In this document: one piece after another, positions 1-64,000 of the stretch | How positions within the stretch are numbered: position 1 is the stretch's first letter | How the letters are laid out: every line of letters begins with the position of its first letter | NCBI GenBank assembly: GCA_021732415.1 | Contig: JAKFVC010000077.1 | Location: forward strand, 1-64,000 | Direction of reading: 5' to 3' | Length of the DNA: 64,000 nucleotides | Source of the DNA: Planctomycetaceae bacterium | GTDB taxonomy: Bacteria; Planctomycetota; Planctomycetia; Planctomycetales; Planctomycetaceae | The notes under the pieces: model-generated | The model's database searches: none | Told to the model about the DNA's origin: nothing | What the model saw: only the letters and a program-made list of their open reading frames with translations | Program-made: the position numbers and the translations under genes

Positions 1-2227
<2,227 letters not shown>

Positions 2228-2580
2228 CTTGCGTCTCAACAATAGTTTGGGTTGTCTATACGGGCGCAAATGGACATATTTCTGGCGTCATATCCATCAG
2301 AACCCACCCAGGCATGAATTTCCGATTCTTCCGCTTAATAGGTCAGTTTTGACTTGATTCTCCATTTTCTAATCTAGAAGATACCGATGCCGAGGTGGCT
2401 GTAGATTCAGGATAGTTCGCTCGCAGTCTAAACGGCGGTCGTGCGGTGGGAGTGGGGCCACCACTCGACTAACGACATATCGCTGATCGGTGGGAAAGCG
2501 GATTTCCACTGATCCCTCGAAGTTGGGATGCTTCCGGGATTCAGCAACAGGGATGTTATTTACGTACAGGAGACGTTTAC
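2228..2580 (+). promoter_or_regulatory. Gene-free leader with a possible promoter for the cysteine-rich protein gene
   Basis: No convincing reading frame lies in these 353 bases. A possible sigma-70-type promoter is TTGACT (2349-2354), 15 bases, then TAATCT (2370-2375). The spacing is shorter than the usual 17. If it is used, the transcript has a leader of about 200 nt before the ATG at 2581. No riboswitch consensus was recognised in it. Confidence 0.25.
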
Positions 2581-3000
2581 ATGAAGAATTTGATTTGCTT
2601 GTGCGTTGTGGCCGCGGCCATGACCATGACTGCCACTGATGCATATGCACGCAAGTGCTGTGCGAAGACCAAGAAGAGCTGCTGCACCCAGACCTGCAAC
2701 ACCGGTTGCAATACGGGCTGCCAAGTGGCCGCTGCTCCTTGCAGCACCGGCTGCCAGGTTGCTGCCGCTCCCTGCAACACCGGTTGCCAGACCGCCAGCA
2801 ACTGCTGCCAGACCCGTACTCGCGCTTGCTGCAACACCGCCCCGGCTTGTGCCGTGACGACTTGTGGCACCACGACTGCGGCTCCGATCGTTGCCAAGCC
2901 GTACGAAGAAGTCAAGCCGCCGGCACCCGCTGCTGATGCCGCCCCGGCACCCGCACCCGCTCCGGCTCCCGCCCCTGAAAAGGCTGCCGAAGCCAAGTAA
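2581..3000 (+). CDS. Small secreted cysteine-rich protein with a Pro/Ala-rich tail
   Basis: The family is not recognised, but the protein is clearly real. AGGAG lies ahead of the ATG and a strong terminator follows the stop. It has 139 residues. A signal peptide ends near ...TATDAYA (about residue 23). The mature part has 17 cysteines, mostly in CC pairs and repeated CNTGC or CSTGC units separated by QVAAAP. The C-terminal 50 residues are an Ala/Pro repeat ending in EKAAEAK. The composition suggests an extracellular, disulfide-crosslinked or metal-binding protein. Planctomycete walls have been described as rich in cysteine and proline protein, so a wall or surface role is plausible but only inferred. 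The repeat number probably varies between strains. Confidence 0.8.
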   Translation: MKNLICLCVVAAAMTMTATDAYARKCCAKTKKSCCTQTCNTGCNTGCQVAAAPCSTGCQVAAAPCNTGCQTASNCCQTRTRACCNTAPACAVTTCGTTTAAPIVAKPYEEVKPPAPAADAAPAPAPAPAPAPEKAAEAK

Positions 3001-3038
3001 TTTCCTGGCCAGCTTGCTGGTCGGAAAAAGTTCGATTG

Positions 3039-3074
3039 AAAGCCGGCATCTGCCCACAGATGTCGGCTTTTTTT
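3039..3074 (+). terminator. Rho-independent terminator
   Basis: A 14-bp stem (AAAGCCGGCATCTG pairing with AGATGTCGGCTTT, one mismatch) closes a short loop and is followed by a run of T. It lies 39 bases after the stop of the cysteine-rich protein gene. Confidence 0.85.
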
Positions 3075-3162
3075 GTTGGCTTCAGGCGGGATTTGGTGGG
3101 GAATAACTTTTGAGATTCTGGGTGAGTGTGCAACCTGGAGACCCAGAATTACCGTCTGTTGG

Positions 3163-3398
3163 CGCCCCCGTTGGGCTTGCCCCAACGGAGCGCTGACTGG
3201 CCAGCTACTAGAGAGTAACGTTCTGGACCCTCAACGCGTGGTCTCCGATGCCCCCTGCCGCCGCAAGCGAACCGTTGTTACGGCAGCGACTGGCTGGCGG
3301 CAGGGGGCATCGGAGACGTAAAGGTTGAGAATTCTGCAAGACTCGCTGTTGGGTAGCTGACCAGTCAGCGCTCCGTTGGGACAAGCCCAACGGGGGCG
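3163..3398. repeat. 236-bp long palindromic element, copy 1
   Basis: The ends are near-perfect inverted repeats, beginning CGCCCCCGTTGGGCTTG and ending with the reverse complement. Inner arms also pair (GTCTCCGATGCCCCCTGCC with GGCAGGGGGCATCGGAGAC). A second copy of exactly the same length and orientation lies at 4061-4296, and the two flank the DUF420 gene. There is no transposase or other coding potential inside. It could be a miniature mobile element or a structured RNA hairpin. Confidence 0.9.
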
Positions 3399-3559
3399 GT
3401 TCGGAAATGCTCCCACCAAATAGCGATTACCCTTCTTCAGGCAAGCATCACTCGATTGCATCGCGACCAGTCTCAGTACATGGTAATATCCGTTGACGGG
3501 CTCTTGCTGGCCCCAGGCATTCACACCACGACCGGACACACAACAGGGCTCGCAAACCG

Positions 3560-4045
3560 ATGGCTAAGGGATTTTTGGGGTATCCCAGCACACTTATGCT
3601 GGACGTCGTCGTCTGTGCCCTGATCCTGGTTGTGCCGGTCTTGCTATTCAGCATTTACCTCGTCAAGTTCCGCCGCGCGTACCTTTGGCATCGTCGTCTG
3701 CAGACGGGCCTGGGTGTGGCATTGCTGGTGACCGTGTGTCTGTTTGAAATTGATATGCGGATGCATGGGGGATGGCAGGCCATCCTCAAGCAGCGTTCGG
3801 TACTGCTGACCGACGCGCAGTTGCAATGGGTGAGCCGGGTGTTGCTGGTCCACCTGGTGTTTGCCGTCAGTACGGTGATCTTGTGGACCGTAACACTGAC
3901 GCATGGCTGGAAGCGCATTCCGCGTCCGCCCCAACCATCACCGCACAGCGCGACCCACAAGCTGCTGGGATGGCTGTCGACGATCACCCTGACGCTGACG
4001 TCTGTCACGGGGTTGGTCTTTTACTACTATGCCTTCGTGATTTAG
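3560..4045 (+). CDS. DUF420 family integral membrane protein
   Basis: The 161-residue product has four predicted membrane helices (about residues 13-33, 48-62, 94-113 and 138-159). Conserved histidines sit near helix ends: WHRR, MHGGW, LLVHLV, THGW and ATHKLLG. This pattern fits the DUF420 family (YozB-like), a small membrane protein often found near cytochrome oxidase assembly genes in other bacteria; no such genes are nearby here. The exact role is unknown. No clear ribosome-binding site precedes the ATG. The gene is isolated between the two copies of the 236-bp palindromic element, and the second copy starts 16 bases after its stop. Confidence 0.75.
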   Translation: MAKGFLGYPSTLMLDVVVCALILVVPVLLFSIYLVKFRRAYLWHRRLQTGLGVALLVTVCLFEIDMRMHGGWQAILKQRSVLLTDAQLQWVSRVLLVHLVFAVSTVILWTVTLTHGWKRIPRPPQPSPHSATHKLLGWLSTITLTLTSVTGLVFYYYAFVI

Positions 4046-4060
4046 ATCGCCGTCTTTAGT

Positions 4061-4296
4061 CGCCCCCGTTGGGCTTGCCCCAACGGAGCGCTGACTGGCC
4101 AGCTACCAGAGAGAAACGTTCTTAACCCTCAACGCGTGGTCTCCGATGCCCCCTGCCGCGATGAGCGAACCGTTGTAATAGCAACGACTCGCTGGCGGCA
4201 GGGGGCATCGGAGACGTAAAGGTTGAGAATTCTGCAAAACTCGCTGTTAGGTAGCTGGCCAGTCAGCGCTCCGTTGGGACAAGCCCAACGGGGGCG
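4061..4296. repeat. 236-bp long palindromic element, copy 2
   Basis: Same length and orientation as 3163-3398, with about 90% identity by eye. Most differences lie in the apical loop, and the stems are kept. Preserved arms with a drifting loop suggest that the hairpin itself is what is selected. Confidence 0.9.
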
Positions 4297-4507
4297 GTTT
4301 CGAAATACCCCGCCAAATATCGACTGCGTCCGGCTCGCCTGATCATCCCTCTTGTGGGGCAGGGCGTTGCCCAACCGAATCTCCAATCCGATTGCTTGCG
4401 TGACGGCGCTGGACATTTCACAATGCGGTCACTCCTGAACGGTGTTTTCATGGCCGTCGACAGGATGCCTCGTTCAGGCAGTTCATTTCTCAGCCAGGAG
4501 CGTCTCG

Positions 4508-5497
4508 ATGTTGCGTTCATACAGCCGCGGCGGAATGTTTTTGTTGTTGTCGATGTTCACCTTGTGCCTGGTTGCGGCTGACGCACCGAAAGAAGGGGTC
4601 TACGATGATCCCGCCAAGGTCGACGCGGACTTCGCTTTCCAGGGGGAATACGCCGGAATTCTCGGTGATGACAAGGCCAAGTACGGCGTGCAAATCATCG
4701 CCAAGGGTGCTGGGAAATTCCACGCGGTCGGACTGCCAGGCGGTCTGCCGGGTGATGGTTGGAATTTGCCGGTCAAGATCGAGGCCGACGGCGAGTTGAA
4801 GGATGGAGTTCTGGAGTTTGGCAACAAAGAAGGCAAGGCCGTCCTCAAGGGGAATGGCGTCGCTCAACTGTTTGATGGCGACGGCAACCAAGTCGGCGAA
4901 ATCAAACGAGTCAATCGCGAAAGCCACACGCTGGGTGCCAAACCGCCTGAAGGGGCGATTGTGCTGTTCGACGGAAAATCCCCCGACCAGTTCGAAGGCG
5001 GACAGATGACCCCCGATGGCCTGCTGAAGGAAGGTGTTACCAGCAAGCTCAAGCACGGCAGTTGCCAGTTGCATCTGGAGTTCCGCCTGCCCTATATGCC
5101 CAAGGCCAGTGGCCAGGGTCGCGGCAACAGCGGTTGCTATCTGCAGGGACGCTACGAAGTGCAGATTCTGGACTCGTTCGGCCTGGAAGGCAAAAACAAC
5201 GAATGCGGCGGGATCTACACCATCAAGGATCCATCACAGAATATGTGCTATCCGCCGCTCGCCTGGCAGACCTATGACATCGATTACACAGCGGCAAAAT
5301 TTGACGATCAAGGGAAGAAAGTGAAGTCGGCCGTCATGACCGTCAAGCACAATGGAATCGTCGTTCAGGAGAACGTCGAACTGACTCACGCCACGACCGC
5401 GGCCCCGCTTAAGGAAGGTCCCGAACCCGGTCCCATCCACTTGCAGAACCACGGCAACCCGGTGCGTTTTCGCAACATCTGGATCGTCGCCAAGTAG
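4508..5497 (+). CDS. Secreted DUF1080 protein (3-keto-disaccharide hydrolase family)
   Basis: The 329-residue product starts with a signal peptide (MLRSYSRGGMFLLL... ending near LVAADA). An N-terminal module of about 100 residues follows (FQGEYAGIL, then a GLPGGLPGDGW motif). The DUF1080 concanavalin-like domain fills the rest, with FDGKS, HLEFRLPYMP, GNSGCYLQGRYEVQILDS and PIHLQNHGNPVRFRNIW. The family is greatly expanded in planctomycetes, and members tested elsewhere act on 3-keto-glycosides; the substrate here is unknown. The start at 4508 is preferred over an upstream in-frame ATG because AGGAG ends seven bases before it and the signal peptide begins there. A paralogue with the same two-part layout is at 30975-32078. 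Confidence 0.88.
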   Translation: MLRSYSRGGMFLLLSMFTLCLVAADAPKEGVYDDPAKVDADFAFQGEYAGILGDDKAKYGVQIIAKGAGKFHAVGLPGGLPGDGWNLPVKIEADGELKDGVLEFGNKEGKAVLKGNGVAQLFDGDGNQVGEIKRVNRESHTLGAKPPEGAIVLFDGKSPDQFEGGQMTPDGLLKEGVTSKLKHGSCQLHLEFRLPYMPKASGQGRGNSGCYLQGRYEVQILDSFGLEGKNNECGGIYTIKDPSQNMCYPPLAWQTYDIDYTAAKFDDQGKKVKSAVMTVKHNGIVVQENVELTHATTAAPLKEGPEPGPIHLQNHGNPVRFRNIWIVAK

Positions 5498-6325
5498 AGC
5501 AGTTTTACTCAAAGTTCGTGCGATCCAAACGGTGTGAGAGAAAGAGGGTGTGAGAGTATCGGAGCGACTGTGCGATCCGAAAGTGAATAGACCATTCTTG
5601 ACTCTCATACCCTCATACTCTGGTAGCCCTCATACTTTTGATTCGCGCGAGCCTTTGGTTAAGTGACAGAGCTAGCCTCAAACCGTTTCGTGTCCGGAAC
5701 TTTGGCAGAAATACCGCTTGACAGACGGGCTTTCGCATTGCTACGTTACATTCAGCACTCTGCGGCGCTCAACGGTCTCGGTTTTCAACTGGGACCAACT
5801 ATTCCAATCTCATAATTGAATCTCAATTCGCCGGAAGATGCTGAGAGACCGTCCACAGTCTCTGCCAGAGGACCAATCGTGCATTTCGTGAAAGTTGGCG
5901 TGAAAAAGCTCTGTCTGCGTTAAGGATTGACCGATTGATAGACGAGTCTGACGAAATGTCCCGCGAAACGCCGGCTGCGGTTGGCCAACAGCCATATCGG
6001 GTCTATTCCGCGTGATCCTCGCAACTGGCATGGTCTGGCTAGTCCGAGACTTTGGTTAATTCCTCAAACATCCAGATTGAATTTGACAGGGTAAGGTAGC
6101 CTCCTCCGGGGGGAGACAGTACGATATCAGTATCCATTGGTGTGAGTCATTTTGATGTCGGTGCTCGAAATCTGCGTCTCAGCATGGGCACCGGGATCAC
6201 TCACAAGAATCATCAAGAAAACCGTGCAGAGGGTTGCGTTTCGTTGAGCTCTGAACCCAGTTCTGGTGTCTCAGAATTGACGATGTGCCCGCTGATTCGC
6301 GAATCGTTCCGTTGAGGAATCATCC
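5498..6325. other. Gene-free region with one hairpin
   Basis: No coding frame in these 828 bases looks real. Soon after the DUF1080 stop there is an imperfect inverted repeat (AGGGTGTGAGAGT at 5545-5557 with ACTCTCATACCCT at 5601-5613), which could form a transcript-end hairpin. The rest is unexplained. Confidence 0.5.
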
Positions 6326-7846
6326 GTGCGAGCCACCAATCTGCCACTTGCGGCGCTTTCCGCGGCATTCTGCCGTCGATGTCTTGTTGCGCTGGCACTA
6401 ATCGCTACGTCGAGCGTTACTGTGGCTCAAGCCAGTGGCTTCGATCACTTGCCTCTGATCTCACAACTGGGGCAGATTGCGGTCACGCAAGGCCCTAAAG
6501 TTATCGGCGGGGCAAAAAAACCGAAGGCGAAAGCTGTTCCGAAAACGAAGACAGAGATCCCTGTCGACCCGGCTTTGCTCCGCGACAAGACCGCGCTGCC
6601 TCCTGGTTACCAAATCCCCCCGGAACATCTTCCGGATATCGACATCGTTAAAGAACTTCCGGTTCCAGTTAAAAAGGATGCTAAAGATCCGGCTTGGCGC
6701 GCTCATAGCGAGCAAATGAGGAAATACAACGCCTTACTTCCCAAGGGCAACTTTTCGGATGCCAAAGCCGATCGGGATGTGTTGCGCTACGGCATCAAGC
6801 ACAAGCTCGCCAAGATGACGCAGCGGAGCATCCTGTTCCCGTCGGATGAGGATCGGGAAAAGGTCCTGAAAGCTCAGGCAGAAGAAAAACGCATCGAAGT
6901 GCCGGAAACGATTGAAAAAGACCGCGACGACATCTTGAAGGATGTGAAGGAAACGAATGCCTTCAATGGCGGGATGGAAGTCCGTGACGCCTTCCTCGAC
7001 ATCCTGTGCGAAGAAGCGGTCAAACTCTACGACAACAACTTCTACGTCCGGTTCAATGTCGCCCTGATTCTCTCAAGCCTCAATAACCGCGACGAAGATC
7101 GCGTCAAGATGATCCCAGAGGAACCGTGCTTCAGGGCGATCAAGGCGCTGCTGGAGTTGGTCAACGATCCAAAACAGCACCCGATGTATAAAGTTCATCC
7201 GGTGATCGACCTGGCGAAGATTTGCCGGCACAAGAACTGTAAGCCGGAAGATCGCTTTGCCATCATCGAATCGCTGATCAATCAAATGGGACTCGCGAAG
7301 AAACTCCCCGAATGGTACGGGTGGCGAGTCGCAGAGAGTCTGGCTCAGTTAGGCGAGCCGAATGACCGTACTCGCCAGCCGGTCGTTGTGGACGCATTGG
7401 TGAAGGTGCTGAAGGATCCCGAGTATACCTATCGAATTCGTGCTCAAGCCGCAAATTCGCTGGGGCGGATCCCGTTGGAAGGCTATCGCAAAGCCGATGA
7501 GATTGCCGTCGAGATGCTCCGCCTGGGGGAACAGATGGCCTTAGACTACGAGAAAACACCGACAAATCCGCGTTGGAAGTTGTATTTCGCCCTGGTGTAT
7601 CTGGGTTTCCAACCTAAGGACGCTGCGGAACGCACGGAGAAAAAAGGACTCTTGGGCCAAGTGGAATCCAAGCCTGTCCTGGCTGGAACCAAGACCGTCG
7701 TGACGGAAGCCTATCAGAATTTCCTGCCGTTGGCTCAAAATGTCCTGGGCGGGAAAGCCAGTGCCCCGATTCCTGATCAACTGCGAAAAATCAAGGTTTG
7801 GCTGGATGCCCGCACGAAGCCTCCACTGGTGGGCAAACAAGGATGA
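6326..7846 (+). CDS. Secreted HEAT-repeat-like protein
   Basis: The 506-residue product begins at a GTG preceded by TTGAGGA. An N-terminal signal peptide contains the hydrophobic stretch CLVALALIATSSVTVA and ends near AQASG. A basic Lys/Pro-rich linker follows (KPKAKAVPKTKTE), then a charged region. From about residue 210 a helical array has the spacing of HEAT or armadillo repeats (VRFNVALILSSLN, VIDLAKICRHKNC, GWRVAESLAQLGE, RIRAQAANSLGRIP). Such arrays usually bind other proteins. No catalytic motif was seen and the partner is unknown. The gene is monocistronic, and a copy of the 127-bp palindromic repeat begins 14 bases after its stop. Confidence 0.72.
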   Translation: MRATNLPLAALSAAFCRRCLVALALIATSSVTVAQASGFDHLPLISQLGQIAVTQGPKVIGGAKKPKAKAVPKTKTEIPVDPALLRDKTALPPGYQIPPEHLPDIDIVKELPVPVKKDAKDPAWRAHSEQMRKYNALLPKGNFSDAKADRDVLRYGIKHKLAKMTQRSILFPSDEDREKVLKAQAEEKRIEVPETIEKDRDDILKDVKETNAFNGGMEVRDAFLDILCEEAVKLYDNNFYVRFNVALILSSLNNRDEDRVKMIPEEPCFRAIKALLELVNDPKQHPMYKVHPVIDLAKICRHKNCKPEDRFAIIESLINQMGLAKKLPEWYGWRVAESLAQLGEPNDRTRQPVVVDALVKVLKDPEYTYRIRAQAANSLGRIPLEGYRKADEIAVEMLRLGEQMALDYEKTPTNPRWKLYFALVYLGFQPKDAAERTEKKGLLGQVESKPVLAGTKTVVTEAYQNFLPLAQNVLGGKASAPIPDQLRKIKVWLDARTKPPLVGKQG

Positions 7847-7859
7847 AAGCGTGGTTTTC

Positions 7860-7986
7860 GGGAGGGCGAGGCTCCTGCCGAGCCTAATACGAGCTTTAGC
7901 TCGGCGTCCGCCGGAGGCATCAAACGGGGCCTCCGGCGGACGCCGACCTGCGGTCGTGTTAGGCTCGGCGGGAGCCTCGCCCTCCC
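7860..7986. repeat. 127-bp palindromic repeat (family A), copy 1
   Basis: Arms GGGAGGGCGAGGCTCC and GGAGCCTCGCCCTCCC close a second, inner palindrome (GCGTCCGCCGGAGGC with GCCTCCGGCGGACGC). Other copies are at 22869-22995, 24422-24548 and 49386-49511, with a short variant at 45070-45152. All are intergenic. Apparent reading frames through these copies are artefacts of the repeat. Confidence 0.95.
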
Positions 7987-8191
7987 ATCTAAAAGCCGCA
8001 TTAGCAATATTTCATGTGCTGAGAAACGAACCCGGTTTTGACAAGACCGGGTTCGTTCATTATAGAAGACGGTTTTGCCGTCCCCCACCGGAAGACAAAC
8101 TGGGAGACAAACTGGAAGCCTCGTCCGTGCGAACGTGTTTTCCATCCCGACTTCTTCGGACTCAGTGAGACGCACTGTCATAGGAAACAGC

Positions 8192-9250
8192 ATGGCCGAG
8201 CAACGGATTCGAGTAGGCATTGTCGGAGCAGGCGCGAACACTCGCTTGCGACATATTCCTGGATTTCGAGAAATTCCAGGCGTGGAAATCGCGGGTGTCG
8301 TCAACAGCCGGCCCGAATCGACCGCCAGTGTCGCGGCCGAATATGGGATTCCGAAAACCTACGCGCGCTGGGAAGACCTGATCGCCGATCCGGAGATCGA
8401 TGCGGTCCAGATCGGAACCTACCCGAACCTGCACGCTGCAATTACCTGTGCCGCACTGAATGCCGGCAAGCACGTCCTGTGCGAGGCCCGCATGGCAGCC
8501 AGCCTGGCGGAAGCTCAGCAGATGCAGGCTGCCGCCGAGGCCCACCCCAATCTGGTCGCCCAGATCGTTCCCAGTCCGCTGGGACTGGAGTGCGGCGAAT
8601 TCGTCGGCGAACTCGTCCGTCATCGATTCCTTGGTGAATTGCGCGAGCTCGTGGTGATCGGGGCCAACGACCAGTTTTGGGATTTTTCAAGACTTTTGCA
8701 TTGGCGTCAGCAGCGTGATCTGAGCGGCGTGAATGTCCTCATGCTGGGAGTATTACACGAAACTGCCTCTCGCTGGGTCGGCCCCACGTCGCGCGTGTTC
8801 GCCCAAGCCAATAACTTCGAGGCCACCTTCCCCGCCCCGCAAGGCGAGATCGCGATGGAGGCCACAGTGCCGGACAGCGTGCAGGTCGTCACGCAACTGG
8901 CCAATGGAGCCCGCGGCCTCTACCACATCAGCGGCACCATCCTGTTCGGCCCTCCCAATCAGATCCATCTGTATGGCAGCCTGGGAACGATCAAAGTCGA
9001 ATTCGGTGCCGAAGAGAAAGTCTTTCTTGGGCGTGCCAACGAAAAGGCGATTCGCCACATGGAACTGCCCGCCGAAAAGAAGGGACATTGGCGCGTCGAG
9101 GCGGAATTCATCGGAGCGATTCGCGGTCAGGAACCCGTTCGCTACACGGATTTCGCAACGGGCGTTCAATATATGGAATTCACCGAAGCAGTCGCGATCA
9201 GCGCGGAATCCAGCCGGCCTGTGGAATTGCCGCTGACGAAATTGGCGTAG
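8192..9250 (+). CDS. Gfo/Idh/MocA family oxidoreductase with a CEAR in place of the EKP motif
   Basis: The 352-residue product has an N-terminal Rossmann fold with the dinucleotide motif GIVGAGANTRLRHIPG near residue 8, and a C-terminal alpha/beta domain. Members oxidise or isomerise sugars and related polyols with NAD(P). The usual EKP motif, whose lysine contacts cofactor and substrate, reads CEARMA here, so the mechanism or activity may differ. No signal peptide is present, so it should be cytoplasmic, unlike the Tat-exported relative at 59375-60928. The ATG at 8192 is chosen because the Rossmann fold starts there; upstream in-frame residues are low-complexity and lie beside the repeat. 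The substrate is unknown. Confidence 0.85.
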   Translation: MAEQRIRVGIVGAGANTRLRHIPGFREIPGVEIAGVVNSRPESTASVAAEYGIPKTYARWEDLIADPEIDAVQIGTYPNLHAAITCAALNAGKHVLCEARMAASLAEAQQMQAAAEAHPNLVAQIVPSPLGLECGEFVGELVRHRFLGELRELVVIGANDQFWDFSRLLHWRQQRDLSGVNVLMLGVLHETASRWVGPTSRVFAQANNFEATFPAPQGEIAMEATVPDSVQVVTQLANGARGLYHISGTILFGPPNQIHLYGSLGTIKVEFGAEEKVFLGRANEKAIRHMELPAEKKGHWRVEAEFIGAIRGQEPVRYTDFATGVQYMEFTEAVAISAESSRPVELPLTKLA

Positions 9251-9268
9251 CGAGACGCATTCTTCGTA

Positions 9269-9463
9269 GGCGAGCGTCCGGCGCCATTAAACGATTACGG
9301 GGCGGATGGTTGTTAGCGACACACGAGCAACAACACAGCGTTCGTTCTACGAAAGAATTCCGGGGCTTACGCCGCCGGCCTCGCCTCGGCTGATTTTGAA
9401 AACATCGATTCCCAATCACTTGCAACTCGCTAACAACCATCCGGCTCACGCCGGACGCTCGCC
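9269..9463. repeat. Long palindromic element after the oxidoreductase gene
   Basis: Perfect 15-bp end arms (GGCGAGCGTCCGGCG at 9269-9283, CGCCGGACGCTCGCC at 9449-9463) enclose a second pair (CGGATGGTTGTTAGCGA with TCGCTAACAACCATCCG). It starts 18 bases after a stop codon. No coding content. Confidence 0.85.
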
Positions 9464-9481
9464 ATTGTTGGCAAAAAACAA

Positions 9482-9517
9482 AAGCCTGGCAGCGACGACT
9501 CCGTCGCTGCCAGGCTT
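9482..9517 (-). terminator. Terminator of thiC
   Basis: A perfect 16-bp stem (AAGCCTGGCAGCGACG with CGTCGCTGCCAGGCTT) and a four-base loop. Read on the minus strand it is followed by TTTTGTTTTTT, a good U-tract, 28 bases after the thiC stop. Confidence 0.9.
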
Positions 9518-9544
9518 GTTTGCTTTCTGATTCACACGTTGGGA

Positions 9545-11209
<1,665 letters not shown>

Positions 11210-12196
11210 ATGCCGTTCGACGTCTATGCCATTGGCCACGCTCTCGTTGATATTCAAGCTCGCGTTTCTGATGAGATTCTGGCGGAGACGGGTTTTACCA
11301 AAGGCATCATGACCCTGGTCGATGAGGCTGCCCAACGGCGCGTGCTGACTGCCCTGGCCGATTTGCCGATCAATCGCTGTGCGGGAGGTTCAGCCGGCAA
11401 CACGATCATGGGTCTGGCCGATTTCGGCGGGAAGGGAGCCTATGCAGGGAAAGTCGGCAATGATGCGTTGGGAGAATTCTGCGTCGCCGATATGCGAAAA
11501 ATCGGCGTGACGATGGATGTCCCCAAGGCCGCAGCTCAGACCGGGACATCGGTCATCCTGATTACCTCGGATGCGCAGCGGACCATGTTGACGCACCTGG
11601 GTGTGTCGTCGTCGCTGGGCCCGGATGATGTCGATGCCGCGCTGATCGGGCAGTCGAAGTACGTCTACATCGAAGGTTATCTCTTCACCGGTGAATCAAC
11701 CAAAGCGGCCGCACTGCGGACGATCGAACTGGCCAAGAAGCAGGGCGTCAAAGTCGCCTTCACGGTGTCCGATCCGTTTCTGGTCAACTTGTTCCGCGAC
11801 GAGTTCTGGGAGTTGATCAAGGGGCCAGTGGACCTCCTCTTCTGCAATTTGGAAGAGGCTCGCAGCCTGACCGGCAAGACGGACCCGATCGACTGTGCTC
11901 ACGAGATCCACAAGTATGCGGCGAACGTCGCATTGACGTTGGGGGGCGATGGCTCATTGCTGATGCACGATGGAACGACAACGCCCATCGAACCAGCCCC
12001 CGTGACCGCGATCGATACCACCGGGGCCGGCGACATGTACGCGGCTGGCTTGCTGTGGGGGATCACCAACGGCTTGGCCTGGAAGCAGGCCGGGCACATT
12101 GCGTCTCACGCGGCCGCACGCATCGTCGGCCAGTTGGGAGCCCGGTTGCAGGACCGCTTCACTCCTCAAGATTTGGCAGAGTTAGCGAAGATGTAA
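11210..12196 (+). CDS. PfkB-family carbohydrate/nucleoside kinase (adenosine kinase-like)
   Basis: The 328-residue product matches the ribokinase-like fold. It has an N-terminal substrate site (GHALVDIQA), the first PfkB signature ([16 protein letters not shown]) and the second signature [16 protein letters not shown] with its catalytic aspartate. The sequence is of the adenosine kinase/ribokinase type found widely in bacteria as a general sugar kinase. Substrate cannot be set from sequence; adenosine or a sugar is likely. AAAGGA precedes the ATG by five bases. The stop codon overlaps the start of a small palindrome (12196-12233). Confidence 0.88.
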
Positions 12197-12233
12197 ATTT
12201 GGACTGCGGTGATGAATCGCCGCAGTCCAAATT
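12196..12233. repeat. Short palindrome (family D), closed form
   Basis: AATTTGGACTGCGGTGATG folds back on CGCCGCAGTCCAAATT. It begins on the last base of the PfkB stop codon. Related arms occur at 37890-37919, 38234-38264, 63229-63258 and 63445-63474. It probably ends the kinase transcript. Confidence 0.85.
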
Positions 12234-12346
12234 CTTCACGGATCTCCATCTGGACAAGCAGACAACGCCTCCATTACGATCTCTACAGATTTTCGGTTTG
12301 CACAGTTGTTCGGTAGTGCCGTGCGTTCCAAGCTGCGGGGATTGTC

Positions 12347-13699
12347 GTGACCATTTCGTTCGTCTGCGCGGAATGCGGTAAGAAACTCCGCGCTCCTGAC
12401 AATCTCGCCGGAAAGCGGATCAAGTGCCCGGCGTGCCAAGCGCCGGCCAGTATCCCGACACCCGAGCCAGAAACAGAACCAGAGCAAGACGATTTTCTCT
12501 CGTCTGACTGGTTGAATTCCGACGCTGCCGAAGATCCCGAATCTCGAGACGAACGCCGTGCCGCGCGAGCCCGTGCTGCACGCGAACGTGAAGCTGAGGG
12601 AGCAGATGAGGCGGAGGACGAACTTGATGGACTAGCGTCTCGAATGGTGACGCGGCCTCGCAAGAAGAAATCCACCACTCTCAAGCAGACCGATTCGCCG
12701 GCGAAAAAACCGGCTGACGACAACGCTGAAACATTTCACTACCACTGGGTGTTCTTGCTGGCGTTAATTCCCCTGACGCTGACCACGGTCTGGCCGCAAG
12801 AGTCTATGGAAATTCGGATCCAGCGCCTGGTTGCTCAACAACCCGGAATCGAAGCCCAAGCTGAAGAGGCGACGAGTCTCGATGAGTTTGTGGCACTGTT
12901 CCCCGGAGGGCGGCTGCCGGGAGCGTTGTTTCCGCGTGATACGCTGGGGCATTGGGGAATTGGTATTTTCGCGGCAGCCTCCTATTTGGGGCTGCTCTTC
13001 TTGATGTTCCCTGGCTCAGGAAAACGGACTCGTCGCCTCTTCTTCACCGGTTTGTTTACCGGGACGGTCGGTATCTTCATGTTGCTGTTCTTTCAAATTC
13101 TAGCGGCCATGCCGCGGGGTTTGTGGATCGGCGGACGTGGGTTGGGGGTCCTCATCTTTCTGGTGCTGAAACTGATCGGCTATTCCTATCGCTGTGCGAG
13201 TGACCCGGATATCGGATTCTGGGGCAGCTTCTTTGGATTCACGATCGGCGTCGGCCTGTGCGAAGAGCTCTGCAAGGCACTCCCCATCTGGTACTACTTG
13301 ACGAACGCGAAGAAGACCGGCTGGCGAGGTGCGTGCCTGGTGGGTTTGGCCAGCGGTATCGGCTTTGGTGTGTCTGAAGGGATCATGTATAGCGGCGACA
13401 TGTATAACGGCATTCACGGAGCTCAGATCTACCTGGTCCGTTTTCTCTCGTGCGTGTCTCTGCATGCGATGTGGTCCGGCAGCGTCGCTCTGCTGATGTA
13501 CAAGAATCAGGATTTTCTGGATGTCGAAGGCTTCGGCGGAATTCTCGCCGGCATCTTCTATTACCTGGGCGCCGCGATGATTCTGCACGGCTTGTACGAC
13601 ACGCTGCTCAAGCACGACTTGGGTTACGTCGCCCTGCTGATCGGTTTTGGCAGCTATTTCTGGCTGTTCAAATTGGTCGCCGATTCGCGCGGGACATAA
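12347..13699 (+). CDS. PrsW-family intramembrane protease with an N-terminal zinc ribbon
   Basis: The 450-residue product starts with a zinc ribbon (C7, C10, C27, C30: CAEC...CPAC). A long acidic and basic low-complexity linker reaches about residue 125. Seven or eight membrane helices follow. The last half has the three PrsW motifs: EELCK near residue 305, GFGVSEG near 340 and HAMWSG at about 373. PrsW is a glutamic-type membrane protease that in Bacillus cleaves an anti-sigma factor. Here the target is unknown. Joining to a zinc ribbon is common in planctomycete paralogues and suggests that the cytoplasmic tail senses or binds something. The GTG start has GGGGA upstream. Confidence 0.85.
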   Translation: MTISFVCAECGKKLRAPDNLAGKRIKCPACQAPASIPTPEPETEPEQDDFLSSDWLNSDAAEDPESRDERRAARARAAREREAEGADEAEDELDGLASRMVTRPRKKKSTTLKQTDSPAKKPADDNAETFHYHWVFLLALIPLTLTTVWPQESMEIRIQRLVAQQPGIEAQAEEATSLDEFVALFPGGRLPGALFPRDTLGHWGIGIFAAASYLGLLFLMFPGSGKRTRRLFFTGLFTGTVGIFMLLFFQILAAMPRGLWIGGRGLGVLIFLVLKLIGYSYRCASDPDIGFWGSFFGFTIGVGLCEELCKALPIWYYLTNAKKTGWRGACLVGLASGIGFGVSEGIMYSGDMYNGIHGAQIYLVRFLSCVSLHAMWSGSVALLMYKNQDFLDVEGFGGILAGIFYYLGAAMILHGLYDTLLKHDLGYVALLIGFGSYFWLFKLVADSRGT

Positions 13700-13700
13700 A

Positions 13701-13725
13701 CGTAGGATAGGCATCCTGCCTGTCT
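13701..13725. repeat. Fragment of the GTAGGATGGGCACC repeat
   Basis: CGTAGGATAGGCATCCTGCC lies two bases after the protease stop and resembles the outer arm of the element at 47887-48230. Only one arm is present; AGGAT and ATCCT within it can form a small hairpin. Confidence 0.5.
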
Positions 13726-13874
13726 TCCTGGTCAACGATGCTTGCCCCTACGCGACCAACCGTCGCGATGCTCCCCGCTCTTCGCTAGAATATCGGTGTG
13801 GAATTCAATTCGAATCGGCCCTTCGTAGTCGAGTTCGAATGAAAAGAAATCATCGACTTCAGGAGAGAGAACTG

Positions 13875-14564
13875 ATGCGTACCATAGTTCGATTGTGGCT
13901 GGCCGGCATCGTGGCGATCTGTTGGAGCGGAGCCCTCCTCGCCTCCGAACCGCACAAGTTAGAGGCTTTCAAAGCGGCTCCGCCGGCGGGGCTGTCTGAT
14001 AAGATCTCCGCCCAGTTGGATGACAATGCCTACCGCATCATTGGTCCGAAGGGGCCGGTGTGCGAGATCTGGCTGGTGAAAGAAGTCGCGACCCGGGACG
14101 ACTTCAAACCCACGCTGACGGTGAAGTATCCCTTCACCTCGGGCCAACTTCTCGGAGCCGCTCGTTTGCCGACTGCCGGTGCGGCCCTCGATTTCCGGGG
14201 TCAGGAATTGGCTGCCGGGGTCTACACGCTGCGGTACGGACTGCAGCCGCAAGATGGCAACCACCTCGGCAGCAGCGACACGTCGGACTTTGGTCTGGCA
14301 TGTTCTGCGGCGATGGATAAAGACCCGGCTCCCGTGTCGAAGGTCCCCGATCTGTTCAAGCTGAGTGCCAAGGCTGCAGGGAGTGCTCATCCGGCAATTT
14401 TTCAAATGATTCCGCCGCCGGCCGCAGCCTACAAGGCACCGGTTTTGAAGCACAACGAAGACAAGGATCTGTGGATCCTGCAAACCAATTTCCACGCGAA
14501 ATCCAAGGACAAGATCGTCGATCTGCCTGTGCAAATCGTGACCGTCGGCATATCGGAACACTGA
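13875..14564 (+). CDS. Secreted protein of unknown function
   Basis: The 229-residue product has a clear signal peptide (WLAGIVAICWSGALLA, cleavage near ASEP). The mature part looks like a beta-rich domain with GPVCEIWLVKEV, TVKYPFTSG and AAGVYTLRYGLQPQDGNHLG. The last of these resembles a conserved block in uncharacterised planctomycete secreted proteins. No catalytic motif is recognised. The ATG at 13875 is preceded by AGGAGAGAGA and starts the signal peptide; earlier in-frame residues overlap repeat sequence. The stop is one base from the next ATG, so it forms an operon with the following secreted protein and the two may act together. Confidence 0.75.
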   Translation: MRTIVRLWLAGIVAICWSGALLASEPHKLEAFKAAPPAGLSDKISAQLDDNAYRIIGPKGPVCEIWLVKEVATRDDFKPTLTVKYPFTSGQLLGAARLPTAGAALDFRGQELAAGVYTLRYGLQPQDGNHLGSSDTSDFGLACSAAMDKDPAPVSKVPDLFKLSAKAAGSAHPAIFQMIPPPAAAYKAPVLKHNEDKDLWILQTNFHAKSKDKIVDLPVQIVTVGISEH

Positions 14565-14565
14565 G

Positions 14566-15162
14566 ATGCGGCAACAACGCGTGTTATGGAGCGGAATCGT
14601 TTGCGGCATCTTAGCTGCAGCAGTCTGGTGCTGCGCGCCGGTCAGTCATTCCGCAGCCGCTCCACCGGACGATGCCGCCAAGACACCGGCGACGGAAAAA
14701 GTGAAGGCTGCGAAAGATCCAGAGCCCGCCGTCGATCCCGCCAAGCCGGAAGTCGCGAAAGAGCTCCTTTCCGGAAAAGTGGTCATGGTGGTCGACGCTC
14801 TCAAGCGGCGCGGCATCAAAGCCAACAGCGAGATGAAAGACCAGGTGGTCCTGGAGACCGCAGCAGGCGACCTGTGGCCCATCGTTTCGGACTGGCGTGG
14901 CCGAGCGTTCTTTCAAGATGAAAGACTCCGCAACCGGCCCGTGGACCTCGTCGTTCGCCGCCACCCGGGTGTTCCCTATCTACAGGTGCTGATGATCTTC
15001 ACCTTCAACGAACAGGGCGAACGCGAATACATGGACTACTGGTGCGACATCTGTTCGATCCCCATGTATGAGATCAAACCCTGCGACTGCTGCCAGGCGC
15101 CCATTCGGTTACGTTTTCAAAAGCAGGATTTGCCTGCATATATAAAATCGAAGGGCAAATAA
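14566..15162 (+). CDS. Secreted cysteine-containing protein of unknown function
   Basis: The 198-residue product has an N-terminal signal peptide (IVCGILAAAVWCCAPVSHSAAA), a charged Lys/Ala/Pro linker and a compact C-terminal domain. The end of that domain holds a cysteine cluster, YWCDICSIPMYEIKPCDCC, that could bind a metal or form disulfides. The family was not recognised. It begins one base after the stop of the preceding secreted protein gene and is almost certainly cotranscribed with it. Confidence 0.75.
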   Translation: MRQQRVLWSGIVCGILAAAVWCCAPVSHSAAAPPDDAAKTPATEKVKAAKDPEPAVDPAKPEVAKELLSGKVVMVVDALKRRGIKANSEMKDQVVLETAAGDLWPIVSDWRGRAFFQDERLRNRPVDLVVRRHPGVPYLQVLMIFTFNEQGEREYMDYWCDICSIPMYEIKPCDCCQAPIRLRFQKQDLPAYIKSKGK

Positions 15163-15185
15163 TACGACGAGGCAGAGGAGTTTTA

Positions 15186-15259
15186 AAACACAGAGGCACA
15201 GAGGGACACAGAGATCGCATTGCGTTGCAAACTCCGTGTCCCTCTGTGCCTCTGTGTTT
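15186..15259. terminator. Bidirectional terminator-like palindrome
   Basis: A 28-bp near-perfect stem (AAACACAGAGGCACAGAGG... with ...CCTCTGTGCCTCTGTGTTT) lies between convergent genes. CAATTTTTCCC follows on the plus strand and TTTTAAAA on the minus strand, so it can end transcripts from both sides. Confidence 0.85.
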
Positions 15260-15282
15260 CAATTTTTCCCTATAAAAAGTGC

Positions 15283-17199
15283 TTAATACGCCTTCTTATC
15301 TCCCGGTTTTGGTTCCGCCCCTTTTGCGACTGGAGCTGGCGGCGGTCCGACATGCAGCAGTGTGTCGAACAGTTCCCCGTGCCGCTGACCATCGAGCGTC
15401 ACGTCGAAGGTAATCATCTTCAGGCCCGCCGCCGCATTCTTCTCGGCGGTGAAACGGACTGGAAACTTGATACGTGCTTCGGCTCCCAGTTGACCTTCGA
15501 GGACCGCGGGTTCCGCTTTGATTCTGGCGGGAGTCCGGATCTGAACTCGGTGCTTTTGCGGCTGATTGAGGAAATTGCGGATCTCGACCGCGATATCGAC
15601 TGTTGCCCCGGGTTCGACCACTGCACGATAGGGTTCCGCTCGAACCCAGTAGGGGTCGAATAAGTATCGATAGTCAACCGCACCGCTGAGTGCTTGATAG
15701 GCCGAACGCAGGTCGAGAACACCCTGACGGTACCGCGCGATCAACGCCGCCGGCTTCTCCAGGACCCAGGAATGTCCGCCGATGATGATGTCGGGTTGCA
15801 GACTATGGAGCACTCCGGCGGCATACAAGTAGCCTTCTTCGAGGATGCAACTGTTGCGAGCCACCACGGCTTCGTGACCAGTCTGTGCGGGATCGGTGGT
15901 GCTCGCGAAGATGTTGTCACCGGTGAAGACAACTTGCCGACCGTCGATCTCGCCGTGGACGCACAACGCAAACTCGGTTTGTCCCGGCATCCAGTCGACT
16001 GTCAGGTTGTAACCTTCCCAGTAGATGGTCTCTCCATCCGCGAGCAATCGGTCGAACTCGACCCGTTCAAATCCTTTTTGATAGGTATTGATCGGAGCAG
16101 CGTAGTCGTAATCCTCGGGTCGCTGGCAGATCGGAGCAACGCGTTCCATCGTCCACAGCTTGGCTCCCCATTTGTCGCGCAGGTGGGGAGCTTCCTGACA
16201 ATGGTCGCCATGCATGTGCGTGACGATGACTGCGTCGATCTGCTTTAAGCCCAGCCGGTCCTTCATGCGCTGCAGGGCCTTGTCAAGGAAGTCCTTGTTG
16301 AACAGACCGCAGTCGATGACGAGGGCATGTCCGTTATCGGCCATCAGCAACGTGAAGTTCGGCCAAAAATCGGGGCCCTTAAACTTGTAGAGATGCGGCG
16401 TGATCTTCCAGATAAAGGGCACCGCAGTGGGCTTGGAAACTCGATCTTGAGCCGCGGCGGAAAACGTGAAAAGCTCATAGCCACGTACGTAGTGTTTGGC
16501 GAGTTCTCTCAGTTTGTCCTGGTACTTCTTCAACTGCGGCCGAGGATCTTTGACTGTGGGACCGTGCGATGGCAACATCAGGGCCGGATTGAAATCATCC
16601 AGGATCACCGCGGCGCTGAACAACGCGTAAAGTCCCTTGGCAAAGCCATAGTCCCATTCGGTATCAAACCAGTTGTGGAATTTTGATCCGTCAACCATGA
16701 CGTCGCCGGAGAACGCGATCCAACCCTCGCGCCTATTCAAGAGATAGCTCAACCCGCCCGGACTGTTACCGCGTGTGTCGACGCAGGTGAACTCCATTCC
16801 GTGCCAGGCAAAATCGTCCATCTTCTGAAAGGTGAGGTCGGGTGTGATGGCCGTCATCGGCGGGCGGACGAAGCTGGCTCCGTAAACGGAAAACGCGTCG
16901 CCCAAAGTCGGCCGCCATTTGCGGAACTCCAGCGGCGTTTCGAAGAACACCCGCTCGGCTTCGGGGACCGCGACCTTGATCCCGCGGTTAGCCAGCTTAT
17001 CGAGTCCCTGGCATTGTTCGCGGTGATGATGCGTGAAGAGGATCCATTCCACCTGAGTCACGCCGATTTCCTGCAGGTGATCCAGTACCGATCCGTCGCC
17101 GAGGTCAATCAACAGCGCCGTGGCACCATCTTTGATCACGTAGACATTGCAGGTGTCGGTCCAGACATAGATGTTCGACAAGACTTGCTGGAATGGCAT
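15283..17199 (-). CDS. Tandem metallo-beta-lactamase-fold hydrolase
   Basis: The 638-residue product holds two metallo-beta-lactamase domains. In the first (residues 1-250) the metal motif is degenerate (HHHREQ at 57-62), but SGDVMVDG and PSHG are present. The second (about 285-500) has the canonical HMHGDH at 328-333, with TGDNIFAS and IGGHSW. A C-terminal beta domain (about 520-620) resembles an immunoglobulin-like or NEW3-type module (VVEPGATVDIAVEIRN). No signal peptide is seen. The substrate is unknown; the second domain probably carries catalysis. The ATG at 17199 has GGGAG eight bases upstream; a TTG six codons earlier is less likely. Confidence 0.85.
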   Translation of the reverse strand: MPFQQVLSNIYVWTDTCNVYVIKDGATALLIDLGDGSVLDHLQEIGVTQVEWILFTHHHREQCQGLDKLANRGIKVAVPEAERVFFETPLEFRKWRPTLGDAFSVYGASFVRPPMTAITPDLTFQKMDDFAWHGMEFTCVDTRGNSPGGLSYLLNRREGWIAFSGDVMVDGSKFHNWFDTEWDYGFAKGLYALFSAAVILDDFNPALMLPSHGPTVKDPRPQLKKYQDKLRELAKHYVRGYELFTFSAAAQDRVSKPTAVPFIWKITPHLYKFKGPDFWPNFTLLMADNGHALVIDCGLFNKDFLDKALQRMKDRLGLKQIDAVIVTHMHGDHCQEAPHLRDKWGAKLWTMERVAPICQRPEDYDYAAPINTYQKGFERVEFDRLLADGETIYWEGYNLTVDWMPGQTEFALCVHGEIDGRQVVFTGDNIFASTTDPAQTGHEAVVARNSCILEEGYLYAAGVLHSLQPDIIIGGHSWVLEKPAALIARYRQGVLDLRSAYQALSGAVDYRYLFDPYWVRAEPYRAVVEPGATVDIAVEIRNFLNQPQKHRVQIRTPARIKAEPAVLEGQLGAEARIKFPVRFTAEKNAAAGLKMITFDVTLDGQRHGELFDTLLHVGPPPAPVAKGAEPKPGDKKAY

Positions 17200-17316
17200 G
17201 GGGAGCGCTCCCGTCAATCAGGTAGGAAAATCAGGCTCCTTCAGTGTCCCGATTTGTTGTCGGCGGCACAATGGTCGAGCGCGAGCGCGTGAATTTATGG
17301 TCTCGGCATCGGAAGA

Positions 17317-17335
17317 CAGACGCTGGCAGCGTCTG
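17317..17335. repeat. Short GACGCTGGCAGCGTC palindrome, copy 1
   Basis: CAGACGCTGGCAGCGTCTG is a near-perfect palindrome 15 bases after the kdtA stop on the minus strand. Related copies lie at 18721-18739 and 53596-53614, each also just after a minus-strand stop codon. Confidence 0.75.
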
Positions 17336-17350
17336 CCACGGGGGCAGGAA

Positions 17351-18664
17351 CTAAGCCGCTCGTTTGATCCGATTTTTTGGCGCGACTGCGGCAACGATCA
17401 AATCGACAGTCTGACGAGTCGCCCCGCGTTGCATCGTCACGAGTTGCTGAGCGCGATGCCCCATCTCTGACGCCTGTTGAGGATTGACGAGCAATGCCCG
17501 AATCGCGCTCGTGAAATCTTCCGGCCTGGAAATGACCTGTGCGGCATCCGCATCGAGGAGCAACGCCACGACGTCTTTGAAGTTGTGCGTGTGCGGTCCG
17601 AACAAGATGGCTGCCCCATATCCCGCGGGTTCAATCATGTTCTGACCTCCGCGCCGCGAGAGACTGCCTCCCACGAACGCAATGTAGGCCAAGCCCCAAC
17701 AAGCGGATAGCTCACCCAGAGTGTCGAGCATCAGGATAGGTCGGTTGGCGTTGTCATTGAACTTACTGTCCTGGGAGATCCGACTGCGTTTGAGGAGTGG
17801 CCATCCCCCACGTTCAATCAGTGAGGCCACCTCTTCAAAGCGTTCCTTATGCCGTGGTACGAGCATTAGCCGCAGCTTTGGAAATTCCTCATGAAGCGAA
17901 CGGTAGGCAGCGAGTGCGAGTTCTTCTTCGGGGGCCTGAGTGCTGCCGGCAATCAAGAGTGTTTCGTCAGCCTGCACACCGAATGAGTGGCCAATTTCCA
18001 ACGTGCGGGCGTTCTGGCGATTGGTCTCAACCCGATCAAATTTGATAGATCCCGTAATCGTAATCTGCTGCGGATTGGCTCCCATATCGAGTAGCCGATT
18101 GGCATACGTCTGATTCTGGACCGCAATCTGTTGGAGCTGCGGCAAGATCCGACTTAGCAACGGTCGGATCCAGCGATAGCTGCGGTAACTCCGATCGCTG
18201 ACGCGGCCGTTGATCAACAGAATTGGGATCTGCCGGTGCCTCGCCGCCATGATGAAATTGGGCCACAGCTCCAATTCCACCAGGACAATCGCCGACGGGA
18301 CAACGCGATCGAGGGCCCGCGCCACGCTCCAGGAGAAGTCGATCGGAAAGTAACTGACGCTGTGCTGCGGATAGAGCTTCTGCGCGACTTCATAACCAGT
18401 GACTGTGGTGGTCGAGATCCACAGGTCGTGCTGAGGAAGTTGTGCTTGGAGTTGCTCGAGAACCGGCCCCAATTGCACCACTTCGCCCACACTGACCGCG
18501 TGCAGCCAGATGCAGGGGCGTTGAGAATTGCGGAGTGGCAGCTCGCCGAAGAGCTTCTGTCGCCAGTCACCGATCCGCTTTTTCAGGATCATGCGGCGAT
18601 AGACGAGCCACGGAGCCGCGAGAATGGCCACGCTCAAATAGGCGAGATTGAGTAACCAACTCAC
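17351..18664 (-). CDS. kdtA: 3-deoxy-D-manno-octulosonic acid (Kdo) transferase
   Basis: KdtA (WaaA) transfers Kdo from CMP-Kdo to lipid A at the inner membrane in lipopolysaccharide synthesis. The 437-residue product has an N-terminal membrane anchor (WLLNLAYLSVAILAAPWLVY), the motif HAVSVGEV with catalytic Glu61, ELELWPN, and the C-terminal GT-B elements FVGGSLSRRGGQNMIEPAGYG. Its presence supports a Gram-negative type outer membrane. The GTG at 18664 with AAAGGA upstream is chosen because the membrane anchor starts there; longer frames run into the secA terminator. It lies downstream of secA, separated by hairpins. Confidence 0.94.
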   Translation of the reverse strand: MSWLLNLAYLSVAILAAPWLVYRRMILKKRIGDWRQKLFGELPLRNSQRPCIWLHAVSVGEVVQLGPVLEQLQAQLPQHDLWISTTTVTGYEVAQKLYPQHSVSYFPIDFSWSVARALDRVVPSAIVLVELELWPNFIMAARHRQIPILLINGRVSDRSYRSYRWIRPLLSRILPQLQQIAVQNQTYANRLLDMGANPQQITITGSIKFDRVETNRQNARTLEIGHSFGVQADETLLIAGSTQAPEEELALAAYRSLHEEFPKLRLMLVPRHKERFEEVASLIERGGWPLLKRSRISQDSKFNDNANRPILMLDTLGELSACWGLAYIAFVGGSLSRRGGQNMIEPAGYGAAILFGPHTHNFKDVVALLLDADAAQVISRPEDFTSAIRALLVNPQQASEMGHRAQQLVTMQRGATRQTVDLIVAAVAPKNRIKRAA

Positions 18665-18683
18665 GGGGAATCCTTTCCCATTC

Positions 18684-18739
18684 GGAGAGAGTCGTTGTTC
18701 GCTCTGCAAACAACGACTCTCCGACGCTGGCAGCGTCGG
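18684..18739 (-). terminator. Double hairpin downstream of secA
   Basis: GGAGAGAGTCGTTGTT pairs with AACAACGACTCTCC (18684-18722). Next to it is the perfect palindrome CCGACGCTGGCAGCGTCGG (18721-18739). Both lie within 75 bases of the secA stop. Confidence 0.75.
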
Positions 18740-18757
18740 CCACGACGGTGGCTTCAA

Positions 18758-21700
18758 TTATTCCTTCTTCATATGGCAATTCTTGAACTTCTTGCCGCTG
18801 CCGCACGGACACGGTGAATTGCGGCCGACCTTTTCGCCGTAGTTGCGAATTGGTTCGACAGCCTTCGCTGACGGTTCATTGGCCGTCAGAGTCTCGTCGG
18901 ACGCGCCCGGCCCCTCCAGCATCATCTCTTCTTCGACTGCCTCAAATGCGGACTGAGCCGAATCGTGTGTGGTCGCCGTGATCTGCCACAAGTCGCCGAC
19001 GAAATCGCTGCTCGTCTCTTCGACCCGGAAGATGACCGATGTCACCTGGTCCGCGATCCGACGCCACATTTGGTCGAAGGCACGCATGCCTTCGCGTTTG
19101 TATTCGACCTTCGGATCTTTACCCGCATAACCCGCCAGACCGATACCCTGGCGCAAGTGGTCCATGTAGTACAGGTGGTCTTTCCACGCGGTGTCCAACA
19201 CGTCCAGAATCAACGACCGCTCCGTCTGCATCAGTTCGGGACGATACCGATGCTCGGCTGCGTTGATAATCTTCTGCCGGGCCGCCTTGCGCGGCAGGGT
19301 CTGCAGTTCGGTCACTTGAATGGACGACTTCAGGGTGTTTTGCGCCCACTCGGCCAATTCCACCAAGGCACCCGAATCACGAACGGGATCGTTATCCGAG
19401 TCCGTACTCCGCGGTGGTCCATAGACTCGTTCGAGATAGCTGTCAATCCGCGAGACCGTCTCGCCGTTTTGATGGTATTTTTCGCTGTAGGCCAGCAACG
19501 CGGAACGGATCGATTCGCGTGACTGACCCTCAAATGCAGTCGACTGCAATGGTGCATCGAAGCGGTTTCCCGCCCATTGTGCCAGACCTTCACGGTCGTA
19601 GCGTTCCGTACCGGGAGCACCGGAGCGATCCGCCATAAACCGCGTCAGACCAACCGACACCGGGAATTCAATTTCCTTGGCGTCGTACATCGCAACCAGC
19701 CGCTCGAGGATCTTTTCCTGGACTTGCGGAGGCGCGACGTCTTTGAATTCATCGGGAGACATCTGCAACGTGAATTGGTCTTCCAACCAACTGCTCAAAT
19801 TGGACCGGCCGTAGCCCTCTGCAGAAAACTGCTGCAGGGGTGTAAAGTCATAACGTCCAATGGCTTCATTGATCCGCGGGAGCATCTCTTCGAAGATGTC
19901 TCGCGTACCAATCTTCTTCAATTCGCGATCATTGGTATTCAGGCCGTAGCGCGTATTAATCCACTTCGAGAAAGCGGCCCAGTTCCGTTCGCGTTCGTCG
20001 TCCACGTCTTCGGGCAGATCGCTTTCGATCTGATCACGCAGGTATTCCTCGGCCTTGCGTTCCGCTTGATCACGCATGTAGCTGGCCATCGCCTCGGCAT
20101 CCATATCGCGGATGTCACGCTCTTCGATTTCAATGCCGTAAGCGACTTCAGCCCATTTGACGGCCGATTCGCGGCCGTACTTGGGGGACAAGAACTCCGG
20201 CACGATTTGCTTCAAGCGTTGACGGAACATGTCGATGACCAGCTCACGCGAATCGACACCATTCAGGATGGCCTGGCGGTAGCCGTACACTCGCGTACGC
20301 TGCTGGTCCATGACTTCGTCATATTCGAGCAGTTGCTTACGTGTTTCAAAGTGCCGTTCTTCGCACTTCTTCTGTGATTTTTCGATGCGGCTGTTGAGCA
20401 TGGGATGCTCAATCGCTTCGCCTTCCTTCATGCCGACCCAAGCCAGCACGCTCTTCAAGGTGTCGCCACCGAACAATCGCAACAGATCATCTTCCATCGA
20501 GAGGAAGAAGCGGCTGGAACCCGGATCGCCCTGGCGTCCCGCACGACCACGCAACTGCAAGTCGATACGGCGAGCTTCATGGCGTTCACTGCCAATCACG
20601 TGCAAGCCGCCCAATGCGGCCACTTCACGGCCTTGAGCGACCATGCCATCTTGCTCGGCGATTTGCTTCGACAGTGCATCCCATTCCGACTTCGGGACGT
20701 CCAAACGCGTGCGATACTTCGTCTTCAGTTGCTCCCAGACCATCGGTTCCGGATTGCCGCCCAGAATGATGTCTGTACCGCGGCCGGCCATGTTGGTCGC
20801 GATCGTCACCGCGCCCAAGCGGCCCGCCTGGGCAATGATTTCAGCTTCGCGCTCATGCTGCTTGGCGTTCAACACTTGATGCTTGATGCCGAACTTGGTC
20901 AGGCGATGCGCCAGGTGTTCAGACTTTTCAATCGAGATCGTACCGACCAGGATCGGCCGGCCCGACTTATGGACCTCACGCACTTCGTCGACGATCGCCT
21001 CGAATTTCTCGGGCTCCGTGCGGAAGATGAGGTCCGATTCATCGTTACGAACCATCGGGCGATTGGTGGGAATCGCCAGGATGTCGAGATTATAGACCTT
21101 CAAAAACTCGTTCGCTTCCGTCATGGCCGTACCGGTCATGCCGCCGAGCTTTTTGTAGAGCTTAAAGAAGTTTTGCAGCGTGATCGTCGCAAGGGTCTGC
21201 GTCTCTTCCTTGATGCGAACGCGTTCCTTGGCTTCGACCGCCTGGTGCAGACCATCGCTCCACTGGCGACCATGCATGGCGCGGCCGGTGTGCTCGTCAA
21301 CGATGATGACTTCATCGCCGACGACCATGTAATTGACGTCGCGTTTGTAGAGGAAGTGGGCCTTGAGCGAGTTGTCGATCAGATGCGGCCATTCCATGTT
21401 GCCGGCGGTGTAGAAGCTTTCGACACCGGCCAGTTCTTCGGCAACTCGCACACCTTCGTCGGTCAAGTGGCAGGTGTGTTCCTTTTCCTTGACTTCGAAG
21501 TGAATTTCCTTCTTCAGCTGCATCGCCACTTGATTAGCTTTGGCGTACTTGGTGACATCGTCGGTTGAGGAGCCCGAAATGATCAACGGCGTACGAGCTT
21601 CGTCGATCAAAATGTTGTCAACTTCGTCGACGATGGCAAAATCGAGCGGCCCTTGAACCTGCCGCAGATGCTGCGGATATCGGTCATCATCCCACCGCGC

Positions 21701-22369
21701 GGGCTTCATGTTGTCGCGCAGGTAATCGAAGCCAAATTCGTTGTTCGTGCCGTAGGTGATATCGCACTGATAGGCTTTGACGCGGTCTTCGGCTCGCATC
21801 TGCGACTGAATCGCGCCGATCGTCAGGCCCAACCCGTTATAGACGGGGGCCATCCATTCCATATCGCGTCGGGCGAGATAATCGTTGACCGTGACGAGAT
21901 GTACCTTGCCGGCGAGAGCATTCAAGTAGGCGGGCAGGGTCGCCACCAGCGTCTTGCCTTCACCCGTGCGCATTTCAGCGATCATGCCTTTGTGGAGAGC
22001 ATAACCACCAATCAACTGCACATCGTAATGGCGCATCCTCAGGAAGCGCCGACTGGCTTCGCGGACGCGGGCGAATGCTTCGGGCAGGATATCATCGAGG
22101 GTCTCACCCGCCGCCAGGCGCGCACGGAACATGGCCGCCGAGCCCTGGAGTTCTTCATCCGAGAGTTTTTCGATCTCGGGTTCATACTTGTTGATACGGT
22201 CGAGCGTCGAGCCCGGCAGAATCGTGGACTGCTGAGAGCGCTTGTCGCGGATATAGCCCAACTTCTTCAGCACACGCTCATTGGCGGCACCGAAGCGTCG
22301 AGTGATAAACCGTTCAAACGTCGCGAACAGCCAGTTAAAGAAGTCGCCAATACGTTCCAAAAATTCCAT
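18758..22369 (-). CDS. secA: Preprotein translocase ATPase SecA
   Basis: SecA drives protein export through SecYEG. The 1203-residue product has all core elements: Walker A GEGKT (136-140), DEVDNILIDEARTPLIISG, the preprotein-crosslinking domain, the second helicase domain (TNMAGRGTDIILGG, HEARRIDLQLRGRAGRQGDPG) and a C-terminal SEC-C zinc motif (CPCGSGKKFKNCH). It is about 300 residues longer than the Escherichia coli protein. The extra sequence is charged and sits around the scaffold and wing region after about residue 690. The long form seems typical of planctomycetes and may relate to their unusual cell envelope. Start ATG at 22369; AGAAG lies upstream. Confidence 0.98.
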   Translation of the reverse strand: MEFLERIGDFFNWLFATFERFITRRFGAANERVLKKLGYIRDKRSQQSTILPGSTLDRINKYEPEIEKLSDEELQGSAAMFRARLAAGETLDDILPEAFARVREASRRFLRMRHYDVQLIGGYALHKGMIAEMRTGEGKTLVATLPAYLNALAGKVHLVTVNDYLARRDMEWMAPVYNGLGLTIGAIQSQMRAEDRVKAYQCDITYGTNNEFGFDYLRDNMKPARWDDDRYPQHLRQVQGPLDFAIVDEVDNILIDEARTPLIISGSSTDDVTKYAKANQVAMQLKKEIHFEVKEKEHTCHLTDEGVRVAEELAGVESFYTAGNMEWPHLIDNSLKAHFLYKRDVNYMVVGDEVIIVDEHTGRAMHGRQWSDGLHQAVEAKERVRIKEETQTLATITLQNFFKLYKKLGGMTGTAMTEANEFLKVYNLDILAIPTNRPMVRNDESDLIFRTEPEKFEAIVDEVREVHKSGRPILVGTISIEKSEHLAHRLTKFGIKHQVLNAKQHEREAEIIAQAGRLGAVTIATNMAGRGTDIILGGNPEPMVWEQLKTKYRTRLDVPKSEWDALSKQIAEQDGMVAQGREVAALGGLHVIGSERHEARRIDLQLRGRAGRQGDPGSSRFFLSMEDDLLRLFGGDTLKSVLAWVGMKEGEAIEHPMLNSRIEKSQKKCEERHFETRKQLLEYDEVMDQQRTRVYGYRQAILNGVDSRELVIDMFRQRLKQIVPEFLSPKYGRESAVKWAEVAYGIEIEERDIRDMDAEAMASYMRDQAERKAEEYLRDQIESDLPEDVDDERERNWAAFSKWINTRYGLNTNDRELKKIGTRDIFEEMLPRINEAIGRYDFTPLQQFSAEGYGRSNLSSWLEDQFTLQMSPDEFKDVAPPQVQEKILERLVAMYDAKEIEFPVSVGLTRFMADRSGAPGTERYDREGLAQWAGNRFDAPLQSTAFEGQSRESIRSALLAYSEKYHQNGETVSRIDSYLERVYGPPRSTDSDNDPVRDSGALVELAEWAQNTLKSSIQVTELQTLPRKAARQKIINAAEHRYRPELMQTERSLILDVLDTAWKDHLYYMDHLRQGIGLAGYAGKDPKVEYKREGMRAFDQMWRRIADQVTSVIFRVEETSSDFVGDLWQITATTHDSAQSAFEAVEEEMMLEGPGASDETLTANEPSAKAVEPIRNYGEKVGRNSPCPCGSGKKFKNCHMKKE

Positions 22370-22868
22370 GAGATTTTCTTCTCGCTGTCAGACAGTGGTT
22401 TCCGTCAGTTGAGTCATCTCAACCGCACGCACCGGCTGACACCCTCCAAACGATCACGCGCCCCCGTCCGAAGGGGCTGCCAAAACGTCAGACTGCACCG
22501 AACGATCACAACCAGCACCACCCGTGTCAGAGGCAGCATCGGCAACCGTTCAACCAGCCATAACTCCAAGTCTGCCTGAAGTTTATTGTGGACAGCAAAA
22601 CGGGTCAATCCACATCCTTAAGGTGTTGAGGAGTGACAACGTGCGACTTCAAGCAGGATTGCCAATGGAATAACGCGATTTTCGTGCCAAGTCGAGTCTG
22701 GAGAATTGTTAAGATCGGCAGTTGAGAGAGGTTTTTCGGCCCCTCGCACCCGAGACAACTCTTGGAGAGTCATTCGCAAAAGATCAACAACCATTGCCTG
22801 TTCCGGGAAAATTCCGTCTGGAATCACAGCCATGTTTCGAGGATGATGCGACCGATTTTAGAGTACAT
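22370..22868. promoter_or_regulatory. secA upstream region with a possible promoter
   Basis: No gene is seen in the 499 bases between secA and the family A repeat. On the minus strand, TTGACC (22603-22608), a 16-base spacer and ATAAAC (22581-22586) resemble a weak sigma-70 promoter that would give a secA leader of about 200 nt. No riboswitch was recognised. Confidence 0.25.
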
Positions 22869-22995
22869 GGGAGGGCGAGGCTCCCGCCGAGCCGAAGGCG
22901 AGCTTTAGCTCGGCGTCCGCCGGAGGCTGCATGTCATGCCACCGGCGGACGCCGACCTGCGGTCGTCTTAGGCTCGGCGGGAGCCTCGCCCTCCC
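22869..22995. repeat. 127-bp palindromic repeat (family A), copy 2
   Basis: Same arms and inner palindrome as 7860-7986. It ends 28 bases before the GTG of the next gene, so it probably lies in or just before the 5' leader of that transcript, unlike the copies after stop codons. Confidence 0.95.
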
Positions 22996-23023
22996 ATTCA
23001 TGGCGAAAACCAGGAGGGCTATT

Positions 23024-24403
23024 GTGACAAAATCACGGACGAATCGCGGTACGTTGCTATCTGTGTGCCTCTATGCAGTCTGGTTTTCATCCGCGGCTGC
23101 CAATGTCTCAGCCGCCGACAAACTCGAACTCTCCGAATCGGCGACCGAGAAGCGGTCGTTTAAAGTCACGATTCGCATGGATCTGGATGGTCAAGTGCAA
23201 GCCGCTGTGGGAGACACTAAGGCGGTGGCCATGAAATTGACCGGCAGCGCTCAATTGAAGTATTACGAGCGGCGACTGAGCAGCCTGGGACGCGACGCGG
23301 CCGACTTCCGTGGCTTGCGCACCTACGATCAGGCGGTCTTCAATAGCCAGGTGGCCGACCGCGTTACCGAGACCAAGCTGCGGCCCAACTTTCGCCAGAT
23401 TGTTGCCGAGGGTCAAACTGATGGAGTCAGACTCTATTCCAACTTCGGACCGCTGACCTACGAAGAACTGGAATTGCTGCGGCCTCCCGTCGACAGCTTG
23501 ACGGCGCTGGCTCTGCTCCCCACCGACCGCGTGGAAGTCGGTGAAAAATGGGATTCCCCGCTATGGGTGCTGCAGTTTCTGACAGCCGTGGAAGCGGTCG
23601 AAAAAGGTGAGTTGAAATGCACGCTGGAATCCGCCGAGAACGACGTGGCCAAAGTGACCTTCGTCGGGGAAGTCAAAGGCGGAATTCTGGGCGCCTCGTC
23701 GCAGATCAAGGTGTCAGGGCATTATCTCTTTGATCTCAAGGAGCACTGCCTGACGCACATTGAACTGGCACAGACCGAGACGCGCTCGGTGGGTGCGGTG
23801 ACACCCGGTTTGAAAGTGACCGCCAAGGCGATCCTGGACCGTACTCCCAGTGAGCATCCCGCGCTGAACGAGCTCGCGGTGGAGGCTGTGCCACGCGACG
23901 CGAAGCCGGAATCTTTATTACTCGCCATGGAAGCGGGCGATTGGGGAATTAAGCTCTATCACGACCGTTTGTGGCATTTGTTCCATCAAGGAACTTCGGT
24001 CGCCGTGTTGCGGTTGATGGATAAAGGCAGCCTGGTCGCGCAGTGCAATGTCTCACCCATCGGCCCTGCGCCGGCCGGCAAACATATCGGTGAGCAGCAA
24101 TTCCAGGATGACGTCCAGAAGGCGATCGGCACCGAGTTCCAGAAGATCGAAAAGGCCGAAATCATACCGACTGAGGACAAGCGGTTCGTCTACCGAGTGA
24201 TTGCTTCAGGAGAGGCCAGTCAGAAGACTTCCAAGGGAGTCAATAAGGTCCCAGTGAACTGGATCTATTACTTGATCGCGGATGCCGATGGCCGCCAGAT
24301 GGTGCTGGTGTTTACGGTGGAGAATACTCTGGTGGAAAAATTCCACAACCGCGACATCAATCTGGCATTGGGGATTGATTTCCAACCCAAAGGGACGAAA
24401 TAG
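23024..24403 (+). CDS. Secreted protein of unknown function
   Basis: The 459-residue product has a signal peptide (RGTLLSVCLYAVWFSSAAANVSA, cleavage near SAADK). The mature protein is mainly soluble and beta-rich; recognisable blocks are VLQFLTAVEAVEKGELKC, SGHYLFDLKEHCLTHIEL and GDWGIKLYHDRLWHLFHQ. No known catalytic motif was identified, although similar proteins seem common in planctomycetes. The GTG at 23024 is chosen over the ATG at 23000 because AGGAGG lies six bases upstream of it; the longer frame runs back into the family A repeat. Copies of that repeat flank the gene on both sides. Confidence 0.78.
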   Translation: MTKSRTNRGTLLSVCLYAVWFSSAAANVSAADKLELSESATEKRSFKVTIRMDLDGQVQAAVGDTKAVAMKLTGSAQLKYYERRLSSLGRDAADFRGLRTYDQAVFNSQVADRVTETKLRPNFRQIVAEGQTDGVRLYSNFGPLTYEELELLRPPVDSLTALALLPTDRVEVGEKWDSPLWVLQFLTAVEAVEKGELKCTLESAENDVAKVTFVGEVKGGILGASSQIKVSGHYLFDLKEHCLTHIELAQTETRSVGAVTPGLKVTAKAILDRTPSEHPALNELAVEAVPRDAKPESLLLAMEAGDWGIKLYHDRLWHLFHQGTSVAVLRLMDKGSLVAQCNVSPIGPAPAGKHIGEQQFQDDVQKAIGTEFQKIEKAEIIPTEDKRFVYRVIASGEASQKTSKGVNKVPVNWIYYLIADADGRQMVLVFTVENTLVEKFHNRDINLALGIDFQPKGTK

Positions 24404-24421
24404 TTAAAGCGTGTTTGCGAT

Positions 24422-24548
24422 GGGAGGGCGAGGCTCCTGCCGAGCCGAATACGAGCGTCAAGCTCGGCGACCGCCGGAGGCATAGCACGGGCCTCCGGCG
24501 GTCGCCGACCTGCGGTCGTATTAGGCTCGGCGGGAGCCTCGCCCTCCC
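24422..24548. repeat. 127-bp palindromic repeat (family A), copy 3
   Basis: Begins 19 bases after one stop codon and ends 25 bases before the next ATG on the same strand, so it separates two codirectional genes. Arms and inner palindrome match the other copies. Confidence 0.95.
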
Positions 24549-24573
24549 ATCGTCCAAAAGCTCAGGGGTTTCT

Positions 24574-24777
24574 ATGGATCCTCGCTTGATTGCACGTCTT
24601 GGCGTGCCGCAACTTCGTCTATTCAAGTTAGCCCGAGACCTCAGTCTTGCTCCCAAAGATGTCATTGAGATTGCAGCCCAGATTGGCATCGTAGTTAAAA
24701 ACTCGGCGCTCGCAACGATAACCCACGAAGAACGAGACGCGATAGTTGCATATTTAAAAGGCCCTCCTCAACCGTAA
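24574..24777 (+). CDS. Stand-alone IF2_N-domain protein
   Basis: The 67-residue product matches the small helical domain found in repeats at the N terminus of bacterial translation initiation factor IF-2. It has LRLFKLARDLSLAPKDVIE, then IAAQIGIVVKNSALATI and THEERDAIVAYL. In IF-2 this domain is only one part of a GTPase of about 900 residues; here nothing else is attached. It may bind the ribosome or another RNA-protein surface, or be a relic. CAGGGG lies about five bases before the ATG. It follows a family A repeat and converges on the AsmA-like gene. The domain call is by pattern recognition and should be tested by profile search. Confidence 0.65.
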   Translation: MDPRLIARLGVPQLRLFKLARDLSLAPKDVIEIAAQIGIVVKNSALATITHEERDAIVAYLKGPPQP

Positions 24778-24803
24778 TCCGCAAGGATTACAACTGTAAG
24801 GGC

Positions 24804-27800
24804 CTACTGTTGCTGTCGATTTGCAGCTCCAATTGGTCCACTCCGGCCGGCGGGTGCGGCGGGGGTCGTGGGAATCGTAGTGGGCCTGGGATCGATGCCT
24901 CCCAGGAAACGCTTCACCGCATCATTCATGCGTTGAGCGGGTCGGATCTGGGCGTCCGGATTGTCGAGCGTGCCACGGACTTGAACACCCATCCAACCAA
25001 CGGTCGCCTGGCCGACGACTTGCTGCAAGATGGCCAGCGGCGCCCTCGCACGCGGTACCGATGAGAAGAAATCGAAACTGATTCTGCGGTCAAAACGAAC
25101 TCGGCCGAAACCTTTCAGATTCAGCGCCGCCCCCTTCAGATCGACCTGATCGAATTCAAACTGGTTATTGGCGATTTTGAAGAACGCCTGAGCTTCATCA
25201 AAGGCGGTGTTGTTGGGTGAACCACCATTGAGTTGCTTGATGACGGCGAGCATCACCGGCAGTTGATAGATGGCGGCCGGGGCGATCAACAGCTCGCCGC
25301 GTCCAGTCAGATTCCGCGTGGAGTTCCCACGCCCAGAAAGTTCTGCCCAGCCTTGCATGACGCCACGCAGGTCGTGCTGGTTCGGGAGATAGAGTTCGGC
25401 ATAGCGTTCCAGTAGTGCGTCACGCATCGTCAAGGCGACCGTGTAGGATGTTTCAGTCCCCAAGACTGCGACCCCATCCAGGGTGAAGATGCCGTTGATC
25501 GCGCGTCCTGTGATGCGTTGCTCGGGAGGCGGCCGCTTGAGCGGGCCAGTCGATTTGCGGCGCGCATCGATCAATTCGCGGCTGCCGATATAGAGATGAT
25601 TGCCATTGATGCTGATCGGTCCTTTCACCGCTGAGAACTGGTAACCGAGGATCGTCATCGAGGTCAGATCGCTCAGTCCTTCGGTGACGATGATCAGCCC
25701 GTCCCAAGTCCCCTTGATGAGGAATTTTCCATACAAGTGCTTCAAATCGACACCCGCCGTAACGCTGGTTCCCGCACAGAGTATTTCGAGATCCCAGGCA
25801 GAGGTCACGCCATCCTGCGCGTTTCCGGTGCCGCGGAATTCGATCATGCCGGTCAATGAAACGCTGCCATCTCGAGGATCGAGAGTTTCGATGACCTCAC
25901 GGAATCCCGCAGGCAGGGCCCGACGAAAACGATTGTTCGGCGCGAGATCTTCAACTCGCAAATCATCGAGGCGAACTCGCCAATGCTGGTTCGGTTCCAG
26001 CAGTGCAAATCCATTGTTGAGGATCACCTTGGTATCGCCATGGCGGCCTTCAATCTTGGTCAGGTCGGCACGCATCAGAGTCGGATCATCTGGATCACGG
26101 TGAAAGCTGACATGGCCCTGAACCTCTTCCACCGGGAACGGGAACGATTTGAGCTGAAACGCGGTTTGCACGAGGTCGGCGTCGAGACTGATTTCCGGAT
26201 GCTGGCCGGGGGACCAGGCGATCGTCGTGGTACAATCGAAGCTTCCCTGCGGCGAGAATTCCTGCCAGAGTTTCTTCCATGATTCGGGCAGTGCGTGCTC
26301 CAGTTCCTGATCCAGCTTGGTCCCGACTGATCGAACTGTAAGGTCCAGTGCACCCGCCTCGCCGGCCATGCGGTACTCACCTTCACCGGTCAGTTCTGTC
26401 GCCCCATGTGCGCCTTTCAATTTGGTGAAAGTGCAGGCCTGGCCGTCGTAATTGAGCAGGCCTTCCAAATCATTGATGGCATAGGGAAAGCATTTGCAGT
26501 TCATGCTGCCGGAATGCAATACTCCGCGCAGCCGAGATGTCCACGGAGCTTCTTCATCACCGATGCGAGTCATGTGCCAGTGAAAGTCGGCATTTCCCTG
26601 CAAATTCGTCGAACGCAGCACGTTGCGGACGCCAACTGGCGTGGACAACACGAAAACCTCGTCGAGGGGCAGGGCCTCCACTCGCACGTCCACCTGAGTA
26701 CCGGGATGCTCACCGCCGACCCGCGCATGGCTGGTCAATTTGACCTCACGCTGGCCCGCCAATCCTGTCAATTCGGCATCAATCCGGAATCCACGTTTCT
26801 TGATAATTCCCTGCACGTTATCGACGGGATACGGGAACTTGACATGCGTCAGAGTGCAACCCAGGGGAATGGTATCCGAATCGCAGCGCAATCCTTTCAC
26901 CTTGTCGTAGGTCAGTTTCATTTCGACATCCACTTTTCCCGACGGCTGAAGGTGGTCGTAGATCGCTCGCAGATGAGAATTCAGGCGGGCTCGAGTACTG
27001 GCTTCCAACGGCAGATTCTTCACAGTCGCCAATGCCGTCAGGGGGAAGGCAGGGTGCGTCAAGTCCATGCTGGCCTTACGAACCGAGACTCTCATTGTGC
27101 CATGCCGACCAGTTAGGGACGGCACGGTTACTTGAGTGGGATCGCAGTAGATTGTCCCTTGAACGTCATCCAGCGGGTGCGAAAACAGTGGATGCGACCA
27201 CGTACCCGACTTCAGTTTGACCAACAATTTGTAGTCGACCGGCTCAGTCGCCGATGGCTTTTTCAGCCGGAAATACAGGTCGCCAACGGCATTCAACAAG
27301 GGGTCGGTAATCGGCTGGCCCGGCAGCGGAAAACCACATTTTTCAGGGAAAGCCGCAACAGAATTACGACACTGGGGAAAGAACTCGCAAACCTTATCCC
27401 AGACCGGCGTGGCAAACTTGAGTTGGTCAATGCGTCCATTCAACATCCACTCGTGGTCATCCAGGTGCCAGTGGCCATTCAGATCAATCATTCCGACTGG
27501 TTCAACGAGCGCCGTACCTTTGATCAAATAACGTCGCTTCCCAGACGGCGTGAGCTGCAAGTGTACGTTTTGCAGGACAGCCATCGCAGGCTCACCGGGC
27601 GCGGGCCGTTCCAGTCGCACACGAATTGTTCCGCGCTCTATCACCCATTCGGGCAAGTTGACCTGCGGTTCGGGGATTTTCCCCAAGCCTTCCCAATTCC
27701 AGTGGCCTTCGCTGTCTCGGACCAATTCCAACCGTGGCTGAACCAGGCGAATTTGCTGAAACACCAGCCGCTGCTGACCCAGTTGTTCACGGTCAATCGA

Positions 27801-28070
27801 GACCACCGCTTCCTGCAGATTCAGGATCGGTGATTCCTGCTGGGGAAGTTTGAGCACGAAATTGGAGACTCGAATCTGCCCCTGATAATCGAACCGGCTG
27901 CCACTGAAGGAGACGCCCCAATCCGGGACCGCTTCTTTGAACGCGGTGTCGATCTTGCCCTGCAACATTTCGTCGGTATGGGTCCAGAGGAACCAGACGT
28001 AGGTTCCCCCCGCCGCACCCCCGATCAGGAGCAGCATGAACAAACATCCGATTGTGCGCCGGATACCCAT
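24804..28070 (-). CDS. Large AsmA-like envelope protein
   Basis: The 1088-residue product has one N-terminal membrane helix (TIGCLFMLLLIGGAAGGTYVWFLW) and a long periplasmic part built of beta-rich repeats, in the style of the AsmA/TamB/YhdP family. The end (VMLAVIKQLNGG, FDEAQAFFKIANNQFEFD and DLKGAALNLKGFGRVRFDRRISFDF) fits the AsmA-like C-terminal domain. Relatives form bridges thought to carry lipids between inner and outer membranes. The tail is Pro/Thr-rich. The ATG at 28070 is used; a TTG 21 codons earlier is possible. It is followed at its 3' end by the convergent IF2_N gene. Confidence 0.82.
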   Translation of the reverse strand: MGIRRTIGCLFMLLLIGGAAGGTYVWFLWTHTDEMLQGKIDTAFKEAVPDWGVSFSGSRFDYQGQIRVSNFVLKLPQQESPILNLQEAVVSIDREQLGQQRLVFQQIRLVQPRLELVRDSEGHWNWEGLGKIPEPQVNLPEWVIERGTIRVRLERPAPGEPAMAVLQNVHLQLTPSGKRRYLIKGTALVEPVGMIDLNGHWHLDDHEWMLNGRIDQLKFATPVWDKVCEFFPQCRNSVAAFPEKCGFPLPGQPITDPLLNAVGDLYFRLKKPSATEPVDYKLLVKLKSGTWSHPLFSHPLDDVQGTIYCDPTQVTVPSLTGRHGTMRVSVRKASMDLTHPAFPLTALATVKNLPLEASTRARLNSHLRAIYDHLQPSGKVDVEMKLTYDKVKGLRCDSDTIPLGCTLTHVKFPYPVDNVQGIIKKRGFRIDAELTGLAGQREVKLTSHARVGGEHPGTQVDVRVEALPLDEVFVLSTPVGVRNVLRSTNLQGNADFHWHMTRIGDEEAPWTSRLRGVLHSGSMNCKCFPYAINDLEGLLNYDGQACTFTKLKGAHGATELTGEGEYRMAGEAGALDLTVRSVGTKLDQELEHALPESWKKLWQEFSPQGSFDCTTTIAWSPGQHPEISLDADLVQTAFQLKSFPFPVEEVQGHVSFHRDPDDPTLMRADLTKIEGRHGDTKVILNNGFALLEPNQHWRVRLDDLRVEDLAPNNRFRRALPAGFREVIETLDPRDGSVSLTGMIEFRGTGNAQDGVTSAWDLEILCAGTSVTAGVDLKHLYGKFLIKGTWDGLIIVTEGLSDLTSMTILGYQFSAVKGPISINGNHLYIGSRELIDARRKSTGPLKRPPPEQRITGRAINGIFTLDGVAVLGTETSYTVALTMRDALLERYAELYLPNQHDLRGVMQGWAELSGRGNSTRNLTGRGELLIAPAAIYQLPVMLAVIKQLNGGSPNNTAFDEAQAFFKIANNQFEFDQVDLKGAALNLKGFGRVRFDRRISFDFFSSVPRARAPLAILQQVVGQATVGWMGVQVRGTLDNPDAQIRPAQRMNDAVKRFLGGIDPRPTTIPTTPAAPAGRSGPIGAANRQQQ

Positions 28071-28187
28071 CCTTGAAGGCGACTTTCTGCACCCTTGTGG
28101 CCGCTCTGGGACGTCCTTTCCCCACGGCGACAAGAGACTATTTCGTACGTCGTAAAACGATTAATTGAGGGGTTTAGTCCTCGTCTC

Positions 28188-29516
28188 TCAGTTGCTATTT
28201 CCGATCTCACGCTGCCGCCCGTACCTCGCCGCGGCTCGCACTGCGAGGTCTTGAATCCCGACTGCAGACACGATCAACAGCGGATACTCCGCAGGCAATC
28301 GATAACGAAGCGAACTCACAAACAGTGTATGCAGGCCCGAGAAATACAGGACTGGGCCCAGTGTCAGAATCAAAATCCAAGTCCAGGGAACGACAGGCGA
28401 TGCCCGCAATTCGGGCCGCCCGAAGATTCCCCACAGCGCCGTACCGAACATGGGCAACAGGAAAGTCAGCAAGGCAACTCGAACCTCCCAGCGATCAAAC
28501 TGAGGAGTGTTCGGCCACAGATTCCAATACCTGCCGAGCTTGATCCACGCCAGTTGCACGGTCTTGCCAGGATTCTGCGCGGCCCACGACCAGGCTTCGC
28601 GGCGATAGTGCTTATCGACATCTCGCTCGGACATCGTCTGGTAGAGGGCATCGTGCTGCAGGAACTCCATATGGCTGTCGCCATTGGCTTGGGGATTCAA
28701 CCCGTCATACAAGCTGGGGCCCATCCAGAGAGTTGTCGGGACGAAGTGGCCTCCGGTGACGACGTAATTGCGATAGGTCCACGGTGCCAACCCCAAGGTC
28801 ATACCGATGAGCACCGCAATGCCTGCCACGACCGCCTTGGACAGACTCGGGCCGGTCGGAGATACCGGAGCACGCCACCACACATATCCCACCACCCAGG
28901 CACCGGCCATCGGCGGAAACAGCAGCCAGCTCGGCCGAACGTAACACGCGACCGTCGCCCCAATACCTGCGAGAATTCCAAACCCGGTGATGCGTGTCCA
29001 ACTGGATCCCTCAAACACAGCACGCGAGACCCACGCGAGACTAATCAGACTCAGCAGAAGACCCAAAGCAAACGCGGTTTCACTCAGGATCATCACACTG
29101 AACACCACGAACGTCGGCGAGACAGCCGCCAACCCTGCAGCAATCAACCCAATCGTCCGACCGAATAACTCAGCCCCCAGCCAGTACACGCCGCCGCACG
29201 CCAGAGTTCCGATGATGGCCAATACGATGCGTGCCGCGCCGACATGGTCGCCGAAGAGCGCGATACTGATCGCCAGAATGACGGGAAAACCAGGCATCCG
29301 CAGCACTCTACGCGGCGGCTGGTAGATCTCAAAGTTCCCGCCGCTCGCCAATTTCTTGCCGAGTTCCCAGTACCCTTCGGCATCCCCGGCAATCAGGCAC
29401 AGCCGGCCCGGCGTCTGAGAAACATGATGCTGCACCAATACGGCTGCCACGACGCGCAGCGCGAGCGCCAGCGACAAGATTCCCCACAGCCATAACTGAG
29501 TGCGTTTCGACCCCAC
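28188..29516 (-). CDS. GT39/ArnT-like membrane glycosyltransferase
   Basis: The 442-residue product has about ten membrane helices. A first periplasmic loop contains GDAEGYW with an acidic pair, typical of GT-C fold enzymes that use polyprenyl-phosphate sugars. Further marks are the long hydrophobic core (IVLAIIGTLACGGVYWLG, FGRTIGLIAAGLAA) and the conserved APWTYRNY motif of the dolichyl-phosphate-mannose type family. It probably adds a sugar to a protein or lipid outside the inner membrane; the acceptor is unknown. The GTG start has GGGGGGA seven bases upstream. It lies upstream of the AsmA-like gene on the same strand, 118 bases away. Confidence 0.82.
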   Translation of the reverse strand: MGSKRTQLWLWGILSLALALRVVAAVLVQHHVSQTPGRLCLIAGDAEGYWELGKKLASGGNFEIYQPPRRVLRMPGFPVILAISIALFGDHVGAARIVLAIIGTLACGGVYWLGAELFGRTIGLIAAGLAAVSPTFVVFSVMILSETAFALGLLLSLISLAWVSRAVFEGSSWTRITGFGILAGIGATVACYVRPSWLLFPPMAGAWVVGYVWWRAPVSPTGPSLSKAVVAGIAVLIGMTLGLAPWTYRNYVVTGGHFVPTTLWMGPSLYDGLNPQANGDSHMEFLQHDALYQTMSERDVDKHYRREAWSWAAQNPGKTVQLAWIKLGRYWNLWPNTPQFDRWEVRVALLTFLLPMFGTALWGIFGRPELRASPVVPWTWILILTLGPVLYFSGLHTLFVSSLRYRLPAEYPLLIVSAVGIQDLAVRAAARYGRQREIGNSN

Positions 29517-29672
29517 GAACGATCCCCCCGGCCCCTGAAAAAATCGTCGTAGGTTACGCCCGATCGAAGGGTAGGGTCAATACCAATCCCGGAATGCAAT
29601 GGCAGCAAAACCACGCAGCAACTTATTGAATACCAAGGAGTTGTGAAACGGCCAACGAATCAAGAGCCTGCT

Positions 29673-30602
29673 TCACTCGGCGATCGTGGAATACCCCGCC
29701 GTTTGAATCGGCGAATCTTCTTCCTGTTCCTTCACTTGAGCCTTACGCTCGGCGAGGCGCCTTTTTTCCACAATGTGCCCAACAACTTGCCCGACCGCAC
29801 CGCCCCCCAGACTCACCACAACATTGACCAGCGGTGTGACAAAGAACTGAGCCGGCATCACAATGCCCGTGGCCACCTGCGAAAAGTATTCGCGATAAGT
29901 CCCGCATTCGAGTTCCCAGTCATCCTCGGCTTGAGCATAGCTGAGCACATCATTGACGGCGCGACTGGTCTTCCACAAATTGACTCCGGGAATACTGGTC
30001 ACCGTCGCGTAAGTCCCCGGCAGCGATCGTCCATGAACGTCCTTCGCGCAGGCAGCCTCATGCACGGCCGACGCAATTCTGTCCGAATTGACTGACAACG
30101 TGTTCGTGTACGGATTGTAGTGCTGATAGCCAAACACGCGCCCGGGCAGCAGTGTATAACTCGCGACACTGAGTGTCCCCGCAGTATAGCGCCAGACGGG
30201 CGAAATACGCTGGTTCGATTTCAATCTCCGCCATTCGCCTCGCGGATCGTACTGATTGACCAAGACACGCACATCGGTCAGGTCGTTTTGACTTAGATAA
30301 CTCGCCAATTGTTCGCGGTGCTCGGGCGACAAATCGTGGCTGACATGGTGCGATTTTCCGCGCAGCAAACGCTCCGGAAATTCGACCACCCGGCGCATCC
30401 GGTCCATTCCCGGACGGGGGCGACCGTACTCGAACTCCACATCCTCGGCAGAGCTTTCGATCGGCTTCGCGGATCGAGCATGCCCGTAGCGATAGGGCGA
30501 AGTGGCACACCCTTGAAGCCCAATACAGTAGACCAGAATCAGGACGCACCAGTTCCGAGATCGCGCCACGGTCGGCTCGAAAATCACTCGGAGTTGGAGC
30601 AT
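29673..30602 (-). CDS. Lipoprotein of unknown function with an HEAAC motif
   Basis: The 309-residue product begins with a lipoprotein signal peptide whose lipobox is IGLQGC. The body contains DLTDVRVLVNQYDPRGEW, YNPYTNTLSVNSD and AVHEAACAKD, followed by a C-terminal hydrophobic segment (FVTPLVNVVVSLGGGAVG) and a charged tail. The HEAAC segment looks like a zinc-protease HExxH motif with the last histidine changed to cysteine. This may be chance or a degenerate active site. The ATG at 30602 is chosen because GGAGAGG lies upstream and the signal peptide starts there. It is upstream of the glycosyltransferase gene on the same strand. Confidence 0.72.
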   Translation of the reverse strand: MLQLRVIFEPTVARSRNWCVLILVYCIGLQGCATSPYRYGHARSAKPIESSAEDVEFEYGRPRPGMDRMRRVVEFPERLLRGKSHHVSHDLSPEHREQLASYLSQNDLTDVRVLVNQYDPRGEWRRLKSNQRISPVWRYTAGTLSVASYTLLPGRVFGYQHYNPYTNTLSVNSDRIASAVHEAACAKDVHGRSLPGTYATVTSIPGVNLWKTSRAVNDVLSYAQAEDDWELECGTYREYFSQVATGIVMPAQFFVTPLVNVVVSLGGGAVGQVVGHIVEKRRLAERKAQVKEQEEDSPIQTAGYSTIAE

Positions 30603-30974
30603 GGAAACCTCTCCGGCCAGAGGGCGCTGCCGGACATGGCCGAACTGAATTGAAGTGAACGACTGGCGGGGTGCCACGATTGTCACTATTAACCGCGTTT
30701 TGTCGAGACGAACTATGCCCAGCAAGACGTCCTATTTAGTAATATTCGAGATCTCGACCGGCAGATTCTGCCGATCGCCGCCCATTCATTATCGATCCGC
30801 TCCGGCTTACGGGGTTGTAATGCTCCTCACTTAGTCCTGCGCCGTACGGTGCGTCGTCATATCGTTCCCGTGGCATTACGCCAAGCCTCGCGGCCATCAA
30901 AGAAAGCAACCGCCCCCGGAAATCCAGGGGCAGTTGGCAGATCGTCCGTCAGAAACTCTTACGAGCATCTGGTA

Positions 30975-32078
30975 TTAGTAAGCGGGCCAACATTTCCGGC
31001 CCTTGCAGCACCAGGGTGCCGGGGGGGGAGGAGGGGGATTGATCGGAGCAATCCAGACGTTGCGGAAGACGACCGGAGCTCCCTGGTCTTGCAACTCCAA
31101 CGGCAACAAGATCGGAGTCTCTTCCGGACCGGTACCCGTCGGGCCGTCCACTTCAACGTTATCCTGGACCTTGACGCCGTTGTGCTCGACGGTGATCAAA
31201 GCGTTTTCGATTTTCTTGCCCCGCGAGTTAAAAATCGGACCTTGATACTTGATGTCATAGGTCTGCCAGGTCAACGGCGGGAACGCCATGTTGAGATCGG
31301 GCTTCTTGTACTTGAAGATCGAACCCATTTCATCTTCGGCGCCGGCCAGTCCGAACGAGTCCATGATCTGGATTTCCTGCCGGCCGTTTAGGTAAACACC
31401 GCTGTTCGCACGAGCCTGACCGCGAGCATTCGGCATGAACGGGACGCGGAACTCGACGTGCAGGATGAAGTCGTTATACAAGTGACTCGTCTTGGTGCCA
31501 GCCACCAGTAGTCCCTCATCCGTGAGCTTGGCATTTTGCCAGCACAGCGTGCCGATATTTTCCAGAGGTTGATCTTCCGAAGGGGCCGTTCCACCGAACA
31601 GCAAAGCCCCTGCGGTGGCCGGAGCGGAACCCATTGTGGGACTGACGCGATGAACGCGTTCGAGCTCACCCAGGGAGATGTCGCCGGCTTGGAACTTGAT
31701 CGTGGCCCGTTTGCCCATGCCTTGAATGAAGACGGAGTATGGACCGCCTTGCAGAGTCAGCTTGCGGCCTTCGCGTTCGCCGATCAAGCGAATCCGGGCG
31801 AAACCATTCCAGCCGTCGCCCGGCAGTCCGCCAATCAGCAACTGGCCTTGGAACCGGCCGCCACCCATCGAAACAACTTGCAGGCCAAACACGCCCGAGG
31901 AAAACTTGCTCAACTGAGCCGTTCCCTTGAACTCGCCCTGCAGATCAAAATCCTGATCTTTGCCATCCGGATCCATCAGTGTGTACTTAGGATCGGTATT
32001 GTCGGCCAGTGCCACTCCTATGGAGAAGCAGGCCATGCTGATTGCCAGCAACCATCGAAATTGACATCGCAACATCAT
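30975..32078 (-). CDS. Secreted DUF1080 protein with a proline/cysteine tail
   Basis: The 367-residue product is a paralogue of the protein at 4508-5497. It has a signal peptide (WLLAISMACFSIGVALA), an N-terminal module (FDLQGEFKGTAQ, GGLPGDGWNG), and the DUF1080 domain (ILHVEFRVPFMP, GVYLNGRQEIQIMDSFG, PLELQDQGAPVVFRNVWIAP). A run of seven prolines and a CCKGRKC tail follow. The family cleaves 3-keto-glycosides in characterised cases; the substrate here is unknown. The tail could anchor or crosslink the protein at the surface. The ATG at 32078 has GGGAG six bases upstream, better than the longer frame. Confidence 0.88.
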   Translation of the reverse strand: MMLRCQFRWLLAISMACFSIGVALADNTDPKYTLMDPDGKDQDFDLQGEFKGTAQLSKFSSGVFGLQVVSMGGGRFQGQLLIGGLPGDGWNGFARIRLIGEREGRKLTLQGGPYSVFIQGMGKRATIKFQAGDISLGELERVHRVSPTMGSAPATAGALLFGGTAPSEDQPLENIGTLCWQNAKLTDEGLLVAGTKTSHLYNDFILHVEFRVPFMPNARGQARANSGVYLNGRQEIQIMDSFGLAGAEDEMGSIFKYKKPDLNMAFPPLTWQTYDIKYQGPIFNSRGKKIENALITVEHNGVKVQDNVEVDGPTGTGPEETPILLPLELQDQGAPVVFRNVWIAPINPPPPPPAPWCCKGRKCWPAY

Positions 32079-32296
32079 AACAGGCTCCCAAGACTCGCAA
32101 TAATCACACTCTCTGTTGTTCATTGTGCGCTGCAGGCCACCCTTCGCAAGCAGAATTCGCGACGCGAGCGGGGGATAGTGGGCCCGGATGAGTCAAAATC
32201 CGCACCCCGTGCCTAATTGAGGCATTTTGACCTCTCTTCCGACGATAGGCAATATGTCCGTCAAATTGGAGAGAATCGCTACAACCCGCGCAAGTA

Positions 32297-32624
32297 TCGT
32301 GGGACGGGTCTCCAGGCCCGTCCGTGTTCCGCAACAATCGAATTGATAAAGATCAGATCCTCGCGAGCTTCTCGCAGCGCAGGGATCCTATTGTTAAGCG
32401 AGTTCCGAGTGCTTCAATAAACCCAATTCGGGTGCCACTGGCTGTGCCAGTGCATTGCCGGATAGAGAACCGAAAGACCACCGGCACTGGCCGAGCCAGT
32501 GGCACCCGAATTCAGGCGTATTGAAGCGTTCCCAGTTCGCTCTACCAATTGACGCCGTGCGCTGCGCTACGTTCGCGAGGGATCAAACAGGTTTCGCGTC
32601 GGATGTTACAGGCTCAGACGGGTC
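32297..32624. repeat. Two-layer palindromic element (family C), copy 1
   Basis: An inner palindrome (32425-32512) has arms AATTCGGGTGCCACTGGC and GCCAGTGGCACCCGAATT. Outside it, CCTCGCGAG and CGCAGCGCAG segments pair imperfectly with ATGC-rich sequence to its right. The left end carries the small hairpin GGGACGGGTCTCCAGGCCCG, which also occurs at 51774-51881. A second copy of the two inner layers is at 47887-48230. No gene lies in this gap. Confidence 0.8.
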
Positions 32625-32651
32625 GAAGATCCTTTCCCGCGATCGCCGGCA

Positions 32652-35237
32652 CTACTTGGGCCTTGGCGCACCCTGTTGGGTTGCCGACTCCGGCCTCATA
32701 CCTGACTTGCCACTGGACTCAATCGTCGTGGTGCGAGACGACGATGGCTGCCGGGTCAATGATTGCGAATTCTGCTTCGCAGTGTTCTGCTTCGAAAAAT
32801 ACCTGGCCAGCCAGGGTGGTTCCTGCTCAACGCGCTGCAGCTGATTGTTTTCAATCCGGAACACCCCGCGTCCCGTGACTTGCTGCCGTGACACGGCGAC
32901 TTTCAGTTGCTGCGGATTCCGCCGATAGTTGAATCGAGAATTCTCCGCATCGACCGGGGGCGCCAGGTCTGGTCCCAGCAGATCAACCTGGTCGCCGGGC
33001 GGAACATTCAGCATCAGTTCGCCCGCCTGCAAGCGGACTTCGGTCGGCTTCAACAGCAAGACCTCAGAGCCCGGCCCCACGACCAGATCGGCATCGTTGG
33101 CCAGCCGCGCCCACACCACGTTGGAGGGATCCGCGTCCGTCTTGAGCACGCCCCCCGGATGCAGTTCACTCTGAACCTCCACCTGACGGCGAACGAATCC
33201 ATATTCACCCAACCGGTTGCTGACACCATATTGAGAAGTGTTCGCCGCCATGCCGAGCTTCACCGCTGGCTGACCGTACTGCGACGCCAGGCCTTGATTA
33301 GCAGTCGTATCCGCCAAATCCGCCGTTCGCTTTTCCTGAATCTGACCTTTCGCGAGTTGCTTCTTCTCCTCACCACTCGTTGGTTCGCCCGCCGGTGATT
33401 GCCGTTCCATCAGCTCCGTTTCCAGATCACCAAAGGACTGCTTTGGGGTGCCGGAACCGACGCCCGCCTTACCAGATTTCCGGTTCGATTCAGAAGCTCC
33501 GGCCGAACGTCCCATTAAGGTTTTCGAATCGGCGACGGCTGCATTTTGAGCCACCTTAAGCTGTCCCAAGTTCCCTTGCGGTGCCCCAGTTTGCAGGGCT
33601 GCCTTCTGGCCGACAGCCTGCCCTGGTTTGGCAACTTCCGCCTTGGCCGCTTCCGCCACGTCGGACTGCGAAAGACCTTCGTTGCGAGACATCCTACGGG
33701 CGACTGCCGCACCCGCCGCAGCAGGTGCGGTCGGTGGAGTTGGCGCCGCATCTTTGGCGGCCAGGTCGAGCTCGTTGCGGTCCGTAGCGAGCTTCTTGGC
33801 AGACACCCCGGCCGGCAGGCCTCCTCCGCCTCCCATCCCACCTGGAGATTTCGACCCTTTCATCCGCCCTTGTCCCGCAATCCCACCCTGTCCGACAACT
33901 CCGGCGAGAGCATCCGCTTTTGAATCTCCATCGCGCGCTTTATCGGCCCCCGCTTCACCCTGGGGTAATCCCAGACCTCCGAGGCCTCCTCGGCCTCCCG
34001 GCGGTCCCTGCGGCAACGCTGACGGCATCTTCGGCGTGGCCGCCGTATAGGCTTTCGCTACCATTGCTCGCTTCTGCTTCAGCTGTTCGATGCGTTTCTC
34101 AACTTGCGGCTCGGCCAACAACTTCTCACTCTCAACAGGTGCGGCAGAAGCTGCCGCTTCAGGTCCGGTTTCCTGGTAAGCATCTAGTGTATTACTCCGC
34201 AGTTGGCGCGTATTGTAAGCCAATCCATTTGCGGCTCGATTCCGCAGTTCCGTGATTTCTGCTGGAAGAGCGATCCCATCGACGGCCTGATTCATCGCCG
34301 GCAACGGAGTCAAATCATCCACGACCGCCTGTCCCTGGACGTCCTCCACCATCGCAATCTGTTCGCTGGGTTCGGCCATCGGATCGATCTGAAAGCGGTC
34401 GATCGGAATGGTCGAATTCACCGATTTGACGTCTGCGTTTGCCTTGAATTTCGAATTTCCGTTGGCGTCCAGAACTTCAGAATTGATCGCCAGCAACGTA
34501 TTGTTATCCGCGTTGACGGTGGCGTTGACCGTCAAAGTCTGTCCCGCATGTTCCTTATCAGGTGCCTGATAGTTGTAGACCAGCACCGGTCGGCCGTTCT
34601 GAGTCAACTTCGTCTCCGGACGTTGTTTCATCAAGGACGACTGCACGGCCGGGTCATTCAAATTCAAGCCGGCCATCAGCCTGTCTTCCACGAACGTCGG
34701 CGCAATCGTCTCTTCTTCTAAAGGGGACGGATGAACGGAGTTATTACCGCGATTCACGAAGTACGTCGAAATGCCATCCGATACTTCCGCATTGCCGCTC
34801 GCATAGTCGCGGCGCCAATGTAATGCGGCATCATCTCCCCGAACGAACAGCAGTGTGTTCGAGCCGGCACCATTTTGGAATTCGATCTCATAAGAGGAAG
34901 CACGCTTCAGATTATCCAGCGCGACGCCTAACTCGATACCACGCGACGGAAACAGGGCAGGGGACAACATACCGACAAACAACAAGGCGGCCACCGACGA
35001 GAAAATGGCAACCCGCAACGCACGCAGGCGACGACGTCCGACAGCAGGATTCGGCGGCGGGTCGTTGGACTTGCGGGCCGCTCGGGGTTGCGCCGGCCTG
35101 GCCGCCAGGAAGGCTGCGGTCGATGTCTCTTTTAACTGCCGCAGGAATTCCGGATCGGGCGCGGAAGGGCCCCGATCCAGCGACCGCAGCAGTCGCTCGA
35201 AACGCATTTCATCGGAAGTCAGATCGTTACGACGCAT
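32652..35237 (-). CDS. Long FecR-like membrane protein, putative anti-sigma factor
   Basis: The 861-residue product overlaps the end of the ECF sigma gene by 11 bases and has AGGGAA upstream, so the two are translationally coupled. A cytoplasmic N-terminal part of about 70 residues precedes one membrane helix (LRVAIFSSVAALLFVGMLSPAL). A LolA-like beta region follows (YEIEFQNGAGSNTLLFVRGD). The middle is a long low-complexity region with Gly-rich and Ala/Gln/Lys-rich segments. The end is a FecR-like domain (VWARLANDADLVVGPGSEV, RLQAGELMLNVPPG). The short cytoplasmic part may hold the sigma factor. Its size, several times that of a usual anti-sigma factor, is unusual. Confidence 0.75.
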   Translation of the reverse strand: MRRNDLTSDEMRFERLLRSLDRGPSAPDPEFLRQLKETSTAAFLAARPAQPRAARKSNDPPPNPAVGRRRLRALRVAIFSSVAALLFVGMLSPALFPSRGIELGVALDNLKRASSYEIEFQNGAGSNTLLFVRGDDAALHWRRDYASGNAEVSDGISTYFVNRGNNSVHPSPLEEETIAPTFVEDRLMAGLNLNDPAVQSSLMKQRPETKLTQNGRPVLVYNYQAPDKEHAGQTLTVNATVNADNNTLLAINSEVLDANGNSKFKANADVKSVNSTIPIDRFQIDPMAEPSEQIAMVEDVQGQAVVDDLTPLPAMNQAVDGIALPAEITELRNRAANGLAYNTRQLRSNTLDAYQETGPEAAASAAPVESEKLLAEPQVEKRIEQLKQKRAMVAKAYTAATPKMPSALPQGPPGGRGGLGGLGLPQGEAGADKARDGDSKADALAGVVGQGGIAGQGRMKGSKSPGGMGGGGGLPAGVSAKKLATDRNELDLAAKDAAPTPPTAPAAAGAAVARRMSRNEGLSQSDVAEAAKAEVAKPGQAVGQKAALQTGAPQGNLGQLKVAQNAAVADSKTLMGRSAGASESNRKSGKAGVGSGTPKQSFGDLETELMERQSPAGEPTSGEEKKQLAKGQIQEKRTADLADTTANQGLASQYGQPAVKLGMAANTSQYGVSNRLGEYGFVRRQVEVQSELHPGGVLKTDADPSNVVWARLANDADLVVGPGSEVLLLKPTEVRLQAGELMLNVPPGDQVDLLGPDLAPPVDAENSRFNYRRNPQQLKVAVSRQQVTGRGVFRIENNQLQRVEQEPPWLARYFSKQNTAKQNSQSLTRQPSSSRTTTIESSGKSGMRPESATQQGAPRPK

Positions 35238-35865
35238 GGTGTTCCCTGGCCGGCGCGCTTTCAGCAACGCAACCTTTGCTTAAGAAGACCTCCTTGAGGG
35301 CTCGCCGAGCGCGGGCCAATTTTGAGCGAATCGCCACTTCCGTGGTCTCTTCCATTCGTGCCAAATCCTCCACGGAGATCTCATCGAGATACCGTGCGGT
35401 CAATAAGTTTTCGTAATCGGCGGGTAGTTCGGTCAGAGCGGCTCGAACCAGCGTAGCAATTTCGGCTGTTTCGAGTTCTTCTTCGGGGGGTTGTTCTGTC
35501 TTGTCTGCCTGGTCCTGCAACCAGCCGGCATCAATTTTCCAATCGGCCTCGACGAGTGCTGTCATCGCTCGTCGCAACCGTGAATGTCGTCCTTCGCGGC
35601 GGTAGTGCAGCGCGACTTGTCGCCGGGCAATCCCCAGCAGCCAGTAGCCCAGTGTGCCGCGATCTGATTGGTAGGTATGGACTGAATGGGCCGCCGCGAG
35701 GAATGTTTCCTGCACGACGTCCGGAATTTCTGACGAATACGGCCCCATCGCCCGCGCCACCACCCGCCAGACCGTCTCGGCAAATGCGTCATGGCACGCG
35801 CGCCAGGCGTCCGCTTGCCCGTCCAGCAGGCCGCGCACGATCTCACGCTCGCGTTCCTCATCCAT
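35227..35865 (-). CDS. ECF-type RNA polymerase sigma factor
   Basis: The 212-residue product has sigma region 2 (IPDVVQETFLAAAHSVHTY, RGTLGYWLLGIARRQ) and region 4 (LTELPADYENLLTARYLDE, RSKLARARRALKEVF), separated by an acidic linker. It lacks regions 1 and 3, as usual for extracytoplasmic function sigma factors. It should direct transcription of a regulon in response to an envelope or extracellular signal passed through the coupled membrane protein. The stop codon lies inside the start of that gene. No matching promoter in the window was identified. Confidence 0.93.
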   Translation of the reverse strand: MDEEREREIVRGLLDGQADAWRACHDAFAETVWRVVARAMGPYSSEIPDVVQETFLAAAHSVHTYQSDRGTLGYWLLGIARRQVALHYRREGRHSRLRRAMTALVEADWKIDAGWLQDQADKTEQPPEEELETAEIATLVRAALTELPADYENLLTARYLDEISVEDLARMEETTEVAIRSKLARARRALKEVFLSKGCVAESAPAREHHAS

Positions 35866-37040
35866 TCCGGAGACTTTCGTTCGGACGATTGACGTTTCCT
35901 GCTGACTGCTCGCCCTGGTCCGTGCTAAGGATCATACCTCACAGCACTTACCAAACCAAATCGGTCAGCCCACTACGTCGTTCCAAGCCGTCGAAACCCT
36001 CGAAACGGAGAGCACACCGCTCCACCATCTCCAGTTGCTTTCTCTGATGTAGAATCCGATCTCGCCCCACCCAGTCCGGCTATCGGAAATCGAATCTATT
36101 AAGATTTGCGCGATCCACGGCGAGTGTGTCGCGACCAAGTGCCGCCGCGCGAAAACTCGCGCCATCTTTGAAATCTTCGCCCATCCGCTAAGGCGCCTCT
36201 GCACTCACCCCGGGGCAAGACAAATCGCCTGTAGGATGGCCGCCCCGGCCGTCACCCAGTCTACTCGCATCCGATAAAAGGCGCGCCATCTTTGAAATCT
36301 TTGCTTTTCACCCTGAAGTGCGCAATCAAGACGAGTCACAGAATTATCTCACGCAAAGGCGCCAAGGCGCAAAGAGGCAGACATGTCTTTCACCCTTCAC
36401 TTCATAACTTTGCGCCTTGGCGCCTTTGCGTGAGAAGATTCTGTCCCCAGAGCGTCACTCACTCTCGACGTCGGGCGGCGATGAACTCGACGGCCGGGGC
36501 GGCCATCCTACATGCGGTCGCTTTGCAACAGCGCGATATCCCCGCACCAATCGCTACCCTCGCTACGACTGCCAACCGACCCCCATACCACCCCTTTTAT
36601 TTACTCAAAAAGGTCCAGATCAATTTGCCTAGACACCGATAGACTACCTGCGTTCGCTAAATCTTCCTCTGAGTCCTACGGTGCCAAACGGCAACTTGAA
36701 CAGCGAGTTTCCCTGCAGTCGAGCTCATTTGATCGACTCCCTGTTGTTCTCGATTGCCAAACAGCATCAATTATGGATCTGGAGCTGAGTGAGTCTGCAC
36801 GGAGGAAACCATCACACCACGAAGTAATTTGTGGTTGCTGAGACTTGAAACATCTGTCGACTTCAATTCCGCCCAATTCGGGATGGCAACTGAATCCAGG
36901 TCGACGGTTGTGGGGCAGGGATGTGTTCAAGATCGGCAGCAGAATGAAGAGGGCGAAGCCTGATGATTGCCTGAGTTATTGAGAAAATTTCGGGCAAATT
37001 CTTCCGTGTTAAACAATTTCCAGAAGACGTTAGGTCCCAC
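35866..37040. other. Gene-free region of 1.2 kb between the two sigma factor genes
   Basis: No complete gene is seen. It holds the nested palindrome at 36231-36511 and a 19-bp direct repeat (CGCCATCTTTGAAATCTT at about 36170 and 36285). On the minus strand near 36100-36140 a short frame reads ATHSPWIAQIL. This resembles the ATHSP motif of AAA/ABC-type ATPases and may be a remnant. The 400 bases before the sigma gene at 37041 are otherwise featureless. Confidence 0.5.
36231..36511. repeat. Nested palindromic element
   Basis: A perfect 23-bp outer pair starts GTAGGATGGCCGCCCCGG (36231-36253 with 36489-36511). In its loop lies a different palindrome (36339-36374 with 36408-36443) built on CACGCAAAGGCGCCAAGGCG. 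The inner one is related to the palindrome at 44199-44292. Confidence 0.88.
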
Positions 37041-37877
37041 ATGAATAAGCCCCATCGCCGCCCCTCCGCATCCGCCCAGAATCCTCTGGAAACGTACCTG
37101 CGAGAGATCAACGAAACGGCGCTCCTGACCGCAAACCAGGAGAAGGAGCTCTCGTATCGTATTGCCGATTCCGACAAAGAGGCCCGCGACCAGATGGTCC
37201 GCGCCAACCTCCGCCTGGTCGTCAACATCGCCCGCGCCTATTCTGGTAAAGGATTGCCCCTGCAGGATCTGATTGAAGAAGGCAACCTGGGTCTGTTGCG
37301 AGCGGTCGAAGGTTTCGATCCCGGGATGAATACCCGCTTCAGCACCTATGCCAGCTACTGGATCAAGCAGTCGATCAAGCGGGCGTTGGTGAACTCGGCG
37401 AAGACGATTCGGATCCCGGCCTACATGGTCGAATTGCTGACGAAATGGCGCCGCGCCACGGCCGTCCTGCAAGACCGATTGAAACGAGCTCCCACGACCG
37501 ATGAAGTCGCCACCGAACTGGGCCTGCCGCAGAAGAAGCTGAGCATCGTCAAGAAGGCGATTCAGCTTTACAACTCGACACCCCAGACCGAACAGCCCGA
37601 TTCCGGCTGGTCACTCGGCGATCTGGTCGCCGACGAGCGCACCAAGGATCCGGAAACGGAGATGATCGAGGGAGACAATCTCAAGCATGTCTTCGAGATG
37701 CTCGAGAAGATGGACGAGCGCGAAGCGACGATCCTGCGGATGCGATTCGGCCTGGACGATTCCGAGCCCAAGACGCTGAAGGAAATCGGCGAGACGCTCG
37801 GCCTGACCCGGGAACGAGTCCGCCAGATCGAAGCCGAAGCACTGAGCCGCCTCAATCAAGGGCTGAATGGCAGGTAG
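37041..37877 (+). CDS. Sigma-70 family RNA polymerase sigma factor (RpoD/SigA type)
   Basis: The 278-residue product has region 1.2 (NPLETYLREINETALLT), region 2 (NLRLVVNIARAYSGKGL, DLIEEGNLGLLRAVEGFD, FSTYASYWIKQSIKRA), region 3 (RIPAYMVELLTKWRRA) and region 4 (ILRMRFGLDDSEPKTLKEIG, LTRERVRQIEAEALSRL). It lacks region 1.1 and the long insert of primary sigma factors, so it is more likely a group 2 alternative factor than the housekeeping one, though this is not certain. TTAGG precedes the ATG. A palindromic element starts 13 bases after its stop. Confidence 0.93.
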   Translation: MNKPHRRPSASAQNPLETYLREINETALLTANQEKELSYRIADSDKEARDQMVRANLRLVVNIARAYSGKGLPLQDLIEEGNLGLLRAVEGFDPGMNTRFSTYASYWIKQSIKRALVNSAKTIRIPAYMVELLTKWRRATAVLQDRLKRAPTTDEVATELGLPQKKLSIVKKAIQLYNSTPQTEQPDSGWSLGDLVADERTKDPETEMIEGDNLKHVFEMLEKMDEREATILRMRFGLDDSEPKTLKEIGETLGLTRERVRQIEAEALSRLNQGLNGR

Positions 37878-37889
37878 TATCGGCAAAAC

Positions 37890-38264
37890 TTGGACTGCGG
37901 TGATTCATCACCGCTTTCCAATTCTCCTCGACATTGAATGGTCTGCACGCTGGTAAGAATGAAAGCGACGATGAATTGTCGCCCTGAGCGAGAGAATTCA
38001 GAAAAAGATTTTGGAACACTAATCTTCACTAATAACCACTAATTCGGAAGAATTCAGATCTAATTGGATTATAGATCCACACATTCCAGTTTCTTAATTA
38101 GTGTTAATTAGCGTAGATTAGTGTTCCAAAAAAAACTTTTCCAATTCGGCCCTGGATTGTAGGTTAGGCGGTGGTGTTCATCACCGCTTTCCCATTCTCC
38201 TCAACGTCGAATGACCAGCACGCTTGCAAAAATGGAAAGCGGCAATGAATCGCCGCAGTCCAAA
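37890..38264. repeat. Large nested palindromic element with family D arms
   Basis: The outer arms TTGGACTGCGGTGATTCATC (37890-37909) and its counterpart in 38234-38264 match family D. The sequence TTTCCCATTCTCCTCAACG beside the right arm recurs beside the left arm with small changes. In the centre is an AT-rich palindrome based on GGAACACTAATCTTCAC and its complement (about 38017-38131). It fills the gap between the sigma gene and the convergent lipoprotein gene, ending four bases from that stop. Confidence 0.8.
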
Positions 38265-38267
38265 TGG

Positions 38268-39209
38268 TCAGACCTTCGAGCGACCGGTGAACCCGGCCTG
38301 CTGCGTTTCTTCTCCGCCGATGTCGTGGACGGGACAGTTCGCAATTTCGGGCATTTCGAACTGTTTCGCCGACAGGGTGTCCGGATTCATTTCAATCCGG
38401 CCCATGGACAGCTTGAGCCCCATTTTGGCCTGGGGCCAAGCCAGTTCGACTTGATGGGGCAGCACCGGACCGGCCTTACCATCACGCTCGTGAACGCTCA
38501 TGTTGGCGAGCGCGATGATCCGGCCCGTCTTGTCCGTCAGGCTGTGGTCCACAATCACTCCGCTACACGTATCGACCGTCGATACCAATTCGACGCGCGT
38601 CCCATCGGGAGCCTTCCGTTTGCGGCGGAAAAAGACCCGCTTGGGATCGGTCGGGTGCTTTTCAAATTCGATTTCGTTTTCATCGATGGGAATGACTCCC
38701 AGTGCCTCGATCAACCAGTCGGGTTCAAACGGCATCGCCAGTTGCCGCTGAGCGACCGCCAGTCGTTCGTGACGGGCGGTCACAATCATCGGCTCTTTAT
38801 CATCCTTCATCCAGAACCAGAACCGCTCTTCGTTCGATCCCAGGTCAGCCACATTTCCAGTCGGCACAGTGGCAACCAGCCGGAAATTTCGCGGGCGTTC
38901 CACGGCGATACTCGCGGACAGCGAAGGCACGAGTCCCATCCAACCATGCGGTTTGATGGTGACGTCGTGGCAGCGCCAGGCGTTGATCTGGTCGATATTG
39001 CGGTTGAGATGAGCCACCAGATCGGTGTGCGACATGTCGCCAGCCAGCTCACACTTGCGCAAGCCAAATTTCGACGTGCAACCGATCAGAGAAGCGGAGA
39101 CCGCGCCTCCGACGGTCCGCAGGAAGGCGCGACGCGAAGTGGTGCTGCGCGTCGACGGCGCGTCCGTGCTTGTCGGACGGCCCCAATTCCAGAACCCGGC
39201 TTGAGTCAT
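38268..39209 (-). CDS. Tat-exported lipoprotein, LolA-like
   Basis: The 313-residue product has a twin-arginine signal (TSRRAFLRTVGGAVSA) followed by the lipobox SLIGC, so it should be exported folded and lipid-modified. The mature protein has ASIAVERPRNFRLVATV, LGSNEERFWFWMKDD and PFEPDWLIEALGVIP. This pattern resembles LolA-like lipoprotein-binding folds seen in planctomycete lipoproteins. A lipid- or lipoprotein-binding role in the envelope is possible but inferred. The ATG at 39209 has AAGGAGG eleven bases upstream. Confidence 0.78.
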   Translation of the reverse strand: MTQAGFWNWGRPTSTDAPSTRSTTSRRAFLRTVGGAVSASLIGCTSKFGLRKCELAGDMSHTDLVAHLNRNIDQINAWRCHDVTIKPHGWMGLVPSLSASIAVERPRNFRLVATVPTGNVADLGSNEERFWFWMKDDKEPMIVTARHERLAVAQRQLAMPFEPDWLIEALGVIPIDENEIEFEKHPTDPKRVFFRRKRKAPDGTRVELVSTVDTCSGVIVDHSLTDKTGRIIALANMSVHERDGKAGPVLPHQVELAWPQAKMGLKLSMGRIEMNPDTLSAKQFEMPEIANCPVHDIGGEETQQAGFTGRSKV

Positions 39210-39316
39210 GTGTTGTTCCCCCTCCTTGGGAATACAAGCTCGAAGCGCAAGCGAGTGCATTCTTCGCCATTGCTTTTTGAAGGTGTGCTGTCGACGCCTA
39301 TTAGCTTGTCGTATGT

Positions 39317-39498
39317 CAGCCCGGAGGGCTCGACGTAGGTAGCCAGAGGCGGAAGCCTCTGGAAAACGTCCAACGATCCTGGATGCGCCCCGGAGGGGCC
39401 GCCGAACTTCGCCGGCCCCTCCGGGGCGGAATTTCTGTGTGACTCGACAATTCCAGGGGCTTCCGCCCCTGGCTACCTACGTCGAGCCCTCCGGGCTG
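39317..39498. repeat. Large palindromic element
   Basis: The outer arms CAGCCCGGAGGGCTCGACG and CGTCGAGCCCTCCGGGCTG continue into GTAGGTAGCCAGAGGCGG and CCGCCCCTGGCTACCTAC. The centre is a further palindrome (GCCCCGGAGGGGCCG with CGGCCCCTCCGGGGC, 39387-39427). It is intergenic, between two minus-strand genes. Confidence 0.88.
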
Positions 39499-39559
39499 AA
39501 ATGCACACTTTCAAAACGTATGCTTCGGTCTTGTACTTCGATCTCTATCCCTATGCCCC

Positions 39560-40069
39560 CTACGCGGCTTCCTGCTCAAAGTTCCCCGCCTCCACTGCCA
39601 GATGCGCATTCAACGAATCCTGCAACTCTGCCACTTCTTCATCGGTCAGATGAAAGTTGCGGACTTCATAGGCACCCTCTCCCTGGGTCGCCGTGAATTG
39701 CAGGAACTCATCATCGCCGCTGCTGCGAGTTCCCTCTTCGCGCAGCCGCTTCTTGTGCATCAGCAGAATGGCCAGGATATATCGCAACTTTTCCTGCAGC
39801 GGATTGGCTTCCTCCGTGAGTTGATCAAAGTAATTCATCAACGCATCGGGATTCAGCAATCGCTTCTTCACATCAACCGGAGTCGGGACGGCGCATTGCC
39901 ACTGGGCCAGGGTCCCCTCTGGCGGTCCCTTCCAGCCTTCTTTCGAATAGTCGAGCCGTTTTAATTCGGTCCCGTCATCGACCACCACGGAAATACACTG
40001 CGACCCCGGAGCCAGCAGCTTGCCGGTCCCCGCGCAGGTTTTGCCCAGTGGTTTCAGGTGATATTCCAT
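39560..40069 (-). CDS. Conserved hypothetical protein
   Basis: The 169-residue product has no signal peptide or membrane segment. The N-terminal part has KTCAGTGKLLAPGSQCISVVVDD, with two cysteines that could bind a metal, followed by LDYSKEGWKGPPEG and a helical, charged C-terminal half (YILAILLMHKKRLREEG, FHLTDEEVAELQDSL). The family has no known function to my knowledge. AGGA lies before the ATG. It is downstream of the acyltransferase fusion gene on the opposite side of a small palindrome. Confidence 0.72.
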   Translation of the reverse strand: MEYHLKPLGKTCAGTGKLLAPGSQCISVVVDDGTELKRLDYSKEGWKGPPEGTLAQWQCAVPTPVDVKKRLLNPDALMNYFDQLTEEANPLQEKLRYILAILLMHKKRLREEGTRSSGDDEFLQFTATQGEGAYEVRNFHLTDEEVAELQDSLNAHLAVEAGNFEQEAA

Positions 40070-40195
40070 CCATGGATCCTGTCGAATGGGCGTGCTGCCA
40101 AGCGCAGTTTTCGCCGATCACGAACCGCCATTGTAAAAACGGTTCGCGGCGGGATGGTACCGTAAGGTGGAAACCGCCTCAAGAGGGGTTATTGC

Positions 40196-40265
40196 GACAT
40201 CCCATAAGTCCCATTTGTCCTATAAGTCCCATCCGTCCCATAAAAAATGCATGGGACTTATGGGA
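40196..40265. repeat. Small CCCATAAGTCCCAT repeat hairpin
   Basis: Imperfect tandem units of CCCATAAGTCCCAT are followed by ATGGGACTTATGGG, which pairs with them. It lies ten bases after the stop of the acyltransferase fusion gene on the minus strand and may end that transcript. Confidence 0.7.
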
Positions 40266-40274
40266 TTGCTGGAT

Positions 40275-43200
40275 TTAAACCGCGAACTTCGCCAGCGCCA
40301 ACGCCTTCAGATTCTTCAGGTCCAGCTTGCCGCTGCCCAGGAAGGGGATTTCTTCCACTTCGATGAAACTGTCGGTCGCCGGGATCCACAGGTTGGGCAG
40401 GCCGGCGCTGGATAACGCGTTGCAGACTTCCTGCGGTGACTTGGTGATTTTCTTGTGAATGACCACCAGGCGTTCGCCCTTGCGCTCATCTGGCACGGCC
40501 GTGATAACAGCCCGCAGTTCGGGTCCTTCGTCACCCGGTTCGGCGAGGATCTGGGTCAGCGTTTCTTCGATCTTGATATGCGGCACCATTTCGCCGCCGA
40601 TCTTCGAGAACCGGCTTTGGCGGCCGGTAATCGTGATGAAGCCGTCATTGTCGATCTGGGCAAAGTCACCCGTTTCGTACCAGCCATCGTGAATGACGGC
40701 CGCCGTTTTCTCCGGCATATTCAAGTAGCCCCGCATCACGTTGGGGCCCTTCATCAGGAGTAGACCCGGGGTATCCACTCCGAGCGGTTCGCGGGTCTCG
40801 GGGTCGACAATCTTCGCCGTCACACCCGGAATCGCGCGGCCCACGGTCCCCTTCTTGGAGCCGACTTGGGTAAATGTTTCCTCCCGATGATCGGGGACAT
40901 TCACCGCAGCCAATGGCGTGAGCTCCGTCGTACCGTACCCTTCGTTGATCTGAACGCCGAACTTCTCGAAGAATGCCTCGGCGAGATCGGGCGGCAGCTT
41001 TTCGGCCCCGGAGATCACCATATCGAGGGTCGCGAACTGTTGTTTCTCAACCCGCTTGAGATAGGTCCGCAGGAAGGTGGGCGTCGCCAGCAGAATGGTC
41101 CCCTTGTACTCTTCGCAGAGTTGGCCAATCGTGCGAGCATCCAGCGGATTGAAATGATAGACCCCCTTCGCATTCAGGCACAGGGCACACCACATCGTCA
41201 CGGTGTAACCGAACGAATGGAAGAAGGGCAGCACCCCCATCAGGACGTCTTTGGCTTCCAGATGCAACAATTGGTCGACGGCCTCGACGTTGGAGGCGAT
41301 ATTGAACTGCGACAACATCACCCCCTTGGGTTCGCCGGTCGATCCCGAGGTGAAGATGATCGTCACAATGTCATCCGGTTTGGCCCGGGTCAGTCCCAGC
41401 CAGCGATCCAGGATGTACACGGGCACGCAGTAGGTCTGGAAGGCCGCAAGCGCTTTCACCATCGCCGTCGCGGACTGCGCGCAATCGTCCAGATAGATGA
41501 ATTCTGTCTCGAGCGGCAGATTCATCTTCTCCTGGAACTTGCGACTCGTCACCACATGTTTGACACCGGCGGCCCGCAGATGCGCATTCATATCGCCGAC
41601 GGAAACGGTGTAGTTCAAATTGACCGTCGTCCGCCCCAGCATGGCCAGAGCACTGTTAGCCAGGACTCCCCCCACCGACGGCGGCAACAACACGCCCACC
41701 GTCGTCTCCGAGGATGGAATCGTGTGTTGCAAGAACTTGCGGACGATCAGGGTCCGAATTAGCAAATCACGTCCTGATAGCTTTTGACCGGTCGAATCCG
41801 CCACTTTGATGGCGGACTTCATCCGGCGGCAGGCGCGGATCATGCGGCGTGGCAGCGAGACAAACTGCTCACGGCGCTTGATGACCGCTTCGGCCCCCAG
41901 TTGTTCCACCGCTTGCCGGACTTCATACGTACTTTTCGGCTCGTAGATGGGCTCACCGAACATCACGGTCACGGGGTAGCGCCAGGTCCGAGGCCATTTC
42001 TTAAAGAAGCGGCCTCCTTCGAAGCTGAACACACTGCCCCACAGGCCGTCCAGATACACAGGGATAATCGGAGCCCCGGTTCCTTCGACAATCTTCAGCA
42101 AACCGCGCTGAAATGCCAGCAGTTGACCCGTCCGAGTAATGCCCCCTTCAGCGAAAATGCAAACCACATCACCGTCGCGCAACGCCTGATTGGCCGCTTG
42201 CAGCGACTGGATCAATGCCTTGGGGCCCCCCGACGAATTGATCGGGATCGCCCGCATGGTTTTCGACAACCACGAAATAAATGGCGCTTTCAAATTGCCG
42301 TCGTACGCAATCATCCGCGCGTGACGAGTGGAGTGAATGCCGACCAGGATGCCGTCCGCAAACGACACATGGTTGCAGACCAGCAGCGCTCCGCCCGTCT
42401 CCGGAATATTCGTTCTGCCAAACACGCGGGCTCGATAGAGCAGGCCGCTCAGTCCCCAGAGAATAAAGCGAATGGTGTAATCGGGAACCATCCGGAACAT
42501 GTAGATGGCAATCGGTACTGTCACGATCGCCGCAAACAGAAAGATCCCGCGTGGAGGAATGTTCGCCAGCTTGGCCGCGTAAAACATTCCGGAAACGACC
42601 AGCATCCCCAGGAACGTGATGAAATTGTTGCCCGCAAAGATCTGCCCGCGGACATCCGGGGCACTATTCTTCTGCAAGTAGGCCATCAGCGGCACATCGT
42701 ACAGACCTCCGAAAAAGCCGAGTCCAAATAGCAATAAGGCCGTCATATAATAGGACGACGTCAGTGGTCCGGCCCCCTGGATCGGCGCATCTGGCACAAA
42801 GAACAGCAGGCCAGCGACGATCGCGATGGCTCCGGCCGAAATCGGAACCATCCCCAGTTCGACCTGACCACGGGACCACGACCCTGCCAGGACGCTTCCC
42901 AGGCACACGCCGACGGCCATCGACATCATCAAAGCCGCAATCAACACGGCCCCGGTCTCTTCATGAATGTGCAAATGCTTGGCTGCGTAGACGTTGACCG
43001 TCAGTTGCGCCAGACATCCCAAAGACCAGAAATACGCGGCCGCGAATGCCACGCGACGCATCGCCGGATTGGCACACATGACGCTGACATCATGCAAAGT
43101 TTCCGCAAACGGATTGGATGGAAACTTCCGCGTCGGATCGGCGGCCGGGATCGCGTGAATCATCAGACTACTCAAGTAGCCGAGGCCCGCCAGTCCCAGC

Positions 43201-43841
43201 ATGATGGTACCGACCAGCCAGATTCCGGGAATCGCAACACCCCCGAGATTGACCGGGGCCAGGTCCCCGCCCGACAGGTGAGTCATCGCTTTGGAAGGGA
43301 CCGTAATCTGAAACAACCCGAAGCCGGTGACGGTTCCTGCCAGAATCGCGAGCATCGTCGCCAGTCCGGCCAGGCCGTTGGCAAACGAAAGCTTGTCTGT
43401 CTTCAGCAGTTCCGGCAGGATCCCCAGTTTTGCCGGTCCGAACAAACAGGCTTGTGTTCCCAGCAGAAAGATACAACCCAGGATCAGCCAGGGAAGTTTG
43501 AAGTAGACCCCGGCGATGCCTAAGGCCATGATCACCACTTCCATGAATTTGGTGGCGACAATGACGCGGGGTTTGCCAAAGCGATCCGCCAGAAATCCAG
43601 ACGGTGCGGCGAACAGGACGTACGGCAACACAAACAACGCCGAGCCGACCGACAGGATCAGCTCTTTGTAATCCTTGCCCAGCATTTCGATGCCGACATA
43701 CGTGGCAAACCACTTAAACAGGTTATCGTTGAAGACCCCCAGAAACTGGGTCAACAACAACCCCAGAAAGCTGACCGACAGAAGCCCGACCTTGTCGTCT
43801 TCCGGGATATGGCTCGGCGAATCATTGCCGGCAGCGTGCAT
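40275..43841 (-). CDS. MFS transporter - PlsC acyltransferase - acyl-CoA/ACP synthetase fusion (Aas-like)
   Basis: The 1188-residue product joins three parts. Residues 1 to about 420 are a 12-helix major facilitator domain (LLTQFLGVFNDNLFKWF), like the LplT lysophospholipid flippase. The middle is a PlsC acyltransferase with the motif NHVSFAD (HX4D type) and FAEGGITRTG. The C-terminal 500 residues are an AMP-forming acyl-CoA or acyl-ACP synthetase (TIIFTSGSTGEPKGVMLSQ, EGYGTTELTP, YETGDFAQID). In enteric bacteria LplT and Aas together import and re-acylate lysophospholipids; here all steps sit in one chain. The ATG at 43841 has AAGGA upstream; longer frames are not supported. Confidence 0.92.
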   Translation of the reverse strand: MHAAGNDSPSHIPEDDKVGLLSVSFLGLLLTQFLGVFNDNLFKWFATYVGIEMLGKDYKELILSVGSALFVLPYVLFAAPSGFLADRFGKPRVIVATKFMEVVIMALGIAGVYFKLPWLILGCIFLLGTQACLFGPAKLGILPELLKTDKLSFANGLAGLATMLAILAGTVTGFGLFQITVPSKAMTHLSGGDLAPVNLGGVAIPGIWLVGTIMLGLAGLGYLSSLMIHAIPAADPTRKFPSNPFAETLHDVSVMCANPAMRRVAFAAAYFWSLGCLAQLTVNVYAAKHLHIHEETGAVLIAALMMSMAVGVCLGSVLAGSWSRGQVELGMVPISAGAIAIVAGLLFFVPDAPIQGAGPLTSSYYMTALLLFGLGFFGGLYDVPLMAYLQKNSAPDVRGQIFAGNNFITFLGMLVVSGMFYAAKLANIPPRGIFLFAAIVTVPIAIYMFRMVPDYTIRFILWGLSGLLYRARVFGRTNIPETGGALLVCNHVSFADGILVGIHSTRHARMIAYDGNLKAPFISWLSKTMRAIPINSSGGPKALIQSLQAANQALRDGDVVCIFAEGGITRTGQLLAFQRGLLKIVEGTGAPIIPVYLDGLWGSVFSFEGGRFFKKWPRTWRYPVTVMFGEPIYEPKSTYEVRQAVEQLGAEAVIKRREQFVSLPRRMIRACRRMKSAIKVADSTGQKLSGRDLLIRTLIVRKFLQHTIPSSETTVGVLLPPSVGGVLANSALAMLGRTTVNLNYTVSVGDMNAHLRAAGVKHVVTSRKFQEKMNLPLETEFIYLDDCAQSATAMVKALAAFQTYCVPVYILDRWLGLTRAKPDDIVTIIFTSGSTGEPKGVMLSQFNIASNVEAVDQLLHLEAKDVLMGVLPFFHSFGYTVTMWCALCLNAKGVYHFNPLDARTIGQLCEEYKGTILLATPTFLRTYLKRVEKQQFATLDMVISGAEKLPPDLAEAFFEKFGVQINEGYGTTELTPLAAVNVPDHREETFTQVGSKKGTVGRAIPGVTAKIVDPETREPLGVDTPGLLLMKGPNVMRGYLNMPEKTAAVIHDGWYETGDFAQIDNDGFITITGRQSRFSKIGGEMVPHIKIEETLTQILAEPGDEGPELRAVITAVPDERKGERLVVIHKKITKSPQEVCNALSSAGLPNLWIPATDSFIEVEEIPFLGSGKLDLKNLKALALAKFAV

Positions 43842-44312
43842 CGTCACAATCCTTCTGGGCGCAAACGGCTCGAATTCCAACCTGCAACAGAATTGCGGGC
43901 CCGGAAATCGGGGACTCCGTTTGTGAAATCGAATCTGAACACAGTACTGATTGTGAAAAACGGGGTGGATCTGGCGTAAAACTCCGGCAGAACCTACGCC
44001 CACCAATCAGACGGCATCTTGAAATACGCCTTAACTTATTGACTCTCATGGAGCTATGTCAATCATCCCGACCTTTCAGTCGAACCTGATCGGCCCATAT
44101 CTTAGCAGGCGATTTCCAGACGGAAAGATAACGCGGCAATTCTTCATCTGGATCTTCTGCTTAATCTCAGATTGGCGACCGGGTAACCGCATCAATTGAA
44201 GAATTATCTCACGCCAAGGCGCCAAGACGCAAAGTTCTGAATTCGAACCAGACACGCATTTCTCTTCTTTGCGTCTTGGCGTAAGATTATTCCCCAATTC
44301 CTCGATCATCTT
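43842..44312. repeat. Gap with a CACGCCAAGGCGCC palindrome
   Basis: No gene in these 471 bases. A palindrome has arms 44199-44234 (GGCGCCAAGACGCAAAG) and 44267-44292 (CTTTGCGTCTTGGCG). It is related to the inner palindrome at 36339-36443 and lies 20 bases after the glycosylase stop on the minus strand. Confidence 0.75.
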
Positions 44313-44945
44313 CTATGGTTCAACCGACTTCACCTTTGACTTATCGGCCGCCCTCCACAGATAGAGTGCCGCGGTCGAACGATGCGGCTGCCAGCAGACC
44401 CCGTGTTCTGCCAGCTGCTTCTTCGTGGGATGCTCCGGCAATCCATAAGCCACTTGGAATCCGTTACGCACGCCAAAATCATCCACCGGCAAAACATCGG
44501 GCCGGCCCAGTTGGAAGATCAGCAACATCTCAACGGTCCAGCGACCGACGCCTCGGACTTCGGTCAGACGCGAAATGATCTCTTCGTCCGACAGCTTGAC
44601 GATCTGCCGCGACGTAGGGACGACACCCTCCAGACTCTTCGCCGCGATATCTTGAATCGCCAGGACCTTCGCCCGGGAGAACCCACAGCCGCGCAGGATG
44701 TCGTCGGGGACCTCGGCGATCTGTTCGGGCTTCGGGAACTTGTTCCCCGGAAACAACGCGACAAATCGTGCCAGGATGGTCTGCGCCGCCTTGCCGTGCA
44801 ACTGCTGGTGCGCGACGGCCTGCACGAGAGATTCAAACGGCGACCGCTTGGTCCGGGCTTCAAAATCGAGCGGCCCGATTTCCTTGATCAGCCGTTTCAT
44901 CACCGGGTCGGACTTTTGCAATACCTTGAGAGCTTCGGGGGTCAT
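44313..44945 (-). CDS. DNA-3-methyladenine glycosylase (AlkA-like, HhH-GPD)
   Basis: The 210-residue product is a base-excision repair enzyme of the HhH-GPD superfamily. It has the AlkA-type N-terminal helix region (SPFESLVQAVAHQQLHGKAA), the helix-hairpin-helix LTEVRGVGRWTVEMLL and the catalytic aspartate in LPVDDFGVRNG. It lacks the N-terminal beta domain of E. coli AlkA, like many shorter bacterial relatives. It should remove alkylated bases. The ATG at 44945 has GAGGAAAC directly upstream. Isolated gene. Confidence 0.92.
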   Translation of the reverse strand: MTPEALKVLQKSDPVMKRLIKEIGPLDFEARTKRSPFESLVQAVAHQQLHGKAAQTILARFVALFPGNKFPKPEQIAEVPDDILRGCGFSRAKVLAIQDIAAKSLEGVVPTSRQIVKLSDEEIISRLTEVRGVGRWTVEMLLIFQLGRPDVLPVDDFGVRNGFQVAYGLPEHPTKKQLAEHGVCWQPHRSTAALYLWRAADKSKVKSVEP

Positions 44946-45563
44946 CGTTTCCTCGATCGAACAGGCAGCTATCAATCTTCGGTCATTGTTACGGTATCAG
45001 AACCAGCCAACGAAAACAGCTAGGAGAGCCCTTCCGCAAGGCAACGCTGTGAAGCAACTTCGGCGTCATGGGAGGGTGAGGCTCCCGCCGAACCGCATAG
45101 TCTGGCGAGGGCCAATAAACGCTTGCGGTTCGGCGGGAGCCTCACCCTCCCATCGAGCCAATTCCTACACCCGGCATATCCGTAACGCAACGGTTTCTTT
45201 CCCCACGCCAAATGTTGGCTTTTCGCAACACGCTCCAATCCATGTGCTAGGTTTGCAACAGGATGCTATGAAGTGTGGCAATTCTGTCCGGAAGAATCGT
45301 CAAATTTCCTGCATCCCCAACGCTTGGTCGGGAATGACCATCGGGAATGAGACTGGCTGCTGCCAGATCATCCGGATGCAGTGGGGCCTATGGAGACGGA
45401 AAAACCGTCCAAGAACCCCTATCAAAGAAATTCCCATTGAGCACCCCCACGTTCCGCCGCGACCCCGCAGGAAGCCAGTCAACCTCCGGGGTCGCGATGG
45501 AACATCTTCACGCAGTCTGGTCGAGGGGACCGAAGTCTGCCGCCTACGGAAGTCAATTGTTCC
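44946..45563. other. Divergent intergenic region upstream of ftsK
   Basis: The 618 bases contain the short family A variant at 45070-45152. No gene is recognised in the remaining stretch; it may hold the promoters of the glycosylase and ftsK genes, but no clear motif was seen. Confidence 0.45.
45070..45152. repeat. Family A palindromic repeat, short 83-bp variant
   Basis: Arms GGGAGGGTGAGGCTCC and GGAGCCTCACCCTCCC match family A with a compensated change (C to T in one arm, G to A in the other). The inner palindrome is shortened. The paired change suggests selection on the stem. Confidence 0.9.
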
Positions 45564-47864
45564 ATGTGGGACTTGAAACGCCTACGTACTGATTTGCTCG
45601 CGTTGCTCCTGCTGGTGATGGTCGTGTTTTCGGGGTTGAGCTTAGTTAGCTATGACCCTGCCGATCCACCCGCACAGGCGGTTTACCCTGCGCGCACCGA
45701 AGTTCTCAACTGGTGCGGTCCTGCCGGAGCCTACGTGGCTCATTCTCTGCGCCATTGGTTCGGACTAGGCACCTATGTGTTGCTCGCGGGCGCGCTGACG
45801 TTCGACGCGCGCCTCTTCAGCCGCAAGCCTGTCACCGACCCCCTGTTGCGCATTTTCGGCGGATTGCTCGCCGTCAGTGCCGCGTGTGCCGCACTCCATG
45901 GACTGATGCCCGGCCTGGGTGGTGGACCGATTGTCGGCAGCGGTGGTTACATTGGTGCCTGGGGCTGGTCGCTGCTCGAAGAACATTTCCAATTCGGCGG
46001 CATCTGCTGCGTTCTCGTGGCCGCGTTCCTGGCCGGGACGTTGATTTCGACCGACCTGTGGCTGTTCAAACTGATCGCTTATGTGACCGTCATCCCAGCC
46101 CTGTTCCTGCGACTGCGGCGCGGCAATCAAGCGGTGAAGGGCCATTGGCCGGACGAATCCGAGATCGATCAAACTACCACAGAACCGGATCTCGACGACA
46201 TCGATTCCGAGCCTGATTTGCCCATTGTCGCGCCCCCCAAGAAACCGGTCGCGAGCACCCCGCCCGCGCCACGGCTGCCGGTCCGTGTGAATCCGCCCAT
46301 GTCGATGGGTGCCTTCCGCAAAACTCCTTCCGAATTGCCCGAGAACTACGCGCCGTGCGAACACCCGCTGCCTAATCCGGACATCCTGGAGGTCGCGCAG
46401 GAGTTCCCGTACGAACTACTCGCCAAGAAAGCTCAGATCGCCGCGGAAACTCTCGAAAAGACCTTCAAGGAATTCGGTCTGAATATCCGCGTCGTCGAAA
46501 TCGACACCGGGCCCGTCATCACACAATTTGAATTGGAACTGGAAGCCGGCCTGCGACTGTCGAAGGTGTCAGCACTCGCTGACGATCTGGCCATCGCCCT
46601 GCGCGTGCCCAGCGTTCGCGTTGTCGCCCCGATTCCCGGTAAGAACACCGTCGGCGTGGAAGTTCCCAACGATACGCAGGTCATGGTCCGCCTGCGTGAG
46701 CTCATCGAAACGTGCGGTGCCGATGCCAACAACAAGCGGATCCCGATTTTCCTCGGCAAAGATGTCAGCGGCCGGCCTCTCACGGTGGACCTCGCCAAGA
46801 TGCCGCACTTGCTGATCGCCGGTCGCACCGGTACCGGTAAGAGCGTCTGCTTGAATACGTTGATTCTGTCGATGCTGATGACGCGGACACCCGAGCAAGT
46901 CAAGATGCTGATGATCGATCCCAAGATGGTCGAACTCAGTCCGTACACGCGCATCCCGCACCTCATGCACCCGGTCATCACCGACATGAAGAAGGCCGAA
47001 GCGGTCCTGGGCTGGGCCGTGGATAAGATGGAAGAGCGTTACGATTTGCTCGCCCGGTGCGGAGTCCGGCATCTCGATGCCTACAACAAGCTGGGCAAAG
47101 AGGAAATCATCCTGCGGCTGGACATCGACCCCGATTCCCCCGAGGCCGATCAGGTCCCGGAAACGATGCCCTACATCGTGATCATCGCGGACGAAATGGC
47201 CGACATGATCATGACGTCGGGGAAGGATGTCGAAGCCCACATCGTCCGGTTGGCTCAAAAATCACGTGCGGTCGGCATTCACCTTGTGCTGGCCACACAG
47301 AAGCCGACGGTCGATGTCATCACGGGCCTCATCAAGTCCAACCTGCCCGCACGTATTGCCTTCCAGGTCGCCAGCCGCGTCGACAGCCGTGTCGTCCTGG
47401 ATGAAATGGGAGCCGACAAGCTGCTGGGCAACGGCGACATGCTGTACCTCGCCCCGGGCACCAGCAACCTGATCCGGGCCCAGGGAACGTACGTCAGCGA
47501 CGACGAGATGAATGCGATCATCGACTTCTACAGCGACCAGCCGCCGCAATACAGCCGCGAGTTGCAGCAACTGAAAGCCGCCGATCAGAAGTCGGATGCC
47601 AAAGGCATCGATGCGATGCGGCAGCGCGACGACATGTACGAGCAAGCGATTGACGTCGTCATTCGCGAAGGCCGCGGAAGTTGTTCGCTCCTGCAACGAG
47701 CCCTCGGCATCGGCTACGGGCGCGCGTCTCGCCTCATCGACTTCATGGCTGAAGACGGCATCGTGGGCGCCTACAACGGCGCCCAGGCCCGCGAGGTCCT
47801 CTACACCCCCGAGCAGTGGCAAGCAGTCGTGCACGGGGACGAAATGGAACACGCCGACAACTAA
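45564..47864 (+). CDS. ftsK: DNA translocase FtsK/SpoIIIE
   Basis: FtsK pumps chromosomal DNA through the closing division site and activates dimer resolution. The 766-residue product has four membrane helices in the first 190 residues and a short acidic linker. The alpha/beta motor follows, with Walker A GRTGTGKS (420-427), IADEMADMIM and QKPTVDVITGLIK. The C-terminal gamma winged helix (about 690-755: SLLQRALGIGYGRASRLIDF) reads the polar DNA motifs. The linker is short compared with the E. coli protein. Planctomycetes of this group lack FtsZ, so FtsK acting without it would be of interest. No strong ribosome-binding site precedes the ATG. Confidence 0.96.
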   Translation: MWDLKRLRTDLLALLLLVMVVFSGLSLVSYDPADPPAQAVYPARTEVLNWCGPAGAYVAHSLRHWFGLGTYVLLAGALTFDARLFSRKPVTDPLLRIFGGLLAVSAACAALHGLMPGLGGGPIVGSGGYIGAWGWSLLEEHFQFGGICCVLVAAFLAGTLISTDLWLFKLIAYVTVIPALFLRLRRGNQAVKGHWPDESEIDQTTTEPDLDDIDSEPDLPIVAPPKKPVASTPPAPRLPVRVNPPMSMGAFRKTPSELPENYAPCEHPLPNPDILEVAQEFPYELLAKKAQIAAETLEKTFKEFGLNIRVVEIDTGPVITQFELELEAGLRLSKVSALADDLAIALRVPSVRVVAPIPGKNTVGVEVPNDTQVMVRLRELIETCGADANNKRIPIFLGKDVSGRPLTVDLAKMPHLLIAGRTGTGKSVCLNTLILSMLMTRTPEQVKMLMIDPKMVELSPYTRIPHLMHPVITDMKKAEAVLGWAVDKMEERYDLLARCGVRHLDAYNKLGKEEIILRLDIDPDSPEADQVPETMPYIVIIADEMADMIMTSGKDVEAHIVRLAQKSRAVGIHLVLATQKPTVDVITGLIKSNLPARIAFQVASRVDSRVVLDEMGADKLLGNGDMLYLAPGTSNLIRAQGTYVSDDEMNAIIDFYSDQPPQYSRELQQLKAADQKSDAKGIDAMRQRDDMYEQAIDVVIREGRGSCSLLQRALGIGYGRASRLIDFMAEDGIVGAYNGAQAREVLYTPEQWQAVVHGDEMEHADN

Positions 47865-47886
47865 GCCGTAGGATGGTCGCATGCCC

Positions 47887-48230
47887 GTAGGATGGGCACC
47901 TTGCCCGTCTGAGTCCGTAACAATCGACGCGAAATAGCTTCGTCCTTCGCGATCTTCGCGCAGCGCAAGGGTGGCGTTGTAAACGATTCCAAAACGCTTC
48001 AATAAGCCCAATTCGGGTGCCACTGGCTATGCCAGTGCTAGTAGTCTCTCGATTCCCGATCCCGGTCCGGCAATGCACTGGCGGAGCCAGTGGCACCCGA
48101 ATTCAGAGCTCTCTGGCGACCTTAGGCCTCATTGATTGATGTAAGCCGTACGCTCCGCGAAGCTCGCGTGACGCCAATCGTGTGCAACGTCGATTGTTAC
48201 AGGCTCAGACAGGCAAGGTGCCCATCCTAC
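47887..48230. repeat. Three-layer nested palindromic element (family C), copy 2
   Basis: The outer arms GTAGGATGGGCACCTTGCC and GGCAAGGTGCCCATCCTAC begin 22 bases after the ftsK stop. Inside them TCCGTAACAATCGACG pairs with CGTCGATTGTTACAGG. Innermost is AATTCGGGTGCCACTGGC with its complement (48010-48103). The inner two layers match the element at 32297-32624. No coding content. Confidence 0.9.
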
Positions 48231-48440
48231 GGCATTACGATCAGCATCCCGGTTACACACGTCACAGGCCAACCAACCGCACTTTGCGCCCCAGTCAGGC
48301 CAGGTCCAACACTGCGTATTTCCAATTGTCAAACAGTTTTGTGTTAACGAGCGCTCCACAGGGAGAGGATCCACGTTCACCTCTGTACTGTCTGACCCCA
48401 CTATTGCAGCCGAATTCAAAAAAAAACCTCCCACCGAAAT

Positions 48441-48468
48441 TTGACGTCGCGATTCTTTGACCTACATA
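48441..48468 (+). promoter_or_regulatory. Probable promoter of the riboswitch-prepilin transcript
   Basis: TTGACG (48441-48446), a 16-base spacer and TACATA (48463-48468) resemble a sigma-70 promoter. Transcription would start near 48475, inside the small palindrome GTAACGTCAGTTAC (48472-48485), which could be an operator. The aptamer begins about 60 bases further on. Confidence 0.45.
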
Positions 48469-48533
48469 TTGGTAACGTCAGTTACGACTTTTCGGAACGA
48501 GTTAGGTCCTCTGCATTTGCACAACTGAGGGCT

Positions 48534-48616
48534 CGACAAGGGCAAACCGGTCGTGAGGCCGCGACGCAAAGCCATGAGTCTTAGATATCAAAGATCGTCA
48601 GGCTGCCGAAAGCTGT
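48534..48616 (+). ncRNA. Cyclic di-GMP-I riboswitch (GEMM-I)
   Basis: The aptamer core matches the GEMM-I consensus. AGGGCAAACC is followed by a helix closed by a GTGA tetraloop of the GNRA type (CGGTC-GTGA-GGCCG). Then come GCGACGCAAAGCC and a second hairpin (GCCATGAGTCTT pairing with AAGATCGTCAGGC), ending in GGCTGCCG. The GNRA loop, the invariant GACGCAAAGCC strand and two stems with well-formed pairing are all present. It lies in the 5' leader of the prepilin gene at 48805, in the same orientation. GEMM-I RNAs bind c-di-GMP and control motility, pilus and surface genes in many bacteria. Whether ligand binding raises or lowers expression is not evident from the sequence. Confidence 0.9.
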
Positions 48617-48627
48617 TAATCGACGCG

Positions 48628-48718
48628 TTAGTTACGCCTGTGCCAATATCCGCTGTCTGTTGAGACCGCCGGCACACTGATTTGCGACGTAATCAGTCCC
48701 GCGTAACTAAGCCGGTGG
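48628..48718 (+). promoter_or_regulatory. Putative expression platform of the c-di-GMP riboswitch
   Basis: Downstream of the aptamer three pairings are nested: TTAGTTACGC (48628-48637) with GCGTAACTAA (48701-48710), CCGCCGGC (48667-48674) with GCCGGTGG (48711-48718), and the hairpin ACTGATT...AATCAGT (48677-48697). The first two cannot form at the same time as a simple stack, so they may be alternative states. There is no T-run, so a classical terminator is unlikely. How it acts is inferred. Confidence 0.45.
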
Positions 48719-48804
48719 ATTTGGGGGGGTCCCGAACTCCGGTTGCGTCGAGTTGTTCCACACCGTGCATCCTCAGGGAAGCGCAAATTCAGGAAGGCAA
48801 AGCA

Positions 48805-49266
48805 ATGATTCAGAAGAACGAAACTGTGTCGAATTCGTTGGTGGGCAAGGCTCGTCGAGGATTTACGCTGGTCGAATTGGCCGTCGTAATCGTGATCATC
48901 GGCGTGTTGGCCGCGTTCGGCGTGCCCCGGTTCATCAAGTCAGTCGAACGTTCGAAAGCCGCAGAAGCGTTCTCTTACGCCGCCGCTGTCCGCTCAGCTC
49001 AGGAACGGTACCACTCGCGTGAAGGTACCTACGCCACTGCCGTGACCGATCTGGACATCAAGTTCTCGGTGCCCAAATATTTCACGGTCGGCACGATTGC
49101 CGCTGGCACGACCAGTTCGTTGGAAGATTCCTGGTCGTTGACGTTCACTCGTACCGGGGCTTCAGCCGGTTACGGTGAATACACCATCACCTTCACCGAA
49201 GATGGTTACGACAAGGACAACAGCACGATCAACGCAATTCCCGACATCAACCCGCTCCAGACGTAA
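48805..49266 (+). CDS. Type IV pilin-like prepilin protein
   Basis: The 153-residue product has the prepilin leader and helix KARRGFTLVELAVVIVIIG, with a prepilin peptidase site after RRG, the methylated Phe and the conserved Glu at position 5. The globular C-terminal domain (AVRSAQERYHSREGTYATAV, LEDSWSLTFTRTGASAGYG) resembles the small major-pilin or GspG-type group and lacks the DUF1559 domain so common in planctomycetes. AGGAAGG lies seven bases upstream of the ATG. The leader carries a c-di-GMP-I riboswitch and the gene has its own terminator, so it is a single-gene unit with no pilus assembly genes beside it. The assembled fibre or pseudopilus is unknown. Confidence 0.93.
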   Translation: MIQKNETVSNSLVGKARRGFTLVELAVVIVIIGVLAAFGVPRFIKSVERSKAAEAFSYAAAVRSAQERYHSREGTYATAVTDLDIKFSVPKYFTVGTIAAGTTSSLEDSWSLTFTRTGASAGYGEYTITFTEDGYDKDNSTINAIPDINPLQT

Positions 49267-49313
49267 TCTGGGTGAGTTGACGTAAAGGAAACCCAGCAGC
49301 GTAAGCGGGTCCT

Positions 49314-49346
49314 CAACGGGCGGCCAGATCTTCTGACCGCCCGTTG
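49314..49346 (+). terminator. Terminator of the prepilin gene
   Basis: A 15-bp stem (CAACGGGCGGCCAGA with TCTGACCGCCCGTTG, one mismatch) is followed by TTTCATTCTTT, 47 bases after the prepilin stop. Confidence 0.88.
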
Positions 49347-49385
49347 TTTCATTCTTTGGATGTTGCAGCCCCGTGGCCGGCAACT

Positions 49386-49511
49386 GGGAGGGCGAGGCTC
49401 CCGCCGAGCCTAATACGAGCTTTAGCTCGGCGTCCGCCGGAGGCATCGCACGGGCCTCCGGCGGACGCCGACCTCCGGTCGTATTAGGCTCGGCGGGAGC
49501 CTCGCCCTCCC
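49386..49511. repeat. 126-bp palindromic repeat (family A), copy 5
   Basis: Same arms and inner palindrome as 7860-7986. It lies between the prepilin terminator and the start of the sugar dehydrogenase gene. Confidence 0.95.
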
Positions 49512-49658
49512 AACATACCATACTCACACTATCCCCTCCGACACACTGGCGACTCTCCGCAATCATGTCATAGAATGCCACGATTCTGTCCGCCCCCATT
49601 CGAACTCCAGCGGAACAAGTTCGACGGACATGTCTCCCCACACTCACCTGAGGAATCT

Positions 49659-51701
49659 ATGCGACACTGTCGACTTGGTGTGTTCAGCCTGTTGCTGCTG
49701 GCCACGCCGCTGTTTGCTGCCGAGTTGCCCAAGCCGTTCGTCACGGGTTTGAAAAATCCAGAATCGGTGTGCCTCGGCCCCGATGGTCTGTTGTATGTCA
49801 CGGAAATCGGCGACTTCGATAAAGATGGCGACGGTGGCGTGACCGTCATCGGTAAGGACGGCAAGGCGACTCCCTTCGCGACCAAGTTGGACGACCCCAA
49901 GGGGATCGTGACCGGTCGCGATGGATTCTTCGTCACCGACAAGAAGCGCGTCGTGAAGGTCGATTTTAAGGGGAAGGTGACGACTCTGATCGCCACCGAG
50001 AAATTCCCCGTTCCTCCGTTGTTCCTGAACGATATCGAATTGGATATTGAAAACGGGATGCTCTACATCAGCGATTCCGGTGATCTCGACAAGGACAAGC
50101 CGGCCAAAGGTGCGGTCTTCCGCTATGACATCCGCATCGACAAGCTCGACCTGATCGTCTCCAACAAGACTCTTCCTGAGCTGAAAACACCCAATGGCCT
50201 GGTGATGGACGGAGCGGCCAATCTGCTAATGGCCGACTTCGCCAGCGGGTTCCTCTATCGCATCAAGCTCGCCGATCTTTCGAGCAAAAAGATCGGCGAA
50301 GGATTTAAAGGCGGGGACGGTTTGACGTGGGATAAAAACGGCCAGCTCTTTATCAGCTCATGGGAAATCGGCAACGTGCAGGCGATTCCTCGCCCCGGAC
50401 AAAAGTCGGTGATGTTCGCCGAGAAGTTCCAGTCCGCAGCCGATACTTGCATCGATGCTTCCGGTCTCAATCTGATCGTCCCCGACATGAAAGCGGGCAC
50501 GCTGACCGCGCTGACGACTCAGATTCCCGGTTGGGAAGTTGACAAGACCCCGTTGGCAATCAAGACCGAAGTGGCATTCCCCAATCTGCAATTCACCGGC
50601 TGGAGTCCCGCAGATGACGCGGGCATCCCGACTCCGTTGCGTCCCATCCTGTTGACCCATTTCGGAGACGGTTCCAATCGCATCGTCGTTCCGACTCAAC
50701 AGGGTGTGATCCACGTCTTCCCGAACGATGACGCTGCCACGAAGACGGAGATTTTCCTCGATATCACCGACCGAGTGCGTTATCTCGACAAGCAGAACGA
50801 AGAAGGTCTGCTAGGCCTGGCGTTCCATCCCAAGTTCAAGACGAACGGCGAGTTCTTCGTCTTCTACACCGACAAAAAGGCCGAGATGGCCAACGTGGTC
50901 TCGCGGTTCAAAGTCAGCAAGAAGGACCCCAAGAAGGCCGATCCCGCTTCGGAAGAAGAGATCATTCGCTTCGAAAAGCCGTTCTGGAATCATGACGGCG
51001 GATCGATCGCCTTCGGTCCCGATGGCTACCTCTATATCACCCACGGAGACGGCGGCAATGCCAACGATCCGCACGAGAATGGCCAGAATCTGAAGACGAT
51101 TCTCGGCAAGGTCCTGCGTCTGGACATCGACAAAAAGGACAAGGGCAAGAACTACTCCATTCCGAAGGACAACCCCTTCGTCGACACGAAGGAAGCGGCC
51201 CCCGAAGTCTGGGCCTACGGCCTGCGAAATATCTGGCGCATGGCTTTCGACCGCAGCACGGGTGCGTTGTGGGCCGGCGACGTCGGTCAGAATCTCTACG
51301 AAGAGATCAACATCCTGAAGTCGGGCGGCAACTACGGCTGGAACCCGCGTGAGGCGCTCCATCCGTTCGGCCAGAAGAGTGTCGATGTGAATCCCAAGAT
51401 GATCGAACCGATCTGGGAATACCACCACGACGTCGGCAAGTCGATCACCGGTGGCGTCGTCTATCGCGGCACAAAGCTTCCAGAACTGGCGGGCAGCTAC
51501 CTGTATGCCGACTACGTTTCGTCCCACGTCTGGGCACTGACCTATAACGCCAAGCTCGGCCGAGTCGTCGCCAACCGCGAGATCTCGAGTGCCAACGTGC
51601 CAATCTTGTCCTTCGGTGAAGACCAGGACGGCGAGGCGTACCTGTTGACGTTTTCAGCATCGGGCAAGGGCATTTACCGATTGGTGAAGGCCGCCGAGTA
51701 A
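49659..51701 (+). CDS. Secreted beta-propeller / PQQ-type sugar dehydrogenase fusion
   Basis: The 680-residue product has a signal peptide (LGVFSLLLLATPLFA). An N-terminal six-bladed propeller of the SMP-30/NHL type (about 25-300: TGLKNPESVCLGPDGLLYV) comes first. A C-terminal glucose/sorbosone dehydrogenase domain follows (about 320-675), with NEEGLLGLAFHPKF, the catalytic-type histidine in FWNHDGGSIAFGPDGYLYI, and GDVGQNLYEEINIL. Such enzymes oxidise sugars in the periplasm using pyrroloquinoline quinone. No PQQ synthesis genes are in the window. The ATG at 49659 has GAGGA just upstream. A GC-rich hairpin (51730-51764) follows the stop. Confidence 0.88.
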   Translation: MRHCRLGVFSLLLLATPLFAAELPKPFVTGLKNPESVCLGPDGLLYVTEIGDFDKDGDGGVTVIGKDGKATPFATKLDDPKGIVTGRDGFFVTDKKRVVKVDFKGKVTTLIATEKFPVPPLFLNDIELDIENGMLYISDSGDLDKDKPAKGAVFRYDIRIDKLDLIVSNKTLPELKTPNGLVMDGAANLLMADFASGFLYRIKLADLSSKKIGEGFKGGDGLTWDKNGQLFISSWEIGNVQAIPRPGQKSVMFAEKFQSAADTCIDASGLNLIVPDMKAGTLTALTTQIPGWEVDKTPLAIKTEVAFPNLQFTGWSPADDAGIPTPLRPILLTHFGDGSNRIVVPTQQGVIHVFPNDDAATKTEIFLDITDRVRYLDKQNEEGLLGLAFHPKFKTNGEFFVFYTDKKAEMANVVSRFKVSKKDPKKADPASEEEIIRFEKPFWNHDGGSIAFGPDGYLYITHGDGGNANDPHENGQNLKTILGKVLRLDIDKKDKGKNYSIPKDNPFVDTKEAAPEVWAYGLRNIWRMAFDRSTGALWAGDVGQNLYEEINILKSGGNYGWNPREALHPFGQKSVDVNPKMIEPIWEYHHDVGKSITGGVVYRGTKLPELAGSYLYADYVSSHVWALTYNAKLGRVVANREISSANVPILSFGEDQDGEAYLLTFSASGKGIYRLVKAAE

Positions 51702-51979
51702 CCTCACACGCGAGTGCCCGAGAAAAGAGCAGGGCGGCGCCGGTCTTCGAACCAGCGCCGCCCTGTTGCGTATCGTGGGACGGGTCTCCAGGCCCGTCCG
51801 TCCCACATTTTTCCGCTCTTACAACCTTTGACAGGCGCGCCAAATCGACGGGGACGGACGGGCCTGGAGACCCGTCCCACGGATGCGTCACACCATTGAC
51901 AATTTCGGCGAACCCACCATGATCACTTGGTGTCCGCATTTCATGAAAACGTCGCAAAAAACCAACACAAAGGCTCGAG
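51702..51979. repeat. Intergenic hairpins including the GGGACGGGTCTCCAGG repeat
   Basis: First a hairpin AGGGCGGCGCCGGT with ACCAGCGCCGCCCT (51731-51764). Then a palindrome with outer arms CGTGGGACGGGTCTCCAGG and CCTGGAGACCCGTCCCACG (51774-51881). Its left arm recurs at 32299-32327. Confidence 0.85.
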
Positions 51980-52771
51980 ATGACGTCCATCCGCTGTTGG
52001 CAGGTTGATGCCTTTACAAATCGAGCCTTCGGTGGCAACGCGGCCGCAGTCTGCTGGCTGGACACCGAGGCCGACCCCGCCTGGATGCAGGCCGTCGCGG
52101 GCGAGATGAACCTCTCCGAAACCGCATTCGTACGCCGAGTTGAAGACGGGCTCGAGCTCCGCTGGTTCACGCCAACCGTCGAGGTCGACCTGTGCGGTCA
52201 CGCGACTCTGGCCACCTGCCACGCGTTATGGTCTGCAGGCATCGTCACTCCCGATGAACCGTTACGGTTCCACACCAAGAGCGGCCTGCTGACCTGCCGG
52301 AAAAATGGCAGCTTTATTGAACTCGACTTCCCCGCGACACCCGCCGCTCCAGCTGCGCCTCCACCCGGCTTGCTGGAGGCCTTGGGAGTCAAACCGGTCT
52401 TCGTGGGCAAAACAAGGTTCGATTACCTTGTCGTCCTCGATTCACCACAAGCCGTGCTCGCAGTGCGGCCAGACTACGCCAAGCTCGGCGAAATCCCTTG
52501 CCGCGGCGTGATCGTCACCGCCCGGGCAAGTGACGGTGAATTCGATTTCGTCTCACGGTTCTTCGCCCCCGCGGTCGGTGTGAATGAGGATCCCGTCTGC
52601 GGTTCAGCACACTGTTGCCTCACGCCGTATTGGGCCGAACAACTCGGCAAGACCACGCTGATGGCTCATCAAGTCTCAGAACGTGGCGGCGTGCTGCGAT
52701 TGCAGCTCAAAGGCGACCGAGTGATCCTGGGCGGACAAGCTGTGACGATCTGGCACGGGGAGCTGCTATGA
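51980..52771 (+). CDS. PhzF-family isomerase-like protein
   Basis: The 263-residue product matches the two-domain diaminopimelate-epimerase-like fold of PhzF. It has an N-terminal FGGNAAAVCWL, the catalytic Glu47 in NLSETAF, TPTVEVDLCGHATLA, and a C-terminal FFAPAVGVNEDPVCGSAHC. In phenazine producers PhzF isomerises dihydro-hydroxyanthranilate. Most bacterial members are of unknown substrate, and no other phenazine genes are present. The stop overlaps the next ATG by four bases (ATGA). It is the first gene of a three-gene operon. Confidence 0.88.
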   Translation: MTSIRCWQVDAFTNRAFGGNAAAVCWLDTEADPAWMQAVAGEMNLSETAFVRRVEDGLELRWFTPTVEVDLCGHATLATCHALWSAGIVTPDEPLRFHTKSGLLTCRKNGSFIELDFPATPAAPAAPPPGLLEALGVKPVFVGKTRFDYLVVLDSPQAVLAVRPDYAKLGEIPCRGVIVTARASDGEFDFVSRFFAPAVGVNEDPVCGSAHCCLTPYWAEQLGKTTLMAHQVSERGGVLRLQLKGDRVILGGQAVTIWHGELL

Positions 52772-53193
52772 CACGTCCGATTCAAGTCAACAGTCTGACC
52801 GAAGACCAGATCCTACAGTTGTACGGTCTCTACCAGAAGGAATGGTGGTCGAACCGGCGGACGCTTGAAGAAGCACGGATTGTCGTCGCACATTCATCCA
52901 TGCTGATCGGACTCGTCGAACCGGATACGCAACGGCTCGTGGGCTTTTGCCGGCTACTGACGGACTTCGTCTTCCGCGGCACGATTCTCGATGTCATCGT
53001 CGCCGAAGACTGGCGCGACCGGGGACTCGGACGGCAGTTGCTGGACTCTGTCCTGACTCACCCACGATTAAAAACCGTCCAGACATTATGGCTCTGTTGC
53101 CTGCCTGACATGGTCGAGTTCTACCGCAAATGGGGCTTCGACATCATGGGCGAGGAAATCGTCTGGATGCAGAGGGACCACTACGCCAAATGA
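52768..53193 (+). CDS. GNAT-family N-acetyltransferase
   Basis: The 141-residue product has the GNAT core: LVGFCRLLTDFVFRGTILDV, then the acetyl-CoA site EDWRDRGLGRQLLDSVL (Q/R-x-x-G-x-G/A motif) and the C-terminal strand WLCCLPDMVEFYRKWGF. It is likely to acetylate a small amine. The start overlaps the PhzF stop and its own stop overlaps the next start (ATGA in both cases), so all three proteins are translationally coupled. The substrate is unknown. Confidence 0.88.
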   Translation: MTRPIQVNSLTEDQILQLYGLYQKEWWSNRRTLEEARIVVAHSSMLIGLVEPDTQRLVGFCRLLTDFVFRGTILDVIVAEDWRDRGLGRQLLDSVLTHPRLKTVQTLWLCCLPDMVEFYRKWGFDIMGEEIVWMQRDHYAK

Positions 53194-53585
53194 GTACCCA
53201 CCGCCAAACCTATTCCACCGGCACGCCGTGGGAGAAAGCCGTCTGCTACTCGCGCGCCGTCCGAGTCGGCGTCCACATTTTCGTCTCAGGCACGACGGCC
53301 TCGAACGAGCAAGGCGAAACAGTGGCCGTGGGCGACGCCTATCAACAGGCCGTCTATGCTCTGAGAAAGATAGAACTCGCGCTCTCAGAAGTCGGGGCTA
53401 GCCTCAGCGACGTGGTCCGCACGCGAATGTTCGTGACAGATATCAGCCGCTGGGAAGAGATCGGTCGAGCTCACGCGGAGTTCTTCGCAGGCATCGATCC
53501 GGCAGCAACGATGGTCGAAGTGAGCCGCCTCGTGAATCCCGATCACCTTGTCGAAATCGAAGTCGACGCAGTGATCGGGGAGTAG
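53190..53585 (+). CDS. RidA/YjgF-family protein
   Basis: The 131-residue product is a member of the RidA family, whose best known role is to hydrolyse reactive enamine or imine intermediates made by amino-acid enzymes. It has SGTTASNEQGE, DAYQQAVYALRKIELALSE, SLSDVVRTRMFVTDI and a C-terminal VNPDHLVEIEVDAV with the glutamate usual near the end. The arginine of the SDVVRTRMFVTDI segment matches the family active site. It is the last gene of the PhzF-GNAT-RidA operon, and its start overlaps the GNAT stop. Confidence 0.92.
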   Translation: MSTHRQTYSTGTPWEKAVCYSRAVRVGVHIFVSGTTASNEQGETVAVGDAYQQAVYALRKIELALSEVGASLSDVVRTRMFVTDISRWEEIGRAHAEFFAGIDPAATMVEVSRLVNPDHLVEIEVDAVIGE

Positions 53586-53595
53586 GCGCCCGTGG

Positions 53596-53614
53596 CCGAC
53601 GCTGCCAGCGTCGG
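53596..53614. terminator. GACGCTGGCAGCGTC-type palindrome between convergent genes
   Basis: CCGACGCTGCCAGCGTCGG lies between the stops of the RidA and FabF genes, eight bases from the FabF stop. It is a copy of the palindrome after secA and kdtA and may serve both strands. Confidence 0.75.
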
Positions 53615-53621
53615 TGCCGGT

Positions 53622-54908
53622 TCAATTCCCCGTATATCGTGAAAACACCAGCGAAATATTCTGCCCGCCGAAACCAAAGCTGTTCGACAACGCGTTATCG
53701 ACCTTGGCATCTCGAGCGGCGTTCGCGACGTAATCCAGATCGCATTCCGGATCGGGCGTCTCGTAATTCATCGTCGGCGGAAGCGCACCGCGATTGATGG
53801 TCAGGAGGCACGTGATGGCTTCCACGCTACCCGCCGCAGCAATCAGGTGACCCATCATGCTCTTGATGCTCGACACCGGAATGTTGTATGCGTTGGCACC
53901 AAACGCCTGCTTGATCGCCAGGGTCTCGACCTTGTCGTTGACCTCGGTACTCGTGCCGTGGGCGTTGATGTAATGAATGTCATCCGGGTTCAGCGAGGCA
54001 TCTCGCAATGCCATATTGATGCACGACACGGCCCCACGACCTTCAGGATGCGTATCAGTAATCCGGAACGCATCAGCCGTCGAACCGTAGCCGGAGATCT
54101 CACCCCAGATGTGAGCACCACGCGCCAAGGCGTGTTCGAGCTCTTCCAGAATCACCATCCCGGCACCTTCGCCCAGGACGAAACCATCACGATTCTTATC
54201 GAACGGACGAGACGCCCCCTTGGGGTCATCGTTGTTGGTCGACAGCGCGGTCAACAGGTTGAACCCAGTGACGCCAAACGGGTGAATCATGCTATGAGCA
54301 CCACCCGACAACATCACATCCGCATCACCGCGACGAATGATTTCGGTCGCTTCACCAATCGCCTGGCTGGAAGCAGCACACGCGGTCAACGAATTCAGAT
54401 TCGGGCCTTGTGCGTTGAACAGCGCTGCCAGGTGACCGGCGGGCATGTTGGGCTCTTGTTCCAACTCAGCCTGCGCATTCAGTTCCTGCAGTCCACTTCG
54501 AGCAAACTCACCCAGGTCGAGTTCGCCGTTCTTGTGAGCAGACGCGATGATCGACATGAACACGTGGAAGTTCTGAGCTCCCTCGCCAGCACCCAGGTAG
54601 ACACCAAAGCGGGCGGGGTCGAGCGGGCTTTCGAGCAATCGCGAACTCTTCACGGCATCCACAGCCGCGCCGATCGCGAATCGAATATTGCGGCCGGTGT
54701 GCTGAAAAATCTCGGGCTGATCGATCCACTTGGCGAAGTCGTAATTCTTGACTTCAGCCGCGATCTTCGTGGGGAAATTGGAAGCGTCGAAGTGCGTAAT
54801 GCGACCAATGCCGCTGCCTCCGGCCAGCATCGCATTCCACGTTTCTTCAATCGAATTGCCCAGGGGAGTAATGGCTCCCATCCCGGTTACTACAACACGT
54901 CGTCGCAT
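53622..54908 (-). CDS. fabF: 3-oxoacyl-ACP synthase (KAS II, FabF-like)
   Basis: This condensing enzyme extends an acyl-ACP chain with malonyl-ACP. The 428-residue product has the full Cys-His-His set: Cys177 in LTACAASSQAIG, His317 in INAHGTSTEVND and His354 in KSMMGHLIAAAG. GEGAGMVILEELEHA and NSFGFGGQN are also present. It is the last gene of a minus-strand run of fatty-acid-type genes from 59280 downwards and is a little divergent from housekeeping FabF in the loop around residues 105-165. It may serve a dedicated product rather than bulk fatty acids. Confidence 0.92.
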   Translation of the reverse strand: MRRRVVVTGMGAITPLGNSIEETWNAMLAGGSGIGRITHFDASNFPTKIAAEVKNYDFAKWIDQPEIFQHTGRNIRFAIGAAVDAVKSSRLLESPLDPARFGVYLGAGEGAQNFHVFMSIIASAHKNGELDLGEFARSGLQELNAQAELEQEPNMPAGHLAALFNAQGPNLNSLTACAASSQAIGEATEIIRRGDADVMLSGGAHSMIHPFGVTGFNLLTALSTNNDDPKGASRPFDKNRDGFVLGEGAGMVILEELEHALARGAHIWGEISGYGSTADAFRITDTHPEGRGAVSCINMALRDASLNPDDIHYINAHGTSTEVNDKVETLAIKQAFGANAYNIPVSSIKSMMGHLIAAAGSVEAITCLLTINRGALPPTMNYETPDPECDLDYVANAARDAKVDNALSNSFGFGGQNISLVFSRYTGN

Positions 54909-55059
54909 AATTCTCGGCCTCGATCAGTGAGGTTTTTCAGCGCTGCTGTCCCTCAGCAAACAATCTTGCGAGGTTCTGCAAACCGCTGAAAAATCCTGAA
55001 GTCGATTACATTTATAACACAGTCGGCGATGCACTCGAAGACGGGTTTCGCGCCTGACC

Positions 55060-55148
55060 CGTAGAAGAATTCGTAAGAATTCTTGTATTTTCACCCGGCA
55101 GCTTGCGTCTGTCCGTATGCGGCGGAAGTCTTACGACGTTCCGCTACG
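55060..55148. repeat. Palindromic element (family E) overlapping the dehydratase stop codon, copy 1
   Basis: CGTAGAAGAATTCGTAAGA (55060-55078) pairs with the CTTACGACGTTCCGCTACG part of 55130-55148. The CTA inside CCGCTACG is the TAG stop of the dehydratase gene on the minus strand. A second copy at 59317-59379 has the same relation to another stop codon. Confidence 0.85.
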
Positions 55149-55653
55149 ACGCCGGCTCTGCCGCGGGTGTCGAACCATCTCCCGCTTTACCCACATTCAT
55201 CACGCCCATCAGCCGCATGCTGAAGACAAAATTCTTCTGGTCGATCATGGGCCCCGATGGACCATTCACCGACTGATCGACGTGGGCAAAAAATATTTCG
55301 CCTTCTGCCACCAGCCGATCGCCAATCTTCGCGGTGACCTCGGTCAGCCCACCTTCAGGGCGAACATCCACCAGCTTGGCATGATAGGTCAGCGTATCGC
55401 CCGGCACGACCCAGCTATGAAACGTCATCTTGGGAATTTTCCCCAGAATAACGACATGCTTAAAGTCATTCGTCGCACCCAGCAAAATGCCGCCCGTCTG
55501 CGCCAGACCTTCAATGATCAACGACCCTGGCATCACAGGGAAACCAGGATAATGATCGTGCAGATGCTCTTCGGCGAGACTCACGTTCTTCACCGAAGTG
55601 GCATGAGAACCACTTTGAAAATCCGTGAATTTATCAATCCACATCCAGCGCAT
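55144..55653 (-). CDS. FabZ/FabA-like 3-hydroxyacyl-ACP dehydratase, first paralogue
   Basis: The 169-residue product has a hot-dog fold with the FabZ-type catalytic His34 in DHYPGFPVMPG and Glu48 in LIIEGLAQTGG. It should dehydrate 3-hydroxyacyl-ACP. It is a paralogue of the protein at 57489-57980, with the same spacing of catalytic residues and similar sequence. The extra C-terminal 30 residues (Pro/Ala-rich end) are not in the other copy. The ATG at 55653 is used; the region upstream is poor in ribosome-binding signals. Both dehydratases belong to the same cluster. Confidence 0.88.
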   Translation of the reverse strand: MRWMWIDKFTDFQSGSHATSVKNVSLAEEHLHDHYPGFPVMPGSLIIEGLAQTGGILLGATNDFKHVVILGKIPKMTFHSWVVPGDTLTYHAKLVDVRPEGGLTEVTAKIGDRLVAEGEIFFAHVDQSVNGPSGPMIDQKNFVFSMRLMGVMNVGKAGDGSTPAAEPAS

Positions 55654-55715
55654 GCGAAAGATCTTTCGTCCGTAGCCTGACTCTCCAGAGTCGGGCGAGT
55701 CGCCATTGAAATGTA

Positions 55716-55784
55716 GCCACGTTCGCCAGAACGTGGGGCCGTTCTGCGCGCAACCCACACTCTGGCGAGTGTGGCTACGATCAA
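55716..55784. repeat. Palindromic element downstream of the acyl carrier protein gene
   Basis: GTAGCCACGTTCGCCAGAAC and CTCTGGCGAGTGTGGCTACG form an imperfect palindrome 100 bases after the carrier protein stop. Next to it CTGACTCTCCAGAGTCGGG is a smaller one related to those at 56640 and 60974. Confidence 0.75.
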
Positions 55785-55885
55785 GCGGCTACAGCAAAAG
55801 CAGAAGACGGAAGGCGCGGCGGGGCCTTCCGAACTTCAATGATTTACGATCGCAAAATTGGCCCGCACGTCAACTGGGCAACCGC

Positions 55886-56275
55886 TTAGGCGGCCAGCTT
55901 GTTGCGGACGAAATTCACCAGGGTCTGCACGGTGGTCAGATCCTTGATGGTCTCGATCTTGGGATTCTTCGCCAGCTTGTCAGCGTCGAAATGCGGCGCC
56001 TTGGCCTTCAGTTCGGCGATGCCTTCGGGAGTGACCAAACCGTCCTTCACGAAACCTGAGTCCGGGCTGAACAGGGCGTCCGGCAGGAATTCGCTCCGGC
56101 TGATCTTGACCGTGAAGGCCTTTTCCAGGCGGAAGAATATGTCCAGAAAATCGATCGACTCAGCGCCCAAATCGCCTTCGAGAGTCGCTGTCGGAGTGAC
56201 TTCATCGTCGTCGACCCCGAGTGCATCCACCAACACGCCCTGTACCTTCTCGAAGATTTCTGCGTCAGACAACAT
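55886..56275 (-). CDS. Acyl carrier protein with a long C-terminal extension
   Basis: The 129-residue product has a helical carrier domain with the phosphopantetheine site Ser40 in DLGAESIDFLD. The usual motif is DSL or DSI; here it is ESI. Normal carrier proteins have about 80 residues. After the loop this one has an insert (PDALFSPDSGFVKDGLV) and a longer helical end (IETIKDLTTVQTLVNFVRN). GGAGG lies eight bases before the ATG. It probably carries intermediates for the ketosynthase, reductase and dehydratases encoded around it. Confidence 0.88.
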   Translation of the reverse strand: MLSDAEIFEKVQGVLVDALGVDDDEVTPTATLEGDLGAESIDFLDIFFRLEKAFTVKISRSEFLPDALFSPDSGFVKDGLVTPEGIAELKAKAPHFDADKLAKNPKIETIKDLTTVQTLVNFVRNKLAA

Positions 56276-56705
56276 CCCGCATGCCTCCTGATGTCGGACT
56301 GAAAGATCTGCTCAAGCAGTCTCAAATCCGCATCGTGTGAGTTACTCGTCACCCAAGCCTAATTGCCAAACATCCGGCCCGACGAGCTGGCCGAAGTTGG
56401 CGAACACAACACTACCCTCACGTAAACCGCAGCGCGGCCGGCGAAACCGGTCCCACACTGGCTGGACACTTTTCATTTCACGCCCCTGAGAAGCGGGTCC
56501 CCACCCATCCTCACGACCGTATCGATTGAAGTGTCTGTAAGTCTTTTCGGGATTGTGCCCGATTTTTCTTTGGCAGACTATCCCGTTTTGTATCAGTTAG
56601 GCTCAATGAAATCGGTTCAGATTACCCAGGATACCCAACATAGCCCGACTCTCTGAGTCGGGTGTATTAGCCGCAATCACCCGACTCAGAGAGTCGGGCT
56701 ACGAA
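56276..56705. repeat. Gap with a CCCGACTCTCTGAGTCGGG palindrome
   Basis: No gene in 430 bases. ATAGCCCGACTCTCTGAGTC (56640-56659) and CACCCGACTCAGAGAGTCGG within 56678-56702 form nested hairpins, starting three bases after the ketoreductase stop. Related sequence is at 60974-61067. Confidence 0.85.
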
Positions 56706-57458
56706 CTACATCCCACCCAACGTCAAGCCACCATCCACTTTAAGAACCTGCCCGGTGATATACGACGCGTCATCCGTCGCCAAGAACAACACTGCCGCAG
56801 CAATGTCTTCCGGCTTACCGAAACGACGACACGGTATAGCATCCTTGATCTTATCCGATGCTGCGTTTCGCACGGCGGTCGTCATATCTGTTTCGATGAA
56901 GCCCGGAGCCACCGCGTTGACGGTGATCCCGCGTCGGGCCACTTCCGTCGCCAGACATCGCGTCAGGCCTTCAATGCCACCCTTGCTGGCAGCATAGTTA
57001 ACCTGGCCCGCGTTGCCGAATTCGGAGGCGACGCTCGACATATTAATGATGCGTCCCTTGCGGGCAGACATCATCGGTCGGATCACCGCGTGGCAGTAAT
57101 TGTAGACGCTGGTCAGGTTCGTCTGAATGACGTCATTCCAGGCAGTCTCATCCATCATCGCCAGCAGGCTGTCGCGAATGATCCCGGCATTATTGACCAG
57201 AATATCCACCTGTCCCCACGCCGCGATCACCTTTTCCACAACAGCATCCGCTTCGGCACGGCTCTTCACGTCGGCCTTGTAAGCGGTGGCCACTCGCTGG
57301 TCCAATTCAAGGTCCTTAACGAGCTGGTTGGCGACGTCGTCACTCGAGGTGTAGACGAACGCAACCTTGGCCCCTTCGCGAGCCAGCGCCCAGACGACAG
57401 CCTTGCCAATTCCACGCGTTCCACCGGTTACCAGTGCGGTTTTCCCAGCCAATTTCAT
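56706..57458 (-). CDS. fabG: 3-oxoacyl-ACP reductase (FabG-like)
   Basis: The 250-residue short-chain dehydrogenase has the NADPH motif TGGTRGIG (11-18), NNAG (89-92), catalytic Ser142, Tyr155 and Lys159 (NYAASKGG) and the C-terminal VDGGLTLGGM. It should reduce 3-oxoacyl-ACP in the same cluster. It lies 30 bases downstream of the second dehydratase gene on the same strand. A housekeeping FabG role cannot be excluded, but the neighbours argue for a dedicated pathway. Confidence 0.93.
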   Translation of the reverse strand: MKLAGKTALVTGGTRGIGKAVVWALAREGAKVAFVYTSSDDVANQLVKDLELDQRVATAYKADVKSRAEADAVVEKVIAAWGQVDILVNNAGIIRDSLLAMMDETAWNDVIQTNLTSVYNYCHAVIRPMMSARKGRIINMSSVASEFGNAGQVNYAASKGGIEGLTRCLATEVARRGITVNAVAPGFIETDMTTAVRNAASDKIKDAIPCRRFGKPEDIAAAVLFLATDDASYITGQVLKVDGGLTLGGM

Positions 57459-57488
57459 CTTTAAAACATCCTTCGTGATGATGCGGGT

Positions 57489-57980
57489 CTACGATGCGAC
57501 AGCGGCTTTGGGCTCCGACCACAGCAGGCCGAAGAGTTCTTTTAATTTGCGAATTTCATACTCGTCAACGTGAGCCAGTTCCGGGTTCTTATCCACCAGA
57601 TTGAACCGTTCGAGGGTCAACTTGGCGCTCACCGCGGTCCCACCGTTGACGGTCCCATTCCCCTGAATCGTGCAGAGATTGCCGTCCCACTTTTGAATTT
57701 CGACTGTCAGATTTAAGGTATTGCCGGGCGCCACGAAGTTGTTGAACTTCACCGCCCGAGCCTGCTTCAGCAACACATTGCTGAAAGCAAAGTTATCGTT
57801 ATGACGCATCAACCAGGCCCCGGATTGCACCAGCGCCTCGATCATCAACACGCCGGGGAGGACCGGAAAACCAGGAAAGTGATCGACGAGGTACTCTTCG
57901 GCGAGGCTCAAATTCTTGATCGCCGTCAGAGATTTGCCTTTTTCCAGGCTCGTGATTCGATCTACCAAGCAAAACCGCAT
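57489..57980 (-). CDS. FabZ/FabA-like 3-hydroxyacyl-ACP dehydratase, second paralogue
   Basis: The 163-residue product has His34 in DHFPGFPVLPG and Glu48 in LMIEALVQSGAW, at the same positions as in the paralogue at 55144-55653. Long stretches match between the two (KNLSLAEEY with KNVSLAEEH). It probably dehydrates or isomerises a 3-hydroxyacyl-ACP of different chain length. GGGAGG lies nine bases ahead of the ATG at 57980. The gene is next to the ketoreductase gene, with which it may be cotranscribed. Confidence 0.9.
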   Translation of the reverse strand: MRFCLVDRITSLEKGKSLTAIKNLSLAEEYLVDHFPGFPVLPGVLMIEALVQSGAWLMRHNDNFAFSNVLLKQARAVKFNNFVAPGNTLNLTVEIQKWDGNLCTIQGNGTVNGGTAVSAKLTLERFNLVDKNPELAHVDEYEIRKLKELFGLLWSEPKAAVAS

Positions 57981-58428
57981 ACTTGAAAACCTCCCGGATT
58001 CCCTTCCCCAGTCACGCCAGACCGAGACTCGGTCCTCCTGACACAGTCCAGGCAACTCATATCGGACGCGACCCGCCTACTTCTATAGGCGGAGCAGCAG
58101 ATCGCAAGATCCAGGTCACCGACTGAGGCTCGGGCGGAAAGAGGCAATATAGTGGGGGGGAAAAACTCAGGCAAGCCCTGCGTTCTATGGGAGATTCTCG
58201 CGGCAATGTCTGTTTCTACCTCACGCGCAAGCGGTTGCCGATCCATCATTTGTAGAACGAATGGCAAATGAGTTTCAGCTCAAGACAAGCCTCGAACGTA
58301 AAATATTATTGTAAATACACTTAGACCGGACACCGAGAGGTCCAAATCAGGAACAGCTTGCGGAATCCCGAAAGCGCAGGAAATCAATCGCGGGACGCAA
58401 CTAATTTCGTAGATGGGTACTCAATCGC
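57981..58428. other. Gene-free region between dehydratase and hydrolase genes
   Basis: The 448 bases hold no credible gene, no strong palindrome and no recognised regulatory RNA. The promoter of the cluster may lie here, but no convincing motif was seen. Confidence 0.4.
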
Positions 58429-59280
58429 CTAGAGCGATTCCAGAAATCCGACGACTTGACGCAGCAGAGCGTCAGTCTGAGCCCAGTGAATGAGGTGCGG
58501 CGAGTTCGGAAAACGGACCCGAGTGCAGTCCGGCAAAGTGGCGGTTAAGGACGCCGCATCTAAGTCCGTCAGCATACCACCACAAGCAGAATCTGCCTGC
58601 AGAAGTAGAACCGGGCAAGTGACCCGCTTCACGATCGACTCGCGGTCAAACCCCACCAACCACGTTCCATCCAAAATCGGAGTCAGGACTTGAGGGGCCA
58701 TCTGCGTCAAACACTGGGCCGTGAACCTCAACGAGGTCATGTCGCGAGCATCCCCCAGGCGAGTGGTCGGACCTCGCCCGGGGATGCCGATCGGAATTTC
58801 GGCCAACTCCTTGGCCACCTCTTGAACCGGTCGTTTATGACCGGCAAACCGGACCAGGCCAGAGAAAAAACTGTAGAGCGGAGTCTCGCGGATCGGGGTC
58901 CCCATGGAATCGAAAGGGGGATCCTCCAGGACCACGGCGGACACCATTTCGGGCAGTTCGGCAGCCGTCGCCAAGGCGACCATCGCTCCCAGCGAGTGCC
59001 CATACAGCACGCCCGGTCGATTAAATTCCGACCGGACAAAACCGCAGGCATCCTCGACGTAATCGGAGACGCGGTACCCAGAACCGCCATCGGAAAGCCC
59101 GTGTCCGCGTGCATCCCACGCCATGATTTGCCAACGCATCGACAACTGTGGCAGGACTGGCAGGAAGCTTTGCCAACGACGAGTCACCCCATGCAGCAAC
59201 GCCAGCGGCGGCCCGTTCTCCGGGCCGGAAACGCTCGAGAGCCTCAATCGCTTCAGGGTGACTCGCTGCTCGCTGAACAT
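58429..59280 (-). CDS. Alpha/beta hydrolase
   Basis: The 283-residue product is an alpha/beta hydrolase with the nucleophile Ser96 in GHSLG, an oxyanion-region LLHGVTRRWQSFLPVL, an acidic residue in LLLQADSACGG and the histidine in NSPHLIHW. It has no signal peptide. Its position at the head of the fatty-acid-type run suggests a thioesterase-like release step, but this is inference; the 448-base gap leaves its membership open. Confidence 0.82.
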   Translation of the reverse strand: MFSEQRVTLKRLRLSSVSGPENGPPLALLHGVTRRWQSFLPVLPQLSMRWQIMAWDARGHGLSDGGSGYRVSDYVEDACGFVRSEFNRPGVLYGHSLGAMVALATAAELPEMVSAVVLEDPPFDSMGTPIRETPLYSFFSGLVRFAGHKRPVQEVAKELAEIPIGIPGRGPTTRLGDARDMTSLRFTAQCLTQMAPQVLTPILDGTWLVGFDRESIVKRVTCPVLLLQADSACGGMLTDLDAASLTATLPDCTRVRFPNSPHLIHWAQTDALLRQVVGFLESL

Positions 59281-59316
59281 CGGAAGGACTCAGGAATTCT
59301 TTGACGCGAAGAGCAA

Positions 59317-59379
59317 CGTAGAAGAATTCGTAAGAATTCGTCCGGTAACTCGGCGGAACTCTTACGAGATTCCGCTACG
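59317..59379. repeat. Palindromic element (family E) overlapping a stop codon, copy 2
   Basis: CGTAGAAGAATTCGTAAGA (59317-59335) pairs with CTCTTACGAGATTCCGCTACG. The CTA in CCGCTACG is the TAG stop of the oxidoreductase gene on the minus strand, as in copy 1 at 55060-55148. Confidence 0.85.
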
Positions 59380-60928
59380 CCTTACCGGTTACCTGCGGAT
59401 CGGTCTCGGGAACTTCATCGCTCTTGGGATCGAACCAGGATTCCTTGAACTCAATCCGCTTCTTGTGCTTCATGGCGAGATTCGCGGTCAACGCCATGAT
59501 GGCATCTCCCATCGCGTGCGTGCCGTTGCAACGCAGCCCGCCCTTTTCTCGCGATTCAAAATTGTTCTCACGAATGCAGTAGCAGAAGTGCTCCATCTCT
59601 TCGGTGTAGCCGCGGCTGACGGGCTTACCGACCGCCCCTGCAGCCAATGACGAAGCGACCGACGGGGCATTGGTGTCGGCCGTTTTCATGGCCGGGCCGC
59701 CCCCCTTGGTGTCCACCGTCAAGCGTGCTCCCGATCCGCCACCCGCTCCAGGATCTTTCGATCCCGGTTCTGCTTCCTTATAGAGCATCACTGTCTGCTC
59801 CAGTTCGACGATCATCGTGCCCCGGCTGCCATAGAGCGTTTCGCCGTACGGTTCCAGGCGGTTCGTGTTGATCGACGAATACGTCACGACGACGATGTCG
59901 TTCTTGTCTTCCTCATAATGCGGGCCGGGGAATTCCACGGTGACATAGACATGGTCGTCGATTTCGCGCGGGTCGCTCTGCTTGTCCGGCGTCCCGACTC
60001 CCTTGACCCCGTAGAAATTCTTGCCGCCATAGCCTTGAATAGACAGTGGATGCTTCTTGCCCAGGAAAATGCTGCACGCGTCGAGCTGATGGCTGCCCAG
60101 TTCGGCCATCAAACCGCCGCCGGTCTTATTGAACAGACGCCATTTCACCAGCTGATCGACCGAATCAAAACCCCATTCCTTGAGTTCCGACGGCGACTTA
60201 AACGCGGCCAGATCTTCCGGCTTGACCTTGGGATTCCAGCCATCCGTTCCGGGAAAGCTGTTGTTGCGATGCCATGAAGCGCGGATGAACTTGATGTCCC
60301 CCAGCAAGCCACCCTGCACGAGTTCGTTCGCATTCTCGTACAACACGCTGTAGTGGCGTTGATGTCCCACAGCGAGCAGCTTCTTCGCGGCTTCAGCTTC
60401 GCGGATCATCTTCTTGCAATCGGTGATGTTCTGGGCCATCAGCTTTTCGCACAGCACATGCTTGCCTTCTTTCAGGCAATCAATAGTGATCTGGGCATGC
60501 ACGTTGAGCGGCACCGCAATCACCACGGCTTCGATCTCCGGGTGATTCTTCAACATTTCCTTGTGATTGGCGTACGTCTTGATCTTCGCACAGGCTTCTG
60601 CGCCCAGCTTATTACGCAGGCCGACGCGGTTAGCGTTGCCGTCTCCATCAAAGGCACGCTTGAGGTTCGACGGCCGCAGGTCGGCAATCGCGACGATGTC
60701 CATGTACGCTGGCGGATGCTGAGTCAGCAAGACGCTGCCTTCGTCACCAGTCCCGATGAAGCCCACCTTGACCGGTGCGCCGTTCAGCTCTTTATAGCCG
60801 AAGTACAACGCCCCCAAACCGGGCACCGCCGCGGCCGTCCCCTTCAGGAACGCACGGCGATTCAAACTCGCAACCGCTTCGTGATAGTTATCCTGACCGA
60901 TCTTCTTATCTTCGGGAGACAAATTCAT
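59375..60928 (-). CDS. Tat-exported Gfo/Idh/MocA family oxidoreductase
   Basis: The 517-residue product begins with a twin-arginine signal ([19 protein letters not shown]), so it should be exported folded, with its cofactor. A Rossmann fold follows ([12 protein letters not shown]) with the EK motif in [11 protein letters not shown], then [13 protein letters not shown] and a [19 protein letters not shown] active-site segment. A Gly/Pro-rich insert lies near residue 400. The export of a nicotinamide enzyme is typical of planctomycete sugar metabolism proteins. The substrate is unknown. GAGGTG lies before the ATG, and the stop codon is part of a palindromic repeat. Confidence 0.92.
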
Positions 60929-60973
60929 AGAGCACCTCGTTGCCCGACTCTCAAAGCCGGGAGCTTGTTAATC

Positions 60974-61067
60974 GTAGCCCGACTCTCTGAGTCGGGTGTT
61001 GTAGCCTGACTCTCTGAGTCGGGAACTGATCAGCGTAAGAATTGCCCGACTCTCTGAGTCAGGCTAC
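60974..61067. repeat. CCCGACTCTCTGAGTCGGG hairpin tandem
   Basis: Three units of GTAGCCCGACTCTCTGAGTC type lie at 60974-60996, 61001-61023 and 61044-61067, the last inverted. Each is a small palindrome. They lie between the oxidoreductase start and the DoxX-like stop, eight bases from the latter. Confidence 0.85.
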
Positions 61068-61074
61068 ACTGCGG

Positions 61075-62088
61075 TCAATCCGTCTTACCGCGTAATACAA
61101 ATCGATGGATCAAGGCATCCAACCCAAACCATCTGCCACTGGGCAAACTGGCCAAGGCCAAGCAGGCCATAATCTCAATAAAGTTCTTATTCACAATGAA
61201 GCTATGTTCGGGACCAGGAGCCTCAGGCACACCGGGCCACGGCGGAACAACCAGATAGAACATCAGCAACATCCAGGCAGCCCCCAATGCGGCCGTGCGG
61301 CTGAACAATCCCACCATCAGGCAGAAGCCCAAAATTGTCAGTCCCCAGATCGTTTGCCAATTCACCGAATCGATTTTTGATGTCGGCTGCGGCGACGGCC
61401 CACGGGCAATCTGCTCCAGATTCAACAGCTTCGTCGCGGACAGTTGCAGTTCTGCCGTCAATGCATCGATGGGGCCGGTCAACTCTTTCCGCTTGGCTTC
61501 CAGATCGGCCCACAGCTTGTCGAGATGATTCTGTTGGAAGTCGACTCTGACTTCCTTCAGCTTGGCCTCGTACTTGGTGACCATCGCCTTGTAGAGGTCA
61601 ATCTCGCCGTCACGCTTATAGTCGACCGTCCCCTTGTACTTCTCGTTCACCACTCCGACCCACTCGGGGTTGCTGAGTGTTGTCTTCAGCTTGGCGACCG
61701 ATTCGTCGACCAATTTGTTTAGCCGGGCCTTCTGGTTCGCGTCCAGCGTCGGATAGTGCAACTCAAACAACTGCCGCCACGCCTGCCAGCGTTTCTGCAC
61801 GGCATCAGCATTGAGCTTTTTTAGGTCATAAGGGTCATCGACCATGTTCCGGAACGTCGAACGGAACGGTCCCTTGGCGTTCTTCAAATAACCCGCGGCC
61901 GTCCACGGATCGGTCCCATGGGCGGCGTGCTGTTTCCAGAGCCCCTCATAGAGGAACTGCCAGCCGATGGAGAGACGCAATACGACCAGAAACACAATGG
62001 CCGCCATCGATAGCCGGCGAACATCAGTTGGAGAACAACACGCCACGGGTGGCTCCCAAAAAACAGCGACCGACCGCATCGACCCCAC
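61075..62088 (-). CDS. DoxX-like membrane protein with a coiled-coil insert
   Basis: The 337-residue product has four membrane helices: one near the N terminus (MAAIVFLVVLRLSIGWQFLY) and three at the C terminus (WGLTILGFCLMVGLFSRTA, LGAAWMLLMFYLVVPPW, EIMACLALASLPSG). This matches the DoxX fold but with about 180 residues of charged, helical sequence (LKEVRVDFQQNHLDKLWADL) inserted after the first helix. DoxX proteins are linked to quinone or thiol redox chemistry in other bacteria; here no partner is seen. The start is uncertain: GTG at 62088, ATG at 62079 or ATG at 62007. Confidence 0.78.
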   Translation of the reverse strand: MGSMRSVAVFWEPPVACCSPTDVRRLSMAAIVFLVVLRLSIGWQFLYEGLWKQHAAHGTDPWTAAGYLKNAKGPFRSTFRNMVDDPYDLKKLNADAVQKRWQAWRQLFELHYPTLDANQKARLNKLVDESVAKLKTTLSNPEWVGVVNEKYKGTVDYKRDGEIDLYKAMVTKYEAKLKEVRVDFQQNHLDKLWADLEAKRKELTGPIDALTAELQLSATKLLNLEQIARGPSPQPTSKIDSVNWQTIWGLTILGFCLMVGLFSRTAALGAAWMLLMFYLVVPPWPGVPEAPGPEHSFIVNKNFIEIMACLALASLPSGRWFGLDALIHRFVLRGKTD

Positions 62089-62115
62089 TCATGCGGGCCG
62101 CCGGTCAGGTCGAAT

Positions 62116-63225
62116 TCACGATGTAAAATCCAGATGACTCACATCCTCGCCCAAAAACAACTCGTTCGCCGGCAGACCGCAATTGACGATCCGCAAACGC
62201 TGTCCGGGTTGAGGGGCGGGGATTAACAGTGCCTTAATCTCTGGATGATTATGGCAGTACGCCCGAGCGTTTTCGACCCCGATTACAAAAAACGCCGTAG
62301 AAAGGGCTTCGGCAATCGTGGCCGTCGGAGCCAGCACCGTCACCGACGCCAACCCGTCCGCCGGCCAACCGGTTCGCGGGTCCAGAATGTGCCCATACCG
62401 CTTCCCTTCCAGCCGGAAGTACTGAATATTCGAGCCACTCGTCGATAACCCCGCATTCACCAGCAGAATTGTGGCGAGCGTTTTGTCTGGAAACAGCGGA
62501 TTGGAAATCCCGATCGGCCAACCAAGATAGCGGTCATGCGGCCCCCGAGCCAGCAAGCTGCTCTTCCCCCCATGCAGCAGAAACTCCGCAACACCTTGCT
62601 CAACCATGAGTTCCGCAGCACGATCCAGGGCATACCCCTTGCCGATCGATCCTAAGTTGAATTCCATTCCAGCCGTCGGAAACCGGATTGCCCGCCGTTC
62701 CGGATCGAACTGAACCCGCGAAATCCCACTTCGTTGCTGCGAGTCCAGGATCTCGTCGGTCGTGGGTAACCGGTACTCAGACTTACAGCGCCGCCACAGA
62801 GCGATCAGCGGACCCGTGGTGATATCGAATCCTCCCGCAGTCGCCTCTGACATCTGCCGCGCGAGCATCAGCAACTCAAACAGTCGCGGTTCGACCTCCA
62901 CCCACTCTTCAGCAGCCTGCGTGTTCAACCGGGATACTTCCGACTCCGTCCGATAGACGCTTAACTGATCTTCGAGCTCATCAATTAGGTCCAACGCCAT
63001 CCCCGCGGCATCCAGCCGCGTCGCAGGTCCAGGATTGAGAATGACGTCAAAATCACAGGCCATCGCCTGCTTGCCGAGCCGTACGGTAGGACCACATTCC
63101 GGCGGTTTGTTGAGCTGTTCGGCGTCTTCCAGACTGTCCGCAAGAATCCCGCCAGCCTCGGCAAGCTGCTGTTGCAGAGCCTTTCCCGAAAGGAAGTCGC
63201 GGCGATTGGGTGGGACAGGATCCAT
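62116..63225 (-). CDS. apbE: FAD:protein FMN transferase ApbE
   Basis: ApbE attaches FMN to a threonine of electron-transfer proteins outside the inner membrane. The 369-residue product has FDITTGPLIALW, FNLGSIGKGYALDRA, LLHGGKSSLLARG and GHILDPRTGWPA, in the usual order. The N terminus has an RR-containing sequence (NRRDFLSG) but no hydrophobic core, so export is doubtful or needs another start. No flavinylated partner is seen in the window. It overlaps nothing, and a family D arm begins four bases before the start codon. Confidence 0.9.
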   Translation of the reverse strand: MDPVPPNRRDFLSGKALQQQLAEAGGILADSLEDAEQLNKPPECGPTVRLGKQAMACDFDVILNPGPATRLDAAGMALDLIDELEDQLSVYRTESEVSRLNTQAAEEWVEVEPRLFELLMLARQMSEATAGGFDITTGPLIALWRRCKSEYRLPTTDEILDSQQRSGISRVQFDPERRAIRFPTAGMEFNLGSIGKGYALDRAAELMVEQGVAEFLLHGGKSSLLARGPHDRYLGWPIGISNPLFPDKTLATILLVNAGLSTSGSNIQYFRLEGKRYGHILDPRTGWPADGLASVTVLAPTATIAEALSTAFFVIGVENARAYCHNHPEIKALLIPAPQPGQRLRIVNCGLPANELFLGEDVSHLDFTS

Positions 63226-63228
63226 GAT

Positions 63229-63474
63229 TTGGACTGCGGCGATTCATCGCCGCTTTCTATGCGAATGAGACGTTCAATGAGGGCACACGCTGCAGTTTAC
63301 CAATAGACAGGTGAGCCGGGTGCCGTGGGGCCCCGGACAATTGGATTATCGGGATAACATGCGGCCCGGGACCTTACGACACCCGGCTCACCTAGTCGAT
63401 TTGCTTCATTCCATCTTGTGGTATTTGAGAGTATTCCCAAATTAGAAAGCGGCGATGAATCGCCGCAGTCCAAA
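63229..63474. repeat. Nested palindromic element with perfect 30-bp family D arms
   Basis: The arm TTTGGACTGCGGCGATTCAT at 63229 onwards and its full 30-bp reverse complement at 63445-63474 are identical. Inside lies an unrelated palindrome, AGGTGAGCCGGGTG (63309-63322) with CACCCGGCTCACCT (63380-63393), itself with a GGGGCCCCGG centre. The element sits between apbE and eutC. Confidence 0.92.
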
Positions 63475-63502
63475 TTTCAGAACGCCCGACCCCTGATAAA
63501 AA

Positions 63503-64000
63503 CTAGCTCAACAGCTTGGTCAGATTCTCTTTGATCGCAACTCCACTTTGCCCGGACTGCATAATCAACTGCGCGAAATCCAAAATACGTTCCGCAGCTT
63601 GCTGCGGCGGGACTCCGCGCTCGTGAATGTTCGAGATCAGATTCCGTTGAGCATCCGTCTGCCCGAGTCTCGGCTGGTGAGCAAAATACGCAGACAAACT
63701 CTGAGCGGTTGCCAACCCCGGCCGCTCGCCAATCAACAATACAACCACCCGCGGATTCAACAACTCACCGATGTCGTTCAACACACCAACTCGACAATAA
63801 CGGACAAAGAATGGCTGCCCCAGCTTCAGCCCGCGCTCTGCGGCCCCCATAGCAAGGAGCGGCAATAACAGCGGAACTTGCTCGCTGACGGCGGCGGCCG
63901 AGAGCCCGTCGCCAATGACAATTTGTAGATCGGCTGCGGCAGAACAGTGTTGCCGAATCGCTGTAGACGCCTCGGATGAAAGGCGGCGCCCCAAGTCCGG
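63503..64000 (-). CDS. eutC: Ethanolamine ammonia-lyase small subunit EutC (partial)
   Basis: The frame runs off the window edge, so the N-terminal part is missing; about 165 residues are seen. They match EutC, the small subunit that with EutB and adenosylcobalamin splits ethanolamine to acetaldehyde and ammonia. Recognisable blocks are DLQIVIGDGLSAAAV, VRYCRVGVLNDIGELL, VVVLLIGERPGLATAQSLS and NLISNIHERGVPPQQAA. The eutB gene is expected just outside the window. It shows that the organism can probably use ethanolamine as a nitrogen or carbon source. Confidence 0.9.
   Translation of the reverse strand, partial: PDLGRRLSSEASTAIRQHCSAAADLQIVIGDGLSAAAVSEQVPLLLPLLAMGAAERGLKLGQPFFVRYCRVGVLNDIGELLNPRVVVLLIGERPGLATAQSLSAYFAHQPRLGQTDAQRNLISNIHERGVPPQQAAERILDFAQLIMQSGQSGVAIKENLTKLLS

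Follow-up and report, generated by a model that had tools for sequence, protein, structure and literature searches.

The Prepilin Gene and Its Leader

The stretch of Planctomycetaceae DNA analysed here (the window, 64,000 nt) carries a gene for a type IV-like prepilin behind a leader of roughly 330 nt, and the features of this region are collected in Table 1. A sequence-only reading had described the gene as a one-gene unit with its own promoter-like site and terminator. Locally, the gene is such a unit, and the block containing the promoter-like site is kept in all five homologous leaders compared here, covering both paralogues of the gene (two leaders of the window type, A, and three of a paralogous locus, B). 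The terminator held up as a strong hairpin, though one with a weak T-tract and missing from the list of the consensus scan.

The folding energy of the leader as a whole is ordinary (z −0.14), the signal being confined to the aptamer and to a two-hairpin element, H1/H2, that follows it. Beyond the pilin gene there is a GC-rich inverted repeat (window 49392–49515, GGGAGGCGAGGCTCCCGCCGAGCCTAATACGA... and its complement), and related repeats coding for GEAPAEP occur in the translations of several ORFs of the window.

Table 1. Features of the prepilin gene and its leader, in window coordinates.
Feature	Position	Strand	Basis
Promoter-like site, TTGACG ... CATATT	48441..48470	+	Consensus scan; inside block AATTTGAC...TTTGACCTAxATATT
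UUUCGG, candidate upstream switching strand, complementary to aptamer 3′ strand CCGAAA (48606–48611)	48490..48495	+	Invariance; RNAalifold pairing
Candidate P0 hairpin, 3′ arm overlapping the 5′ strand of aptamer P1	48501..48537	+	5′ arm has invariant GUCCU
c-di-GMP-I (GEMM-I) riboswitch aptamer	48532..48611	+	Covariance-model matches; best-conserved leader segment; G20 = 48541, A47 = 48568, C92 = 48606 (Vc2 numbering, as we take it)
H1, long stem (48626–48639 with 48697–48712) with inner hairpins	48626..48712	+	Covariation; folding z
H2, second hairpin of the platform	48715..48741	+	Covariation; folding z
Shine-Dalgarno (SD) CAGGAAGG	48790..48797	+	CAGGAA invariant in five leaders
Type IV-like prepilin, 153 aa, cleavage motif RRG/FTLVE	48805..49266	+	PF07963, TIGR02532 and PF00114 above cut-off
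Terminator-like hairpin	about 49314..49346	+	−25.5 kcal/mol, z −3.5; weak T-tract, absent from consensus scan list

A Complete c-di-GMP-I Aptamer

The reading had also claimed a complete GEMM-I aptamer in the leader, and the RF01051 covariance-model search, set beforehand as the refutation test of that claim, scored 64.5 bits against a gathering cut-off of 35 bits (E = 9.1e-12 in the 9.9 Mb genome). The match to the c-di-GMP-I clan is full-length, at window 48532–48611 on the + strand. The related model RF03167 scored 63.4 bits (cut-off 59 bits), with E = 1.2e-12 in the 64 kb window and 7e-15 in the leader only. Neither family gave any match in 14 control genomes, the aptamer is the sole element of the 64 kb window above any Rfam cut-off, and no other Rfam family matched the leader, even at an E-value of 10.

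Every element claimed for the aptamer was seen on the + strand. The segments AGGGCAAACC (48539–48548) and GACGCAAAGCC (48563–48573) both lie within it on that strand, P2 is capped by a GUGA loop of the GNRA type (48553–48556) that is predicted to dock into P3, and P3, for which at least ten pairs had been proposed, has about 11–12. The window copy has one mismatch in P2. In the alignment of homologues, 96.5% of cells in P1/P2/P3 are paired (22–39% in slid versions), with changes on both sides at three pairs. Across the five leaders, 70% of the aptamer columns are invariant, compared to 35% of those 5′ and 28% of those 3′ of it. The window element is confirmed as a complete c-di-GMP-I (GEMM-I) riboswitch aptamer. 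It shares with the Vc2 type of RF01051 the P1/P2/P3 layout, the GNRA-capped P2, residues G20, A47 and C92, and a 5′-leader position ahead of a surface gene; it differs in its upstream complementary strand, the covarying H1/H2, the distance of ~190 nt to the start codon and the duplicated pilin.

The Prepilin, Its Paralogue and the Assembly Machine

The prepilin has a class III leader (G^F), the E5 residue and a hydrophobic helix. It scores 31.6 bits with PF07963 and 24.3 bits with PF00114 (cut-off 22), a threshold that its B paralogue barely passes (22.4 bits). The structure predicted from a 10-sequence alignment (mean pLDDT 77.7) has a long N-terminal helix followed by strands, and the one convincing hit of a fold search with it, though weak as a match to pilins, is PilV, a minor pilin (probability 0.97, E 0.23). 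The class III leader, E5, long N-terminal helix and C-terminal strands are shared with type IV major pilins and GspG (PF00114, TIGR01710), from which the window protein departs by a score under the GspG cut-off and a C-terminal domain that is specific to planctomycetes.

The genome carries exactly two GEMM-I aptamers. The second is on contig C166, ahead of a prepilin 81% identical to that of the window, in an operon encoding a secretin, an A24 prepilin peptidase, a T2SSM_b-like protein, a T2SSE ATPase, T2SSF and several more prepilins. The A and B pilins are 81–82% identical overall and 100% identical over RGFTLVEL...SKAAEAF, and since these mature N-termini are the same, the two pilins probably feed the same assembly machine. 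The sequence-only reading had found no assembly genes near the window gene, and a T2SSE-type ATPase is indeed absent from its 112 kb contig, but with a paralogous unit in a T2SS/T4P-type operon elsewhere the window pilin is not an orphan at the genome level, and "lone" is true only locally.

The prepilin might instead be a GspG-like pseudopilin of a type II secretion machine rather than a surface pilus subunit, a serious possibility although we lean against it. The B operon is T2SS-like in its T2SSM_b protein, in a secretin nearest to GspD and in its H/I/J/K-type prepilins, but the best model for its ATPase is PilB; and the 43.1 bits that the window prepilin scores with the GspG model TIGR01710 fall far under the curated cut-off of 88.85, while Pfam Pilin is above cut-off and the closest sequence relatives in the PDB are type IV major pilins (PilA 8tj2, E 5.7e-9). 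T2SS and T4P are not firmly separable by sequence here, and type IV-like major pilin is the reading used below.

The B-operon ATPase (L033:7693–9438) contains an MshEN domain (PF05157), which was considered as a second c-di-GMP receptor in the B system and rejected. The MshEN c-di-GMP motif consists of two copies of RLGxx(L/V/I)(L/V/I)xxG...LxxxLxxQ (PMC5013675), and in this degenerate version the R and G of RLG are missing from both motifs and the final Q from the second. A plasmid origin was also considered, and no match was found.

Conservation within the Genus

Two further species of the genus also have both loci: the A locus is found in L046 and L045, the B locus in L047/L040 and L048/L041. 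In L045 the dehydrogenase-like gene downstream of the A locus is kept and the leader is lost at a contig end. The comparison of leaders of homologous prepilin genes that had been proposed bore out the arrangement: each of the five complete leaders from the genus has the aptamer immediately before a pilin gene, orthologous or paralogous. In a fourth genome of the genus (G093, 85% complete), both a close pilin and an aptamer are absent. Those relatives that have names belong to the Planctomycetaceae, and one of them is a MAG designated Planctomicrobium piriforme.

Pilins 72–74% identical are found in other genera (L049, G014/L130), and 42–49% identical ones in more distant Planctomycetota (L050–L052), in both cases with no GEMM-I leader. 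G014 does have a weak GEMM-I, but it precedes a Tad-type operon. Because the 72–74% identical pilins outside the genus are without the switch, aptamer and pilin appear to have been joined in this lineage; from the distribution, a type IV-like pilin of this genus would have acquired the riboswitch, and the two would then have been duplicated together.

Two other observations were made in these contigs. An AT-rich, near-perfect inverted repeat of ~80 nt in L045 (3166–3247) gives weak matches to miRNA models on both strands, which are below cut-off and were rejected as miRNAs. Two Acido-Lenti-1 RNAs above cut-off lie on opposite strands, about 100 nt apart, in L041 (3012–3206).

The Leader on Either Side of the Aptamer

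Apart from the aptamer, the five leaders have just three invariant stretches of at least five nucleotides, UUUCGG, GUCCU and the CAGGAA of the SD, so that the first two are the only such runs in the pre-aptamer leader. UUUCGG is complementary to the 3′ strand of the aptamer, CCGAAA, which contains C92, and in the RNAalifold consensus of the five leaders 100% of the cells of this helix are paired. GUCCU, which is complementary in turn to sequence at the 5′ flank of P1, forms part of the candidate P0 hairpin, in which 96% of cells are paired (24–54% for the whole structure when slid) and no pair is changed on both sides. These complementarities suggest an upstream switching strand, and UUUCGG may exclude ligand binding, a proposal that comes from conservation and not covariation, the upstream helix and P0 together having only one compensatory pair in the five leaders. 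In constrained folding, the upstream helix was dominant only in the B leaders, all three of them, and in neither of the A leaders (the window included), and in the window alone the duplex energy of the upstream region with the 3′ strand was not better than that of shuffles. An anti-aptamer strand as a general feature of planctomycetes was rejected, duplex energies being no better than those of shuffles at most loci, and the strand is a candidate for a conserved feature at the genus level only.

An upstream switching strand has a precedent in the GEMM-I riboswitch of Geobacter metallireducens pilM, whose T strand precedes its A strand (PMC9262584). That RNA likewise controls a type IV pilus gene and has its alternative strand upstream of the aptamer 3′ strand; it differs in sensing c-GAMP (A20 type), in controlling an assembly gene rather than a pilin, and in being a short transcriptional ON switch with a terminator (PMC9262584).

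Between the aptamer and the prepilin gene, no intrinsic terminator was recognised by the consensus scan. The space is occupied by H1 and H2 (48626–48741), in which 13 of 28 pairs show changes on both sides. Their covariation of 0.439 exceeds that of shuffled alignments (0.236 ± 0.038, reached in 0 of 500) and of slid versions (at most 0.189), the structure having been derived from the same five sequences that were used for this test. Folded alone, the element beats shuffles in all five leaders (z −1.9, −4.8, −3.7, −2.8 and −5.6). A model of it (R1) matched only the five known leaders when searched against 21 genomes, and it matches no Rfam family. H1/H2 neither overlaps P1 nor sequesters the SD. 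When the aptamer was forced in ViennaRNA, accessibility of the SD was changed hardly and not consistently; an assignment of ON or OFF from such folding was dropped, accessibility being nearly constant. The start codon lies ~190 nt away, compared to roughly 20–50 nt as is usual in the family, and the platform is both unusual and conserved.

The distance from aptamer to gene, the folding of the aptamer without a predicted effect on the SD and the P2 mismatch of the window copy would fit a relict, that is, an aptamer that still binds while the promoter and H1/H2 set the expression of an orphan pilin copy not regulated by c-di-GMP. This is unlikely, as the aptamer, including P1 and the three specificity residues, is the best-conserved part of the leader in both paralogues and in several species. 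A functional switch is the preferred reading.

Ligand Specificity

The ligand-contact residues of the window aptamer are G at 48541, A at 48568 and C at 48606, which we take to be positions 20, 47 and 92 in Vc2 numbering. As all three are canonical, c-di-GMP is the expected ligand. Among the 58 readable planctomycete aptamers, A47 is present in all 58 and G20 in 55, and the genome encodes seven GGDEF domains, including no fewer than four strong ones. A20 goes with selectivity for cGAMP, and the change A20G turns a cGAMP switch into a c-di-GMP switch (PMC6456294); another description makes position 20 a factor in selectivity but not a hard filter (PMC9262584).

The name of the top Rfam match, c-di-GMP-I-GGC (RF03167), is misleading for this RNA. 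The RF03167 consensus has G47 (GACGCGAAG), to which, judging from the model, the second letter of "GGC" would refer, and the window RNA, while scoring above the cut-off, has A47 (GACGCAAAG), so the name is no sign of altered specificity here. Although RF03167 is the best cmscan match in the window and above its cut-off, a GEMM-I variant of altered specificity is very improbable, whether c-di-GMP-I-GGC (position 47, at 48568, is A and not G, and the RF01051 score is equally high) or a GEMM-Ib 3′,3′-cGAMP switch, which is marked by A20 where the window RNA has G20.

GEMM-I across the Planctomycetota

GEMM-I aptamers are present in 100 of 294 sampled genomes of Planctomycetota. At the 27 other loci read from the same family, the aptamer is mostly 20–50 nt before the start codon, and the targets are an operon ending in a TadE/G-like protein at ~20 loci (an assignment checked with Pfam at one locus, PF13400) and a surface protein with a LEPR motif at ~7. 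Among L005–L032, where both kinds of target occur, the TadE/G-like protein is preceded by an uncharacterised RVEEDW protein of ~240 aa, with no Pfam match. In L090, from another family of the same class, a Flp/Fap pilin (PF04964) lies downstream of GEMM-I.

In other families, a FliA/WhiG-type sigma factor was recognised by reading 20–165 nt 3′ of GEMM-I at 10 of the 30 best-scoring loci sampled (L065, L072, L075, L079, L080, L083, L084, L086, L087 and L091); TIGR02479 was above cut-off in all four proteins tested, and Pfam sigma-70 regions were found in five. This suggests that c-di-GMP may directly control a motility sigma factor in these families, and no report of such an arrangement was found among open-licence papers. 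Genomes of family f44 (G196, G216, G266, G295, G310, G335, G356, G385, G394 and G410) have at least 14 GEMM-I aptamers each among the matches listed, several of them close together. The survey as a whole suggests that GEMM-I recurs across the phylum as a regulator of genes for attachment and motility.

The proposal of GEMM-I control over a planctomycete prepilin stands for aptamer, host and target, but GEMM-I is common throughout the phylum, and the genes that it precedes are for the most part other surface or motility genes. No report of a planctomycete c-di-GMP riboswitch on a pilin was found among open-licence papers.

Proposed Mechanism and Significance

The explanation that best joins these results, and that we hold to be likely, is that the c-di-GMP-I riboswitch in the window leader controls a type IV-like major-pilin gene. 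As cellular c-di-GMP rises, the aptamer would bind it, P1 would form and C92 (48606) would become occupied. P1 formation would exclude the alternative fold of UUUCGG (48490–48495) with CCGAAA (48606–48611), if the upstream strand has the role proposed for it, and the two-hairpin region downstream would pass the change on to expression of the single prepilin gene. The window pilin is a distant second copy of the riboswitch–pilin unit, its sister being part of a T2SS/T4P-type operon. By analogy with pili and attachment, ON control is slightly favoured over OFF. Direct control of a type IV major-pilin gene by a c-di-GMP riboswitch is shared with pilA1 (Cdi-2-4) of Clostridioides difficile, which differs in its class II aptamer, its phylum and its action as a read-through ON switch (PMC6200980).

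The riboswitch class and its position before a pilin gene are known; the host lineage and the duplicated arrangement are new. More tentatively, the upstream strand and the ~115 nt two-hairpin element, duplicated with the pilin, could form a GEMM-I platform architecture not described before, through which two dispersed major pilins of one machine might both answer to c-di-GMP as a common signal, perhaps each with its own threshold.

Planctomycetes alternate between motile and attached cells, and the regulation of their surface fibres is largely open. In the genome studied, c-di-GMP probably controls a type IV-like surface fibre. Two things take the locus beyond routine annotation: a platform that is conserved and unexplained, and a duplication with synteny in three species. 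With a canonical c-di-GMP riboswitch ahead of each of the duplicated pilin genes, a link from c-di-GMP to the pilus becomes directly testable.
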